Below the pieces are notes generated by a model. It saw nothing but the letters and a program-made list of their open reading frames with translations. It had not been told where the DNA came from and searched no databases. The position numbers and the translations under genes are program-made. 55,504 nt of DNA from Actinomycetota bacterium (GTDB lineage: Bacteria; Actinomycetota; Acidimicrobiia; Acidimicrobiales; JAJPHD01), in assembly GCA_021325455.1 (NCBI GenBank), contig JAJPHD010000015.1:1-55504 (forward strand), in the 5' to 3' direction. Positions within the stretch are counted from its first letter, which is position 1. Each line of letters begins with the position of its first letter. Positions 1 through 55,504 of the stretch are shown here, piece by piece.

Positions 1-438
1 CGCCAGGTCCAGGGCCGCCATGACAAGCAGACCTCCGACGCCCTCGGGGCGGCGGCGTCGGGAGTCGGGCCGGTAGCCAAGTCCTGGGCGTCCTTCTTGC
101 ACTACGGCGTGCGGGCGATCTTGAGCGACAACGGCCCGGAGTACGTCGCCTCCGGCTTCCGGGCCCACCTCGCCGCCAAAGGGCTCGAGCACGTGCGCAT
201 CCCGCCACGCTCACCGAACCACAACGCCGTCTATGAGCGCTTCCACGGCACGATCCTCGAGGAGTGCTGGCGACCGGCATTCCACCGCCGCCGCTTCAGC
301 TCGATCCGCCAGGTCCAGCACGAGGCCGACTCGTTCCTCGCCACCTACCACCGCCGCCGGCGGAACCACGGCGACTATATGAGGGGCCGGACGCCCGCAG
401 AGGTGCTCGACACCTACACGAAGAAGAAGGCAGCATGA
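1..438 (+). CDS. IS3/IS481-type DDE transposase, C-terminal part (cut by window edge)
   Basis: The frame is open from base 1, so the 5' part lies outside the window. The visible 145 codons are the end of an rve integrase-core domain: SDNGPEY carries the second catalytic Asp (codon at 127-129), and NAVYERFHGTILEE carries the catalytic Glu (235-237). The spacing is D-35 residues-E, as in the DD35E (IS3/IS481/retroviral integrase) superfamily. The Arg-rich YHRRRRNHG and the closing TPAEVL motif are typical of the C-terminus of these transposases. The first Asp and the DNA-binding domain cannot be checked, so activity is unknown. No terminal inverted repeat could be identified between the stop codon and the permease gene. 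Confidence 0.85.
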   Translation, partial: RQVQGRHDKQTSDALGAAASGVGPVAKSWASFLHYGVRAILSDNGPEYVASGFRAHLAAKGLEHVRIPPRSPNHNAVYERFHGTILEECWRPAFHRRRFSSIRQVQHEADSFLATYHRRRRNHGDYMRGRTPAEVLDTYTKKKAA

Positions 439-487
439 CCATCAACCACAGGGGCCCGTTGTTACCTCGACCCTGCGCCTGGAAGCC

Positions 488-2077
488 CTAGGCCTGGTCC
501 CTGACGCCGCCCGCGTCGGTGGCGTCGACGGCACCGAGGCGGGGAAGGCGGGAGCGCACGCCCCAGGGAAGGATGAGCAGCATGGACACGGCCGCCACGA
601 TGATCGAACCGACGTCGAACGAGACGATGTCCAGCTTGCCGACGCTGCCGATGCCGGACATGAGGGTGAGGAACAGGACCCAGACGCCGTACCAGATGGC
701 GTGGCGGAGACCGCCCGAGCGGTGGTACAGGCCCATGGCGATGACGCCCACGGCGATCAGGACCACCGCGTAGGGCACCGATGGCCATCCGGACCAGTAG
801 ACGACGAGCGATGCGCCGCCGAAGCCGAGGGCGCCGAGGATGATGGTGCCGGGGGAGAGCCGTTCGCCCTTCTGCCGACGCAAGGAGAGCATGGCGACGG
901 GCACCGCCCCGAAGGAGATGTACCCGCCCACCACGGCGTCGTTGATGAGGCTGTAGATCTTGGGCACCGGGGCGGTGAGCAGGGCGAGGATGGCACCGAC
1001 GACGGCGACGACGATGAGGGCGAGGCCGGGGATCTCGTGGCGCCGGTCGACGCGCTGCAGGCGCCTGGACACGTAGCCGGTGCGTGCCATGGACATGAGC
1101 ACCCTCGAGCCGGCGCCCTGGTACACGTAGCCGACCACGCCGGGGCCGAGGATCCCGACGATGACGGCCACGCTGAGCAGCCACCCCACTCCCCGGTTGG
1201 TGCTGAGGACGATGAACGGGTTGCCGGCCACCTTGGTCAGCGCCGGCCACGCTCCGACCTTCACCGAGAGCGTGCTCCAGCTGATGCCGGCGATGAGGGC
1301 CACGGCGAAGATGATGTAGACGAAGAACTGGATGGCCAGGGTGTAGAGGATCCCGATCTTCAAGGTCCGGGTGCTGACCGCCTCCTCGGCGAAGTCCGGG
1401 ATCACCCGGATGCCGCCGAAGGCGAACATCGCTGTCGGGGCGGCAGCGAAAATGGCGCTGGTCCCAAAGGGGGTGAATCCGCCGTAGGAGGTGAAGTTGG
1501 CGGCGCGGCCCAGCACCACGATGAACCCGATGGCGAGCAGCACGAACAGGATGACCTTGGCGGTGCCGAGGACGTTGGTGATCCGGGAGAAGACCCGCAG
1601 CCCGTAATAGTTGATGGGTATGTAGAGCAGCACCAGGCCGAGGGCGACGAGGGCCCCGTCGGTGCTGGGATCGCCCTTGGCGTTGAGCAGCCCGGCGTCG
1701 AAGTGGGAGATGCCCTCGACGGTGGCGACAGCCTCCACCACGGGGATGAAGATGTACCAGACGAGGCTCCCCACGGAGTTGATGAGGTTGGCGAGGGCCC
1801 CGTGGGTGTAGAGGGCGTAACGGGCTGGCCCGCCCGCCTCGGGGAAGCGGGCGCTCATGTCGACGTAGGTGACGCCGATGAAGGAGTAGATGATGGCGCC
1901 GATGAGCCACGAGATGATCATCGCCGGCCCGGCGATTGCCGCCATGGCCACACCGCTGAAGAGCGCTCCTGTGCCCACCGCGCCCCCCACACCGATGACG
2001 ATCATCGGCCCCCACGAGATGCTCCGGCGCAGGGTCGGCTCGGACTGAGGCACTCTCTTGGTCGTCGTCTCGGTCAT
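488..2077 (-). CDS. APC-superfamily amino acid permease
   Basis: The 529-residue protein has a short polar N-terminus followed by about 12 hydrophobic segments. The first segment carries the Gly-rich GVGGAVGTGALFSGVA stretch that in APC (amino acid-polyamine-organocation) permeases forms the unwound, substrate-binding part of TM1. The next helices include the family-like RFPEAGGPARY. It therefore probably takes up an amino acid or amine by proton symport across the cytoplasmic membrane; the substrate cannot be told. ATG is chosen because GGAGGGAGG lies about 10 nt upstream. It is a single gene between a transposase remnant and a frameshifted gene, so it gives no operon context. Confidence 0.85.
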   Translation of the reverse strand: MTETTTKRVPQSEPTLRRSISWGPMIVIGVGGAVGTGALFSGVAMAAIAGPAMIISWLIGAIIYSFIGVTYVDMSARFPEAGGPARYALYTHGALANLINSVGSLVWYIFIPVVEAVATVEGISHFDAGLLNAKGDPSTDGALVALGLVLLYIPINYYGLRVFSRITNVLGTAKVILFVLLAIGFIVVLGRAANFTSYGGFTPFGTSAIFAAAPTAMFAFGGIRVIPDFAEEAVSTRTLKIGILYTLAIQFFVYIIFAVALIAGISWSTLSVKVGAWPALTKVAGNPFIVLSTNRGVGWLLSVAVIVGILGPGVVGYVYQGAGSRVLMSMARTGYVSRRLQRVDRRHEIPGLALIVVAVVGAILALLTAPVPKIYSLINDAVVGGYISFGAVPVAMLSLRRQKGERLSPGTIILGALGFGGASLVVYWSGWPSVPYAVVLIAVGVIAMGLYHRSGGLRHAIWYGVWVLFLTLMSGIGSVGKLDIVSFDVGSIIVAAVSMLLILPWGVRSRLPRLGAVDATDAGGVRDQA

Positions 2078-2209
2078 GGCGACGTCATCCTCCCTCCTCG
2101 GGCAACGGCCGGGACGGGCCGCGGCCCAAGTCTGGCCCAGATCCCGAGCTGATGGGTGGCTCGTCGGGCGGTTGGCCGGAGATATGGTGGGGTTCCGGTG
2201 GGGTCGGCC

Positions 2210-2784
2210 ATGAGTTTGCCCTTCTCTTATCGAGGCGGCACGGGTCGTGTGCTTGTCGAATACGGGACCGTCGAGGAGCCGGGGGCCTTGGGTTTCGACC
2301 TACTCGCTGGCGGAGTGGAGTTGGCCCAGTTGATCGGCTTTCCGGTTGTCAGGGCGGCGGTCGGCTTCGAGGGCAGGGCTACCACTGCTATTTCGGGTGG
2401 GTGCAGACCATACGTCGTACGGAATCGGCCAAGCGTGCGGTCATTGCCGAGGTAGATCTGCCAGCGTGTCTGGGCAGTGACGGAGTGCCCATGCTGGCTT
2501 TCGGCTATCTGCCTTCATTCTATGACGCTCCGGCGAACCCGCACCATCCGGACGGCATCTGGCGTGCGTCCACGTTCCTTGTTGCCATCCCGGACCTGGT
2601 CCGGTCTCGTGTCCTGGAGCCCGTAGCCGGCTTTGGGTGGGGTTACCGACTTGCTGGCGGCAAGCCGGCTCCGTTGCCGGTCGAGCCGCTCGGCACCAAG
2701 GCGTGGAACGACTCTCGCCGACTGCTTGCCGGCACCCACCCTCGTTGGATATTCACTCATTGGCCACGTCGTCCACGTAGCTGA
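2210..2784 (+). pseudogene. Hypothetical gene broken by a -1 frameshift
   Basis: No family is recognised. A plausible coding stretch begins at ATG 2210 (MSLPFSYRGG...) and runs to VGFEG at about 2371. The protein-like sequence then continues in another frame (GQGYHCYFGWVQTIR...) to a stop at 2782-2784. Joining the two at GAG GGC AGG (2369-2377), as if one G were missing from a GGG run, gives a continuous polypeptide of about 190 residues. Its composition is more natural than either frame alone. Base composition is less GC-biased than the neighbours, and a transposase lies 1.7 kb upstream, so a transferred and decaying gene is likely; a sequencing indel in the G run is the alternative. Confidence 0.5.
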
Positions 2785-2930
2785 CGGCGAAGGCGCCAAG
2801 GCGGTGCCGATGAACAGGCGGGCCGAGAAGCCCCGCAGGTGAACGGCTGCGCAACGCCGCCCAGTGGGCGACCATGGAGCAGGGCAACCCAGCCCAACCC
2901 TGATGGGCCATCCGGGGTGATGCTGGGAGC

Positions 2931-4589
2931 TCACGGACCAGCACCGGGGTGCTCAGGGTGGTCACTGTTCTTGGTGACAGCCGGCTCCCCTGGGGTGGCG
3001 GGGAGGGACGAGGGCAGGTTGACGACGATCCTGGTGCCACCCGCCTCGTTCTCCTCGGCGGCAACGGTGCCGGCGTGGTCGGCGGCGATGGCGGCCACGA
3101 TGGCTAGGCCCAGCCCCGATCCTCCGGTGGAGCGCGAGCGGGCGGGGTCACCCCGGTAGAAGCGCTCGAAGACCAAGGGTCGCTCGGCTGCGGGGATGCC
3201 CGGTCCGCGGTCGGCCACGACCAGCTCGGCGCGCCCGTTGGAGGGTCGGACACAGATGTGGATGGGCGATCCGGGGGGGCTGTACTTGGCGGCGTTGTCG
3301 ACCAGATTGGCGCACAGGCGGACCAGGGCGTCGGGATCAGCGCTCACCCAGGCGGCCTCGGTGTCCACTCGGAGGGGGTGCTGTGGGCACAGCGCGGCCC
3401 ACTGGGGCCGTTCGCCGGCGATGAGGCCGCCGAGGTCGACCGAGCGGTGGGGGCGGCCGGGCGCCCCGCTGTCTCGTCGGGAGAGCAGGAGGAGGTCGGA
3501 GACGAGACGGGACATGCGCTCGGCCTGGGCCTGGATGTGGCCCAGGGCCTCGCCGAGCTCCTCGGGGTCGTCCGCGGCACCCATGCGGAGGACCTGGGCC
3601 GCCCCCCTTATGGCGGTGAGGGGGGTGCGCAGCTCGTGGGAGGCATCGGCCAGGAACCTGCGCATGGTCTCCTCCCGGGCCTGGAGGCGTTCGACCAGGG
3701 CGCTGCGCTCCTCCAGGCTGGCCCCCAGCCGGTCGACCATGGCGTCGAAGGCTGCCCCGAGACGCCCTACCTCGTCCTCGCTTCGCTCCAGGCCGGCCCG
3801 CCGGTCGAGGTCCCCGGCGGCGATGGCGTCCGCGGTGGCAGCCACCCTGGTGAGGGGGGCGAGGCCCGAGCGGAGCAGGGGCCGGCTGAGAGCGATGGCG
3901 AGGGCCAGGGCGCCCAGGCCGGCGATGACCGTGACGGCCACGACGGTGGACACCGCGGCATCGTCCCCGGCCAGGCTGGTGACGAGGATGGCGGTGTCGG
4001 CGCCGGCGGGCTGGGAGATGGCCAGGAGGTGCTGGCCCCCGGAGTGGAGGGTCACATAGCTGCTTCCCAACCTTGCCTTCTCCACCGAGTCGACGACGCT
4101 GGCGGGAACGGCGAAGGCGCCCTGGCCGGCGGTGCCAACGGCGCTGGCACAGGCCAGGATGGTGCCCTTGGGCCCCACCACGGCGCTGGCAACACCCCGC
4201 TGGGCCAGCACCTGGGCCACCTCGGCGGCCCCTCCCGGTCCCAGGGTGCGGCCCCGGGGCCGGCCCTTCGGCCCGGGGAGTGGTGGCAATGCCGCTCGGG
4301 TCCCGAAGCCGCGACAGCTCCTTGACACGGAGGTGGTGCGCCCTGGCCCTCCGGGCGGGGATGGAGGGGCCCCGGCGGCAAGCAGGGCCAGCTCGGTGCG
4401 CAGGCCTGAGGCGCTGCGGGCGTAGAGGACGTGGCCCAGCACCAGGACCTCGGCGATCCCCACCCCGGCGATGAGCGACGCCAACAAGGCCAGCAAGCCG
4501 ATTGTGAGGCGCCGGCGCAGGGTGAGCTGGCGCCACCTGGGGGCCCGACCCCTGGCTGCGGTGGGTGCTGTCTCGGGGGGCCTGGCCAC
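2931..4589 (-). CDS. Membrane sensor histidine kinase (OmpR-class partner)
   Basis: A 552-residue kinase. A cytoplasmic N-terminal stub is followed by TM1 (about 28-57), an extracytoplasmic sensor region (about 58-208), TM2 (211-235), HAMP (236-290) and HisKA with the ASHELRTP H-box (His318). The HATPase domain shows an N-box (NLVDNAAKYSPPG, Asn432), DRGPGIP (460-466), FERFYRGD and GGSGLGLAIV. All catalytic motifs are intact. It should autophosphorylate and hand phosphate to the regulator encoded just upstream. GTG 4589 is chosen because it is the first start after the regulator stop, 11 bases away; no strong SD is seen, so the exact start is uncertain. It is the last gene of the vWA/J-domain/regulator operon. 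The sensor domain shows no recognised ligand motif. Confidence 0.93.
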   Translation of the reverse strand: MARPPETAPTAARGRAPRWRQLTLRRRLTIGLLALLASLIAGVGIAEVLVLGHVLYARSASGLRTELALLAAGAPPSPPGGPGRTTSVSRSCRGFGTRAALPPLPGPKGRPRGRTLGPGGAAEVAQVLAQRGVASAVVGPKGTILACASAVGTAGQGAFAVPASVVDSVEKARLGSSYVTLHSGGQHLLAISQPAGADTAILVTSLAGDDAAVSTVVAVTVIAGLGALALAIALSRPLLRSGLAPLTRVAATADAIAAGDLDRRAGLERSEDEVGRLGAAFDAMVDRLGASLEERSALVERLQAREETMRRFLADASHELRTPLTAIRGAAQVLRMGAADDPEELGEALGHIQAQAERMSRLVSDLLLLSRRDSGAPGRPHRSVDLGGLIAGERPQWAALCPQHPLRVDTEAAWVSADPDALVRLCANLVDNAAKYSPPGSPIHICVRPSNGRAELVVADRGPGIPAAERPLVFERFYRGDPARSRSTGGSGLGLAIVAAIAADHAGTVAAEENEAGGTRIVVNLPSSLPATPGEPAVTKNSDHPEHPGAGP

Positions 4590-4600
4590 GACGGGGAGCG

Positions 4601-5338
4601 TTACACCACGAGCTTGTAGCCGAGTCCCCGGACCGTTCGGATGTGGCGGCGCTCGGGGTCCAGCTTGTTGCGCAGGTAGCGGACGTACACATCGACGACG
4701 TTGGCATCGCCGAAGAAGCCATAGCCCCACACCTGGTCCAAGATGACGTCCCGGGTGAGGACCTGGCCGGGATGACGCAGGAACAGCTTGAACAGGTCGT
4801 ACTCGCGTCGGGACAATTCCACGGGGGAGCCGTCGCGAGTCACTTGGGCGGCGCGGTCATCGAGGCAGTACGGGCCCGCCGACAGCACAGCCGCCTGGTC
4901 GGGATGGGAGCGGCGCAACAGGGCCCGCACCCGGGCGACCAGCTCGGTGAAGTCAAACGGCTTTACCAGGTAGTCATCGGCGCCGGCCTCCAAGCCGGCC
5001 ACCCGCTGGGGCACAGCGTCAGCGGCGGTGAGCATCAAGATGGCCAGGTCCCGGTTGCCCCGGAGGCGCCGGCACAGCTGTACCCCGTCCATGCCGGGCA
5101 GCATGACGTCCAGGATGACGAGGTCGAAGCGCTCCCGGCCGGCCGCGGCCAGGGCCTCGGTGCCCTCGGAGGCCACCGTCACCTCGTAGCCGGCGCGGGC
5201 CAGCCCCATGCGCAAGAAGCTGGTGATCGCCGGCTCGTCGTCGACCACCAGCAGCTTAGGAGCGGGGCCGGGGCGGTGCAGTCCCGGAAGGCCGGCTGCG
5301 ACGCGCTCGGCGGTGGGCCGGTTGTCCGGTGGGCTCAC
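4601..5338 (-). CDS. OmpR/PhoB-family response regulator
   Basis: The 245-residue protein has a receiver domain (about 28-140) with acidic pocket Asp33/Asp34, phospho-acceptor Asp77 (VILDVMLPGMDG) and Lys126 (DDYLVKPFDF), then a PhoB-type winged helix (about 150-245) ending in RTVRGLGYKLVV. It is a phosphorylation-activated DNA-binding protein that normally binds direct repeats at 11-bp spacing. The GTG start at 5338 overlaps the TGA of the J-domain gene as GTGA, indicating translational coupling. A longer reading frame extends upstream but is only the shadow of the J-domain gene. Its likely target is the repeat array in front of the DUF5666-like gene at 8331-8369 (inference). Confidence 0.93.
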   Translation of the reverse strand: MSPPDNRPTAERVAAGLPGLHRPGPAPKLLVVDDEPAITSFLRMGLARAGYEVTVASEGTEALAAAGRERFDLVILDVMLPGMDGVQLCRRLRGNRDLAILMLTAADAVPQRVAGLEAGADDYLVKPFDFTELVARVRALLRRSHPDQAAVLSAGPYCLDDRAAQVTRDGSPVELSRREYDLFKLFLRHPGQVLTRDVILDQVWGYGFFGDANVVDVYVRYLRNKLDPERRHIRTVRGLGYKLVV

Positions 5339-6336
5339 CGTAGGTCTCCCGGCTCTGGTGACTGGGGCGGCGGTCTTTGAGCTTCCATCGGTCCCATCTC
5401 TACCCTTACCTTGGAGGTGGGCCTGGCGGTGCCGGGGTTCCCCGCCCTTGGAGGATGACGGGGACTGTCGGGGGTCGAGGAGGACGACCTCCGGGCCCAT
5501 AGGCCGTTGGCGTCGATGCGCTGGGGAGGTGTCGCAGGGGCTGGCCGGGGCGACGGTCCTCCACCACTGGCCGGACCAGGGAGCGAGTGCACGACGCCGC
5601 CCCTCGAAGTGCCCGGGAGTGGTCTGCCGACCAGGGAGGTGCCCGGCGCTCCCGGCCAAAGCATGAGCGCTGCTGCCAGGGCCGAGCCGAGAGCGAGGAC
5701 AAGCGCCGGGCGGGATCGCCTCGGCCACCTCCCCGGCGTCGGCCCCGTGACGAAGGCAGAGCTGTCCCGCCTGTGCAGGGATTCATCCAGGGACGGAAGG
5801 ACCCTGGCCGTCAGCAACAGCTCGGCGGGGCGGTCGTCGAGCAGTACCGTCAGGCGGGAGCGCCGTGGCCCTGGTGCGGCCTCCTCGGGGTGGGCTGCCA
5901 CCTCCAGGACCGCCACCTCCTCCGGCGAGGACCCTCCACGTACGCCGAGCAACTCCCAGAAGGCGTCGCTCTCGGGCTCGACCCGCACCGTGGAGGGTGT
6001 CCCGCCGTCGTTGAGGACCCGCACGGCCACGACCGTCTCCCGTCTGACGACGCCCAGGGTGCCAAAATCCACCGCTGCGGGCTCGAGACGCGGCCGGGGC
6101 GGCTCCGCGGCCCGCCGCCAGCGGTCGTAGGCCGCCCGTCTGGCGGGATCGATCAGCACGTAGCGGGCCTCGTTGATCGCGGCCATGTGAGCGCTCACCG
6201 ACGCATCTGGGTTGGTGTCGGGATGCCAGCGCAGCGCCTCTCGCCGGTAGGCAGCGCGTATCTCAGCCTTCGTGGCATCTGGGGTGATCCCCAGCACCTG
6301 GTAGTGGTCAGGGATGGTGTCTCGGTAGCCGCCCAC
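5335..6336 (-). CDS. J-domain membrane protein with ASH/HYDIN-like Ig domain
   Basis: The 333-residue protein starts with a J domain (about 9-75) containing the essential HPD tripeptide (residues 38-40), which stimulates Hsp70 ATPase. Residues about 84-182 look like an ASH/MSP-type beta sandwich: it opens with LEPAAVDFGTL, then an alternating hydrophobic pattern (VAVRVLNDGG, SRLTVLLDD, AELLLTARV). One TM helix (about 210-228) follows, then a Pro/Ser-rich tail of about 100 residues. No Gly/Phe region or zinc-finger domain is present, so it is not a classical DnaJ. No dnaK or grpE lies nearby. It sits between a vWA gene and a two-component pair, overlapping the regulator start by 4 bases. Acting as a co-chaperone in envelope sensing is inference. 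Confidence 0.8.
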   Translation of the reverse strand: MGGYRDTIPDHYQVLGITPDATKAEIRAAYRREALRWHPDTNPDASVSAHMAAINEARYVLIDPARRAAYDRWRRAAEPPRPRLEPAAVDFGTLGVVRRETVVAVRVLNDGGTPSTVRVEPESDAFWELLGVRGGSSPEEVAVLEVAAHPEEAAPGPRRSRLTVLLDDRPAELLLTARVLPSLDESLHRRDSSAFVTGPTPGRWPRRSRPALVLALGSALAAALMLWPGAPGTSLVGRPLPGTSRGGVVHSLPGPASGGGPSPRPAPATPPQRIDANGLWARRSSSSTPDSPRHPPRAGNPGTARPTSKVRVEMGPMEAQRPPPQSPEPGDLR

Positions 6337-6352
6337 GCCGTCGACCCCCGGT

Positions 6353-7201
6353 TCAGCGCGGCGGGGAGCCGGACCCGTCAGTGAGCTCTCGATAGCGGTG
6401 GACAGAGCCCCCGGCCAGCTGGTGCACGTCAGCGGCGACAGTCGCTACTTCAGAGACCATTCCCTGCAGAAGCGCGAACAGCGCACCCGTGTCCATGGAC
6501 GGCCCGATTGGCACCCAGCGCCCACAGTTCTCGACGGCCCACGACCGGAAGTACGGCAGGTCGGGCGAGGCGACGAAGCACACCGCGTCGAGGGCACGCA
6601 AGGCTTCCGCAACCATCTCCGGTCGTGCCGCCGGCGACACCAGGGCCGGCTCGTCGGTGAGGAGGACCACTATCTTGACCGCTCCCCGTCGCCACGGGCG
6701 CTCGAGGGCCACCAGCATGGCCTCGATCGACGACTCGCCCTGGTTGCCGCCCCCCGAGAAGCGGGGCATGGCCCGCAACTGGGCCTGCGCCTCGGCGTGC
6801 GTGGCGACGAAGCCCATGCGGGCCTCGATGCGATCTCCCACCACGGTCAGGTCCCCGAAGGGGACCGTCGTGACCCGCCAGTCGAGCTCCAGGGTGGCCA
6901 GGTCCGAGACCAGGCTCGACATGGCGGCTACCAACCCCTTGATCTTGTCCGACATCGAGCCGGTCGTGTCGAACACGAAGCAGATGTCCACTCGGGCCCG
7001 GCCGATCCGTGTGGCGGTCCCCGGCGCCAATGACGCCACCCGTCCATCAGCGCGCACCAGCACTGGCCCTACCCCTCCCCTCGGCTCTCGCGGGGCGGCC
7101 CAGACGCTTTGATCAGCGAGCCCCCCTTGCGTGGGGGCTGAGCGTGCCCGCGGGGCTTGGTCGGCATGAGGAGCCCGGCGGCGAAACAGCGAGTTGGCCA
7201 T
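6353..7201 (-). CDS. von Willebrand factor type A domain protein
   Basis: The 282-residue protein has an Arg-rich N-terminus of about 70 residues followed by a vWA domain whose MIDAS motif is D78-T-T-G-S82 (FVFDTTGSMSDK). A further metal-site segment is seen in SGGGNQGESS and the late VLLTDEP. vWA domains bind a divalent metal and partner proteins; this one lacks a signal peptide, so it is probably cytoplasmic. ATG 7201 is chosen over an in-frame ATG 27 bases upstream because GGGAGGT lies 5 bases before it. It is the first gene of the operon vWA - J-domain - response regulator - kinase. Its partner is unknown; the neighbouring J-domain protein is the obvious candidate. Confidence 0.85.
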   Translation of the reverse strand: MANSLFRRRAPHADQAPRARSAPTQGGLADQSVWAAPREPRGGVGPVLVRADGRVASLAPGTATRIGRARVDICFVFDTTGSMSDKIKGLVAAMSSLVSDLATLELDWRVTTVPFGDLTVVGDRIEARMGFVATHAEAQAQLRAMPRFSGGGNQGESSIEAMLVALERPWRRGAVKIVVLLTDEPALVSPAARPEMVAEALRALDAVCFVASPDLPYFRSWAVENCGRWVPIGPSMDTGALFALLQGMVSEVATVAADVHQLAGGSVHRYRELTDGSGSPPR

Positions 7202-7249
7202 GCGACCTCCCAACGGCTCGGACGACATATCGACCGTGGAGCTCGCCGG

Positions 7250-7280
7250 CCCCGGTCCGTACCCTGTGGTCGGACCGGGG
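7250..7280 (-). terminator. Perfect 10-bp GC hairpin between DUF5666-like and vWA genes
   Basis: CCCCGGTCCG (7250-7259) and CGGACCGGGG (7271-7280) are perfectly complementary around an 11-base loop. The hairpin lies downstream of the DUF5666-like gene and upstream of the vWA gene, both leftward. It would separate the two transcripts. No U-tract follows, so terminator function is only probable. Confidence 0.5.
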
Positions 7281-7379
7281 GCCCGGTGAGCCCGCCCCGG
7301 GGCGGCCACCCGGGGCGCTCCAGCAGGTGGGCGGGGGCGGCGGCCCCCCGCCCACCCGGGACCGGGACGTCCCTCCTCC

Positions 7380-8306
7380 TCAGCTGCCTTGCACCGAGCG
7401 GGACGACGACTGGCCGGACGAGGAAGCCGAGCCGGTGCTGGAAGAGGAGCCCGACGACGAGCGGCCCGAGGACCTGGCTCCCGATGGCGGGGACGGGGCC
7501 CGCCCGGGGGCAGGTGGCGGGGGCGCCACGGCGACCACATCGGCGTTCAGGTGGGTGAGGCCGGTCTGGGCCCCCTCCGCCGTGACGTGGCTCCCGATCG
7601 AGATGGCCGACGAGCTGGTCCGGGTCCTCCCCTTGTAGTACCGGGTCGAAGCGCCGGTGCTCACCGTGAGCAGCTGGCCGTTCGGGCCCACCAGCGTGAG
7701 TGTCCCGTTGCTGTCCGCCGTGACCCGGCCCATGAAGGTCGGCTCGATCACACTGACCTGGGTGGCCTTCACCGTCCCCGTCCCGGGCGGGGGTGGCGTC
7801 GACGCCGACGACGACCCGCTTGACGCCGGGGTGCCGACCACCTGCACCACGTCGCCCACCACGAGGTCCGAGCGCTTGATGGTCTGCATCTCCTTGGTGT
7901 AGGCGGTGGACGAGGAGGTGTCCACCGTCTCGGTGCCGTTCATCGTCCGCAGGGTCAAGGTGGAGGTGCCGATGGCGGTGATGGTCCCCCCGCCCCCTCC
8001 AGGGCCACCCGGGGGCCCGGGAGGGCCGCCCAGCGGTCCAGGTCCCCTCCGAGCAGGGCGCCCACCGGGAGGGCGGGGCCGGGCTATCCTCGGTCCCGAG
8101 GACCCCCCGGACCCGGAAGAGGGGGAGGTGCTGCCCTTCGCTGTGGTCGTCGATGACGAGCTCCCGGTGGAGGCGCTGGCGATGCCTGTCACCGCGGCGA
8201 AGGCGCCGCCTGCGGTGAGCCCGCCGACCAGGGCCAACCGGGTCGTGCGAGAGAGCCTGCCGCTCAGGCTTGGACGAGGACGGTGGGGAGAGGGGTCATC
8301 GCTCAT
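7380..8306 (-). CDS. Secreted DUF5666-like repeat protein
   Basis: The 308-residue protein has an Arg-rich N-region, a hydrophobic stretch (LALVGGLTAGGAFAAVTGIASAS) that looks like a signal peptide, a Ser/Gly/Pro/Arg-rich linker, and two beta-rich units (GTITAIGTSTLTLRTMNG..., GRVTADSNGTLTLVGPNG...) that resemble DUF5666. The C-terminus is a low-complexity Ser-rich tail. The function of DUF5666 is not known; the protein is probably exported. The start is set at ATG 8306 rather than 8312 because TAGGGT (8314-8319) lies 7 bases before it, matching the leaderless pattern seen elsewhere here. Its promoter carries three TGAGAG repeats, a probable target of the adjacent two-component system. Confidence 0.7.
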   Translation of the reverse strand: MSDDPSPHRPRPSLSGRLSRTTRLALVGGLTAGGAFAAVTGIASASTGSSSSTTTAKGSTSPSSGSGGSSGPRIARPRPPGGRPARRGPGPLGGPPGPPGGPGGGGGTITAIGTSTLTLRTMNGTETVDTSSSTAYTKEMQTIKRSDLVVGDVVQVVGTPASSGSSSASTPPPPGTGTVKATQVSVIEPTFMGRVTADSNGTLTLVGPNGQLLTVSTGASTRYYKGRTRTSSSAISIGSHVTAEGAQTGLTHLNADVVAVAPPPPAPGRAPSPPSGARSSGRSSSGSSSSTGSASSSGQSSSRSVQGS

Positions 8307-8313
8307 GGCCATG

Positions 8314-8319
8314 ACCCTA
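8314..8319 (-). promoter_or_regulatory. Predicted leaderless -10 of the DUF5666-like gene
   Basis: On the minus strand TAGGGT is followed by 7 bases and then ATG 8306. The same TAnnnT-to-start spacing recurs at many SD-less starts in the window. Confidence 0.5.
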
Positions 8320-8330
8320 CGGAGCCCAAA

Positions 8331-8369
8331 TGAGAGCGCCCGGCCGATCAGATGAGAGTTCCCTGAGAG
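8331..8369 (-). promoter_or_regulatory. Three TGAGAG direct repeats at 11-bp phasing (OmpR-type boxes)
   Basis: On the plus strand TGAGAG occurs at 8331, 8353 and 8364, i.e. offsets 0, 22 and 33. On the minus strand these are CTCTCA repeats beginning just upstream of the -10 box, at the -35 position and beyond. Multiples of 11 bp are the hallmark of tandem OmpR/PhoB dimer sites, and such a regulator is encoded 3 kb downstream. Binding is inferred. Confidence 0.55.
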
Positions 8370-8429
8370 GGCTGCTCCCCAGCCAGGGGCTGTCGCGGCC
8401 CAGGGCTCGGCCCCTATCGCCGGTGGTGG

Positions 8430-8903
8430 TCAGATGACCGACAAGTCCCTCTCCGCCGCTTCACGGTCCGCGTAGGGCCGGATCTCGACGATGCGGCCAT
8501 CGCGCACCCGGTAGAGGTGGAAGACCTCCTCGGGCCCGGACCGGCTGGCCCGGCCCGGCCAGTGGATGCGCAGGTGGCACAGGATCCCGGCCGGCCCCGT
8601 CTGCATGTCCGCTACCTGGCCCTCAACGCCGTCGTCGATCAGGCGCTGGAAGGTCGCCGCCACCTCGGCGCGGCTCCGGCACCGGTTGGGGGCATCGTCC
8701 TCTCCCCAGCGGGCCCCGTCTGCCAGGAGGGCTCCGAAGCTTGTGAGGTCCCGGGAATCGAAGGCGGCCCGGAGGGCGGCGGCCATCCCTTCGAGGGCTT
8801 CGCCGGCCGGGAGGGCGGCGCAGCAGCAGTTCGGTCGGTCGCACGCGCCGATGCGAACGCCGCCTTCGATCAGGCATCCGCAGTCAGGGCACCTCACCGG
8901 CAT
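8430..8903 (-). CDS. SnoaL/NTF2-like protein with Cys-rich N-terminus
   Basis: The 157-residue protein begins with a Cys-rich segment (MPVRCPDCGCLIEGG, then ACDRPNCCCAALP) that could bind zinc. Residues about 38-150 show the cone-shaped SnoaL/NTF2 fold pattern: an N-terminal helix (AALRAAFDSRDLTSFGALLAD), W, a central RSRAEVAATFQRLI helix, and the typical end EVFHLYRVRDGRIVEIRPYAD. SnoaL-like domains are small-molecule binding or isomerase scaffolds, often of unknown role. It stands alone between the DUF5666-like gene and the rhamnose operon, and no specific function can be assigned. Confidence 0.7.
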   Translation of the reverse strand: MPVRCPDCGCLIEGGVRIGACDRPNCCCAALPAGEALEGMAAALRAAFDSRDLTSFGALLADGARWGEDDAPNRCRSRAEVAATFQRLIDDGVEGQVADMQTGPAGILCHLRIHWPGRASRSGPEEVFHLYRVRDGRIVEIRPYADREAAERDLSVI

Positions 8904-9025
8904 GGTGCGAGGCTACCCCGACGGCGAGGCCCTGGCCGTGGGCCGGTCAGGGCAGCGGGCACGTGACGGCACCCAGGTGGCCCAGGCCGGCCCGGTCCTG
9001 CACCTGCCCGGTCGCCTGGTCCGGC

Positions 9026-10471
9026 TCAGCCCTCGAGCCTCCGGGCGGCGGCCTGCCAGGGTCCCCCCGGACCGGCCGGCCGGTAGGTGCGCAGCTCCAC
9101 CGAGGCGGCCACCAGGTCACGCATGGCGCTGAGCGACCCCACCTTCCCCTCCGCCTGGGCCTGGACCAGCAGGTTCCCGACGGCGGTGGCCTCCACCGGC
9201 CCGGTGACCACGGTCCGCTGGCAGGCGTCGGCCGTGAGCTGGCAGAGGAGGCCGTTGGCAGCACCTCCTCCCACCAGGTGGACCACCGGGGTCTCCCTCC
9301 CCGCCAGCTCGTCAGCGCGGTCCAGGGTGCGGGAGTAGGCCAGGGCCAGGCTGTCGAGGATGCAGCGGACGGTCGCCGCCGGCCCCTCCGGGCGGGGCTG
9401 GCCGGTCTCCTCGCAACTGGCGGCGATCCGCCCCGGGATGTCCCCGGGGGAGGAGAGATCCGGGTGGTCCGGGTCCACCACCGAGCGCAGGCCCGGCTCC
9501 CCGGCGGCCAGGGCGAGCACCCGCTCCCGGTCCCCCTCCCCGAGCACCCCCTGCCGGCGCCACCACCGCTCCGCCTCCTGGAGGAGCCAGAGGCCGGTGA
9601 CGTTGCGCAGGAAGCGAACCGTCCCCTCCAGCCCGGCCTCGTTGGTGAAGCGGGCCAGGCGGGCCGGCTCGGATAGGACGGGCCGGTCGAGCTCCAACCC
9701 TACGAGCGACCAGGTCCCACAGGATATGTAGGCAAAGCGGTGGTCCCTGGCCGGCACCGCCGCCACTGCTGAAGCGGTGTCGTGGGAAGCCACCTTCCTC
9801 ACCCTCACCTCGCCTCCCAGTCCGGTGGCCTGGGCCACCTCCCCGAGCACGGGGCCGGCGTCCTCGCCGGGCTCGCAGAGGGGTGGGAACAGGCGGCGGG
9901 GGAGGCCGAGGTCCTCGATCACCCCTGCTGCCCAGTCCCCGGTAACAATGTCCAGGAGCTGGGTGGTGCTGGCGGCGCTCCTCTCGGCGCTCACGCTGCC
10001 GGTGAGGAAGTAGCAAAGCAGGTCGGGTATGAGGAGCAGGGTCCCGGCCGCCTCCAGGGCCGGCGTTGCCCGGGCGGCATAAAGCTGGACCGAGGTGTTT
10101 ATCGGCAGTGTCGGCACTCCGGTCAGGCGGTAGAGGGCACGGGGGTCGATGGGCAGGTCGACGCCTTTGGTCCGCCGGTCCCGGTAGTGGTAGGGCGGGC
10201 CGAGCAGGGACCCACCGGGGTCGAGGAGGCCGTAGTCGACCCCCCAGGCGTCGATCCCCACGCTGCGGACGTCCCGCCCCGCTCGGGCGAGCCCGTGGAG
10301 GATCTCCCGGAAGATGCCGAGGACGTCCCAGTGCAGCCCGTCGGGCAGCGCCACGGGATGGTTGGGGAAGCGGTGCACCATCCGCATCCCGATTCCGTCT
10401 TGGGTCACCTCCCCGGCGACCACCCGCCCACTCGAGGCGCCGAGGTCGACCGCCAGGTAGGTGGATCTCAC
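9026..10471 (-). CDS. rhaB: L-rhamnulokinase (FGGY family)
   Basis: The 481-residue FGGY carbohydrate kinase phosphorylates L-rhamnulose to L-rhamnulose 1-phosphate with ATP. The N-terminal phosphate-binding strand is YLAVDLGASSGR, with LHWDVLGIF and GIDAWGVDYGLLD typical of rhamnulokinases. The C-terminal domain carries the ATP-site loop HLVGGGAANGLLCQLTAD. GTG 10471 is chosen because it overlaps the TGA of the aldolase gene as GTGA and begins directly at the conserved N-terminus. It is the third gene of the leftward operon isomerase - aldolase - kinase, which gives the substrate assignment. Confidence 0.9.
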   Translation of the reverse strand: MRSTYLAVDLGASSGRVVAGEVTQDGIGMRMVHRFPNHPVALPDGLHWDVLGIFREILHGLARAGRDVRSVGIDAWGVDYGLLDPGGSLLGPPYHYRDRRTKGVDLPIDPRALYRLTGVPTLPINTSVQLYAARATPALEAAGTLLLIPDLLCYFLTGSVSAERSAASTTQLLDIVTGDWAAGVIEDLGLPRRLFPPLCEPGEDAGPVLGEVAQATGLGGEVRVRKVASHDTASAVAAVPARDHRFAYISCGTWSLVGLELDRPVLSEPARLARFTNEAGLEGTVRFLRNVTGLWLLQEAERWWRRQGVLGEGDRERVLALAAGEPGLRSVVDPDHPDLSSPGDIPGRIAASCEETGQPRPEGPAATVRCILDSLALAYSRTLDRADELAGRETPVVHLVGGGAANGLLCQLTADACQRTVVTGPVEATAVGNLLVQAQAEGKVGSLSAMRDLVAASVELRTYRPAGPGGPWQAAARRLEG

Positions 10472-11160
10472 CGGGTCCCGGGGGACGGGCGAGCGAAGTC
10501 GATGCCGTAGTTGCGCCCGATCCAGGCTTGCTCCTCGGGCGTCAGCACGTGCTCCCCCCCAAGGGTGCGTGCCACGTACACGATCTCGGCCACCCATTCC
10601 ACCTGGGCGGCCACCAGGTAGGCGTCCTCCACGGTGTCCCCGATGGCCACCACCCCGTGGTTGGCCAGCAGCACCGCCCGGCTGCCGGGCTGGCGGCCGA
10701 AGGCCTTGACGGCCGCCTCGCCCAGCTCGGGGCTCCCCGGTGAGGCATAGGGCTCGGTCACGAGGATGCGCTCGGAGCGGGGGCCGATGTTCTCGTTGCA
10801 CACGAACGGTATGTCCTGGCGGGCGACGGCAAAGGCCGCCGCGTAGCGGGAGTGGGTGTGCACTATGGCCGAGACGCCTGCCATGGTGCCCATGATCCCG
10901 AGGTGCAGGGGCATCTCCGACGTCGGCTTGGCTCCCCCTTCGGCCCGGCCGTCGTCCAGGTGTATGACCGGGTGGTCTCCGGGCTCCAGGTACTCGTAGG
11001 GCACCCCTCCGGCCGAGACCACCAACCTGTCACCCACCCGGATGCTCACGTTCCCCGCTGACCCGGTGACCAGCCGGTCGGCGACCATGCGGGTGCAGGT
11101 GCGGTGCACGGCCGCCTGGGCGGCGGCCACGGAGTCAGGGGGGCCGGGCCGGTTACGCAT
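10468..11160 (-). CDS. rhaD: Class II aldolase, probably L-rhamnulose-1-phosphate aldolase
   Basis: The 230-residue class II (zinc) aldolase of the AraD/FucA family should cleave rhamnulose 1-phosphate to dihydroxyacetone phosphate and L-lactaldehyde. Visible motifs are GSAGNVSIR (phosphate site), SEMPLH (candidate catalytic Glu82), zinc ligands His101 and His103 in IVHTHS, and a third His in LLANHGVV. It is shorter than E. coli RhaD and closer in length to FucA, so the substrate rests on its place between rhamnose isomerase and rhamnulokinase. ATG 11160 has GGGGG just upstream and overlaps the end of the isomerase gene by 8 bases. Confidence 0.82.
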   Translation of the reverse strand: MRNRPGPPDSVAAAQAAVHRTCTRMVADRLVTGSAGNVSIRVGDRLVVSAGGVPYEYLEPGDHPVIHLDDGRAEGGAKPTSEMPLHLGIMGTMAGVSAIVHTHSRYAAAFAVARQDIPFVCNENIGPRSERILVTEPYASPGSPELGEAAVKAFGRQPGSRAVLLANHGVVAIGDTVEDAYLVAAQVEWVAEIVYVARTLGGEHVLTPEEQAWIGRNYGIDFARPSPGTR

Positions 11161-12325
11161 ACCCCCAGCCTGCCGGGCCTGCCTGGCTCCCCGTGCCGCG
11201 CTCGGCGGCGATCCTGCCTTCATGGCCGGACCGCAGGTAGGCGGCCATGGGGTCGGGATCGAGACCCATGTCCTCCCGCAGCTCGGCGAGCAGCGGCCTG
11301 ACATCGGTGGAGAAGGCGTCCATCAGCACGGCGTTGGCTCCCAGCACGTCCCCCTCGGCCTGGGCCCTGGCCAGGGCCGGCTCGTCCACCAACAGCGCCT
11401 TGGCCGTCGCTTCCTGCACGTTCATGACGGAGCGGATCTGGGCCCGCACCTTGGGCTCGATGTTGTGGCACTGGTCGAGCATGAAGGCCACCTGGCCCTC
11501 GAGGGCCCCCGCCGCCACCACCTCCCTCATGATGAGGAACAGCTCGAAGGGGTCGGCGGCGCCCACCATCAGATCGTCGTCTGCGTAGTTGCGGCTGTTG
11601 AAGTGGAAGCCCCCCAGCCGCTGCTGGCCGAGGAGGAAGGCCACGATGAACTCGATGTTGGTGCCCGGGGCGTGGTGCCCCGTGTCCACCAGCACCTGGG
11701 CCCTCTCCCCGAGCCGGAGGCAGTGGCTGTAGGACGTGCCCCAATCGGGGACGTCGGTGTGGTAGAAGGCGGGTTCGAAGAACTTGTACTCGAGGAGGAG
11801 CCGGGTTGCCGCCGGCAGAGAGCGGTAGATCTCCTGGAGACCCTCGTGGAGCCTCTCCTGGCGGGCTGCCATGGAGTCCTGCCCGGGGTAGTTGGTGCCG
11901 TCGGCCAGCCAAAGGCTGAGGATGCCCGAGCCCACCGATTCGGCGATGGAAAGGCACTCACGGACGTGGGCCAGGGCCTTGGCCCGCACGGCGGGGTCCG
12001 GGTGGCAGAGGCTTCCCAGCCGGTAGTCCTCGTCCTGGAAGAGGTTGGGGTTGATGGCCCCGATCCGCATTCCCTGGGAGGCGGCGTGCTTGGCCAGGTC
12101 CACGTAGTCGTCCACCGCGTCCCAGGGAATGTGGAGAGCCACCGAGGGTGCCACCCCCGTGAAGTGGTGCACGGTGGCGGCGTCGTCGACCTTCTCGTAG
12201 GCGGTGCGGGCCGCCCCCGGGAGGGGGAAGACCTTGAACCGGGTGCCGGTGTTCCCGAAGGACCACGATGCCAGCTCGATCCGCTGGTTGCGCAGCCTCT
12301 CCTTCACCAGCCCGGTGCTCGCCAT
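11153..12325 (-). CDS. rhaI: L-rhamnose isomerase (RhaI type, TIM barrel)
   Basis: The 390-residue protein resembles the bacterial RhaI class of metal-dependent L-rhamnose isomerases: an N-terminal RIELASWSFGNTGTRF segment and barrel strands with metal-ligand residues in LLLEYKFFEPAFYHTD, VLVDTGHHAPGTNIEF, GGFHFNSRNYADDD and AFMLDQCHNIEPK. It converts L-rhamnose to L-rhamnulose in the cytoplasm. ATG 12325 is chosen because GAGGAG lies 7 bases upstream; reading further up runs into the promoter. It is the first gene of the leftward operon, controlled from 12339-12385. Confidence 0.88.
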   Translation of the reverse strand: MASTGLVKERLRNQRIELASWSFGNTGTRFKVFPLPGAARTAYEKVDDAATVHHFTGVAPSVALHIPWDAVDDYVDLAKHAASQGMRIGAINPNLFQDEDYRLGSLCHPDPAVRAKALAHVRECLSIAESVGSGILSLWLADGTNYPGQDSMAARQERLHEGLQEIYRSLPAATRLLLEYKFFEPAFYHTDVPDWGTSYSHCLRLGERAQVLVDTGHHAPGTNIEFIVAFLLGQQRLGGFHFNSRNYADDDLMVGAADPFELFLIMREVVAAGALEGQVAFMLDQCHNIEPKVRAQIRSVMNVQEATAKALLVDEPALARAQAEGDVLGANAVLMDAFSTDVRPLLAELREDMGLDPDPMAAYLRSGHEGRIAAERGTGSQAGPAGWGYA

Positions 12326-12338
12326 GCCCCACTCCTCA

Positions 12339-12350
12339 TGAAACGATTTA
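12339..12350. promoter_or_regulatory. LacI-type operator, leftward rhamnose promoter
   Basis: TGAAACGATTTA matches the LacI-family palindrome TGAAACGTTTCA at 10 of 12 positions. It lies 6 bases downstream of the minus-strand -10 box, over the predicted transcription start, a typical repressor position. The likely protein is the LacI regulator encoded at 15432-16493. Confidence 0.7.
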
Positions 12351-12356
12351 TGCCCG

Positions 12357-12385
12357 AAGATAGGCTCAGCCCTCCTGGCTGTCAA
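12357..12385 (-). promoter_or_regulatory. Sigma70-type promoter of the rhamnose catabolic operon
   Basis: On the minus strand TTGACA (12385-12380), a 17-base spacer and TATCTT (12362-12357) form a near-consensus housekeeping promoter. Transcription would start at the adjacent operator and run into the isomerase gene. Confidence 0.75.
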
Positions 12386-12448
12386 GAGTGACTGGCGCCA
12401 CCGGCGGCCCGTCACCCATTGTGGCCATTGACGGGGAAATACAGAATC

Positions 12449-12477
12449 TTGACAGGACCGGTCTCGCTCATTAGCCT
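12449..12477 (+). promoter_or_regulatory. Promoter of the rhamnose transporter operon
   Basis: TTGACA (12449-12454), 17 bases, then TAGCCT (12472-12477). TAGCCT is a poor E. coli -10 but recurs as an apparent -10 before several genes of this window. The LacI-type operator follows one base downstream. Confidence 0.65.
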
Positions 12478-12478
12478 T

Positions 12479-12490
12479 TGAAAGGATTCA
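12479..12490. promoter_or_regulatory. LacI-type operator, rightward rhamnose promoter
   Basis: TGAAAGGATTCA matches TGAAACGTTTCA at 10 of 12 positions and sits immediately after the rightward -10 box. With the site at 12339 it makes a mirrored pair repressing both divergent transcripts. Confidence 0.7.
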
Positions 12491-12519
12491 CTCCCCGATG
12501 CCGACAGATGGGGGTTGAC

Positions 12520-13992
12520 ATGAGGGAAGCCGTTCGCCCGGCAGCAGCGGGGGGCCGCCTCGGGCCGTCTGCGGAGATCCTTAGCTCCTTCGACGAGACC
12601 CGCCTCTCAGGGGTCCACTGGAGATGGACCGCCATCGCCGCCCTGGGCGACTACCTGGACGCCGGGTCCATCGTGGCCGGCGGGGTGGCCCTCCCCCTTT
12701 GGACCTCCTATCTCCATTTCGGGTCCACGACCGTCTCGCTCATAGCCGCCTTCAGCTCCAACGGGATCTCCACCGGCGTGGGGGCCCTCATCGCCGGGCG
12801 GCTCGGGGACAAGTTCGGCAGGAAGTTCATCTACACCTGGGACCTCCTGCTCTACTGCCTGGGAGCCATAATCGTGGCCGCCGGGGTCAGCGGTCCCATG
12901 GTGATCGCCGGCTACATGCTCCTCGGCCTCGCCGTCGGCATCGACGTGCCCACCTCCTGGTCGCTCATCGCCGAGTACGCCCCCCGTCGCCACCGGGGCA
13001 AGCTGATGGCCTTCACCAACGTCTTCTGGTACATCGGCCCCATCGTGATATTGCTGCTGTCGCTCGCCTTTCACCCCTTGGGCCTGTTGGGCGCCAGGCT
13101 CGTGTTCCTGAGCCTGCTCGTGGTGGGGGCCGGCTCGTACCTGCTGCGCCGCTTCCTCACCGAGTCTCCCCGCTGGTCCTTGGACGAGGGGCGCTCCAAC
13201 GACGTGTCGGCCGCCCTGGCTGCCCTGTCGCACCACCGGGGGACTGCCGCCGCCGGCGCCGCGCCGGCCCCGGGTCCCGCTCCTGCCCCGCCGGCCGGCT
13301 CAGCCTTGGCCGGAGACCCCGCCGCTGCCGGCGCCGGGAGCCCCGCCGTCCCGTCGGGCACGGCCACTCGCTCGGCCCGGGGCTACCGTGGCCTCCTCCA
13401 GCCCAGGCTGCTGAAGCGCTTCGCCTTCATCACTCCCCTCTACGTGCTGTGGGGCATACCCGCCGGCACGTACGGGTTCTTCGAGCCCACCCTGTTCAAG
13501 ACGGTGGGGGCGCACAGCCTGGCCGCCTCCGACGGCCTCGACATTCTCTGGTTCGGCTCGGCCATCGTGGCCCTCTTCGTCGTCTTCATGCCCCTCAACG
13601 ACCGCATCGACAGGCGGATCCTCTATGCCGTCTCGGCCGCCTTTTGTGCGGCGGGGTTCTTCCTCCTCGTGTTCCTGCCCGTCTCCAACATCTGGGTCGC
13701 CATCGCCAACATCCTGCTCTTCGGGTTCGGCCAGGGCATCGGGCTCTGGCCCCTGCAGCGCACCTGGTCCGTCGAGCTCTTCCCCACTGCGGTGCGCAAC
13801 ACCGCTCAGGGCGTCCTGTGGTCGTTCATGCGTATCGTCCTCGGGATCTGGAGCTTCTTCCTCGCCGACGTGACGGGGGCCCTGGGCTTCCCCATGGTGG
13901 CGCTCATGCTGGCCCTCATGTTCTGCTACAACTTCGTCGTGGGCGGGCTGTTCGGGCCCCGGACCCAGAGCGTGTCCCTGGAGGAGATCTGA
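12520..13992 (+). CDS. MFS sugar transporter, probable L-rhamnose uptake
   Basis: The 490-residue major facilitator has 12 predicted helices. The loop after TM2 carries the MFS signature variant GRLGDKFGRKF, and IAEYAPRRHRGK follows TM4, as in sugar symporters. The central loop is an unusually long Ala/Pro/Gly linker (about residues 240-290). Rhamnose as substrate is inferred from its position opposite the rhamnose operon behind a shared operator pair. ATG 12520 is chosen for the GGGGGTT 5-9 bases upstream; an in-frame ATG at 12508 is possible. The stop overlaps the next gene's proposed CTG start. Confidence 0.8.
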   Translation: MREAVRPAAAGGRLGPSAEILSSFDETRLSGVHWRWTAIAALGDYLDAGSIVAGGVALPLWTSYLHFGSTTVSLIAAFSSNGISTGVGALIAGRLGDKFGRKFIYTWDLLLYCLGAIIVAAGVSGPMVIAGYMLLGLAVGIDVPTSWSLIAEYAPRRHRGKLMAFTNVFWYIGPIVILLLSLAFHPLGLLGARLVFLSLLVVGAGSYLLRRFLTESPRWSLDEGRSNDVSAALAALSHHRGTAAAGAAPAPGPAPAPPAGSALAGDPAAAGAGSPAVPSGTATRSARGYRGLLQPRLLKRFAFITPLYVLWGIPAGTYGFFEPTLFKTVGAHSLAASDGLDILWFGSAIVALFVVFMPLNDRIDRRILYAVSAAFCAAGFFLLVFLPVSNIWVAIANILLFGFGQGIGLWPLQRTWSVELFPTAVRNTAQGVLWSFMRIVLGIWSFFLADVTGALGFPMVALMLALMFCYNFVVGGLFGPRTQSVSLEEI

Positions 13993-15398
13993 GCCGCAGC
14001 TCGCCCGTCGAGGTCGGGTTGGTCAGCGGCGGTCTCGGCGCCTACTGGGCCCAGTTCCCGGGCCTGAAGGAGCGCCTCCAGGCGATGGCCGCCACCGTGG
14101 CGGAGCGCTTGGAGCAGCTGGGGGCCTCGGTCAAGGAGGCCCCCTTCGTGTCCGACGAGCGGGAGGCGGCCGCTGCCGGCGACCACCTGAGGAGAGCCGG
14201 ATGCGACCTGGTGGTCTTCTACCTCCCCACCTATCTGACCGCCACCATGGCCGCCCCGGTCGCGGTGCGGTCCGGCTGCCCGGTCCTCTTCGTGGACCTC
14301 CAGCCGGGGCCCGCCATGGACCACGCCGGCACCGACACTGCTACCTGGCTCACCTACTGCGGCTCCTGCGCCCTCCCCGAGATCGGGAACATGATGGGCA
14401 GGTTCGGCCTCCCGTTCCGGTCGGTGTCGGGCCACCTGGGCGACGAGCGGGCCTGGGCCCGGATAGGGCGCTGGGTGAGGGCGGCCGGAGTGGCCGGAGC
14501 CCTGCGACGGGGCCGCTACGGGCTTCTCGGCCATCTCTACCCCGGTATGTACGACGTGGCCACGGACATCACGGCGGTGGCCGCCCAGGTCGGGGGGCAC
14601 GTGGAGGTGCTGGAGATCGACGACCTCGGCGTCCGGGTACCCGGGGAGGGCAGCACCGAGGCGGCTTCGGTGCTCGACCTGGCCCGCCAGACCTTCGACA
14701 TCCATCCCTCGGTGAACGACGACGACCTGCGGTGGGCGGCCCGGGTGGCGGTGGGGCTGCGCAGGCTGGTTGCCGACTTCGCTCTCGACACCCTCGCCTA
14801 CTACTACCGGGGCCTGGGCGAGGGGGACAACGAGCGGCTGGCGGCGGGGATGATCCTCGGGGCATCGCTCTTGACCGCCGATGGGGTCCCGGCCTGCGGG
14901 GAGTTCGATCTCCGGGCCTCCATCGCCATGATGGTGCTCGACCGCCTCGGTGCCGGTGGGGCCTTTACCGAGCTCCAGGCCCTCAACTTCGAGGACCAGG
15001 TGGTCGAGATGGGTCATGACGGCCCCGGCCACCTCGGGATCAGCGCCCGGCGGCCGGTCCTGCGGGGTCTCGGCGTCTATCACGGCAAGCGGGGGTTCGG
15101 GGTGTCGGTGGAGTTCGACATCCAGCACGGTCCCGTTACCGCCCTCGGGATAGGGGTGGAGAGGGAGAACCGGCTGGGCCTGGTGGCCAGCGAGGGCCAG
15201 GTGGTGGAGGGCCCCTTGCTGGAGATAGGCAACACCACCTCCCGGGTGGACTTCGGCGCCGACCCCGGCGAGTGGTGCGACGCCTGGTCCCGCTCCAGCG
15301 TCGGCCACCACTGGGCCCTTGGAGTCGGGCACCGGGTGGAGGAGCTGCGGTGCCTGGCCGACCTTCTGGGACTGCCGATGCGAGTCGTCACGGCCTGA
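13989..15398 (+). CDS. L-fucose/L-arabinose isomerase family protein
   Basis: The protein of about 469 residues has the N-terminus of the cd00578-like arabinose/fucose isomerase family (VEVGLVSGGLGAYWAQFPGL). Rossmann-like segments follow (CDLVVFYLPTYLTATMAAP), then family segments GEFDLRASIAMMVLDRLG, LNFEDQVVEMGHDGPGH and, near the end, SVGHHWALGVGH. These proteins isomerise aldoses and ketoses with a metal ion. No ATG, GTG or TTG precedes the conserved start; the only candidate is CTG 13989, which overlaps the transporter stop as CTGA and follows GGAGGAG. The substrate is unknown: the cluster already has a rhamnose isomerase, so a related deoxysugar is possible. Confidence 0.75.
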   Translation: MSRSSPVEVGLVSGGLGAYWAQFPGLKERLQAMAATVAERLEQLGASVKEAPFVSDEREAAAAGDHLRRAGCDLVVFYLPTYLTATMAAPVAVRSGCPVLFVDLQPGPAMDHAGTDTATWLTYCGSCALPEIGNMMGRFGLPFRSVSGHLGDERAWARIGRWVRAAGVAGALRRGRYGLLGHLYPGMYDVATDITAVAAQVGGHVEVLEIDDLGVRVPGEGSTEAASVLDLARQTFDIHPSVNDDDLRWAARVAVGLRRLVADFALDTLAYYYRGLGEGDNERLAAGMILGASLLTADGVPACGEFDLRASIAMMVLDRLGAGGAFTELQALNFEDQVVEMGHDGPGHLGISARRPVLRGLGVYHGKRGFGVSVEFDIQHGPVTALGIGVERENRLGLVASEGQVVEGPLLEIGNTTSRVDFGADPGEWCDAWSRSSVGHHWALGVGHRVEELRCLADLLGLPMRVVTA

Positions 15399-15431
15399 GC
15401 GGGGTCGGGGCGGTCCCGCTCCGGCCGAGGC

Positions 15432-16493
15432 TCAGCGCCGGCGCCCTCTCCGGGCCCCCCGCCCCTCAGGCCCCAGGGGCGAGCTGGAGTCCCGCACCAC
15501 GAGCTCGGGCTCGAAGAGGATCTGCTGGTGCCGGTGGTCGGGGTTGGTCATCTCGTCGAGCAGCAAGCGGCCGGCGGTCCGGCCCAGCTCGTAGATGGGC
15601 TGGCGCACCGAGGTGAGCGACGGTGAGAGCATGGCCGCAAAGCGGACGTCGTCGTAGCCCACCACCGCCAACTGCTCGGGGGTCGAGCTGTCGAGCCGGC
15701 GGAGCCCGCTCAGTAGTCCCAGGGCCACGACGTCGTTGGCACAGAACACCCCGGTGGGCCGGGCGGGGTCGGCGAGCAGCTTGGGCACGACCGCCTCGCC
15801 CTGGGTGGCCGTCAGCGCCCCGAGGTGGTACTCGCTCACGCAGCGGTCCGGGTCCAGGCCGGCTCGCTTCAGGGCTTGGCGCAAGCCCCGCCGCCGGTCG
15901 GCGCACTGGCGGATGGAGAGCGGGCCGTTGAGGAAGGCGATCCGGCGATGGCCTGCCTCTACCAGGTGCCTGCCGGCCAGCTCGCCTCCCTTGACGTCAT
16001 CCACGAACACGGCGCAGATGTCCCGCCGCCCGGTGCGGGAGTCGAGCAGCACCACCGGCATGCCCTGGCGCCGCAAGCGCTCCACCCCGTCCAGCTTGCG
16101 CCCCGCCGGGGTGATGAGGACCCCTTGCACCCGCTGCTCGACGAGCAGGCGCAGGTAGCGGGCCTCGCGCTCGGCCAGCTCGTCGGTGCTGCAGAGCACC
16201 ACCACCAGATCCGAGTCCCTGCAGACGTCCTCGATGCCCCGGGCCATCTCGGTGAAGAAGGGGTTGGAGACGTCGAGGATGACCACCCCCACCGACCGGC
16301 TCTTGCCGGCCCGCAGCTGATAGGCCGCCGTGCTGCGCACGAAGCCGGTCTCCTCGATGGCGTCGAGCACCCGCTTCCTGGTCGCCAGCGCCACCCGGTC
16401 GGGGCGGTTCAAGACGTTGGAGACCGTCCCGAGGGAGACCCCCGCCCGCTCGGCGACGTCCCGGATGGTCGGCCTCCTGGCCCCGATGCTCAT
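15432..16493 (-). CDS. LacI-family repressor, probable rhamnose regulator
   Basis: The 353-residue regulator has an N-terminal LacI helix-turn-helix (TIRDVAERAGVSLGTVSNVLN, residues 9-29) and the hinge region (YQLRAGKSRSVGVV), then a periplasmic-binding-like effector domain (SNPFFTEMARGIED, GRHLVEAGHRRIAFLNGP, VFCANDVVALGLL, VVGYDDVRFAAMLSPSLTSV). It would bind TGAAAnGnTTCA-type sites such as those at 12339 and 12479 and release them on binding rhamnose or a metabolite (inference). It is encoded downstream of the mutarotase gene on the same strand, convergent with the isomerase-like gene. Confidence 0.9.
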   Translation of the reverse strand: MSIGARRPTIRDVAERAGVSLGTVSNVLNRPDRVALATRKRVLDAIEETGFVRSTAAYQLRAGKSRSVGVVILDVSNPFFTEMARGIEDVCRDSDLVVVLCSTDELAEREARYLRLLVEQRVQGVLITPAGRKLDGVERLRRQGMPVVLLDSRTGRRDICAVFVDDVKGGELAGRHLVEAGHRRIAFLNGPLSIRQCADRRRGLRQALKRAGLDPDRCVSEYHLGALTATQGEAVVPKLLADPARPTGVFCANDVVALGLLSGLRRLDSSTPEQLAVVGYDDVRFAAMLSPSLTSVRQPIYELGRTAGRLLLDEMTNPDHRHQQILFEPELVVRDSSSPLGPEGRGARRGRRR

Positions 16494-16562
16494 CCCGGTG
16501 GGAAATCTAGCCCCGGTGCAATTCCCCGGGTTCCTCCGGGCGGTGGCCCCGGGCGGGAGCCC

Positions 16563-16880
16563 TCAGTCGAGATGGAAGATCTCTTCCAGGGGGACCATCG
16601 CCTCGTCGGGGCGGCGGCCGTCCAGGTCGAACAGCGGCACCATCTCCGTCTGCCAGCGGGCATTGACCTCGGCTGCCTCCATGGCCGAGCGCGCCGCGTC
16701 GAAGTCCTCACATTCCAGGTAACCGACGACCGTGCCGTCCCCGGCGAGGAACAACGAGTAGTTGTGCCACCCGGCCGCTTGGAGGGCGGCGCGCATCTCC
16801 GGCCAGACATCGGCATGGCGGCGCCGGTACTCCTCGGCCCGATCGGGCCGCACTCGCATCATGAAGCAGATGCGCTGCAA
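16563..16880 (-). CDS. rhaM: L-rhamnose mutarotase
   Basis: The 105-residue protein matches RhaM in length and motifs: QRICFMMRVRPDRAEEYRRRH with the catalytic-type His, VWPEMRAALQAAGWHNYSLFL, then NARWQTEMVPLFD and the terminal EIFHLD. RhaM interconverts alpha and beta L-rhamnose so the isomerase receives its preferred anomer. TTG 16880 is chosen because GGAGGA lies 7 bases upstream and the length fits the family; there is no nearer ATG or GTG. TAGTGT at 16913-16918 (minus strand) may be its -10. The LacI gene follows after 69 bases. Confidence 0.9.
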   Translation of the reverse strand: MQRICFMMRVRPDRAEEYRRRHADVWPEMRAALQAAGWHNYSLFLAGDGTVVGYLECEDFDAARSAMEAAEVNARWQTEMVPLFDLDGRRPDEAMVPLEEIFHLD

Positions 16881-16965
16881 GGGGTCCTCCTCCCGGTCCA
16901 ATCCCGGCGGGCACACTACCGACCCTCCCTGCCCGGGGAGGGCCTGCCTGGGAGCCGCACCCCGG

Positions 16966-17769
16966 TCACATGGTGGTGGAGCGGGCCAGGTACAGGGTGG
17001 CCACGTAGTCGACCTGCAGATCGCCACCATGGCTGTCGATGGCCCGGCCCATGGCCCCGAGCAGCCTCCTCAGGGTCTCGCCGGGGAGCAGGAGGTGGTC
17101 CGAGTAGGTCCCCACCATGCCCACGAAGGCCTCGGTGGAGTACCTGGTGGACCAGGGGTGGAGACGGACGGCCAGGTCACCGAACAGGCCGGACTCGCCT
17201 ATCTCGCAGCCCAGCTCGTCGTCCTCGCTGCCGGCCGGGGGGCGATCGGGAAGCCTCACCAGGCTGGGGGCGATCTCCTCGTAGACGGCGTTGAGCTGCT
17301 GGCGCAGGCTCGGGTCCCTCACCGTGTGGCGGTTCCACCACAGGGCCAGGGTCCCGCCCGGTGCCAGCACCCGGTGGGCGCGCCTCAACCGGGTGGAGCG
17401 GTCCATCCAGTGCCAGGCCTGGGCGCAGGCGAGGAGGGGGAAACGGGACCGGCCCCTCTCGCCGTCCCAGTCCTCGAAGCGGCTCTCCACCACCTCCACG
17501 GGCTGGCCCCGGCAGGTGAGGCGGGCCTGGGCGGCCATGCGGGGGGCGGGCTCCAGGGCCAGGACCCGGAGCCCTCTCGAGGCGAAGAGGGCGGTGGCCT
17601 TGCCGGTCCCGGCGGCTACCTCGACCATCTCGGCCCCGGGGCCCAGCCCGGCGAAACCCAGGACGTCATCGATGAGGGAGCTGGGGTACCCCGGCCGTGT
17701 GGAGGCATAGCTCTCGGCCACCGGGTCGAAGACCCGATGACGACCATGCAGATGGTCGTCCCTGATCAC
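16966..17769 (-). CDS. SAM-dependent class I methyltransferase
   Basis: The 267-residue protein has the Rossmann-fold methyltransferase core: motif I EVAAGTGKATALF (about 50-62), the acidic end of beta2 in VLALEPAPRM, and FPLLACAQAWHWMD and HRVLAPGGTLALWW as the later strands. This pattern (VFDPVAESYASTRPGYP at the start) is the Methyltransf_11/25 type; its substrate is unknown. GTG 17769 is chosen because GGGGG lies 6 bases upstream. The gene is divergent from the aminotransferase and is not obviously part of the rhamnose cluster. Confidence 0.85.
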   Translation of the reverse strand: MIRDDHLHGRHRVFDPVAESYASTRPGYPSSLIDDVLGFAGLGPGAEMVEVAAGTGKATALFASRGLRVLALEPAPRMAAQARLTCRGQPVEVVESRFEDWDGERGRSRFPLLACAQAWHWMDRSTRLRRAHRVLAPGGTLALWWNRHTVRDPSLRQQLNAVYEEIAPSLVRLPDRPPAGSEDDELGCEIGESGLFGDLAVRLHPWSTRYSTEAFVGMVGTYSDHLLLPGETLRRLLGAMGRAIDSHGGDLQVDYVATLYLARSTTM

Positions 17770-17921
17770 CCACAACCCCCTTTCGCCAAAGAGGCCACCC
17801 CCCGGGACCAGCCGCCGGCCGGGGAGGTGGGAACGAGAGCCTACTGCCACCCCGCAGGCCGCTCGCCAATCGAAGATGGGCGCCGGGCCGCTAGCCCCGG
17901 ACCGCTCCGAGGGAGGAAACT

Positions 17922-19301
17922 GTGGCCATGGCCTTCGACCTGCGCCAGCTGCTCGAGTCCCACCGCGGCCAGGGCTACGCCCTGCACGCCAAGTACCTCA
18001 ACCCCCAGCTGCCCCGGATGCTGGGGGCCCTGGGCCTGGACACCGTCTACGAGCGGGCGCAGGGTCCCTGGCTGTGGGACGCCCAGGGGCGGCGCTATCT
18101 GGACTTCCTGGCCGGCTTCGGCGTATTCGGGGTGGGCCGCAACCACCCGGTCGTCCGCAGGGCGCTGGCTCAGGCCCTCGAGGCTGAGCTGGCCGACCTC
18201 ATCCAGTTCGACTGCTCCCTGCTCGCCGGCCTGCTGGCCGAGCGCCTCCTTGCTCGGGCCCCGGGGATGGAGCGGGTGTACCTCTGCAACAGCGGGACCG
18301 AGGCGGTCGAGGCGGCGCTCAAGTTCGCTCGTTACGCCACCGGCCGTGGCCGCATCGTGTACTGCGACCATGGTTTCCACGGGCTGACCCTGGGGTCCTT
18401 GTCCGTGAACGGCTCACCGGAGTTCCGCAGGGGGTTCGGGCCCCTCCTGGCCGACGCCAGCGTGCCGTTCGGTGACCTGGAGGCGCTGGAGGCCGAGCTG
18501 GCCCGGGGGGACGTGGCTGGCTTCCTGGTGGAGCCCATCCAGGGCAAGGGAGTCCACGTGCCCCCCCCAGGGTACCTGGCGGGGGCGCAGGCCGCCGTGC
18601 ACAAGGCCGGGGCCCTGCTCATCTGCGACGAGGTGCAGACCGGGATCGGTCGCACGGGCCGCTTCTTCGCCTACGAGCACGAGTCGGTGGAACCGGACCT
18701 GGTCACCGTGGCGAAGGCCCTGTCCGGGGGGTTCGTCCCGGTGGGGGCCACCCTGGCCAAGGGGTGGATCTTCGAGAAGGTCTATTCCTCCATGGACCGG
18801 GTACTCGTGCACGACTCCACCTTCGGGGCCAATGCCATGGCCATGGTGGCGGGACTCGCCACCCTGGAGGTGATGGACGACGAGAGCCTGGTCGAGAGGG
18901 CGGAGAAGGTGGGGGCCGCCCTCATGGCCGGCCTTCAGCCCATGGTGGACCGCTACGAGCTCCTGGCCGAGGTGCGCGGCCGGGGTCTCATGATCGGCCT
19001 GGAGTTCGGGCGGCCCCAGTCGCTGCGCCTCCGGGGGCGCTGGAGCATGCTCCAGGCTGCCCGGCGGGGCCTCTTCGCCCAGATGGTGGTGGTGCCCCTG
19101 TACCGGCGTCACGGCATCCTCACCCAGGTGGCCGGCGACCACATGGAGGTCATAAAGATCCTGCCCCCCCTCTGCATCGGCGAGGAGGAGGTGGACCTCT
19201 TCCTCTCAGGGTTCGCCGCCGTGATGGACGAGGCCCATGCGGGCAGCGGCCTCATGTGGGACTTCGGCAGGACGCTGATCCGCCACGCCATCACCCGTTG
19301 A
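17922..19301 (+). CDS. Class III PLP-dependent aminotransferase
   Basis: The 459-residue enzyme of the ornithine/acetylornithine/putrescine aminotransferase group. Visible features are SGTEAVE (124-130, PLP phosphate contact), HGFHGLTLGSLS, ICDEVQTGIGRTG (Asp236 pairs with the PLP pyridine N) and Lys265 in TVAKALSGGFVPVGA, the Schiff-base lysine. It transfers an omega- or alpha-amino group to an oxo acid; the exact substrate cannot be told. GTG 17922 follows GAGGGAGGAAACT, a good SD. The C-terminus is longer than in typical ArgD proteins. It is convergent with otsA. Confidence 0.88.
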   Translation: MAMAFDLRQLLESHRGQGYALHAKYLNPQLPRMLGALGLDTVYERAQGPWLWDAQGRRYLDFLAGFGVFGVGRNHPVVRRALAQALEAELADLIQFDCSLLAGLLAERLLARAPGMERVYLCNSGTEAVEAALKFARYATGRGRIVYCDHGFHGLTLGSLSVNGSPEFRRGFGPLLADASVPFGDLEALEAELARGDVAGFLVEPIQGKGVHVPPPGYLAGAQAAVHKAGALLICDEVQTGIGRTGRFFAYEHESVEPDLVTVAKALSGGFVPVGATLAKGWIFEKVYSSMDRVLVHDSTFGANAMAMVAGLATLEVMDDESLVERAEKVGAALMAGLQPMVDRYELLAEVRGRGLMIGLEFGRPQSLRLRGRWSMLQAARRGLFAQMVVVPLYRRHGILTQVAGDHMEVIKILPPLCIGEEEVDLFLSGFAAVMDEAHAGSGLMWDFGRTLIRHAITR

Positions 19302-19368
19302 CCCCTGCCGCCGGGCCCGCTCCTCACCGGCGGATGGCCAGTGCCTCCCCCCGCCCCTCCATGTTGCG

Positions 19369-19384
19369 GCCGGCCGAGGCCGGC
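19369..19384. terminator. Inverted repeat between convergent genes
   Basis: GCCGGCC (19369-19375) and GGCCGGC (19378-19384) pair across a 2-base centre in the short gap between the converging aminotransferase and otsA genes. No U-tract is present, so a bidirectional terminator is only suggested. Confidence 0.3.
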
Positions 19385-19389
19385 GGTCC

Positions 19390-20874
19390 TCAGGATCGTG
19401 ACCGCAGGGTGGAGATGTCCCCCAGCTGGGCCCGGAACCACTTGGTCAGGTCGTTCTCCCGGACCACGTCCACGCACGCCCGGTGGAGGTCCTGGCGCCG
19501 TTGGGGGTCCATGGTGAGGGCCTCGTAGAGGGCGTCGGCCTGCTGGTCGATGTCGAAGGGGTGCACGGTGAGGGCAAAGGCCCCCAGCTCGTGGTGGGCC
19601 CCGGCGTGCTCGGACAGGATGAGCACCCCGCCCCTCCGGTTGGCAAGGGGGCCCTCCTTGGCCACGAGGTTCATGCCGTCGAAGACCGGGTTCACGAGGA
19701 GGGCGTCGTAGAGCCGGTAGGCGGCCACGGCTTGCAGGTAGTTGTCCTCGAAATGCAGGGCGACCGGCTGCCACTCGGTGTGGCCGTGCTTGAGGTTGAT
19801 GTCCGCCACCAGCCGCCGGATGCGCTCGGCATAGTCGGCGTACTCGTCGACGTCCCCCCGGCTGGGCTGTACCAGGGCCAGGAAGGTGACCCGGCCAGCC
19901 AGGTCGGGATGGAGGTCCAGCATCCGGTCGAAGGCCATGAAGCCCCGCAGGATGTTCTTGGACAGGTCGGCCCGGTCCACGCGCAGGATCAGGAACTCGC
20001 GCCTGCTGTTGTTGAGACGCTCCTCGTAGGCCAGCACCTCGGGGGAGCCGGCCAGGACCTCGAAGCCCTCCACGTCCAGCGAGATGGGGTACCAGCGGGC
20101 GGCCACCGTGCGCTCGTCGACCGTGACGGTCAGGGCATCAAAGTCCACGGGCAGGTCCAGGAGCTGGCGGCACGTGAAAAGGAAGTTGCGGGCGTCGTGC
20201 TCGGTGTGGAAGGCCACCACGTCGTTGGCGAGGAGGCCCCGGACCAGCCGCTCGCGCATGTCGGCAGGCAGGATCCTCCAGGAGTCGGGCTGGGGCCAGG
20301 GGATGTGCACGAAGTGGTGGAGGAAGGCGCCGGGGCAGCGCTCCCTCACCCCCGGGGCCACCAGGTAGAAGTGGTAGTCGTGCAGCATGACGGTGGCTGA
20401 TCCCCCCGCCCGTTCCACCTCCTCGGCCACCACCTCGGCGAAATGCCGGTTCACCGCCAGGTAGCCGTCCTCGAAGGCGGCCCTGATGTCGGCGGTGATG
20501 TTCGGTGCCCGGCTCAGGTTCCACAGGTCGTGCTGCAGGAACCACAGCAGGGGGTTGGCGATCACGGAGTAGAAGCGCTGGTAGGCCTCGGCCTCGGACA
20601 CCACCATCCGCACCCGCACCCACCGGTCTCCGTCCTCCAGGTCGATGGGCTTGCCCTCGTGCTGGCGAGCGACCTCGATGTCGGTGTCGGTCATGGCCGA
20701 GCAGACCCACACGCACTCGTCGGGCAGCTGCCTGGTCAGCCCGGACAGGGCGGTGACCAGCCCTCCCGCGCCTCGGCGCATCTCGATGCTGCCGCTCTCG
20801 CCCACCGTGAACTGGGCCGGGCCCCGGTTCGAGACCAGTATGAGCGGCTCTCCGACCTCCAACTCCTCAGCCAC
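19390..20874 (-). CDS. otsA: GT20 trehalose-6-phosphate synthase (OtsA-like)
   Basis: The 494-residue GT-B glycosyltransferase of family GT20 starts with LILVSNRGPA and GAGGLVTAL, and contains LHDYHFYLVAPGVRE, HHFVHIPWP and the donor-site DGMNLVAKE (399-407). The usual ER-LDY-(S/T)KG motif reads VDRADLSKN (299-307), keeping the Arg and Lys that bind UDP-glucose phosphates. It should make trehalose 6-phosphate from a nucleotide glucose and glucose 6-phosphate; glucosylglycerol-phosphate synthase is an alternative for divergent members. GTG 20874 is preceded at 8 bases by TAGGTT, so it may be read leaderless from inside the end of the HAD gene. Confidence 0.82.
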   Translation of the reverse strand: MAEELEVGEPLILVSNRGPAQFTVGESGSIEMRRGAGGLVTALSGLTRQLPDECVWVCSAMTDTDIEVARQHEGKPIDLEDGDRWVRVRMVVSEAEAYQRFYSVIANPLLWFLQHDLWNLSRAPNITADIRAAFEDGYLAVNRHFAEVVAEEVERAGGSATVMLHDYHFYLVAPGVRERCPGAFLHHFVHIPWPQPDSWRILPADMRERLVRGLLANDVVAFHTEHDARNFLFTCRQLLDLPVDFDALTVTVDERTVAARWYPISLDVEGFEVLAGSPEVLAYEERLNNSRREFLILRVDRADLSKNILRGFMAFDRMLDLHPDLAGRVTFLALVQPSRGDVDEYADYAERIRRLVADINLKHGHTEWQPVALHFEDNYLQAVAAYRLYDALLVNPVFDGMNLVAKEGPLANRRGGVLILSEHAGAHHELGAFALTVHPFDIDQQADALYEALTMDPQRRQDLHRACVDVVRENDLTKWFRAQLGDISTLRSRS

Positions 20875-20895
20875 GCGGCCCCAACCTACCGTGAC

Positions 20896-21591
20896 TCAGG
20901 CCAGGAGCAGGGTGGCGACGGCTTCGGTGTCGGAAAGGTCGGCCAGCACGGCGTCGGCGCCGAGCTGGCTGAGCTGGGCCAAGGTGGTGCGGCCCGTGGC
21001 CACCAGCAGGCAGCGGGCCCCCGAGGCTCGGGCCCCTTCGAGGTCCCTCTCGGTGTCCCCGACCACCCAGACGGCCTCGGGGCGAAGGGCCCGGCCCCGG
21101 AGCCTTCGCACCCGGTCCAGGGCCACCGGGACCAGGGCCCTGCGATCGGCCTGGTCGCTGCCATAAGCGCCCACCTCCAGGTCGAGCCAGCGGTCCAGGC
21201 CGAAGGCCTTCAGCTTCACCACCGCATTGGGGGCGATGTTCCCGGTGAGGACGGACTGGATCACCCGGGGCTCCTGCGCCAGGCGCTGCAGCAGCTCGCC
21301 CACGCCGGGGAGGGCCCGGCCCCGCTCCTTCACGATGTGGGCGGCCTCGGCCAGCTGTTCCTCCAGGTGGCGCAGCACGGTGGGGAGGTGCTCCTCCGCT
21401 CCGTCCACCTCCATGAGCTCCAGGTACTCCCGCACGATCTGGGGGTCCGTCTTCCCCCCCATGCGTATCCTGCTGGCCGGGGGCCGGCCCAGGGCCAGCT
21501 CGATGGCCCGGTCGAAGACCTCCGCCCCGATGTCCCCGGCGCGCACCAGGGTCCCGTCGATGTCCCACAGGACCAGGCGCTCGCCGCTCAT
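20896..21591 (-). CDS. HAD-family phosphatase
   Basis: The 231-residue HAD hydrolase has motif I DIDGTL (LVLWDIDGTLVRAG), motif II in QSVLTGNIAPN, and motif IV-type VVGDTERDLEGARASG. An alpha-helical cap lies between I and II, as in phosphoglycolate/beta-phosphoglucomutase-like members. It is not a recognisable OtsB, but it precedes otsA by 21 bases on the same strand and could be the trehalose-6-phosphate phosphatase (inference). ATG 21591 is supported by TAGGGT (21599-21604, minus strand) 7 bases upstream. It is divergent from the MarP-like gene. Confidence 0.82.
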   Translation of the reverse strand: MSGERLVLWDIDGTLVRAGDIGAEVFDRAIELALGRPPASRIRMGGKTDPQIVREYLELMEVDGAEEHLPTVLRHLEEQLAEAAHIVKERGRALPGVGELLQRLAQEPRVIQSVLTGNIAPNAVVKLKAFGLDRWLDLEVGAYGSDQADRRALVPVALDRVRRLRGRALRPEAVWVVGDTERDLEGARASGARCLLVATGRTTLAQLSQLGADAVLADLSDTEAVATLLLA

Positions 21592-21598
21592 GGCGCCG

Positions 21599-21629
21599 AC
21601 CCTAGAGGTGAGAGGGGGCCGTCTAGCCT
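21599..21629. promoter_or_regulatory. Divergent leaderless -10 boxes (HAD / MarP-like)
   Basis: Minus strand: TAGGGT at 21604-21599, 7 bases before the HAD ATG. Plus strand: TAGCCT at 21624-21629, 8 bases before the MarP-like ATG. Neither gene has a useful SD and neither box has a recognisable -35. Confidence 0.45.
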
Positions 21630-21637
21630 CCCGGCGC

Positions 21638-22840
21638 ATGGTGTCGGTGGCGGGGCTGGGCGGCCTCGACTGGGTCGACTGGATCCTCATCGCCCTGGGG
21701 GTGCTGGCCGCCGTGCGGGGGCTGCGCATGGGAGCCGCCGTCCAGGTCCTCTCCTACGGCGGGTTCTGGCTGGGCTTGGTAGTGGGCGCCCTGGTGGCAC
21801 CGGCGGCCGTGGCCCAGGTGAACGGTGAGCTCTCCAAGGCCGTGGTGTCCCTGGTGGTGGTCTTCGGGGTGGCCGCCGTGCTGGGGGCGGTGGGCCGGGG
21901 CATAGGTGGCCTGCTATGGAAGGCCCTGCGCCGGATCCACCTGGGCCTCGCCGACTCCACCCTGGGCCTGGTGGTGGCGGTGGCCGCCACCCTGCTCGCC
22001 TGCTGGCTGGGGGCCACCATCCTGGTGCAGGGGCCCTCCCCGACGCTGGCGGCAGGGATCGCCAACTCGAAGATCCTCCAGGGCATGGACCAGGTGCTGC
22101 CCCCCTCCCCTTCGGTGTTCAACCGCATCAGGGCCTTCGTCAACACCTCCCGCCTGCCCCAGGTGTTCTCGGGCATCGCCCCGGTCACGGCAGGGCCGGT
22201 GAAGGTCGCCGGCGCCCCGGCGGTACAGCAGGCGGTCAGGGTTGCGGGGGGCTCCATGGTCGAGGTGCTGGGCGCCGGCTGCAACCAGATCCAGGAGGGT
22301 TCCGGGTTCGTGGTGGCGCCCGGCCTGGTGGTGACCAACGCTCATGTCGTCGCCGGCATCCCCCACCCGGTGGTCGTGGACAGGGCCGGGGCGCGGCGCC
22401 CGGCGGAGGCCATCTACTTCAACCCCCGGTACGACCTGGCGGTGCTGCGGGTGCCCGGCCTCTCCGAGCCCCCCCTGCGCCTGGATCCCTCCGACGTGCC
22501 CCGTGGCACCCAGGGAGCCGTTCTCGGCTACCCGGAGGGAGGGCCGTTCACGGCCGTCCCCGCCGGGGTGATACAGCGCTTCCAGGCCACGGGCCCAGAC
22601 ATCTACGGGCAGGGCTCCACGGTGCGCAACGTGTATGCCATCCAGGCCGTGGTCCGCCCCGGGAACTCAGGCGGCCCCCTCGTGGAGCCCAACGGGGAGG
22701 TGATCGGGGTCGTCTTCTCCAAGTCGGTGTCGACCCCCCGCCTGGGCTACGCCCTGGCCTCGCCCGGGGTGGAGGTCCGGGTGGCCCAGGCCGAGGCCCA
22801 CCCCGGCAATCCGGGCACAGGTGCCTGCACCTCCGCCTGA
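21638..22840 (+). CDS. MarP-like membrane serine protease (CvpA + trypsin)
   Basis: The 400-residue protein has a CvpA-like N-terminal domain with four hydrophobic helices (about 13-131) followed by a trypsin-fold domain. The triad is His236 (VTNAHVVAG), Asp266 (RYDLAVL) and Ser344 (RPGNSGGPL). A Cys near the start of the protease domain (Cys215) and one close to the C-terminus could form the disulfide known in mycobacterial MarP. MarP acts in the periplasm and protects against acid and oxidative stress; the same role is inferred here. ATG 21638 follows TAGCCT at 8 bases. GH15 follows after 51 bases. Confidence 0.88.
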   Translation: MVSVAGLGGLDWVDWILIALGVLAAVRGLRMGAAVQVLSYGGFWLGLVVGALVAPAAVAQVNGELSKAVVSLVVVFGVAAVLGAVGRGIGGLLWKALRRIHLGLADSTLGLVVAVAATLLACWLGATILVQGPSPTLAAGIANSKILQGMDQVLPPSPSVFNRIRAFVNTSRLPQVFSGIAPVTAGPVKVAGAPAVQQAVRVAGGSMVEVLGAGCNQIQEGSGFVVAPGLVVTNAHVVAGIPHPVVVDRAGARRPAEAIYFNPRYDLAVLRVPGLSEPPLRLDPSDVPRGTQGAVLGYPEGGPFTAVPAGVIQRFQATGPDIYGQGSTVRNVYAIQAVVRPGNSGGPLVEPNGEVIGVVFSKSVSTPRLGYALASPGVEVRVAQAEAHPGNPGTGACTSA

Positions 22841-22891
22841 CCCGGAGGCCGGTTAGGCGCGGACAGCCCGAGATGCGCTAAGGAATGGGGC

Positions 22892-24763
22892 GTGGCCGGC
22901 CCCATCGAGGATTATGCCCTCATAGGCGATACGCACACCGCCGCCCTGGTGGGGCGGGACGGCTCCATCGACTGGGCCTGCCTGCCCCGCTTCGACTCGC
23001 CGGCCTGCTTCGCCCGCCTCCTCGGCGACGAGGACCATGGCTACTGGAGGCTGGCCCCCGATGGCAAGGTCACGGGCACCAGGCGGCGCTACCGGGACGG
23101 CACGTTGGTGCTGGAGACGGAGTTTGAGACCCCAGAAGGGGTCGTCCGCCTGGTCGACTGCATGCCGGTGCGGGAGCGCTGGCCCGAGGTGGCCCGGCTG
23201 GTGGAGGGAGTGAGGGGCCGGGTGGCCATGCGGATGGAGCTGGTGGCCCGCTTCGATTACGGCCATGTCGTCCCCTGGGTGAGGAGCCAGGACGGCATGC
23301 TGTCCCTCGTCGCCGGCCCCGACGCCCTCTACCTGTGGACCCCGGTGGAGACCCACGGCGGGCAGACGGCCTCGGGCGCCCTCTCCACCGTGGCGGGCTT
23401 CTCCGTGGAGGAGGGGGACTCGGTCCCCTTCATGCTCGCCTACCACCCTTCCCACCAGGGGGCTCCCCGGCCCACCGATTGCCGTTTCATCATCTCCGAC
23501 ACCGAGAGATGGTGGCGGGCCTGGTCCGACCGGTGCACCTACGAGGGCGAGTGGCGGGATGCCGTGGAGCGCTCCCTCCTCACCCTCAAGGCCCTCACCT
23601 ATGCCCCCACCGGCGGGATCGTGGCCGCGTCCACGACCTCCCTGCCCGAGACGCTGGGGGGCGAGCGCAACTGGGACTACCGCTACTGCTGGCTGAGGGA
23701 CGCCACCTTCACCCTCCAGGCCCTCATGCACGCCGGCTACCACGAGGAGGCGGTTGCCTGGCGGGACTGGCTCCTGCGAGCCGTGGCCGGCGACCCCGCC
23801 AAGCTGCAGATCATGTACGGGGCCGCCGGCGAGCGCCGCCTCAACGAGCACGAGGTGGACTGGCTGCCTGGCTACGAGGGCTCGGGACCGGTGAGGGTGG
23901 GCAACGCCGCCGCCGGCCAGGTCCAGCTCGACGTGTACGGGGAGGTGATGGACTCCCTCCACCAGGCCCGCTTGGTGGGCATCGAGCCCAATCCCTCCGG
24001 ATGGGCCTTGCAGACCGTCCTCATCAACTACCTGGAGGACGGTTGGCGCCAACCCGACCATGGCCTGTGGGAGGTGAGGGGGCCGAGGCGTCACTTCACC
24101 CACTCCAAGGTCATGGCCTGGGTGGCCATGGACCGTGCTGTGCGAAGCGTCGAGGACCTGGGCCTGGACGGGCCCGTGGACCGGTGGAAGGCAGTTCGCC
24201 AGGAGATCCATGACGAGGTCTGCGCCAAGGGCTGGAACGCCGATCGGCGGTCCTTCACCCAGTACTACGGCTCGGACCACCTCGATGCCAGCCTGCTGCT
24301 CATCCCCCTGGTCGGCTTCCTGCCCCCCACCGACGAGAGGGTGGTGGCCACGGTCGATGCCATCATGTCCGGCCTGCGTCAGGACGGCTTCGTGCTGCGG
24401 TACGAGACGGAGTCCTCGGGGCCGGTCGACGGGCTGACCGGCCGGGAGGGGGCCTTCCTCGCCTGCTCCTTCTGGCTGGCCGACGCCCTGGCGGTGATGG
24501 GCCGCAGGGATGAGGCGAGGGAGCAGTTCGAGGCCCTCCTCTCGCTCAGGAACGACGTGGGGCTCCTGGCCGAGGAGTACGACCCGGTGGCCAAGCGCCA
24601 GGTGGGGAACTTCCCCCAGGCCTTCTCCCACATAGGCCTGGTGAACACGGCCATGAACCTCGGAGCCGGGGTGGGCCCGGCCGAGGCCCGGCGCCGGCAG
24701 GAGGTCATGGAGCTGCCCCGCCGCCGCCATCACCCCAGCACGAGGAGGTCAGCGTCGTCGTGA
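22892..24763 (+). CDS. GH15 trehalase / glucoamylase
   Basis: The 623-residue glycoside hydrolase family 15 protein begins with the hallmark PIEDYALIGDTHTAALVG and DGSIDWACLPRFDS of the N-terminal beta-sandwich. The (alpha/alpha)6 barrel carries NWDYRYCWLRDATFTL (260-275), then GLWEVRG and GREGAFLACSFWLADAL. Actinobacterial members include the mycobacterial trehalase, and a trehalose-phosphate synthase is encoded nearby, so trehalose to two glucose is the best guess; maltooligosaccharide hydrolysis is the alternative. No signal peptide is seen. The TGA stop overlaps the GTG of glucose dehydrogenase, so product and next enzyme are coupled. Confidence 0.88.
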   Translation: MAGPIEDYALIGDTHTAALVGRDGSIDWACLPRFDSPACFARLLGDEDHGYWRLAPDGKVTGTRRRYRDGTLVLETEFETPEGVVRLVDCMPVRERWPEVARLVEGVRGRVAMRMELVARFDYGHVVPWVRSQDGMLSLVAGPDALYLWTPVETHGGQTASGALSTVAGFSVEEGDSVPFMLAYHPSHQGAPRPTDCRFIISDTERWWRAWSDRCTYEGEWRDAVERSLLTLKALTYAPTGGIVAASTTSLPETLGGERNWDYRYCWLRDATFTLQALMHAGYHEEAVAWRDWLLRAVAGDPAKLQIMYGAAGERRLNEHEVDWLPGYEGSGPVRVGNAAAGQVQLDVYGEVMDSLHQARLVGIEPNPSGWALQTVLINYLEDGWRQPDHGLWEVRGPRRHFTHSKVMAWVAMDRAVRSVEDLGLDGPVDRWKAVRQEIHDEVCAKGWNADRRSFTQYYGSDHLDASLLLIPLVGFLPPTDERVVATVDAIMSGLRQDGFVLRYETESSGPVDGLTGREGAFLACSFWLADALAVMGRRDEAREQFEALLSLRNDVGLLAEEYDPVAKRQVGNFPQAFSHIGLVNTAMNLGAGVGPAEARRRQEVMELPRRRHHPSTRRSASS

Positions 24764-25809
24764 AGGCCCTCACCGTCCAGCCCGGCCAGGCCGGCTCTGC
24801 CCGCCTCGAGGACGTGCCCGAGCCACCGGAGTCGGACGGCCCCGTGGTGGTGGAGACCCTGGCCATCGGGGTCTGTGGCACGGACGCCGAGATCGTAGGG
24901 GGCCGCTATGGGTGGCCGCCCCCCGGGCGGGAGCGCCTCGTCATCGGGCACGAGTCCCTGGGCCGGGTGGTCCAGGCCCCCGACGGGGGGCCGGTCAAGA
25001 CGGGCGACCTGGCGGTGGGCATCGTGCGCCGCCCGGACCCCGTGCCCTGCCCCAGCTGCGCCGCCGGGGAGTGGGACTTCTGCCGCAACGGCCAATACAC
25101 CGAGAGGGGGATCAAGCAGCACGACGGCTACTGCTCGGAGCGCTACCGCATCCATCCTGACTTCCTGGTGCCCGTCCCCACCGAGCTGGGGCCCCTGGGG
25201 GTCCTGCTGGAGCCGACCAGCGTGGTGGCCAAGGCCTGGGAGGAGGTGGAGCGGATAGGGAACCGGGCCCACTGGGAGCCGCGCTGCGCGGTGGTGACGG
25301 GCGCCGGGCCCATCGGGCTCCTGGCGGCCCTCATCGGGGTGCAGAAGGGGCTCGAGGTCCACGTCCTCGACCGGGTCACGAGCGGGCCCAAGCCGCAGCT
25401 GGTGGCGGACCTGGGAGCCCACTACCACACCGGCAGCATCGCCGACATGGGCGTGTCCGCCGATGCCGTGATCGAGTGCACGGGCGTGGGCCAGCTGGTG
25501 TTCGATGCCATGGAGCACACCGCCCCCGGGGGGGTCGTGTGCCTCACCGGCGTGTCCTCGGGCGGGCGCCAGCTGGCCGTCGACGCCGGCCTGCTCAACC
25601 GGTCCATGGTCCTCGAGAACGAAGCGGTGGTGGGCTCGGTGAACGCCAACCGCCGCCATTACCAGGCCGGAGCCGACGCCCTGGCCAGAGCCGACCGATC
25701 CTGGCTGGAGCGCCTGGTGAGCCGCAGGGTGCCCCTCGAGCAGTGGGCCCAGGCCCTCGAGCGCTCGGACGACGACGTGAAGGTGGTCATAGAGCTGGGC
25801 TCCCCGTAA
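24760..25809 (+). CDS. Glucose 1-dehydrogenase (zinc MDR family)
   Basis: The 349-residue medium-chain dehydrogenase resembles archaeal-type glucose dehydrogenases: catalytic-zinc residues Cys39, His64 and Glu65 (GVCGTD, IGHESLG), a structural-zinc loop with CPSC and DFC (97-108), and a GAGPIGLLAAL nucleotide-binding loop. The C-terminal GSVNANRRHYQ segment is characteristic of that subgroup. It oxidises glucose to gluconolactone with NAD(P)+. Its GTG overlaps the GH15 stop as GTGA, which fits direct use of glucose released by the hydrolase. Other sugar or polyol dehydrogenases of the family cannot be excluded. Confidence 0.85.
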   Translation: MKALTVQPGQAGSARLEDVPEPPESDGPVVVETLAIGVCGTDAEIVGGRYGWPPPGRERLVIGHESLGRVVQAPDGGPVKTGDLAVGIVRRPDPVPCPSCAAGEWDFCRNGQYTERGIKQHDGYCSERYRIHPDFLVPVPTELGPLGVLLEPTSVVAKAWEEVERIGNRAHWEPRCAVVTGAGPIGLLAALIGVQKGLEVHVLDRVTSGPKPQLVADLGAHYHTGSIADMGVSADAVIECTGVGQLVFDAMEHTAPGGVVCLTGVSSGGRQLAVDAGLLNRSMVLENEAVVGSVNANRRHYQAGADALARADRSWLERLVSRRVPLEQWAQALERSDDDVKVVIELGSP

Positions 25810-25816
25810 TGCCCGT

Positions 25817-25844
25817 GCTCCCTGGGAGCGGGCCGCCCTAGCCT
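25817..25844 (+). promoter_or_regulatory. Small hairpin and -10 box before the ABC-F gene
   Basis: GCTCCC-T-GGGAGC (25817-25829) is a short inverted repeat after the dehydrogenase gene and may help end its transcript. TAGCCT (25839-25844) lies 8 bases before the ABC-F ATG, which lacks an SD. Confidence 0.4.
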
Positions 25845-25852
25845 GGTGGGCC

Positions 25853-27451
25853 ATGCTGTCGGTCCGGGACCTCGAGGTGGAGGCAGGGGGGACCCCCCTG
25901 CTCTCGGGCGCCACCTTCACCGTCGCCCCCGGGGACACCGTGGGCCTGGTGGGGCGCAACGGCGCCGGCAAGACGACCCTGCTCAGGGTGCTGGCCGGCG
26001 AAGCCCCCCCGACGTCGGGGCTCGTGCTGCGGCGGGGAGCAGTGGGCTACCTGGCCCAGGAGCCCCGTGGCCAGGCCGGCGAGGGGATGAGCGCCCTGGC
26101 CCGGGTGCTGTCGGGGCGGGGCCTGGACGAGGCCGCCACCAGGCTGGAGAAGCTGAGGCTCCAGCTGGAGGAGGACCCGACCGAGGCCAACGTGGCCCGC
26201 TACGCCCGGGCCGAGGAGGCCTTCTCCATCGCCGAGGGCTACCGGGCCGAGGCCGACGCCAACCGCATCCTGGCGGCGCTGGGCCTCGGAGCTGACCGGG
26301 TCGGCCTGCCTCTTTCTGCTCTGTCCGGTGGGGAGCGCCGGCGGGTGGAGCTGGCCAGGATCCTCTTCGCCGGCAGCGACCTGCTGCTCCTCGACGAGCC
26401 CACCAACCACCTGGACGTCGACGCCAAGGCCTGGCTTATGGGTTTCCTGCGTTCCTACCGGGGGGCCCTGGTGGTCGTGAGCCATGATCTGGAGCTGCTG
26501 GACGAGGCCATCACCAGGGTGCTCCATCTGGACCGGGGCCAGGGCACCGGCCAGCTCGTGGAGTACCGGGGCACCTATTCGCAGTACCTGGCGGCCAGGG
26601 CTGCCGACGAGGAGCGCCAGGCCCGGTTGGCGGAGCGCCAGCACGCCGAGATCCACCGCCTGGCCAGCCTGGCCGACAGCATGCGCCACCAGACGGCCAA
26701 GCGGGCCCGCAAGGCCAAGACCTTGGACCACCGGGTGGAGAGGCTGAGGGCGGAGGCCGTGGAGGGCCCCACCCGGGGCCCGTCCTCCCGGGTGCGCTTC
26801 CCGCCTCCGCCCCACGCCGGCCGGGTGGTCCTCGAAGGGGAGGGGCTGTCCAAGGGGTTCGGGTCCCCCCCGTTGTTCCAGGCCCTCGACCTCACCCTGC
26901 AGCGCGGCGAGCGCCTGCTCGTCATGGGCCTGAACGGAGCAGGCAAGACCACCCTCCTGCGCGTCCTGGCCGGGGTGCTCCAGCCCGACGAGGGCACGGT
27001 GCGCCGGGGGCTGGGCGTCTCGGTCGGCTACTACGCCCAGGAGCACGAAGGGATAGTCCCGGGCCGGACGGTCCTCCAGCACCTGATCGACCGCTCGGAC
27101 GCCCCCGAGCACGACCTTCGCTCCCTGGCCGGCATGCTGGGCCTGACCGGCGGGGTGGCCGCCCAGGACGCCGGTACCCTGTCCGGCGGTGAGAAGACGA
27201 AGCTGGCCCTGGCCCAGCTCGTGGGGGGACGCCACAACGTCCTGCTCCTCGACGAGCCGACCAACAATCTGGACCCGGGGTCGAGAGAGGCCGTTGGCCG
27301 GGCCCTGGCGGCCTGGCCCGGCGCCATGGTGGTCGTGAGCCACGACGTGGAGTTCGTGCGGGCCCTGGCCCCGGACCGGGTCCTGCTCATGCCCGACCAG
27401 ACCCTCGACTACTGGAGCGACGACCTGTCGGAGCTGGTGGCCCTGGCCTGA
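25853..27451 (+). CDS. ABC-F family ATPase
   Basis: The 532-residue protein has two ABC ATPase domains and no membrane segments. The first has Walker A GRNGAGKTT (34-42), signature LSGGERRR and Walker B LLLLDEPTNHLD; the second has GLNGAGKTT, TLSGGEKTK and LLLDEPTNNLD. The charged linker between them (roughly residues 235-300) is the P-site tRNA interaction motif region. ABC-F proteins act on the ribosome, as translation factors or antibiotic-resistance proteins; which applies cannot be told. The start ATG 25853 is supported by the -10 box at 25839. Confidence 0.92.
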   Translation: MLSVRDLEVEAGGTPLLSGATFTVAPGDTVGLVGRNGAGKTTLLRVLAGEAPPTSGLVLRRGAVGYLAQEPRGQAGEGMSALARVLSGRGLDEAATRLEKLRLQLEEDPTEANVARYARAEEAFSIAEGYRAEADANRILAALGLGADRVGLPLSALSGGERRRVELARILFAGSDLLLLDEPTNHLDVDAKAWLMGFLRSYRGALVVVSHDLELLDEAITRVLHLDRGQGTGQLVEYRGTYSQYLAARAADEERQARLAERQHAEIHRLASLADSMRHQTAKRARKAKTLDHRVERLRAEAVEGPTRGPSSRVRFPPPPHAGRVVLEGEGLSKGFGSPPLFQALDLTLQRGERLLVMGLNGAGKTTLLRVLAGVLQPDEGTVRRGLGVSVGYYAQEHEGIVPGRTVLQHLIDRSDAPEHDLRSLAGMLGLTGGVAAQDAGTLSGGEKTKLALAQLVGGRHNVLLLDEPTNNLDPGSREAVGRALAAWPGAMVVVSHDVEFVRALAPDRVLLMPDQTLDYWSDDLSELVALA

Positions 27452-27543
27452 TCGATTGGCGGCCCAGCCGACGAGGAGCAGCAGGGGGGCGAAATGGGCC
27501 TCCATCTCGCCCCCGACGTGCTGACCGCTAACGTCTGGTTCCC

Positions 27544-28482
27544 GTGCCTTCCCGCATAGCCGACGGCGTCATCCAGATCGACACCCTGCTCGGGGGCTGG
27601 GAGCGCATGACGGCGGGGTACGTGATAGAGGGGCCGGCCCCTCTGCTGGTGGAGACCGGCAGCCAGAGCTCGGTGACCGCCCTCCTCCGGGCCCTGGGGG
27701 ACCTGGGCATCGGCGCCGGAGACCTGGCCGGGGTGGTCGTCACCCATATCCATCTGGATCACGCCGGCGGGGTGGGTGACGTGGCCAGGGCCTTCCCGGG
27801 AGCGACCGTCTACGTGCACGAGAAGGGAGCCCGGCACCTGGTCGACCCGGGGCGCCTGGTGGCCTCGGCGGCCCGGGTGTACGGGGATCTGCTCGACTCG
27901 CTCTACGGCCGGCTGGAGCCCACGGCGCCCGAGCGGGTCCGGGTCCTTCGAGACGGTGAGGAGATCAGCGTGGGGCCGGGCCGCTCGCTCACCGCCATCG
28001 ACTCCCCCGGCCACGCCAAGCATCACCTGGGCCTGCACGACTCGGTGTCCGGGATCCTCTTTGCCGGCGACGCCGTGGGCGTGCGGCTCCCGGACGCCGG
28101 GGTCCTGCGCCCGGCCGTACCGCCACCGGACTTCGACCTGGAACAGGCCCTGGCGTCACTGCGGCACTTCGCCGCCCGCCGGCCCTCCGGGGTGGCCCTG
28201 GCCCACTACGGCCTGCTGGGCTCGCCCCAGGAGCTGCTGGCCGAGGCGGAGTCCGTCCTGCGGTCGTGGGCCGAGGTGGCCGAGGCGGCCTGGCGAGAGG
28301 GGAGGGACATCGCCCAGGCGCTGGACCACGCCTTCGGAGAGGAGCTGCGCGGGCTGGACCCGGCCATGCGCGACAAGCTGGAGACGCTCAACGGGATCCA
28401 CTCCAACGCCGCCGGGCTGCACCGGTGGCTGGAGACCCACCCGGGTGCTCCCGGTTTGGCCTCGGGGGGTGAGCCCAACTAA
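27544..28482 (+). CDS. MBL-fold metallohydrolase
   Basis: The 312-residue metallo-beta-lactamase-fold protein carries the metal motif THIHLDHAGG (about 72-81), then DSPGHAKHHLG with the next metal His, and ILFAGDAVG with the bridging Asp. The C-terminal helical region (about 220-310) is additional. Related hydrolases act on thioesters or lactones, but no substrate can be given. GTG 27544 follows TAACGT by 9 bases (27529-27534). The cupredoxin gene follows after 11 bases. Confidence 0.85.
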   Translation: MPSRIADGVIQIDTLLGGWERMTAGYVIEGPAPLLVETGSQSSVTALLRALGDLGIGAGDLAGVVVTHIHLDHAGGVGDVARAFPGATVYVHEKGARHLVDPGRLVASAARVYGDLLDSLYGRLEPTAPERVRVLRDGEEISVGPGRSLTAIDSPGHAKHHLGLHDSVSGILFAGDAVGVRLPDAGVLRPAVPPPDFDLEQALASLRHFAARRPSGVALAHYGLLGSPQELLAEAESVLRSWAEVAEAAWREGRDIAQALDHAFGEELRGLDPAMRDKLETLNGIHSNAAGLHRWLETHPGAPGLASGGEPN

Positions 28483-28493
28483 GGATAGGGCTC

Positions 28494-28874
28494 GTGAGAA
28501 GGGTCCTGCGGTTGCTCGGAGGGGCCGGGCTGGTGGCTGGTCTCGGGATGCTCACCTCGGCCTGCGCCTACGGCTACAACGTCCCTGCCGGCATGCACGT
28601 GATCACCAACCCCGCCCACCACCCCAAGGCGGCGGTGGCCGTGGTGCTCGAGCACTTCAGCTTCGGCCCGTCCAAGGTCACGATCAAGCCGGGCCAGACC
28701 GTGGAGTGGATCTGGCGCGACCCGGGCGTCCCCCACAACGTCACCTTCGCCACGTTCCACAGCCAGACCAAGACGGCGGGGACCTTCTACCACACCTTCA
28801 CCAAGCCCGGCGTCTACCCGTACATCTGCACCCTGCACTACAACATGCGGGGTGAGGTGATCGTGAAGCGCTGA
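28494..28874 (+). CDS. Cupredoxin-domain lipoprotein
   Basis: The 126-residue protein has a lipoprotein signal (MRRVLRLLGG...GMLTSAC with Cys24 as the lipidated residue) and a plastocyanin-like domain. The copper ligands of a type 1 site are all present: His81 (GVPHNVTF), Cys112, His115 and Met118 (YICTLHYNM). It should carry electrons, or bind copper, at the outer face of the membrane. It lies 11 bases after the MBL gene and is convergent with the cNMP-binding gene, with only one base between the stop codons. Confidence 0.88.
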   Translation: MRRVLRLLGGAGLVAGLGMLTSACAYGYNVPAGMHVITNPAHHPKAAVAVVLEHFSFGPSKVTIKPGQTVEWIWRDPGVPHNVTFATFHSQTKTAGTFYHTFTKPGVYPYICTLHYNMRGEVIVKR

Positions 28875-28875
28875 G

Positions 28876-29298
28876 CTACAGGAGCGAGTTGCGCTCGGCG
28901 GCCCGGAGCCGTCGGCACAGGACCAGGATGATCTTGTAGGCGATGGTGGGGTGCTCGAGCAGGAGGGGGCGGAAGTAGGAGGCGGGGATGGCGAGCACCT
29001 CCACGGGGGTGTCCGCTATGACGGTGGCCGAGCGAGGCTGCCGGTCGATGGCGGCTATCTCACCCAGGTAGTCGCCCGGGCCGAGCATGCGGATGGTGCG
29101 GTTGCCGCGCTTCACCTTGGCGGTGCCGGAGGTGAGCACGTAGAAGGTCTGGCTGGGTGCTCCCTCCTGGACCAGCACATGGCCCTGGGGAAAGCGTTCC
29201 TGGCGGACCCACTGGTGGACGGCGTTCAGCTCCTTGCGCGAGAGCTCCTCGAACAAGGAGACGCCCTTCAGCAGCTCGAGTTCTTTGGCCTTGGTCAT
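28876..29298 (-). CDS. Cyclic-nucleotide-binding domain protein without HTH
   Basis: The 140-residue protein is a single cNMP-binding domain: beta-roll segments FPQGHVLVQEGAPSQTFYVL, GTAKVKR and the phosphate-binding cassette GEIAAIDRQPRSATV with its Arg. It ends in helices (AYKIILVLCRRLRAAE) where Crp proteins continue into a DNA-binding domain, which is missing here. It may sense a nucleotide and act by protein contact. ATG 29298 follows GAGGAG by a few bases. Confidence 0.85.
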   Translation of the reverse strand: MTKAKELELLKGVSLFEELSRKELNAVHQWVRQERFPQGHVLVQEGAPSQTFYVLTSGTAKVKRGNRTIRMLGPGDYLGEIAAIDRQPRSATVIADTPVEVLAIPASYFRPLLLEHPTIAYKIILVLCRRLRAAERNSLL

Positions 29299-29377
29299 AG
29301 GAGCTCCTCTCGTGACCCGTACACACTAGGCACGAGAGGCACCTGAGGGGTGGAATCGGCCGCTGGTTGCCAGGTGG

Positions 29378-29463
29378 CGGAGGGAGTGGGATTCGAACCC
29401 ACGGTGGGCAGGACCCACAACGGTTTTCGAGACCGCCCGATTCGGCCGCTCTCGCATCCCTCC
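29378..29463 (-). tRNA. tRNA-Ser (anticodon CGA)
   Basis: The minus strand folds as an 86-nt class II tRNA. The acceptor pair is GGAGGGA/TCCCTCC with discriminator G. A GCGAGAGCGGCCGAA-type D arm and anticodon loop CTCGAAA (anticodon CGA, plus-strand 29427-29429) follow, then a long variable arm and T arm GTGGG-TTCGAAT-CCCAC. The anticodon reads UCG. The 3' CCA is not encoded (GCC follows). Confidence 0.93.
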
Positions 29464-29465
29464 TT

Positions 29466-29503
29466 GCAGGTCAGACCATATGACCTGCGCCCCGAGCTGT
29501 CCA
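29466..29503 (-). promoter_or_regulatory. tRNA-Ser promoter spanned by an 8-bp palindrome
   Basis: GCAGGTCA (29466-29473) and TGACCTGC (29481-29488) are perfect inverted repeats around a 7-base centre. On the minus strand the centre holds TATGGT (29480-29475), and TGGACA (29503-29498) lies 17 bases upstream, together a plausible promoter 11 bases before the mature tRNA. The palindrome covers the -10 and initiation region, so it could be an operator. Confidence 0.5.
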
Positions 29504-29690
29504 CCGGCCCCGTTCAGCGCCAGCTCCGGGCCAGGGACAGGCTAGCGGTGGCGCGAGGCACCATGGCCCCGGCGGCGGAGGTGACGGCCGCCGCCTTGGG
29601 CTGCAGAGAAGCTGGGCGCCCCGAACGGTTCCATGCGACTGTGAGGGCGCCATCAAGCTCGCCCAGGTTGCAATGGCCCGCCCCGGAGCA

Positions 29691-30182
29691 TCAGGGCTCG
29701 GCGGAAGCCGGCTGGTCGCCTCCTCGCCGGCTGGCAAAGAAGTGGGAGAGGAGCTTGGAGGCCGGCTCGGCCAGGACCCCAGGGATGACCTCCACCTCGT
29801 GGTTGAGGCGGGGGTCAACGCACAGGTTGTAAAGCGATCCACAGGCCCCCGCCTTGGGGTCGCTGGCCCCGAAGGCCAGACGGCCGACGCGGGCCGCCAC
29901 CAAGGCCCCCGCGCACATGGGGCACGGCTCCAGGGTGACGACGACAGTGGCCTCGGGGCCCAGCCGCCAGGTTCCCAGGGCCTGGGCCGCATCCCGGATG
30001 GCCAGCATCTCGGCATGGGCGGTGGGATCGCCCCGGCGCTCCCGCTCGTTGTGGCGCCGGGCCACCAGTGAGCCGTTGACGAGTACCACTGCCCCGACCG
30101 GCACGTCACCGTGGCCGAGGGCGGCCTCGGCCTCGGCCAGGGCCTCCGTCATGGCGGCGACGATCTCGGGGTCGGTTCTCAC
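29691..30182 (-). CDS. tadA: tRNA adenosine(34) deaminase
   Basis: The 163-residue cytidine/deoxycytidylate-deaminase-fold enzyme converts A34 to inosine in tRNA-Arg(ACG). The zinc site is complete: His56 and the proton-shuttling Glu58 in TAHAEMLAIRDAA, and Cys87/Cys90 in EPCPMCAGAL. HNERERRGDPTAHAE and the FGASDPKAGACGSLYNL segment are specific to TadA. GTG 30182 overlaps the TGA of the MetE-like gene as GTGA. About 225 bases downstream, without any gene, separate it from tRNA-Ser. Confidence 0.92.
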   Translation of the reverse strand: MRTDPEIVAAMTEALAEAEAALGHGDVPVGAVVLVNGSLVARRHNERERRGDPTAHAEMLAIRDAAQALGTWRLGPEATVVVTLEPCPMCAGALVAARVGRLAFGASDPKAGACGSLYNLCVDPRLNHEVEVIPGVLAEPASKLLSHFFASRRGGDQPASAEP

Positions 30183-31186
30183 GGCTCGTCCGGGTCGGTG
30201 AGCGAGCGGGCCACCTCGGCGGCGCGGCGGAGCGCCCCGGTCGCCTGGCTCGGGCTGAGGCTCGACAGCTCGCTCACGGGGGTGACGACCACGAGGCGGG
30301 CCAGGTCCTCGGCGGGCAACCCCAGGCGGCGCCAGAGGTGGCGTGCAGGGGCAGCGAGGTCCCGGGCATCGGCACGGGCGGCGGATAGGGGGACCAGGCC
30401 GAGCAGCAGCCCGAGGCCGTTGTCCAGCGCCTCCCCGAGGTCCTCGTCGGGGAGCTGGCCGGCGGCATCCGCCCCGGTTGCGAGGAAGGCGGCGCCCGCC
30501 CGGCGGATGAGGCTCAAGGGAACCTCGGGGTGGGGGCACCAGACCCCGACATGGGGCCCGGCCGCCTGGGCCAGCGTGGCCAACGTGGCCGTGACCGTCT
30601 GGTCGTCCACGGCGGGCAGGGTCGACCAGCCGCTCGGCGTGGGAACGGCGCCGGCCAGCACGGCGGGGAGGGACGGCTCGTCCAGCTGGACGAGGATATG
30701 GGTGACCCCGGGAAGGCGGTGGCGGAGGTCCTTCAGGTGCTGGGCCAGGCCCTCGGCGAGGGAGGAGGCCAGGTCTCTCCTGGCGCCGGGGTCGGCGAGG
30801 GCCTTGTGGCCGTTCGCCAGCTCGATGCTGGCCGAGAGCGTCCAGGGTCCCACCACCTCGGCCTTCATGACCCCCTCGAAGCCGGCGGCGGCCTCCTCCA
30901 TGGCGTCGAGGTCGCTGGTGAGCAGCTGGCGGGCTCGGGACTCGTCCCTGCTCTCGTGGGGCACGAGGCGCCAGCCCGCAGGCTGGAGGTCCACATGGAG
31001 GTCCACGAGCAGGGCGGCGGTGCGCCCCACGGGGTCGCCGCCCACCCTCCCGGGGAGGAGGGGCAGGTGGGGCAGGGCGGGCAGCTCCCCCATGATGGCG
31101 CGGGCCGCCTCTGCGGGGTCGGTGCCGGGCATGCCACCGAGCCCCGTGGCCGAGGCCGGTGCCCAAGGGAGGCGAGGGGCAGGCAC
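30179..31186 (-). CDS. MetE C-terminal-like (UROD/MetE) protein
   Basis: The 335-residue protein belongs to the actinobacterial methionine synthase-like family: WAPASATGLGGMPGTDPAEAARAI and LPALPHLPLLP at the start, then VVGPWTLSASIEL, HILVQLDEPSLPAVL and VGVWCPHPEVP. Full MetE makes methionine from homocysteine and methyltetrahydrofolate, but this short form lacks the N-terminal half, and the usual zinc-ligand pattern is not obvious, so the reaction is uncertain. GTG 31186 is chosen because TAGGGT (31194-31199, minus strand) lies 7 bases upstream. It is coupled to tadA. Confidence 0.7.
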   Translation of the reverse strand: MPAPRLPWAPASATGLGGMPGTDPAEAARAIMGELPALPHLPLLPGRVGGDPVGRTAALLVDLHVDLQPAGWRLVPHESRDESRARQLLTSDLDAMEEAAAGFEGVMKAEVVGPWTLSASIELANGHKALADPGARRDLASSLAEGLAQHLKDLRHRLPGVTHILVQLDEPSLPAVLAGAVPTPSGWSTLPAVDDQTVTATLATLAQAAGPHVGVWCPHPEVPLSLIRRAGAAFLATGADAAGQLPDEDLGEALDNGLGLLLGLVPLSAARADARDLAAPARHLWRRLGLPAEDLARLVVVTPVSELSSLSPSQATGALRRAAEVARSLTDPDEP

Positions 31187-31329
31187 GGGCTTGACCCTAC
31201 CGAGGCGGCCGCCCATCGCTTGAGGGCAACGCAGCTGCCCGGTGGGGATAGCCTTGTGACCGTACGGGAATACGGAGGAGAGCCGGGTGTTGGCGGGGTC
31301 ATGAGGATGAGACAGAGGCGTTGGCAAGG

Positions 31330-32628
31330 ATGAGCGCCTTGCACACGATCGGGCGGAGCCTGGCCGAGGGCGGTTCCATGTTCTGGGAGACGCTGTGGGC
31401 CCTGGTCCTCGGGTTCACGCTGTCGGGGGCGGTCCAGGCCTTCGTCTCCAAGGCTCAGATGCGGAGGGCCCTAGGCGACCACTCCCCCAAGGTGGTCACC
31501 AGGGCCGCCTCTCTCGGGGCCATCAGCTCCTCGTGCTCGTACGCGGCCAGCGCCATGGCCAAGTCCCTCTTTGCCGGAGGAGCCGACTTCACCTCCTCCA
31601 TGGTCTTCATGTTCGCCTCCACCAACCTCGTGGTCGAGCTGGGCCTGGTGCTCTGGGTGCTGATCGGGTGGCAGTTCGCCCTGGCTGAGTTCGTGGGCGG
31701 GGCCATCATGATCGTCTTGCTGACCCTGCTCCTGCCCCGGGTGGTCCCCCCGGCGGCCCAGGAGCAGGCCCGGCATCGCCTGAGCGGCGGTGGCCGCGAG
31801 GATGACGGCCACGGGCACGGCGAGGGGCAGCAGGGCACCGCAGGGCGGGTCCGCTCCTGGGCCGGCTGGGCCGATGCCGCCGGCTACATGGTGAGCGACC
31901 TCACGATGCTGCGAAGGGAGCTGCTCATCGGCTTCCTGGTGGCCGGCTTCGTGGCGGTCGTGGTCCCCACCTCGGTCTGGCAAGCCTTGTTCGTTACGGG
32001 GCACGGGTTCTGGTCGAGCCTGGAGAACGTCCTCATAGGCCCGTTCCTCGCCATCATCAGCTTCGTGTGCTCGGTGGGCAACGTCCCCCTGGCAGCAGCG
32101 CTGTGGCACGGGGGCATCAGCTTCGGGGGGACGGTGGCCTTCGTCTTCGCCGACCTCGTCACCTTTCCCTTGCTGCTCGTCTACCGCAAGTACTACGGGC
32201 CCGGGCTCACCTGGCGCCTCCTTGGTACGTTCTGGCTGGTCATGAGCGCGGCAGGCCTGGCCACGGAGTACATCTTCAAGGCGGCCGGCCTGGTGCCCCC
32301 CACCCACCCGGCCGTGGTGGCGGCCACCACCTGGCGGTGGAACTACACGACCATCCTCGACCTGATCGCCCTGGCCGTCTTCTGCTTCCTCTACCTCCTC
32401 TACCGCAACCGCGAGCGTCTGGGGGGCGGTGGTGGCTACGCCAAGGACCCCGTGTGCGGGATGCAGGTGGAAACAGCCTCCGCCCCGGCCACCCTGGAGA
32501 TCGGGGGCCGGCAGTGGTGGTTCTGCTCGGATCACTGCGCCGAGTCCTTCCGCTCCCGCGGCGGAGGAGGGCACCTGCCCCCCGGCCCGGACTACTGCCA
32601 CGCTCACGAGGAGGCCCCCTCGCGTTGA
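31330..32628 (+). CDS. Permease (ArsP/DUF318-like) with C-terminal YHS domain
   Basis: The 432-residue membrane protein has two groups of helices of the ArsP/YraQ permease type (SSSCSYAASAMAKSLF in one half, FVCSVGNVPLAAALWHGG in the other, each with a Cys within a helix). A His-rich loop (DDGHGHGEGQQG) joins them. The last 60 residues form a YHS metal-binding domain (DPVCGMQVE, WWFCSDHCAESF). It probably exports a metal, metalloid or organometal. ATG 31330 is preferred; a TTG nine bases earlier is possible. A tiny reading frame beginning at GTG 31256 ends in an ATGA overlap with this start. The ArsR gene overlaps its stop. Confidence 0.82.
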   Translation: MSALHTIGRSLAEGGSMFWETLWALVLGFTLSGAVQAFVSKAQMRRALGDHSPKVVTRAASLGAISSSCSYAASAMAKSLFAGGADFTSSMVFMFASTNLVVELGLVLWVLIGWQFALAEFVGGAIMIVLLTLLLPRVVPPAAQEQARHRLSGGGREDDGHGHGEGQQGTAGRVRSWAGWADAAGYMVSDLTMLRRELLIGFLVAGFVAVVVPTSVWQALFVTGHGFWSSLENVLIGPFLAIISFVCSVGNVPLAAALWHGGISFGGTVAFVFADLVTFPLLLVYRKYYGPGLTWRLLGTFWLVMSAAGLATEYIFKAAGLVPPTHPAVVAATTWRWNYTTILDLIALAVFCFLYLLYRNRERLGGGGGYAKDPVCGMQVETASAPATLEIGGRQWWFCSDHCAESFRSRGGGGHLPPGPDYCHAHEEAPSR

Positions 32629-33020
32629 CCTCTGCCCAGGGCCTGCGCCATGACCACCCGGTGGACCCGGGGCGCGTGGAGCAGGCGCGTGCCCGGCTTC
32701 CTGGCCCCGACGATGTCTCCCGCCTGACCGGGATGCTTTCGCTCCTCTCCGATCCCGTGCGCCTGCAGGTCCTCTACGCCCTGGACGTGGCCGACGAGCT
32801 CTGCGTCGGTGACCTGGCCCTGGCCGTGGGGGCCAACGAGGACCAGGTGAGCTACGCCCTGCGCATCCTGCGTACCGCCGGGCTGGTGGTGACCCGCAAG
32901 GAAGGCCGGGTGGTCTTCAATCGCCTGGCCCCTGACTTCCCTGAGCCGTTCCGGGAGCACTGCCTGCGCCAGCTGGTGAAGCTCACCCGTTCGGTGGGCC
33001 CCGAGGACGAGGGGGGATAG
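32625..33020 (+). CDS. ArsR/SmtB-family metal-responsive regulator
   Basis: The 131-residue protein is an ArsR-type winged helix: LLSDPVRLQVLYALDVADELCVGDLALAVGANEDQVSYALRILRTAGLVVTRKEGRVVFNRL. The ELCVGDL segment holds one Cys where many metal-sensing ArsR proteins carry a CxC pair, so the metal site is not canonical; His residues at the N-terminus (RHDHP) could add ligands. It overlaps the permease stop as TTGA, with GAGGAGG upstream of the TTG start. It probably represses this transporter operon until metal binds. Confidence 0.88.
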   Translation: MTSAQGLRHDHPVDPGRVEQARARLPGPDDVSRLTGMLSLLSDPVRLQVLYALDVADELCVGDLALAVGANEDQVSYALRILRTAGLVVTRKEGRVVFNRLAPDFPEPFREHCLRQLVKLTRSVGPEDEGG

Positions 33021-33049
33021 CCCTCCGGGGCCCTGCGGCCCAGGACCCC

Positions 33050-33433
33050 CTACGCCTCCGCCGCTTGGTCCCGGTGCACGGTGTCGGGCGAGAAGGCCGG
33101 CAAGCACACCGACAGGTAGCGGGCTCCGCCCTCGGCCGGGGTCGAGTACCTCACCCACTCGCCTGCTCTGGCGTGCAGGGCCTGGCCCGCCCTCACCGTG
33201 AGAGGCTCCTCCTCGGTCTCCACCAGGACCTCGCCGGCCAGGACGACCGTGTACTCGTCGAAGTCCGGACGCTGCCCCGGCTCGCTCCACCCGGTGGGGC
33301 TCTCCATGAGGGCAATGGACAGCCCCTCGGCGCCCGTCACCACGCGGCCGATGAACTCCGAGATCCTCTTGGGAGGGTTCCCGGGGGCAGGGATGATGGC
33401 AGGCTCGGCGATCAGGGAGACCATGCCAGACAT
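33050..33433 (-). CDS. Cupin-domain protein
   Basis: The roughly 127-residue single-domain cupin has the two family motifs in weak form: GWSEPGQRPDFDEYTVVLAGEVLVE and QALHARAGEWVRYSTPAEGGARYLSVCLPAF. The usual first His pair is largely absent, so metal binding is doubtful. The substrate is unknown. The start (ATG 33433 or 33424) is uncertain because no SD or -10 box stands out. It converges with the ArsR gene. Confidence 0.7.
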   Translation of the reverse strand: MSGMVSLIAEPAIIPAPGNPPKRISEFIGRVVTGAEGLSIALMESPTGWSEPGQRPDFDEYTVVLAGEVLVETEEEPLTVRAGQALHARAGEWVRYSTPAEGGARYLSVCLPAFSPDTVHRDQAAEA

Positions 33434-33490
33434 TCTGCACGGCCCCGGCCCGGCCTCCGGCCAGCCCCAGCCCCACCCCCACAGGGGTGG

Positions 33491-33578
<88 letters not shown>

Positions 33579-33587
33579 GGCGAGGTC

Positions 33588-33597
33588 AGGCTAACGT
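33588..33597. promoter_or_regulatory. Overlapping divergent -10 boxes, tRNA-Ser(GGA) / SRP RNA
   Basis: Minus strand TAGCCT (33593-33588) lies 9 bases before the tRNA 5' end. Plus strand TAACGT (33592-33597) lies 7 bases before the predicted SRP RNA 5' end. They share two bases, so the two promoters may exclude each other. Confidence 0.5.
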
Positions 33598-33604
33598 GTT
33601 CCCC

Positions 33605-33742
33605 GGGTCCGCCGCCCCGTGCGGTGGCTGGGTCCTGCGCAACGGCAACCCGTGAACCGAGTCAGGGCCGGAAGGCAGCAGCTCTCAGCGGGCGCTCCCG
33701 TGTGCCGCAGTCAGCCTGGCCGCCGCACCGGGTGGCGGGCCC
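33605..33742 (+). ncRNA. ffs: Signal recognition particle RNA (small bacterial SRP RNA)
   Basis: The conserved domain IV is clear: GTCAGG-G-CC-GGAA-GG-CAGCAGC with the GGAA tetraloop at 33670-33673, flanked by CCCG/GCGGG pairs. The long hairpin closes with GTGCGGTGGC (33619-33628) against GCCGCCGCAC (33719-33728), and pairing continues outward from 33605-33617 to 33730-33742. The core of about 110 nt fits a small SRP RNA; the outer 13 pairs may belong to it or to a processing/termination stem. Position just before dnaX is common in actinobacteria. Confidence 0.85.
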
Positions 33743-33770
33743 GCTCTCCGTGACCGTCACCGGCCACGGC

Positions 33771-33776
33771 TAGGCT
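33771..33776 (+). promoter_or_regulatory. Predicted leaderless -10 of dnaX
   Basis: TAGGCT followed by 8 bases and the GTG start at 33785. No SD is present. Confidence 0.45.
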
Positions 33777-33784
33777 GGCGGGCC

Positions 33785-35617
33785 GTGGCGGAGGAGCCCT
33801 ACCAGTCCCTCTACCGGCGCTACCGGCCCCAGCGGTTCGCCGAGATCCGGGGCCAGGAGCATGTCACCGCGGCCCTGCGCAACGCTCTTCGCCAGGGCCG
33901 GGTGGGCCACGCCTACCTGTTCAGCGGGCCCCGCGGGACCGGCAAGACCTCCACAGCCCGGGTCCTGGCCAAGGCCCTCAACTGTGAGGCGCCCGAGGAG
34001 GGGGAGCCCTGCGGGCGGTGCCGGTCGTGCCGGGCCGTGGCCGAGGGGTCCTCGCTCGATGTGCACGAGCTGGACGCCGCCTCCAACAACGGGGTCGAGG
34101 CCATGAGGGAACTGGTCAGCCGGGCCGCGCTGGGGACGCCGGGACGGCACAAGGTCTACATCGTGGACGAGGTCCACATGCTCTCCACGGCCGCCTCCAA
34201 CACCTTGCTGAAGACGCTGGAGGAGCCCCCGGCCCACGTGGTCTTCGTGCTGGCCACGACCGATCCCCACCGGGTGCTGCCCACCATCAGGAGCCGGACC
34301 CAGCACTTCGAGTTCCACCTCTTCCCGTCGTCGCTGCTCACCGAGCTGTTGATGGACGTCCAGGCTGACGCCGGCTTGGGCCTGCCACCCGAGGCGATCG
34401 CGGTGGCGGTCAGGCGGGGCAACGGCTCGCCCCGGGATGCCCTGTCCGCCCTGGACCAGGTGGCGGCGGCCGGGACGGCGGCCGACGAGGTGGCGGTGCT
34501 GGACGACGTGGTGGAGGCCCTCTGTGAGCGGGACCCGGGCCGGGCCCTGCTGGCGGTGGCCGAGGGCATCGAAGCCGGCCGGGAGCCCCAGCGCATGGCC
34601 ACCGAGCTCGTCGAGCACCTGCGCCAGGGGTTCCTCGCCACCCTGGCCCCGTCCCTGGTGACCTTGCCGGACGAGGCCCGGGACCGTGCCGGCGAGCAGG
34701 CTCGCCGACTGGGCCTGCCGGCCCTGGTGCGGGCCATGGAGGCCCTGGGCCAGTCGCTCGTCGACATGCGTGACACCCTGGACGCCAGGGTGACCCTGGA
34801 GGTGGCCCTGGTGAGGCTGGCGACGCCCGAGGCTGATGCCTCGCCTGCCGCCTTGCTGGAGAGGGTCCAGCGGCTGGAGCACCAGCTGCGCTCGGGTGGG
34901 ACGGCGGGCATCCGCCAAGCGGCCCATGAGGTGGTGGAGCCGGGCCCCAGCCGGCCCGGGCCGCCTGCCGGGGGTGGGTCGGGGCTCCCGGGAGGAGCAG
35001 CGTCCCGGCCGGCGCTGGGTGCCTTGCGGCGCCAGGCGGGTCTCGGCCCGGCCCAGCCGGTGGGGGTGCCGGCGGGCCCTCCCGCGCCTGCGGGCTCCCC
35101 GCCTCCGAGCCAGGCCGGGACGGCCGCCCCTCCTGGCGGCCGGCCGGGCCCATCCCGGGATGACCTCTCCCAGGCCTGGGGTGACCACATCCTGGAGCGG
35201 CTGCGGCCCCGGGCCCGTGCCCTCTACAGATCGGGGAGGTTCATGGCGGCGAGCGGGGGGGTGGCGGAGTTCGGCCTTCCGAGCGAGCCCCAACGGCAGG
35301 CGGCCGGGGCCTGTCAGGCCGAGGTGGAGGCGGCCCTGTCGGAGCACTTTGGAGTGCCCGTGCGCCTGCGCCTGGTGCTGGATGTGGCCCCCGGCCAGGT
35401 GGGGCCGGCCGGGCGGGAGGAAGCGGGTTCCCCCGGTCCATCCGCCTCACCTGCTCCTGCCCCGCCGGTCGCATGGTCACCGGAGAGCACCGGCCTGCAC
35501 GAGGCACCCGACTGGTCGGAGGTGGAGGACCTCCCCGAGGCGGACGGGAGCGCCGCCTCGATCGAGGCCCATCTGATGCAGGCCTTCCCGGGGGCGAGAG
35601 AGGTGGGTGAGCCATGA
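33785..35617 (+). CDS. dnaX: DNA polymerase III subunit gamma/tau
   Basis: The 610-residue clamp-loader ATPase has Walker A GPRGTGKT (48-55), a four-Cys zinc module (Cys67, 76, 79, 82), Walker B VDEVHMLS (about 128-135), sensor 1 FVLATTDPHR, and the sensor 2-type GSPRDALSALDQ. Oligomerisation domain III follows, then a Pro/Gly-rich linker (about 385-455) and a C-terminal tau-like region. It loads the sliding clamp and bridges the polymerase. No A-rich slippery site of the E. coli type was seen, so a separate gamma form is not predicted. It starts the dnaX - ybaB - recR operon. Confidence 0.95.
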   Translation: MAEEPYQSLYRRYRPQRFAEIRGQEHVTAALRNALRQGRVGHAYLFSGPRGTGKTSTARVLAKALNCEAPEEGEPCGRCRSCRAVAEGSSLDVHELDAASNNGVEAMRELVSRAALGTPGRHKVYIVDEVHMLSTAASNTLLKTLEEPPAHVVFVLATTDPHRVLPTIRSRTQHFEFHLFPSSLLTELLMDVQADAGLGLPPEAIAVAVRRGNGSPRDALSALDQVAAAGTAADEVAVLDDVVEALCERDPGRALLAVAEGIEAGREPQRMATELVEHLRQGFLATLAPSLVTLPDEARDRAGEQARRLGLPALVRAMEALGQSLVDMRDTLDARVTLEVALVRLATPEADASPAALLERVQRLEHQLRSGGTAGIRQAAHEVVEPGPSRPGPPAGGGSGLPGGAASRPALGALRRQAGLGPAQPVGVPAGPPAPAGSPPPSQAGTAAPPGGRPGPSRDDLSQAWGDHILERLRPRARALYRSGRFMAASGGVAEFGLPSEPQRQAAGACQAEVEAALSEHFGVPVRLRLVLDVAPGQVGPAGREEAGSPGPSASPAPAPPVAWSPESTGLHEAPDWSEVEDLPEADGSAASIEAHLMQAFPGAREVGEP

Positions 35618-36087
35618 GCGCCGAGCTGCCCGACCTGGGCGACCTGCTCCGCCGGGCCCAGCGGATGAGCGAGCAGCTGGCCGAGGCCCAGGCCCGGGCG
35701 GACGACCAGGTGGTGGAGGGGCGGGCCGGGGGGGGCGCCGTGCGGGTGACCGTATCGGGGGGCTTGGAGTTCCGCTCGGTCTCCATCGACCCGGCCGTGG
35801 TTGACCCGGCTGACCCCAGCCTGCTCGAGGACCTGGTCCTGGGCGCGCTCCATGACGCCATGGCCCAGGTGCAAAGGCTGCGAGGTGAGTCACTCGGGGA
35901 GATGGCCCCCGACCTCCTGGGGTCGTTGGAGGGCTTCCCCGGCCTGGAGGCCCTGACGGGCGGGCCCCCTTCGTCCCCGTCCGGGGAGGAACCGGGCCTC
36001 CTACCGGGCGATGTCCCTGCCTCCCCCTCCGGTCCCGAGCCGGGCCCTGCCGGGGAGCGGCCCGGCACCGGCCCCCCGGGCCCCTGA
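35614..36087 (+). CDS. YbaB/EbfC nucleoid-associated protein
   Basis: The 157-residue protein has the YbaB/EbfC core (about 1-100): [44 protein letters not shown] and [31 protein letters not shown]. The core dimerises and binds DNA. A Pro/Gly-rich tail of about 50 residues is extra compared with the usual 105-residue proteins. The ATG overlaps the dnaX stop as ATGA; this gene lies between dnaX and recR in most bacteria. Confidence 0.92.
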
Positions 36088-36094
36088 TCTGCCC

Positions 36095-36700
36095 GTGGCT
36101 GTCTACGCCGGTCCTGTCCAGGACCTGATCGATCAACTCGGCCGCCTGCCCGGTGTCGGGCCCAAGTCGGCCCAGCGCATCGCCTTCCACCTCCTCAAGG
36201 TGCCCAAGGAGGAGGCCCTGCGCCTGGCCCAGGCCGTGGTGGCGGTGAAGGAGCGCATCGCCCTGTGCTCTCGCTGCTTCAACGTCTCCGAGGGCGAGCT
36301 GTGCTCCATATGCACCGACGAGCGCCGGGACCCTTCGATGCTGTGCGTGGTCGAGGAGCCCAAGGACATCGTGGCCGTCGAGAAGACCAGGGAGTACCGG
36401 GGCCGCTACCACGTCCTCCAGGGGGCGATCAACCCCATGGAGGGGATCGGGCCCGAGCAGCTCAAGATCAAGGAGCTGATGGGCCGGATCGGGACCGAAG
36501 GGGTGAAGGAGGTGATCATCTGCACCAACCCCAACCTCGAGGGGGAGTCCACGGCGCTTTTCCTGGCCCGACAACTCCGCCCCCGGGGGGTGAGGGTCAC
36601 CCGGATTGCCAGCGGCTTGCCGGTCGGGGGTGATCTCGAGTATGCCGACGAGCTGACCCTGGGCCGGGCCCTCGAGGGCCGCCGGGAGGTGGAGGGGTGA
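36095..36700 (+). CDS. recR: Recombination mediator RecR
   Basis: The 201-residue protein matches RecR in length. A helix-hairpin-helix ([21 protein letters not shown], about 11-31), a zinc finger with Cys58, 61, 70 and 73, a Toprim domain ([44 protein letters not shown]) and a Walker B-like end are visible. It works with RecO and RecF to load RecA on gapped DNA. GTG 36095 gives the family start; a longer frame upstream overlaps the ybaB tail and is not needed. Confidence 0.95.
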
Positions 36701-36716
36701 GGAGCTGGCCCGTTCC

Positions 36717-37901
36717 CTACGACAGGGTGCGGACCAGGAGGGCATCACCCTGGCCGCCGCCGCCGCAGAGGGCGGCCACGCCCAGGCCCCCGCCCCGCCG
36801 GCGCAGCTCGTGGAGCAGGGTGAGCGCCAGACGGTTGCCGGACATGCCGATGGGATGGCCGAGGGCGATGGCCCCCCCGTTCACGTTCACCACGTCATCC
36901 CTGAGCCCGAGGTCGTCCATGGACGCCAGGGCCACGGTGGCAAAGGCCTCGTTGAACTCGAACAGGTCCACATCCGCCAGCGCCAGGTGGGCCCGCTCGA
37001 GGGCGGCCCGGGTGGCCCGGGAGGGCTGGGTGAGCAGCGAGGCGTCCGGGCCCGCCACCTGCCCGTAGCCCACGACCTCCCCGAGGGGGACCACTCCGGT
37101 GCGGGAGGCCGCCTCCTTGGACATGACGACCAGGGCGCTGGCCCCGTCGGAGATCTGGCTGGCGTTGCCGGCGGTGATGGTGCCATCGGCCTCGAAGGCG
37201 GGCTTGAGCCTGGCCAGGGACTCGGTGGTGGTCCCCGGCCTCACCCCCTCGTCGGTGTCGACCGGTACGGGGTCACCCCGGCGCTGGGGGACGCTGACGG
37301 CCACGATCTCGTCCGTGAAGCGCCCGTCCTTGATGGCCGCCGCGGCCCGCTCGTGGGAGGCAGCGGCGAAGGCATCCTGGCGCTGGCGGGGGATGCAGGC
37401 CGCCCGGTTGTAATGCTCGGTCCCCGCCCCCATGGCACAGTGGTCGAAAGCGCAGTAGAGGCCGTCGTACATCATGGAATCGACGACCTTGGCGTCGCCC
37501 ATCCGGTACCCGGCCCGGGCCCCCGGCAGCAGGTAGGGCGCCTGGGTCATGGACTCCATGCCGCCGGCGACCACCACCTCGGCGTCCCCCGCCCCGATCA
37601 TCAGGTCGGCCAGGTAGACGGTGTTGAGGCCGGACAGGCAGACCTTGTTCACGGTCGTGGCGGGCACGGTCATGGGGATGCCGGCCTTGACCCCGGCCTG
37701 GCGGGCGGTTATCTGGCCCGCTCCGGCCTGGAGCACCTGGCCCATGAGGACGTAGTCCACGTCCTCGGGCCGGACCCCGGCCCGCTCCAGGGCGGCGGCG
37801 ATGGCGAAGCCGCCCAGCTCGGCGGCGCTGAAGCTGGCCAGCGCCCCCGACAGCTTCCCGATAGGGGTCCTTGCCCCTGCAACGATGACGGAACCGGGCA
37901 T
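36717..37901 (-). CDS. Acetyl-CoA acetyltransferase (thiolase)
   Basis: The 394-residue thiolase has the acylated Cys88 (VNKVCLSGL), the general-base region GHPIGMSG (His349) and the second Cys379 (CGGGGQGDA). It condenses two acetyl-CoA to acetoacetyl-CoA or runs in reverse. With the divergent crotonyl-CoA reductase and the hydroxyacyl-CoA dehydrogenase it supplies the entry steps of the ethylmalonyl-CoA pathway. ATG 37901 is preceded by GGGAGGT. A minus-strand TAGACT (37941-37936) may be its -10, placing the palindrome at 37945 upstream of it. Confidence 0.93.
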   Translation of the reverse strand: MPGSVIVAGARTPIGKLSGALASFSAAELGGFAIAAALERAGVRPEDVDYVLMGQVLQAGAGQITARQAGVKAGIPMTVPATTVNKVCLSGLNTVYLADLMIGAGDAEVVVAGGMESMTQAPYLLPGARAGYRMGDAKVVDSMMYDGLYCAFDHCAMGAGTEHYNRAACIPRQRQDAFAAASHERAAAAIKDGRFTDEIVAVSVPQRRGDPVPVDTDEGVRPGTTTESLARLKPAFEADGTITAGNASQISDGASALVVMSKEAASRTGVVPLGEVVGYGQVAGPDASLLTQPSRATRAALERAHLALADVDLFEFNEAFATVALASMDDLGLRDDVVNVNGGAIALGHPIGMSGNRLALTLLHELRRRGGGLGVAALCGGGGQGDALLVRTLS

Positions 37902-37944
37902 GAGACCTCCCGAGCGACGAGCTTCTTGTGCTCCTAGTCTAGGG

Positions 37945-37964
37945 AACCTACCGGCGGGTAAGTT
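37945..37964. promoter_or_regulatory. Palindromic operator over the ccr -10 box
   Basis: AACCTACCGG-CGGGTAAGTT pairs at 8 of 10 positions. It contains TAAGTT (37959-37964), which lies 6 bases before the ccr ATG and is its probable leaderless -10. A similar TACCG/CGGTA palindrome overlaps the -10 of the hydroxyacyl-CoA dehydrogenase gene (46700-46716). The form resembles TetR-family operators of actinobacterial acyl-CoA genes. Confidence 0.6.
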
Positions 37965-37970
37965 TGCTCC

Positions 37971-39311
37971 ATGCAAGAGCACCTCGACGCCATCCTGGTC
38001 GGCGCGCCCGGCGAGGACCTGGCCGCCATCCCCCTGCCGGAGTCGTACCGGGCCGCCGTGGTGCGCAAGGACGAGGTCGGGATGTTCACGGGCCTCCCGA
38101 GCGCCGACAAGGACCCGAGGAAGTCCCTGCACATCGAGGAGGTGCCGGTCCCCGAGCTGGCCCCGGACGAGGCGTTCGTGGCCGTCATGGCAAGCGCCAT
38201 CAACTTCAACACGGTGTGGACATCGATCTTCGAGCCCCTGCCCACCTTTGCCTTCCTCGAGCGGCTGGGACGGGAGAGCCGGTGGGGCGCCCGCCACGAC
38301 CTGCCCTACCACGTGGTGGGCTCCGACGCCTCCGGCGTGGTGATCCGGGTGGGGTCGGCGGTGCGGAACTGGCGGCCGGGAGACCGCGTCACCGTGCACT
38401 GCAACTACGTGGACGACCAGGACCCTGGGGCCCACGACGACTCGATGCTGGCCTCCAACCAACGCATCTGGGGCTTCGAGTCCAACTTCGGGGGCCTGGC
38501 CGACCTGGCCCTGGTCAAGGCCAACCAGCTCATGCCCAAGCCCGCCCACCTCACCTGGGAGGAGGCCGCCTGCAACGCCCTTTGCAACTCCACCGCCTAC
38601 CGGATGCTCGTGTCCCGCAACGGCGCCGACATGAGGCAGGGTGACGTCGTGCTGGTCTGGGGCGCCACCGGGGGCCTGGGCGGCTACGCCATCCAGTACG
38701 TGCTGAACGGGGGCGGGGTCCCGGTGGGCGTGGTGAGCTCGCCGGAGAAGGCGAAGCTGCTCGCCGACCTGGGCGTCGAGGCCGTGATAGACCGGCGGGC
38801 CAAGGCTTACCGGTTCTGGGCCGACGAGCACACCCAGGACGAGTCGGAGTGGCGCCGCCTCGGCAAGGACATCCGGGCCCTGGTGGGCGAGGATCCCGAC
38901 ATAGTCTTCGAGCACCCCGGCCGGGCCACGATGGGTGCCTCGGTGTTCGTGTGCAAGCGTGGTGGCATGGTCGTGACCTGCGCTGCCACCTCCGGCTACA
39001 TGATCGAGTACGACAACCGCCACCTCTGGATGAAGCTCAAGTCCATAAAGTCCAGCCATTTCGCCAACTACCGGGAGGCCTGGGAGGCCAACCGCCTCAT
39101 CGCCCTCGGCAAGATCCAGCCCATCCTCTCGGCCACCTACCCCTTGGGCGAGGTGGGTGAGGCGGCTCGCCAGGTGCAGCGCAACCTGCACGAGGGCAAG
39201 ATCGGGGTGCGCTGCCTGGCCCCTTGCGATGGCCTGGGGGTGGACGACCCGGAGCTCCGGGCCAAAGTGGGGGAGGACCGCATCACCACCTTCAGGAGGT
39301 TGGGCGCATGA
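37971..39311 (+). CDS. ccr: Crotonyl-CoA carboxylase/reductase
   Basis: The 446-residue MDR-family enzyme reductively carboxylates crotonyl-CoA to (2S)-ethylmalonyl-CoA with NADPH and CO2. Family hallmarks are PLPESYRAAVVRKDEV, NFNTVWTSIFEPLPTF, YHVVGSDASGVV, QRIWGFESNFGGLADLALV, GATGGLGGYAIQY (nucleotide loop) and MVVTCAATSGYMIEYDNRHLWMK. The start is leaderless by prediction (-10 TAAGTT, 6-base gap). Its stop overlaps the epimerase ATG as ATGA. Together with Ecm it is the diagnostic enzyme of the ethylmalonyl-CoA pathway. Confidence 0.95.
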   Translation: MQEHLDAILVGAPGEDLAAIPLPESYRAAVVRKDEVGMFTGLPSADKDPRKSLHIEEVPVPELAPDEAFVAVMASAINFNTVWTSIFEPLPTFAFLERLGRESRWGARHDLPYHVVGSDASGVVIRVGSAVRNWRPGDRVTVHCNYVDDQDPGAHDDSMLASNQRIWGFESNFGGLADLALVKANQLMPKPAHLTWEEAACNALCNSTAYRMLVSRNGADMRQGDVVLVWGATGGLGGYAIQYVLNGGGVPVGVVSSPEKAKLLADLGVEAVIDRRAKAYRFWADEHTQDESEWRRLGKDIRALVGEDPDIVFEHPGRATMGASVFVCKRGGMVVTCAATSGYMIEYDNRHLWMKLKSIKSSHFANYREAWEANRLIALGKIQPILSATYPLGEVGEAARQVQRNLHEGKIGVRCLAPCDGLGVDDPELRAKVGEDRITTFRRLGA

Positions 39312-39745
39312 CCAGCTCGCCGCACACACCTGTGCCGACGCCCGGGGAGCTCACCGCCTTGGACCACGTGGGGATCGCCGTGGCCGACCTGCAGGCCGCC
39401 GTGGCGTGGTACCGGATGGTGTTCGGGGCCGAGGTCGCCCACCGCGAGAGGGTCGACTCCGACGGGGTGGAGGAGGCCCTCATCAGGGTCGGGGACTCCT
39501 ATGTGCAGCTTCTCACCCCCACCCGGGCCGATTCGCCCGTGGCCCGCTTCCTGGAGCAGAGGGGAGAGGGCATCCACCACATCGGCTACCGGGTCGACGA
39601 CTGCGCCCTCAGCCTCCAGGCCGCCAAGCGGGCCGGCGCCAAGGTGATAGACGAGCGCCCCCGCCCCGGGTCCCGGGGCACCATCGTGGCCTTCCTGCAC
39701 CCCAAGGGGGCCTTTGGCACCTTGATCGAGCTGGTCCAGCAGTAG
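39308..39745 (+). CDS. Ethylmalonyl-CoA/methylmalonyl-CoA epimerase
   Basis: The 145-residue VOC-fold protein has paired modules with metal ligands in LDHVGIAVADL, GIHHIGYRVDD and the terminal GTLIELVQ. GDSYVQLLTP and HPKGAFGTLIEL are typical of methylmalonyl-CoA epimerases, which in this pathway also turn over ethylmalonyl-CoA. ATGA coupling to ccr supports the pathway role: it supplies the (2R) isomer to the mutase. Confidence 0.92.
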   Translation: MTSSPHTPVPTPGELTALDHVGIAVADLQAAVAWYRMVFGAEVAHRERVDSDGVEEALIRVGDSYVQLLTPTRADSPVARFLEQRGEGIHHIGYRVDDCALSLQAAKRAGAKVIDERPRPGSRGTIVAFLHPKGAFGTLIELVQQ

Positions 39746-39840
39746 TCGGGCCGCTACCGGATCGGGCACCACCCTGCGCAGCGTGATCAGGCGACTCGGG
39801 GCCGTGCGGGAGGAGAGGTTGCCGGCGGGGGACCGTTGAC

Positions 39841-40743
39841 GTGAAGGTGCACCTGGTGGACGGGACCTACGAGCTGTTCCGCCATTACTACGGGCGCCCT
39901 CCCCACCGGACGGCCGGGGGGGAGGAGGTGGCTGCCGTGCGGGGGGTCCTCGGCACCCTGCTCGCCCTGGTGGAGGGGGGCGCCACCCACATCGGGGTGG
40001 CCACCGACCATGTGATCGAGTCGTTCCGGAACGAGCTCTGGCCCGGCTACAAGTCTAGCCAGGGGGTGCCGGCGGACCTCCTGTCCCAGTTCGGCCTGCT
40101 CGAGGAGGCCATCGACTCCCTGGGGATGGTCGTGTGGCCCATGGTGGACCTGGAGGCCGACGATGCCCTGGCCTCGGCGGCGGCGGTGGCCGCCTCCGAG
40201 GCCGCCGTGGACCAGGTCATCATCTGCACCCCCGACAAGGACCTGGGCCAGTGCGTGCGGGGGTCCCGTGTCGTGCAGCTGGACCGGCGCCGGGGGGGCG
40301 AGGCCGGCGGAGGGGTGGTGGACGAGGCCGCCGTGCGCTCCCGCTACGGGATCGGGCCCACCTCGATCCCCGATTGGCTGGCCCTGGTGGGGGACTCCTC
40401 CGACGGCTTCCCGGGGCTGGCGGGCTGGGGGCCCAAGTCCGCCTCGGCCGTTCTGGCTCGCTACGGCCACCTGGAGGCCATACCGGATGCGCCCGGCCAG
40501 TGGGAGGTGACGGTGAGGGGGGCTGCCGCCCTTGCCGCCACCCTGGCTGCGGGGCGGGACCAGGCCTTGCTCTTCAGGGAGCTGGCCACCTTGCGGGTGG
40601 ACCGGACCCTGCTGACCGGCGTGGGCGAGCTGGAGTGGAAGGGGCCGGCGAGGGGCTTCGGGGCCATGTCCGGGCGCCTGGAGGCCCCCGGGCTGGCCAG
40701 GAGGGCCGAGCAGGCCGCCGCCCTGGCCGGGGGGGCCCGATGA
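39841..40743 (+). CDS. 5'-3' exonuclease (PolI N-terminal/FEN-like)
   Basis: The 300-residue FEN-family nuclease resembles the N-terminal exonuclease domain of DNA polymerase I. It has VHLVDGTYELFRHYY with Asp7, the acidic cluster DLEADDALAS, IICTPDKDLGQCV, and the H3TH region IPDWLALVGDSSDGFPGLAGWGPKSASAVLARYG. Stand-alone forms help remove RNA primers or flaps. GTG 39841 follows a run of purines (GGGGGAC). Nothing links it to the acyl-CoA genes around it apart from position. Confidence 0.9.
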   Translation: MKVHLVDGTYELFRHYYGRPPHRTAGGEEVAAVRGVLGTLLALVEGGATHIGVATDHVIESFRNELWPGYKSSQGVPADLLSQFGLLEEAIDSLGMVVWPMVDLEADDALASAAAVAASEAAVDQVIICTPDKDLGQCVRGSRVVQLDRRRGGEAGGGVVDEAAVRSRYGIGPTSIPDWLALVGDSSDGFPGLAGWGPKSASAVLARYGHLEAIPDAPGQWEVTVRGAAALAATLAAGRDQALLFRELATLRVDRTLLTGVGELEWKGPARGFGAMSGRLEAPGLARRAEQAAALAGGAR

Positions 40744-40795
40744 GGGAGAGGGGTTCTCGCCTGGGCGCTCATTTCGCCCCGGAACGTCCCCCCGG

Positions 40796-40801
40796 TAGCC
40801 T
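40796..40801 (+). promoter_or_regulatory. Predicted leaderless -10 of the carboxylase beta gene
   Basis: TAGCCT lies 9 bases before ATG 40811; no SD is visible in the gap. Confidence 0.4.
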
Positions 40802-40810
40802 CTAGCGGCG

Positions 40811-42370
40811 ATGCCCGAGCACTCGATGGCGGAGCGCCTGGAGGAACTGGCGGCGCGCAAGGCCGAGGCTCTCCATGCCGGTTCCGAGCAGGCCGTGGAG
40901 CGTCAGCACGCCCGGGGCAAGATGACCGCCCGTGAGCGTCTCGACTACCTGCTCGACGAGGGGTCCTTCCAGGAGCTGGACATGCTGGCCCGCCACCGGG
41001 CCCACGGCATGGGCATGGAGCGCAACCGCCCCTACACCGATGGCGTGATCACCGGGTTCGGGACCATCGACGGCCGGCGGGTCTGCGTCTTCAGCCAGGA
41101 TCCCACGGTCATGGGCGGGTCCCTCGGCGAGGTGTTCGGCGAGAAGGTGCACAAGGTCATGGACCTCGCCACCTCGGTGGGGGTCCCCTTCATCGGGCTG
41201 AACGACGGTGGGGGGGCCCGGGTGCAGGAAGGCGTCGTGGCCCTCCACTACTACGGGGGGATATTCAGGCGCAATGTGGCGGCCTCGGGCGTCATACCCC
41301 AGATCTCGGTCATCATGGGCGCCTGCGCCGGAGGGGCCGTCTACAGCCCGGCCATGACCGATTTCATCTTCATGGTCCAAGACACCTCGCACATGTTCAT
41401 CACGGGGCCCGATGTGGTGAAGACCGTGACCGGGGAGGAGGTCTCCCTGGAGGCATTGGGGGGGGCCATGAGCCATGCCACCAAGTCGGGTGTGGCCAGC
41501 TTCGTGGCTCCCGATGAGAAGTCCTGCCTCGACGAGGTGCGCTACCTGCTGTCCTTCCTCCCGTCGAACAACCTGGAGGAGCCCCCGGTGGTGGTCCCGG
41601 CCGACGACCCGTTGAGGGCCACGCCCGAGCTGGCCGAGCTGATGCCCGCCAGCTCCAGCCTGCCCTATGACATGAAGAGGGTCATCACCTCGGTGCTGGA
41701 CGAGGGCGACTATGTGGAGTACTTCCCCCATTGGGCCCTCAACCTGACCTGTGGCTTCGGGCGTCTCGATGGCCATGTGGTGGGCGTGGTGGGCAACCAG
41801 CCGTCGGTCCTGGCCGGCGTGCTCGACATCGACTCCTCCGAGAAGGGAGCTCGCTTTGTCAGGACCTGCGACGCCTTCAACATCCCCATACTGACCTTCG
41901 TGGACGTGCCCGGCTTCATGCCCGGGACCGACCAGGAGTACGGGGGCATCATCCGCCACGGGGCCAAGCTCCTCTACGCCTACTGCGAGGCCACCGTTCC
42001 CATGATCCAGGTCGTGACCCGCAAGGCCTACGGCGGCGCCTATGTCGTGATGAGCTCCAAGTCCATAGGGGCGGACCTGGCCTTCGCCTGGCCGTCGGCC
42101 GAGCTGGCGGTCATGGGTCCCCAGGGGGCGGTGGAGATCGTGCACCGCCGGGAGCTGGCGGCGGAGCCCGACCCCGCCGCCCGGCGGGCCGAACTGGTCG
42201 AGGAGTACACCGAGCGTTACGCCAACCCCTACGTGGCGGCCGAGCGGGGCTACGTGGATGACGTGATCGACCCCGCCGACACCCGGCGGCTCCTCATCCG
42301 CAGCCTGGCCATGCTGCGCTCCAAGCGGGAGGAGCTGCCCAAGCGCAAGCACGGGAACGTCCCCCTGTGA
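40811..42370 (+). CDS. pccB: Acyl-CoA carboxylase beta subunit (propionyl-CoA type)
   Basis: The 519-residue carboxyltransferase has the N-terminal GKMTARERLDYLLDEGSFQEL and, in both crotonase-like halves, Gly-rich oxyanion loops (NDGGGARVQEGV, GACAGGAVYSPAMTDF; PGFMPGTDQEYGGIIRHGAKLLYAY, RKAYGGAYVVMSSK). The spacing and the SHMFITGPDVVKTVTGEEV segment fit propionyl-CoA carboxylase. It moves the carboxyl group from biotin to propionyl-CoA, giving methylmalonyl-CoA, which also closes the ethylmalonyl-CoA pathway. No alpha (biotin) subunit is in the window. A small gene overlaps its stop. Confidence 0.93.
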   Translation: MPEHSMAERLEELAARKAEALHAGSEQAVERQHARGKMTARERLDYLLDEGSFQELDMLARHRAHGMGMERNRPYTDGVITGFGTIDGRRVCVFSQDPTVMGGSLGEVFGEKVHKVMDLATSVGVPFIGLNDGGGARVQEGVVALHYYGGIFRRNVAASGVIPQISVIMGACAGGAVYSPAMTDFIFMVQDTSHMFITGPDVVKTVTGEEVSLEALGGAMSHATKSGVASFVAPDEKSCLDEVRYLLSFLPSNNLEEPPVVVPADDPLRATPELAELMPASSSLPYDMKRVITSVLDEGDYVEYFPHWALNLTCGFGRLDGHVVGVVGNQPSVLAGVLDIDSSEKGARFVRTCDAFNIPILTFVDVPGFMPGTDQEYGGIIRHGAKLLYAYCEATVPMIQVVTRKAYGGAYVVMSSKSIGADLAFAWPSAELAVMGPQGAVEIVHRRELAAEPDPAARRAELVEEYTERYANPYVAAERGYVDDVIDPADTRRLLIRSLAMLRSKREELPKRKHGNVPL

Positions 42371-42561
42371 CGCCGTCACGGGAGGCAGGGGAGCCGGATC
42401 CCGCCGTGGTGGCGGCCATAGCCGCCGCCGTCGAGGCGTGCTGGCCCCGCTCCGCCCCCCCGTCCCCCGCCCCCCCACCCACCACGGCCTGGAGGTTCTC
42501 GGGACGGTGGTGGTCTGCGCCCGTGGCTCGGCGCCGGGACCGCCCCTGGGCCACGCGCTGA
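42367..42561 (+). CDS. Small protein after pccB, possible carboxylase epsilon-type subunit
   Basis: The 64-residue protein starts at GTG 42367, overlapping the pccB stop as GTGA. Its N-terminal helix (DPAVVAAIAAAVEACW), Pro/Ala linker and Trp/Arg-rich end (WRFSGRWWSAPVARRRDRPW) recall small carboxylase-associated subunits found directly after the beta gene in actinobacteria. It is not a clear match to AccE5. Assignment rests mainly on position and coupling. Confidence 0.5.
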   Translation: MTPSREAGEPDPAVVAAIAAAVEACWPRSAPPSPAPPPTTAWRFSGRWWSAPVARRRDRPWATR

Positions 42562-42572
42562 GCGCCGGGGCC

Positions 42573-43670
42573 ATGAAGGGTGAGCCGGGGCCTCCTGCGC
42601 TCGAGGTGTCCACCGTTGCCGATGACGAGGTGGTGGCCCACGTGCCGGGCCGCCCGGCCATGGTGCTCACCTTGGGGGGCCTTCCTCCCGACACGGAGGT
42701 CGACCTGGCCCCCCTGCTCCGCCAGGCCCCTCCCGGCACCGAGGTGAGGGAGGGGTTGAGGGCGGTGCGTACGCTGCCCCGGCCGCCCGGCCCCTTCCTG
42801 GCCCGGGTGGCCACCGTGAACGACCTGCACTTCGGGGAGGTGGAGGCCGGCGCTTACGGGGGGGACCCGCCGGTCGAGGGAGTGCGGGTGGAGGCCGGGG
42901 AGGCTCCCTATCCCGAGACGATGAGCCGGGGCGCGGCAGAGGAGGTGGAGGCCTGCCGACCAGATGCGGTGGTGGCCAACGGCGACCTGACCGCCGCCGG
43001 GCGGCCCTCGGAGGTGGACGCCTTCCGCAGCTGCTGGCAGGCCCGGTTCGGTGTGCGGTTGCACTGGGTGCCCGGCAACCACGACGTGGCCACCGGTCCT
43101 TGCCAGGGGCCGCCCACCAAGGAGGTCCGCCTGCCCGGCCTGACCTTGGCCCTCCTCGACACGACCATCCCCGGCAGGCCGACCGGGGCGCTCTCCGCCG
43201 AGCAGGTGGAGTGGCTGGACGAGCTGGGCTCCCGGTCCGAGACCCCCGTCCTCGTCCTGGGCCACCACCACCCCTGGAGCCCCGCCTACGGGAGCCGGCC
43301 GGCTGGGTACTTCGGCATCAAGCCCGACGACTCCGAGGCCCTGGTGGAGGTGGTGGCCCGCCGCCCGGCCATCATCGGCTATGCGTCGGGGCACACGCAC
43401 CGCAACCGGGTCCGGCGCTTCCCCGGCACCGGTGAGGTGCCCTGGGCGGAGGTGGCGGCCCTCAAGGACTACCCGGGCACCTGGGTGGAGTACCGCGTCT
43501 ACGAGGGCGGGGTGCTCCACGTTCATCGCCGGGTCTCCACGTCGGCGGCCCTGGACTGGTCGGAGCGCTGCCGGGCCATGCTCAACGGCTGGTACCCGAC
43601 CTACGCCTTCGGGGGGCTCGCCGACCGCTGCTTCCCTTTGTGGCCTCGCCGCCACCCTTGTCACCACTAG
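42573..43670 (+). CDS. Calcineurin-like metallophosphoesterase
   Basis: The protein of about 365 residues has all metal motifs of the phosphoesterase fold: D84-L-H86 (VNDLHFGE), GD (NGDLTAAG, Asp138), GNHD (168-171), GHHHP and GHTHRN. An N-terminal region of about 75 residues precedes the domain. Relatives include cAMP phosphodiesterases of the CpdA type, but the substrate is unknown. ATG 42573 lies 11 bases after the stop of the small gene, so it is probably co-transcribed; its N-terminus is not certain. Confidence 0.82.
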   Translation: MKGEPGPPALEVSTVADDEVVAHVPGRPAMVLTLGGLPPDTEVDLAPLLRQAPPGTEVREGLRAVRTLPRPPGPFLARVATVNDLHFGEVEAGAYGGDPPVEGVRVEAGEAPYPETMSRGAAEEVEACRPDAVVANGDLTAAGRPSEVDAFRSCWQARFGVRLHWVPGNHDVATGPCQGPPTKEVRLPGLTLALLDTTIPGRPTGALSAEQVEWLDELGSRSETPVLVLGHHHPWSPAYGSRPAGYFGIKPDDSEALVEVVARRPAIIGYASGHTHRNRVRRFPGTGEVPWAEVAALKDYPGTWVEYRVYEGGVLHVHRRVSTSAALDWSERCRAMLNGWYPTYAFGGLADRCFPLWPRRHPCHH

Positions 43671-43712
43671 TAGTGAGACCACCGCTCTCAATCCCCAGGA
43701 AGACCGGGTTTG

Positions 43713-43728
43713 TCCCCAGCCCTGGGGA
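43713..43728. terminator. Perfect inverted repeat between convergent genes
   Basis: TCCCCAG-CC-CTGGGGA forms a perfect 7-bp stem in the gap between the converging phosphoesterase and ethylmalonyl-CoA mutase genes. No U-tract follows; a bidirectional terminator is likely but unproven. Confidence 0.45.
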
Positions 43729-43772
43729 GAACCCTGTGGAGAACGTCGGCGCGAGGGATGCGGCCGGCCGGC

Positions 43773-45767
43773 TCACGCCACGGGAGCGCCCGCCCGGTGG
43801 TGCTCAGCCAGGTCCAGGAGCTGGTCCATGAGGGCGGACAGGGCGTAGTCCTTGGGCGTGTACACGGCGGCCACCCCGGCCTCCCGCAGGACCTCGGCAT
43901 CGGTGGGGGGCACGATGCCACCGACCACGACCGGAGCGCTGACGCCGGCCTCCCGAAGGCGGCGGAGCACCTCGGGCACCAGCTGGAGGTGGCTCCCCGA
44001 AAGGATGGAGATGCCCACCACGTCCACGTCCTCGTCCCGGGCGGCGGCGGCGATCTGGGCCGGCGTGAGCCGGATCCCCTCGTAGATGACCTCGAAGCCG
44101 GCGTCGCGTGCCGCCACCGCCACCTGCTCGGCTCCGTTGGAGTGGCCGTCGAGGCCGGGCTTGGCCACCAGCAGCCGGGGGTGACCGGTGCCGGCGGCCA
44201 TCTCCCTGGCCCGGGCGGCCACGGCAGCCAGCTCGTCCCCCCGCCGGCCCACTCCCCCGCCCACGCCCGTGGGAGCCCGGTACTCTCCGAACACCTCCCG
44301 CAGGGCCCCGGCCCACTCCCCGGTAGTGCCACCGGCATGGGCCAGGGCCAGGGTGGGGCCCATGATGTTGTCGGTCGAGGCGGCCGCCCGCCGCAGCTGG
44401 TCCAGGGCCCGGCGCACGCCTCCCGGGTCGCGCCGTGCGGAGGGGTGAGCCTTCCCCCTACCCGCCCGCCAGGCCCGCACCTCCTCGGCCAGGGCGTGCT
44501 CCACAGCGGGGTCCACGGTGAGGAAGGCCCCGGCCGCCCCTTCGCCGAGCAGGCCCGAGGGGGCCGACTCGGTGAAGCAGTTGACCCCCACGACCTTGAG
44601 CTCGCCCGCCTCTATGCGCCGGGTCCGCTCGGCCTGGCTGGCCACCAGGCGGGCCTTGAGCTCCCCCACCGCCTCGAAGGCCCCGCCCATCTCCAGGACC
44701 TCGTCCAGCTCGGCCCGGGCCGCCTCGGCCAGGGAGGCGGTGCCGGCCTCGATCACGCGGGAGCCCTCGAAGATGTCGTCGTGCTCCAGCAGGTCCGTCT
44801 CGTAGGCGAGCACCTGCTGGATGCGCAGGGACCACTGCTGGTCCCAGGGGCGGGGCAGGCCCAGGGCCTCGTTCCAGCAGGGCAGCTGGATGGCCCGGGC
44901 CCGGGCCGAGCGGGACAGGGTGACCCCCAGCATCTCCAGCACGATGCGCTGGACGTTGTTCTCGGGCTGGGACTCGGTCAACCCGAGGGAGTTGACCTGC
45001 ACCCCGTACCGGAAGCGCCGCATCGCCGGGTCGGTCACCCCGTAGCGGTCGGCGCATATCCGCTCCCAGAGCCGGGCAAAGGCCCGCACCTTGCAGACCT
45101 CCTCCACGAAGCGGATGCCCGAGTTCAAGAAGAAGGAGATGCGGCCCACCACCCGGGGCAGATCGGCTCGGGCCACCTGGCCCGAGGCCCGCACGGCGTC
45201 GAGCACGCCTATGGCGGTGGCCAGCGAGTAGGCCACCTCCTGCACCGGCGTGGCCCCTGCCTCCTGCAGGTGGTAGCTGCACACGTTGATGGGGTTCCAG
45301 CGGGGGGTGTGGTGAAGGCACCAGGCGATCAGGTCCACGGTGAGGCGCCGGCTGGCCGCCGGGGGGAAGATGAACGTCCCCCGCGAGAGGTACTCCTTCA
45401 CAATGTCGTTCTGGGTGGTGCCGGCCAGGCGGCTCGTGTCCAGTCCCCTCTTCTCCGCCACGGCCACGTAGAGGCTGAGGAGCCAGGCTGCGGTGGCGTT
45501 GATGGTCATGGAGGTGTTCATCTCCTCCAGGGGGATCCCCTCCACCAGCTCGGCCATGTGCCCGATGTGGGCCACGGGGACCCCCACCTTGCCGACCTCA
45601 CCGGCAGCCTCGGCCGCGTCGGGGTCGTAGCCGATCTGGGTGGGCAGGTCGAAGGCGATCGAGAGACCGGTCTGGCCCCGGGCCAGGTTGGTGCGGTAAA
45701 GCTCGTTCGACGCCTTGGCGCTGGAGTGGCCGGAGTACGTGCGCATCATCCAGGGCTTGTCGGCCAT
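43773..45767 (-). CDS. ecm: Ethylmalonyl-CoA mutase (coenzyme B12)
   Basis: The 664-residue single-chain mutase carries the substrate-binding barrel (RTYSGHSSAKASNELYRTNLARGQTGLS, EMNTSMTINATAAWLLSLY, RISFFLNSGIRF, VQVNSLGLTESQPENN) and a C-terminal B12 domain with the DxHxxG motif (LDGHSNG, His542 binds cobalt). It lines up closely over its whole length with what I recall of Rhodobacter Ecm, including EYRAPTGVG, rather than with methylmalonyl-CoA mutase. It converts (2R)-ethylmalonyl-CoA to methylsuccinyl-CoA. ATG 45767 follows GGGAGGT. The hydroxyacyl-CoA dehydrogenase gene lies 74 bases upstream on the same strand. Confidence 0.93.
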   Translation of the reverse strand: MADKPWMMRTYSGHSSAKASNELYRTNLARGQTGLSIAFDLPTQIGYDPDAAEAAGEVGKVGVPVAHIGHMAELVEGIPLEEMNTSMTINATAAWLLSLYVAVAEKRGLDTSRLAGTTQNDIVKEYLSRGTFIFPPAASRRLTVDLIAWCLHHTPRWNPINVCSYHLQEAGATPVQEVAYSLATAIGVLDAVRASGQVARADLPRVVGRISFFLNSGIRFVEEVCKVRAFARLWERICADRYGVTDPAMRRFRYGVQVNSLGLTESQPENNVQRIVLEMLGVTLSRSARARAIQLPCWNEALGLPRPWDQQWSLRIQQVLAYETDLLEHDDIFEGSRVIEAGTASLAEAARAELDEVLEMGGAFEAVGELKARLVASQAERTRRIEAGELKVVGVNCFTESAPSGLLGEGAAGAFLTVDPAVEHALAEEVRAWRAGRGKAHPSARRDPGGVRRALDQLRRAAASTDNIMGPTLALAHAGGTTGEWAGALREVFGEYRAPTGVGGGVGRRGDELAAVAARAREMAAGTGHPRLLVAKPGLDGHSNGAEQVAVAARDAGFEVIYEGIRLTPAQIAAAARDEDVDVVGISILSGSHLQLVPEVLRRLREAGVSAPVVVGGIVPPTDAEVLREAGVAAVYTPKDYALSALMDQLLDLAEHHRAGAPVA

Positions 45768-45841
45768 TCGGCACCTCCCGCGAGATGGAAGGGAAAAGGG
45801 ATGCAAGGCAAGAGCCTTATGCCGCCGGCGACCCTCTCCCC

Positions 45842-46693
45842 CTAATGCCGGTGGTAATCGTAGAAACCCCTTCCTGACTTGCGCCCGAGCTGCTCGGCGG
45901 AGACCATGCGCCGGAGAAGGGGGGCGGGAGCGTAGTTGGGGTCCCGGTACTCGTGATAGAGGGCTTCGAGAATGGCCAGGCTGGTGTCCAGGCCTACCAG
46001 GTCGAGGAGGGCGAAGGGGCCCATGGGGAAGCCACAGGCGCCCTGCATGGCGGTGTCGATGTCCTCCTTGGAAGCCACTCCCAGCTCGAGCAGGCGGATG
46101 GCGTTGTTGAGGTACGGGAAGAGGAGGGCATTGACCACGAAGCCCGCCCGGTCGGCCACCTCCACCGCCCGCTTGCCGCAGGACTCCACGAAGGCCCGAG
46201 CGGTGGACATGGTCCCATCGCTGACGGTGAGGGGGCGCACCAGCTCCACCAGGTCCATGACCGTAGCCGGGTTGAAGAAGTGGATCCCGCACACCTGCTC
46301 GGGGCGGCCTGTCTCCATGGCCATCTCGATCACCGGGAGGGTGGAGGTGTTCGAGGCGAGGATGGTGGGGTCGGGGCAGAGGCGGTCCAGGTCGCTGAAC
46401 AGGTGCTTCTTCACGGCCAGGTCCTCGACCACTGACTCGATCACGAGGTCGCAGCGGGCCAGGGCGTCGAGCTCCGAGGTGGCGGTGACCCGGCCGAGGG
46501 CCGCGTCGCGCTCCTCAGCGGAGAGCTTGCCCTTGTCGACCCGGCGGTTGAGGGACTTCTCCAGGGCGGCCATGGTGGCATCGGCCGTGGCCTGCTGGCG
46601 GGACCGCAGCACCACCTCGTGGCCGGCCAGGGCGGCGCACTCGGCTATCCCCGATCCCATGATGCCCGACCCCACGACCCCGAGGGCAACCAT
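45842..46693 (-). CDS. 3-hydroxybutyryl-CoA dehydrogenase
   Basis: The 283-residue enzyme has the NAD-binding GSGIMGSGIAE (GxGxxG at 8-13), the catalytic pair His138 (GIHFFNPA) and Glu150 (VMDLVELV), and the C-terminal helical domain RLLELGVASKEDIDTAMQ and GFPMGPFALLDLVGLD. It reduces acetoacetyl-CoA to 3-hydroxybutyryl-CoA or the reverse. A leaderless start is predicted: TAACCT (46705-46700, minus) lies 6 bases before ATG, and the leader contains no SD. The operator at 46703-46716 overlaps this -10. Ecm follows in the same operon. Confidence 0.93.
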   Translation of the reverse strand: MVALGVVGSGIMGSGIAECAALAGHEVVLRSRQQATADATMAALEKSLNRRVDKGKLSAEERDAALGRVTATSELDALARCDLVIESVVEDLAVKKHLFSDLDRLCPDPTILASNTSTLPVIEMAMETGRPEQVCGIHFFNPATVMDLVELVRPLTVSDGTMSTARAFVESCGKRAVEVADRAGFVVNALLFPYLNNAIRLLELGVASKEDIDTAMQGACGFPMGPFALLDLVGLDTSLAILEALYHEYRDPNYAPAPLLRRMVSAEQLGRKSGRGFYDYHRH

Positions 46694-46699
46694 GGAAGG

Positions 46700-46716
46700 A
46701 GGTTACCGCTCGGTAG
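46700..46716 (-). promoter_or_regulatory. -10 box and palindromic operator of the hydroxyacyl-CoA dehydrogenase/ecm operon
   Basis: TTACCG-CT-CGGTAG (46703-46716) is a palindrome of the same form as the site in front of ccr (TACCGG-CGGGTA). It overlaps the predicted -10 TAACCT (46705-46700 on the minus strand), 6 bases before the ATG, a repressor arrangement identical to that of ccr. Confidence 0.6.
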
Positions 46717-46721
46717 GCAGC

Positions 46722-47276
46722 TCAGTCCTTCTCGGTGATGGTCACCGACTCGATGGTGACCCGCTCCTGGGGCTTGCCGCTCCTGGTGCCGGTGGCGTCG
46801 AGGGCCGCCACCACGTCCAGGCCCTTCACGACCTTGCCGAACAGGGAGTATTGGGGGGGGAGGCGCACGCCGTCGGGGCCACTGATGATGAAGAACTGGC
46901 TCCCGTTGGTGTCGGGCCCGGCATTGGCCATGGCCAGCGACCCCACCTCGTAGCGCCCCGGGGGAGGCAGCTCGTCGGCGAAGCGGTAACCGGGGCCGCC
47001 CCGGCCCGTGCCTTCGGGGTCACCCCCTTGGACCACGAAGCCGGGGATGATCCGGTGGAAGACGATGCCGTCGAAGTAGTGGTAGCGGGCCAGGAACACG
47101 AAGTTGTTGACCGTCCTGGGGGCGGCCAGGGGGTCGAGGGCGATGGTCATGGTGCCCTTGGAGGTGACCATCTCCGCCTGGTAGCGCCTCTGCGGGTCTA
47201 TGCACATGGGGGGCGGGCTGTCGAAGCGCCTGCGCTGGGGGCTGGAGCCGTCGGGGGAAGGGCAGTCTGCGGGCAT
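46722..47276 (-). CDS. Cyclophilin-type peptidyl-prolyl isomerase (soluble)
   Basis: The 184-residue cyclophilin has the active-site segment [14 protein letters not shown] (catalytic Arg in FHR), LAMANAGPDTNGSQFFI and YSLFGKVVKGLDVV. It catalyses Xaa-Pro isomerisation. The N-terminus (ADCPSPDGSSPQRRRF, PPPMCIDP) is shared with the next cyclophilin and has two Cys. No signal peptide or membrane helix is seen. It lies 25 bases after the membrane-anchored paralogue and starts at ATG 47276 with GGAGAAAG upstream. Confidence 0.92.
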   Translation of the reverse strand: MPADCPSPDGSSPQRRRFDSPPPMCIDPQRRYQAEMVTSKGTMTIALDPLAAPRTVNNFVFLARYHYFDGIVFHRIIPGFVVQGGDPEGTGRGGPGYRFADELPPPGRYEVGSLAMANAGPDTNGSQFFIISGPDGVRLPPQYSLFGKVVKGLDVVAALDATGTRSGKPQERVTIESVTITEKD

Positions 47277-47301
47277 GGGGGCTTTCTCCAGGGGTCGAGG
47301 G

Positions 47302-48084
47302 TCAGGGCGAGATGGTCACGGACAACATGCGGTGGGTGACCCTCGGGTACCCGGAGGCGCTGCCCCCAGCGGCGATCTTGTCGACCACCTTCATGCCCGA
47401 GGTCACCTGGCCCAGGATGGCGTAGTCGGTCCCCAGGGCCTGGGCGCCCTTCTTGCTCAGCACGACGAAGAACTGTGCCCCCGCCGTGCCCGGTCGTTCG
47501 GAGGCCGTCTTGGCCATGGCGACGGTGCCGACCTGGTAGGCGGAGTTGCGGGCGGGAGGCTTGCCGGGGACGGTGAAGCCCGGGGTCTGAGGCCCGCTCG
47601 GGTTGGGGTGGGACCGGGTGGGGGGGTTGAGGTCCCCCCCCTGGACCACGAAGCCGGGGATGACGCGGTGGAACGTGAGGCCCCGGTAGTAGTGGTAGCG
47701 GGCCAGGTACACGAAGTCGTTGACCACCCTCGGGTCTTGCTTGTCCAGCGTGATGCGGAAGGTCCCCACGTCGGTCCGCACCGTGGCCACGTAGGTCCGG
47801 TGGGGGTTGATACACAGTGGCGGGGCCTGCGTGAAGGAGGTGCGCCGGGGCGAGCTGCCGTTGGCCGCCGGGCACCCGGCGCTGGTGGTGGTGGCGTGCT
47901 TGGCAGGGGTGGCGGTGGTGCCGGGGTGGCGGTTGAAGACATACAGGAGCCCCACCACCACGATGATGACGGCCGCCCCCAGTCCGCCCCGCTGCAGATA
48001 GCGCCGGCGCCTCCTGGCCTTCTCCAGGCGGGCCAGCTTGGCCCGGCGGAGGGCCTTCTGGCGCTGGCGTCGAGGGTTGGCCAC
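47302..48084 (-). CDS. Membrane-anchored cyclophilin
   Basis: The 260-residue protein has an Arg/Lys-rich cytoplasmic N-terminus, one TM helix ([18 protein letters not shown], about 34-51), then [18 protein letters not shown] and a cyclophilin domain with [14 protein letters not shown] and [11 protein letters not shown]. Topology predicts the isomerase domain outside the membrane. It is clearly paralogous to the following gene. GTG 48084 is chosen because TAGGTT (48098-48093, minus) lies 8 bases upstream. It is divergent from the aspartokinase gene, which has the same TAGGTT element. Confidence 0.88.
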
Positions 48085-48092
48085 GTCCCCAC

Positions 48093-48160
48093 AACCTACC
48101 CATACGGGGCGGACCTGGACACCGGGGGTCACCCGCTGGGGCCAGCCAGCCGGGTAGGTT
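48093..48160. promoter_or_regulatory. Divergent TAGGTT -10 boxes (cyclophilin / aspartokinase)
   Basis: Minus-strand TAGGTT (48098-48093) is 8 bases before the cyclophilin GTG. Plus-strand TAGGTT (48155-48160) is 7 bases before the lysC ATG. Both genes lack an SD. Confidence 0.5.
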
Positions 48161-48167
48161 CGGGCCG

Positions 48168-49379
48168 ATGGGCCTCGTGGTGCAGAAGTTCGGGGGGACC
48201 TCGGTGGCCGACGCCGACCGCATGCGGGAGGTGGCCGACCACATCGCCCGCACCCGGCGCCAGGGGCACCAGGTGGTGGTGGCCATCAGCGCCATGGGCA
48301 AGACGACCGACGACCTGATCCGCCTGGCCCAGGACGTGAGCAGGGTCCGGCCCGGGAGGGAGATGGACATGCTGCTCACGGCGGGCGAGCGGGTGTCCAT
48401 GGCCCTCTTGTGCATGGCCCTCTCGGAGAGGGGCGTGCCGGCGGCATCCTTCACCGGCAGCCAGGCCGGGATCATCACCGACACCACCCACATGAAGGCC
48501 AAGATCCTGGAGGTGCGGGGCGACCGCATCCGCCAAGCCCTGGCCGCAGGGCAGGTCCCGGTCGTGGCCGGTTTCCAGGGAGTCTCGCAGACCAGGGACA
48601 TCACCACCCTGGGCCGGGGCGGGACCGACACCACGGCGGTGGCTCTGGCCGCCGCCCTTGGAGCCGCGGTGTGTGAGATCTACACCGACGTGACCGGCAT
48701 CTTCACCGCCGACCCCCGCATCGTCCCCTCGGCCCGGCGCCTGGGCCGGGTCAGCTTCGAGGAGCTGCTCGAGATGACGGCCACGGGGTGCCCCAAGCCC
48801 GCCATGCGGGCGGTCGAGTTCGCCCGCAACCACGGCGTCCCGCTGCACATCCGCTCGAGCTTCACCTGGGAGCCGGGCACCTGGGTCAAGGAGGAGGACC
48901 CTTCCATGGAGCAGGCCATAGTCTCCGCCGTCACCCATGACGCCTCGGAGGCCAAGGTGACCGTTACCGGCGTGCCGGACCGCCCCGGTGTGGCTGCCCG
49001 GCTGTTCCGGGGGCTGGCCGATCGGGCCATCAACGTGGACATGATCGTGCAGAACGCCTCGATCCACGGCCTTACCGACATCTCGTTCAGCGTGCCCAAG
49101 GACGACCTGGCCCAGAGCCTGGAGGTGGCCCGGGCCCTGGCTCCCGAGATAGGAGCCACTGACGTGCTGGGCGACCTCGACGTGGCCCGGGTGTCGCTCA
49201 TCGGGGCCGGCATGCGCACCCACCCCGGTGTCACCGCCACCATGTTCGAGACCCTGGCTGCCAACGACATCAACATCGAGATGATCTCCACTTCCTCCAT
49301 CCGCATCTCGTGCATGGTGCGAACCGGGGCCATGGAGGAGGCGGTGCAGGCCCTGCACGATGCCTTCAAACTGTCCTGA
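48168..49379 (+). CDS. lysC: Aspartokinase
   Basis: The 403-residue kinase phosphorylates aspartate, the first step towards lysine, threonine, methionine and diaminopimelate. It begins [12 protein letters not shown] and has [23 protein letters not shown] and two C-terminal ACT domains (about 265-403) for amino acid feedback. Actinobacterial lysC often has an internal start giving a separate regulatory subunit; an internal start in the ACT-preceding region is possible but not evident. asd follows after 14 bases. Confidence 0.94.
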
Positions 49380-49393
49380 AGGTTGATGCCCCC

Positions 49394-50419
49394 ATGAGTG
49401 TGCGGGTAGCCGTGGTGGGCGCCACCGGGCAGGTGGGGGGCCTGATGCGCTCCCTCCTGGCCGAGCGGTCGTTCCCGGTGGCCGAGATCCGGTTCCTCGC
49501 TTCCTCCCGGTCGGCGGGCACTCTCCTCCCCTGGGGTGACGATCATGTGGAGGTTGAGGATGCGTGGCAGGCCGACTGGGAGGGGGTGGACCTGGCCCTG
49601 TTCTCCTGCGGAGCGCCGGCCTCGAGGGAGCTGGCCCCCCGCGCCGCCGCCGCCGGGGCGGTGGTCGTGGACAACTCCTCTGCCTGGCGGATGGACCCGG
49701 AGGTCCCCCTGGTGGTCCCCGAGGTGAACGCCTCGGAGCTGGACCGGGCGCCCAAGGGGATCGTGGCCAACCCCAACTGCACGACCATGGTGGCGGTGCC
49801 AGCCCTCGCCGCCCTGCGCGACGCCGCCGGGCTGCGCCGGGTGGTGGCGGCCACCTACCAGGCCGTGTCGGGGGCGGGCGGCGCCGGTGTGGCGGAGCTG
49901 GTGGAGCAGGTGGGCAAGGTGGGCGAACGGGTGGGGGAGCTGGCCTTCGACGGCTGCTCGGCGGCCTACCCGGCCCATCGGGTCTTCCCGGCCCCCATCG
50001 CCTTCAACGCCGTTCCCCTGGCTGGCTCGATGGCCGAGGGCGGCGAGACCTCCGAGGAGCTCAAGTTCCGCAACGAGAGCCGCAAGATCCTCGGCCTGCC
50101 CGGCCTGGCCGTCTCCTGCACCTGCGTGCGGGTGGGGGTGGCGACCGGTCACATGGTTGCCCTCAACGTCGAGCTGGAGTCGGCGCTCGGTGTCGAAGAG
50201 GCGGTGGCGGCCCTGGCCCGGGCTCCGGGCCAGCGGGTGGTGGGCCTGCCCACGCCCCTCCTGGCCGCGGGGCGGGACGACTGCCTGGTGGGAAGGGTGC
50301 GCCGCGACCCGAGCGTGGAGAACGGGCTGGCCCTGGTGGTCGTGGGCGACAATCTGCGTAAGGGGGCGGCGCTCAATGCCGTCCAGATCGCCGAGGCCCT
50401 TCTCCCCCGGTTGCGCTAG
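49394..50419 (+). CDS. asd: Aspartate-semialdehyde dehydrogenase
   Basis: The 341-residue enzyme reduces aspartyl phosphate from LysC to aspartate semialdehyde with NADPH. It shows the nucleotide loop VVGATGQVGGLMR, VVDNSSAWRMD, the active Cys129 in NPNCTTM and the catalytic-type His in GVATGHMVALNVE. The ATG lies 14 bases after the lysC stop, behind AAGG; the two genes form a classic operon. Confidence 0.94.
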   Translation: MSVRVAVVGATGQVGGLMRSLLAERSFPVAEIRFLASSRSAGTLLPWGDDHVEVEDAWQADWEGVDLALFSCGAPASRELAPRAAAAGAVVVDNSSAWRMDPEVPLVVPEVNASELDRAPKGIVANPNCTTMVAVPALAALRDAAGLRRVVAATYQAVSGAGGAGVAELVEQVGKVGERVGELAFDGCSAAYPAHRVFPAPIAFNAVPLAGSMAEGGETSEELKFRNESRKILGLPGLAVSCTCVRVGVATGHMVALNVELESALGVEEAVAALARAPGQRVVGLPTPLLAAGRDDCLVGRVRRDPSVENGLALVVVGDNLRKGAALNAVQIAEALLPRLR

Positions 50420-50515
50420 CGCGGCGAGGAGCCTCACCCCCCTCCGTCGTCACCCCTCTGTGGGTGGCTGCCCTGGTGGTGGCCCGGGCCGGCTGCCAAC
50501 CGTCCTGGGATGTAA

Positions 50516-50521
50516 TAAAGT
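50516..50521 (+). promoter_or_regulatory. Leaderless -10 of the RHH-like gene
   Basis: TAAAGT lies 7 bases before ATG 50529, within an AT-rich island (TAATAAAGTAATCATC) that contrasts with the surrounding GC-rich sequence. The gap has no SD. Confidence 0.55.
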
Positions 50522-50528
50522 AATCATC

Positions 50529-51032
50529 ATGACCACACAACAGACCAGGGACGAGGTCAGGACCTTCTTCGCCCAGCGGCTCCCCGGGGGCTGGTTCGAG
50601 GGAGAGCCCGACATAGACGTCGACGACGACGAGATCCTCGTGATGGGCAGGTTGCCCGCCCCGGAGGGCGCCGACCGGGTGGCGGAAGCCGCTCGTATAG
50701 CCGAGTGGCGGGAGGAGACCCGGGGCAAGCGCATGGCCATAGCGGCCGAGGCGGAGGCCTCCTGGGAGCGCAAGGTGTCCTGGGGGGCTCGCTGTGGCGA
50801 GGTGACCAGGGCCTTCACGACCCTGAGCGTGCCGGTCATGACCAGGCTCCGGTTCCACGACCGGGCTGTGCTGGACACCCTGGTGGAGGCGGGGGTGGCC
50901 CGGAGCCGCAGCGAGGCGTTGGCCTGGTGCGTGAGGTTGGTGGGGTCTCACGAGGCCGACTGGCTGAAGGACCTGCGAGAGGCCCTGGTCGGAGTACGCC
51001 GCGTTCGGGCCGAGGGCCCCTCCCTGATCTAG
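50529..51032 (+). CDS. Ribbon-helix-helix-like protein of unknown function
   Basis: The 167-residue protein has an N-terminal DEVRTFFAQRLPGGWF segment, an acidic stretch (PDIDVDDDEIL), a helical middle (about 50-90), and a C-terminal region that reads as a ribbon-helix-helix: strand VMTRLRF, helix HDRAVLDTLVEAGV, turn ARSRS, helix EALAWCVRLVG. This suggests a DNA-binding or antitoxin-like role, but no toxin gene is adjacent. I do not recognise the family. The next gene starts 2 bases after its stop. Confidence 0.65.
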   Translation: MTTQQTRDEVRTFFAQRLPGGWFEGEPDIDVDDDEILVMGRLPAPEGADRVAEAARIAEWREETRGKRMAIAAEAEASWERKVSWGARCGEVTRAFTTLSVPVMTRLRFHDRAVLDTLVEAGVARSRSEALAWCVRLVGSHEADWLKDLREALVGVRRVRAEGPSLI

Positions 51033-51034
51033 CC

Positions 51035-52012
51035 ATGGATCCCTCGGGGCACCTGGTCGGGGGGGAAGCCGGCACCGCCGAGGGCCCCACCTCGGTGCTC
51101 GACGCCTACTCGGCCGTGGTGACGGCGGTGGCCGAACGCGTCGTGCCCTCGGTGGCCAGCCTGGTCGTCCGGGGCCGGGGCGCCCGGGAGGGCTCCGGCA
51201 GTGGGGTGGTGGTGACGCCCGACGGCTATCTGTTGACCTCGGCCCATGTGGTGGCCGGAGCCAACCGGGGCCGGGTGTTGCTGGCCGACGGGCGGGACCT
51301 CGAGATGGAGGTGGTGGGGCGGGACGAGCTCTCCGACCTGGCTGTGGTCCGCGCCCAGGGTGGCCACCTACCCTTTGCCACCCTGGGGGATGCCGACCGC
51401 TTGAAGGTGGGCCAGCTGGTGGTCGCCGTCGGCAATCCGCTGGGAATGGCAGGGACGGTCACGGCGGGGGTGGTGAGTGCCCTGGGGCGGTCGCTGCCGA
51501 CCACAGGGCGCTCGGCCGTCCGCCTGGTGGAGAACGTCATCCAGACCGATGCCGCCCTCAACCCGGGTAGCTCCGGGGGGGGCCTGGCTGACTCGCGAGG
51601 CTGGGTGGTGGGCATCACCACGGCGGTGGCCGGCGTCGGCCTGGGGCTGGCCGTCCCCCTCAATGCGGCCACCAGGGCCATTGTCGGTGCTCTCATGCGG
51701 GACGGGCGGGTGCGTCGTGCCTACCTCGGCATCGTGGGGGCCCAGCGCCGCCTGGGGCCCCGCCAGGTGGCGGTGGCCCGTCAGGCGGCCGGCGTGGGTG
51801 TGGCTGAGGTCATCGATGCCAGCCCGGCGGCCCGGGCCGGGCTCCGGCCGACGGACGTGATCCTGGCCGTGGAGGGAACCCCCCTGGAGGGAGTGGGGGC
51901 TCTCCAGGCCCTGATGGTGGAGGAGGCCATCGGTCGGCCCCTCGCTGTGCGGGTCCTCAGGGGAGACGAGGTGGTGGAGCTGACCGCCTGGCCGGCAGAG
52001 CTGGTCGACTGA
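51035..52012 (+). CDS. HtrA-like trypsin/PDZ serine protease
   Basis: The 325-residue protein has a trypsin-fold domain (about 35-215) with His71 (TSAHVVAG), Asp101 (LSDLAVV) and Ser180 (NPGSSGGGLAD), then one PDZ domain (about 225-320, GVGVAEVIDASPAARAGLRPTDVILAVEGTPL). No signal peptide or membrane anchor is seen, so it is probably cytoplasmic unless the start is misplaced. Such proteases remove misfolded proteins or cut specific substrates. It shares a transcript with the RHH-like gene and abuts the convergent MFS gene. Confidence 0.88.
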   Translation: MDPSGHLVGGEAGTAEGPTSVLDAYSAVVTAVAERVVPSVASLVVRGRGAREGSGSGVVVTPDGYLLTSAHVVAGANRGRVLLADGRDLEMEVVGRDELSDLAVVRAQGGHLPFATLGDADRLKVGQLVVAVGNPLGMAGTVTAGVVSALGRSLPTTGRSAVRLVENVIQTDAALNPGSSGGGLADSRGWVVGITTAVAGVGLGLAVPLNAATRAIVGALMRDGRVRRAYLGIVGAQRRLGPRQVAVARQAAGVGVAEVIDASPAARAGLRPTDVILAVEGTPLEGVGALQALMVEEAIGRPLAVRVLRGDEVVELTAWPAELVD

Positions 52013-53395
52013 TCAGGCCGTGGCGGGGACGGCCGGGTCGGTCCGAGCCGGCTCCGGGCGCCGGTCCTGGGCCGGGGGACGAAGCTCGTCGGGCGAGGTG
52101 CGCAGCCTCCTCACGTCGGTGAGGGCCACGGCGAGGAAGGGGACCAGGGCGAAGCCGGCGATGGCCCACAGGGTGGACCGCAAGCCTATGGTGCCGCCCA
52201 GGGCGCCGGCCGCCAGGGACCCCAGGGGCATGGCGCCCATGACGAAGAACTTCATGGTGGCGGTCATGCGGGCCACCAGGCGGGGTGGCGTGATGGCCAG
52301 GCGCAGGCTCACCTGGTTGGTGTTGAAGACGGGAGATGCGAGGGCCCGGAGGAACCAGCCCGCCACGAGCACGGGGACGGCGACAGCGGCGTGGGCCAGG
52401 GGGAACACGGCGGGGGCCGACGCCATGCAGAGGGCGGACAGGACGATGGTGGGCCCCATCCCCAGGCGCACCGTGATGGGACGGACGGCCAGGGCGCCCA
52501 GGACGAAGCCGACGTTGCCCACCATGAAGACCAGGCCTATGGTGCCCGCCGACAGGTGAAGGACGCGGGCCTCGAACAGCACCAGGGCGACGTTCAGTGC
52601 CATGGTGATGGCGTTGAAGCTCCCCGTGGCTGCGGCCGTCCAGCGCAGCAGGCGGTGCCCCGTCACGTAGCGGAGGCCCTCCAGGATCTGACCGCGCAGA
52701 CCAGGACGGTCCTCCCCGGCCTTCCCTGGTCCTGGGGCCCCTGAGGGGGGAGGTTCCCCTTTCTTGATGCCGGCTATCGAGCAGGCGGTCATGAGGAACC
52801 CCAGGCTGTCGGCCACCAGAGCCAGGGGAGCGGAGAGGGCGCCTATGAGGAGCCCGGCCAGCCCCGGGCCGGCCAGCCGGGCACCTGAGGTCGACGTGCT
52901 GAGGCGGGCATTGGCCTCGTGGAGGCGCGAGGTGCCCACCAGACCAGGGAGGTAGGACTGCCAGGCGATGTCGAACAAGGTGGTGAGGCCGCCCATGACC
53001 AAGGCGGTTATGTCAAGGTAGGGAAGGCTGAGGCGGTGGAGGGCCCAGATGAGGGGGACCGATCCGAGGACCACGGCCCGGCCCAGGGCCGAAGCGATCA
53101 GCATGGGCCGTCGCCGGGCCCGCTCCAGCCAGACCCCGGCGGGCAACCCTATGAGCAGGAAGGGCACCGTCCCCAAGGCGGTGAGGAGGCCGACCTGCAG
53201 CGGGGTGGCGCGCAGCAGCAGTATGGCTGTGAGAGGAAGGGCCAGCAGGCTGACCTGCTCGCCCAGCGCAGCCGTCGTCTCGCCCCCCCAGAGCTTGAGG
53301 AAGTCCGGCTCCCGCCAGAGGCTGCGTGCCGGCGAGGAGCTGGCCGGCTGCGCTGCTGGTCTGGCTGGGTCCGGCCCCGTCGGACCGGCCGCCAT
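52013..53395 (-). CDS. MFS transporter (MFS_3/EntS-like)
   Basis: The 460-residue transporter has about 12 helices. The start FLKLWGGETTAALGEQVSLLALPLTAILLL and GLPAGVWLERARRRPMLIAS are typical of the MFS_3 (enterobactin exporter-like) group of drug or siderophore exporters. The substrate cannot be told. Its stop is directly next to the protease stop. A 364-base gap with a hairpin precedes it. Confidence 0.85.
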   Translation of the reverse strand: MAAGPTGPDPARPAAQPASSSPARSLWREPDFLKLWGGETTAALGEQVSLLALPLTAILLLRATPLQVGLLTALGTVPFLLIGLPAGVWLERARRRPMLIASALGRAVVLGSVPLIWALHRLSLPYLDITALVMGGLTTLFDIAWQSYLPGLVGTSRLHEANARLSTSTSGARLAGPGLAGLLIGALSAPLALVADSLGFLMTACSIAGIKKGEPPPSGAPGPGKAGEDRPGLRGQILEGLRYVTGHRLLRWTAAATGSFNAITMALNVALVLFEARVLHLSAGTIGLVFMVGNVGFVLGALAVRPITVRLGMGPTIVLSALCMASAPAVFPLAHAAVAVPVLVAGWFLRALASPVFNTNQVSLRLAITPPRLVARMTATMKFFVMGAMPLGSLAAGALGGTIGLRSTLWAIAGFALVPFLAVALTDVRRLRTSPDELRPPAQDRRPEPARTDPAVPATA

Positions 53396-53759
53396 CAGGC
53401 CGTGTGGCCCGGTGGGCGGGTGGCAGTCCTTCTGCCGCCGGGAGAACCCGGCACGGCCGGACGGAGGGGCCCGAAGGCGGATCGGGTGGGAGCGCCGTTG
53501 CCAAGCTCTCCGATTCGCTCACCCATGCCCACTCGCATCCTCTTCACCCTGATCGCCGTCTCGCCGCCCTTGCTCGTAACGCAATTGTAATAGGGCCTGC
53601 TCGTGGTTCGTGCCGTTGCCCGCTGTTCCTTCCGGTTACGTCGCCCGACCATCGGGTAAGCCCGGGGGACGACATATGGGAAGCGCATGACGAGGAGCTT
53701 GAAGCGAGGCAGGGCCAAGTTCGGCCTTGGTCCCGACCCTTACCCCCAGGGAGGATGCC
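53396..53759. other. Intergenic region between divergent MFS and hemerythrin genes
   Basis: No gene was found in 364 bases. A perfect hairpin GCCGGG-AGAA-CCCGGC (53437-53452) lies in the leader of the MFS gene. An AT-rich spot (GTAACGCAATTGTAATAG, 53576-53593) is the likeliest site for promoters, but no -35/-10 pair could be fixed. Confidence 0.5.
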
Positions 53760-54263
53760 GTGCCGGACATCTGCGATCTGATCCTCGACGAGCACGAGGC
53801 TCTTCGCCGGCATTTCGCCGAACTGGACCGGGAGCGGGAATCCAGTCCCGAGGTGGTGGAGGGGCTGTGGACCCCGGTGGCCAAGCTGCTGGTGTTGCAC
53901 GCCGCGGCGGAGGAGCACGTCTTCTACCCGAGCTTGCTGGCCACGGGGAGCCGGGCGAAGCAGGAGACCGAGGACGCCATCCAGGACCACAACGACATCC
54001 GCGATGCCGTCAGCCGAGCCGGGCAGGCCACGCCCGGCAGCCACGAGTGGTGGCAGGCGGTTCTGCGGGCCAGGGAGCAGAACAGTGAGCACATGGCGGA
54101 GGAGGAGCGGGGCGCCATCGCCGACCTTCGAACCCATGCCAGCTCCGCCGAGAGAGAGGAGCTGGGAGCGAACTGGGCCCGCTTTCGCGACCAGCATTCC
54201 GCCCTCGGCGGGGTGCCGCTGGCGGACAAGGATCCCGGGCGCTACCTCAAAGACCCCCGATGA
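53760..54263 (+). CDS. Hemerythrin domain protein
   Basis: The 167-residue protein is a four-helix hemerythrin-like HHE domain with candidate iron ligands His12/His18 (DEHEALRRHF), His47, Glu51 and His53 (LLVLHAAAEEHVFYPSL), His77 (QDHNDIRD), His111 and Glu115 (EHMAEEE). Such proteins bind a di-iron centre and sense or store oxygen, or respond to NO or redox stress. GTG 53760 follows GGGAGGATGCC. It stands alone on the plus strand. Confidence 0.85.
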   Translation: MPDICDLILDEHEALRRHFAELDRERESSPEVVEGLWTPVAKLLVLHAAAEEHVFYPSLLATGSRAKQETEDAIQDHNDIRDAVSRAGQATPGSHEWWQAVLRAREQNSEHMAEEERGAIADLRTHASSAEREELGANWARFRDQHSALGGVPLADKDPGRYLKDPR

Positions 54264-54272
54264 GGGCTGAGC

Positions 54273-55504
54273 CTAAGGGACCTGCTCCCAGCTTCCCCAG
54301 TGCCCGCTGAGCGAGGAGAGGTGCCAGACCCGGTCATTGGTCCCCACGGCATAGACGTCCTGGCGGTCGGAGCCCTGGCGGAAGGCGACGGTAGGGCCGT
54401 TGGCCAGCACACCCCCCAGGGTTGACCAACCGGACCACGAGGCACCGTAACCGGAGCGATGGTAGAGGGCGCCATTGCTGCCCCGGACGAAAGCCTCCAG
54501 ATACCCTCCACTGAAGGGGCTGGAGGCACCCGGCGTGGCGGTGGAGGTGCCCTTGAGGTCGTGCCAGCGCCCATCCAGGTGGAACCACAGCGCCTTGTCG
54601 GTACCAACCCCGAACACCGCCAGGTGCCCAGCAGAGACCGCGGCGGCAGCGGGGGCTGTTCCCCGGTAGAGCGTGCCGCCCACCTTCCACCACCGGCTGG
54701 TCCGGTCTGCCAGGCGCTCCCAGATGTGACCGCGGCCATCGACACCCACCACCTCGATGGACGAACCGTTGACGGCGGCCCCGGGGCTGGCCGACACTCG
54801 TCCTCCGAGGGATGCCCAATTGCCCCATGAGCCGTTCACGTCGCGTATCTCCCACACGGCGTCGTTGCCGCCACGGACGAAGACCTCGAAGCTGCCGGTG
54901 CCGGGGGACACGACGGCCGGACCTCCGAGGGCGCGCCCACCGATGTCCCGGGCCGACGACCACTTCCCCCCGGGCATCCAGGTGGCCACGGCGACCGAGC
55001 CCTTGGACGTGGTCACCGCCACCATTTCCTCGCCGTTGGGAGCTTGGGCCGCCCCCACGGTGAGCCCGGGGGCCGGGACCAGCGGGGCCAGGGGGGTGGC
55101 CGACACCTGGTTCGAGGGCGCCGACTGGCCCACGGCGTTGACCGCCGTGACCTCGTACCAATAGGTGTCGCCGTTGGTGAGGCGGGTGTCGGTGTACGTG
55201 GTCCCGGAGATGTCGCTCGCCACCTTGGTCCCCAAGGCGCCCTTCTTGGTGGAGCGGTAGACGTCGTAGCCGGTGATGGCCGATCCGCCGTCGGATGAGC
55301 TCGGTTGCCAGGAGAGAGAGAGAGTGGTGTTGCCAGGGGAGGCCTTCAGGCCCGTGGGGGGGCTGGGAGAGGTGGCCGCTTGACCGCTGGGCCCCCCGAA
55401 CACGGCCAGCTTGGGAGCGGGGTAGGTGAGCCCGTTGGCCTTGATGTAGGTCCCCTCGCCCCCGGCCCAGAGGTCCCCGTCGGGGGTGATGTCGAGGGCC
55501 CACA
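54273..55504 (-). CDS. FN3 and beta-propeller protein, C-terminal part (cut by window edge)
   Basis: The frame is open to the right edge, so the N-terminus and any signal peptide are missing. Visible from the edge: WALDITPDGDLWAGGEG (propeller-like end), a fibronectin type III domain (PSPPTGLKASPGN to SNQVSATPLAP), then repeated units of about 45-50 residues such as SFEVFVRGGNDAVWEI, IEVVGVDGRGHIWERL, LAVFGVGTDKALWFHL, LEAFVRGSNGALYHRS and QDVYAVGTNDRVWHLS. These are typical of PLL/tachylectin-like beta-propeller lectins. The protein is probably secreted and may bind carbohydrate. It is convergent with the hemerythrin gene. Confidence 0.8.
   Translation of the reverse strand, partial: WALDITPDGDLWAGGEGTYIKANGLTYPAPKLAVFGGPSGQAATSPSPPTGLKASPGNTTLSLSWQPSSSDGGSAITGYDVYRSTKKGALGTKVASDISGTTYTDTRLTNGDTYWYEVTAVNAVGQSAPSNQVSATPLAPLVPAPGLTVGAAQAPNGEEMVAVTTSKGSVAVATWMPGGKWSSARDIGGRALGGPAVVSPGTGSFEVFVRGGNDAVWEIRDVNGSWGNWASLGGRVSASPGAAVNGSSIEVVGVDGRGHIWERLADRTSRWWKVGGTLYRGTAPAAAAVSAGHLAVFGVGTDKALWFHLDGRWHDLKGTSTATPGASSPFSGGYLEAFVRGSNGALYHRSGYGASWSGWSTLGGVLANGPTVAFRQGSDRQDVYAVGTNDRVWHLSSLSGHWGSWEQVP

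Follow-up and report, generated by a model that had tools for sequence, protein, structure and literature searches.

In the 55,504-nucleotide stretch of Actinomycetota DNA analysed here (the window), the gene of a small vWA protein lies beside the gene of a membrane protein that joins a J domain, an ASH-type domain and a transmembrane (TM) helix, and we hold with moderate confidence that the two form a module in which the second protein is an adaptor that recruits a client to the membrane and probably DnaK as well, and that the two-component system downstream is an ordinary neighbour. A sequence-only reading of the same DNA had placed four leftward genes here (vWA, J, OmpR-type regulator and kinase), and Pfam agrees for all of them. 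The features of the locus are as follows.

7380..8312, minus strand: DUF5666 gene, upstream and separate (Pfam DUF5666, E 6.7e-9)
6353..7063, minus strand: vWA gene, probable start GTG 7063 (Pfam VWA, codon bias, homologue in L042, described below)
5335..6336, minus strand: J-domain/ASH/single-TM gene (Pfam DnaJ, AlphaFold2 model, TM scan); J domain at residues 10-71, ASH domain at about 84-182, TM helix at 211-229, tail at 231-333
5776..6105, minus strand: predicted ASH/PapD-like region, J protein residues 78-187 (AlphaFold2 model; no Pfam family up to E 10)
5335..5338, minus strand: GTGA, stop of the J gene and GTG start of the regulator gene (sequence)
4601..5338, minus strand: OmpR-type response regulator (Pfam Response_reg and Trans_reg_C)
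about 2931..4589, minus strand: sensor histidine kinase, HAMP-HisKA-HATPase_c, with two TM segments (Pfam, TM scan)

Elsewhere in the window, an open frame resembling (by eye) the C-terminal part of an IS3-type transposase lies at the left edge (97-438, plus strand), a CvpA-like (Colicin_V) membrane domain is fused to a trypsin-like protease at 21227-22840 (plus strand), and a trypsin-PDZ (HtrA-like) protein is encoded at 50705-52012 (plus strand).

The J domain (Pfam DnaJ, E 3.6e-19) contains the HPD motif already read from the sequence, and the TM scan likewise returns the one helix that had been expected. The residues RWPRRSRP before this helix suggest an N-in orientation, and the J and ASH domains, which both precede the helix, are probably cytosolic. 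The middle domain had been proposed to be Ig-like and of ASH type, and the modelling bears this out: AlphaFold2 builds residues 78-187 as a beta-sandwich of eight strands (pLDDT 80.3, pTM 0.71) from a shallow alignment of two organisms, i.e., the window sequence and two halves of the L042 domain, and both Foldseek and VIA-align 2 match the model to ASH-type structures. The top six Foldseek matches comprise human HYDIN (2e6j) and proteins of the ciliary central apparatus, at E about 3e-4 to 8e-4, and VIA-align 2 finds central-apparatus chains, VesB, CEP192, OCRL and HYDIN at Z 11.6 to 8.6; cadherins and further Ig-like sandwiches score about 8. ASH/PapD-like is the best-supported assignment for the predicted domain, which partly overlaps general Ig-like folds. 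A PDB sequence search with this domain gave no convincing match, and the full J protein modelled poorly from its single sequence (pLDDT 44).

The vWA protein matches Pfam VWA at E 3.6e-9 (37.5 bits vs a cut-off of 23.8), has no TM segment in the TM scan and is probably cytosolic; a PDB sequence search with it yielded no convincing match. Its start had been put at ATG 7201, but GTG 7063 is probably the start, since the coding signal begins only near 7050 and a Shine-Dalgarno-like sequence (AGGGGAGGGG) precedes GTG 7063, which leaves about 315 bp between the vWA and DUF5666 genes. The metal site had been called MIDAS-intact, and this stands for the DxTxS motif (D78, T80, S82) and D183, all of them also conserved in L042, but not evidently for the second loop, GGGNxGESS, where a canonical Thr is not obvious.

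A pattern search across GTDB genomes (84,980 species) returned one other close relative of the vWA protein, in the distant genome L042 (Acidimicrobiaceae palsa_740), 55% identical to that of the window. There too the vWA gene is followed by a J/ASH/TM gene, the TTG start of which overlaps the vWA stop (TTGA), so that two instances of the pair are known.

3395-4832 of L042: J gene; YPD motif, three TM segments, long ectodomain

An assembly gap (NN at 3803-3804) interrupts this gene, the TM segments and ectodomain lying beyond it, and the contig is only 5.7 kb long. A TM segment follows the J and ASH domains in both copies, two further TM segments and the long C-terminal ectodomain of the L042 protein are missing from the window copy, and YPD replaces HPD in the L042 J domain. 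No regulator or kinase follows the L042 pair on this 5.7-kb contig, and the best kinase homologues in the same genome (39-41% identical) are on other contigs than the pair. Close to the end of the contig the opposite strand carries an EAL-like open frame (by eye), and a recombinase-like gene (by eye; 175-1218, plus strand) is located about 1.4 kb upstream of the pair.

We infer the topology, the binding roles and the recruitment of DnaK as follows: the vWA domain would grip a partner protein via its metal site, the ASH domain would dock the vWA protein or its partner, and the J domain would hand the complex to a housekeeping DnaK encoded elsewhere, with the outcome that the complex is built, dismantled or retained at the membrane. 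No dnaK had been noticed nearby and, indeed, none is present among the scanned window genes; the sole full-length dnaK of the genome sits on a different contig, C5, where a J-domain gene is close by. By analogy with vWA co-chaperones and DnaJ-FNIII proteins (PMC7159879), capture of a client or partner at the membrane with DnaK recruitment would be the most likely function. Because the L042 J domain has YPD, stimulation of DnaK may not be a conserved function, and the DnaK step may have been lost in this relative. We tentatively go one step further, to a claim that we hold with less than even confidence, i.e., that this is an undescribed module in which a small vWA protein and a membrane J/ASH adaptor would recruit DnaK (or a different partner where the motif is YPD) to a complex at the membrane, with neither MoxR nor a GTPase nor a dedicated Hsp70 taking part; our literature search found no described pair of vWA and J/ASH proteins.

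The vWA family is very rare. Further close relatives were found neither in 198 related genomes nor in sets of 395 genomes of the class, 396 of the phylum and 397 of the order (sets partly overlapping), nor among 147 relatives of the L042 genome. These searches gave only weak vWA matches, and around those from the search of relatives no J gene was seen in the nearest 1.5 kb or so. Such a very patchy distribution would fit a different possibility, that the vWA-J pair is cargo of a mobile element, a defence-like conflict module akin to the chaperone-thresholded systems in Kaur et al. (2020). The recombinase-like gene upstream of the pair in L042 and the transposase-like fragment at the left end of the window would fit this too, as would the published precedents for DnaJ joined to a beta-sandwich. 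However, no MoxR, GTPase, GAP1, Hsp70 or GrpE gene and no effector domain was found among the scanned neighbours of the pair, nor was MoxR AAA+ seen among the L042 open frames; PADLOC had no match for the vWA or J protein (and only weak partial ones for the regulator), viral contigs and phage records held no useful match for the pair, and plasmids gave a single remote one. We consider this possibility unlikely, albeit the least so of the alternatives.

Nearly as well placed, but slightly more doubtful in our estimate, is a decaying operon that once functioned, in which the J gene would have lost its original ectodomain by a deletion that fused it to the upstream region of the regulator gene. 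The coding signal, measured by codon-position G+C and a codon log-odds score, is relevant here: codon-position z is 5.0 for J residues 1-77, 3.6 for the ASH domain and 10 for the regulator core, but 0.2 for the Pro-rich tail (residues 231-333), vs -0.4 and 0.0 in intergenic controls, and the signal is flat from about 5600 to 5300. The Pro-rich tail described in the sequence-only reading survives as an open frame but not as a stretch with codon signal. Over its last ~100 codons the J gene appears to run on into intergenic sequence; with the frame open, translation of the tail is to be expected, yet it does not look selected. The flat signal and the two extra TM segments and ectodomain of L042 both speak for decay, against which the vWA core, J and ASH regions retain codon bias and an open frame, and the J domain retains HPD.

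The same tail bears on the joint between the J and regulator genes. The GTGA overlap is physically real in the sequence, as had been noted, and has a Shine-Dalgarno-like GGGAG upstream. An open frame of 103 codons arises by chance in 24% of dinucleotide shuffles, which, with one-in-three phasing, puts the chance of the J-regulator overlap at roughly 8%; as evidence for a selected J-regulator operon the overlap is weak. A scan of the locus for sigma-70 promoters and intrinsic terminators found none, a result that is uninformative at 71% G+C.

Pfam upholds the regulator and the HAMP/HisKA/HATPase kinase as a full OmpR-type pair, which scores below the curated cut-offs of the named two-component subfamilies compared. 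Among the 18 best kinase-homologue loci of the order (two from the window's own genome), the regulator adjoins the kinase in 17, and the surrounding 5 kb or so (shorter at contig ends) holds no vWA or J gene in any of them. With these homologues lacking vWA and J, and the L042 pair lacking an adjoining two-component system, the four genes do not recur as neighbours in the genomes compared, and the system is probably an ordinary OmpR/histidine-kinase neighbour, located downstream and possibly co-transcribed. In G021, a close relative of the DUF5666 gene stands without vWA, J or two-component genes around it. We rejected DUF5666 as a regular companion of the two-component system, the two genomes that have it next to a kinase homologue (G008 and G067) being too few for such a role; DUF5666 genes beside two-component systems in the order (L087 5709-6536; G067:C15:11578-11772) possibly reflect a loose association. 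In the window, the DUF5666 and two-component genes flank the vWA-J pair, and the three look like separate units lying side by side, given the two-component homologues without vWA or J and the DUF5666 relative standing alone in G021. A four-gene envelope stress system, in which the J/ASH/TM and vWA proteins would sense envelope damage and modulate the kinase, in line with the chaperone-assisted stress sensor that the sequence-only reading had suggested, has in its favour the common strand, the tight spacing, the GTGA overlap with its Shine-Dalgarno-like sequence and the lack of a terminator between the genes in the (uninformative) scan, but it is the most improbable reading of all, as the L042 pair and the two-component homologues occur without each other and the J tail at the junction is without codon bias, the overlap there having a chance probability of about 8%. 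Envelope-stress sensing is not supported, and placing the two-component system probably outside the module removes the stress-sensor story.

Returning to the preferred reading, a two-gene module of vWA and J/ASH/TM proteins, its parts can be set beside several known systems. Among them are the chaperone-thresholded conflict systems, in which DnaJ domains are fused to FNIII proteins that cooperate with Hsp70, vWA acting as co-chaperone (Kaur et al. 2020, PMC7159879). The GTPase-centred GAP1-N2 systems of this class (PMC7159879) share with the pair an actinobacterial fusion of a J domain to a beta-sandwich, and vWA domains occur in the class, but our pair has ASH in place of FNIII repeats and a vWA that forms a small protein by itself. 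MoxR-vWA chaperone pairs resemble it in having a cytosolic vWA of MIDAS type, probably a co-chaperone, whereas the partner here is a J-domain protein and no MoxR AAA+ ATPase is among the scanned neighbours. Membrane-anchored J-domain proteins, with an N-terminal J domain and a TM helix like that of the window, are common in the order, but those examined have neither an ASH domain nor a vWA neighbour; recurrent among such loci (L096, L098, L105, L107, L112 and L113) are J-domain/single-TM proteins with a short Cys-containing C-terminal domain and without ASH or vWA. The domain layout of the regulator and kinase is shared with OmpR-type two-component systems (CztR/CopR- and MtrAB-like). The pair would matter more if it proved widespread in further genomes, being at present very rare. 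If our reading is true, a J-ASH fusion paired with vWA would be a new partner combination among prokaryotic chaperone adaptors. The predicted fold of its middle domain is shared with the ASH/PapD-like domains of HYDIN, CEP192 and OCRL, from which it differs in being bacterial, fused to a J domain and without a Pfam sequence match, and it would place a fold of the HYDIN/CEP192 type in a membrane co-chaperone of a bacterium.
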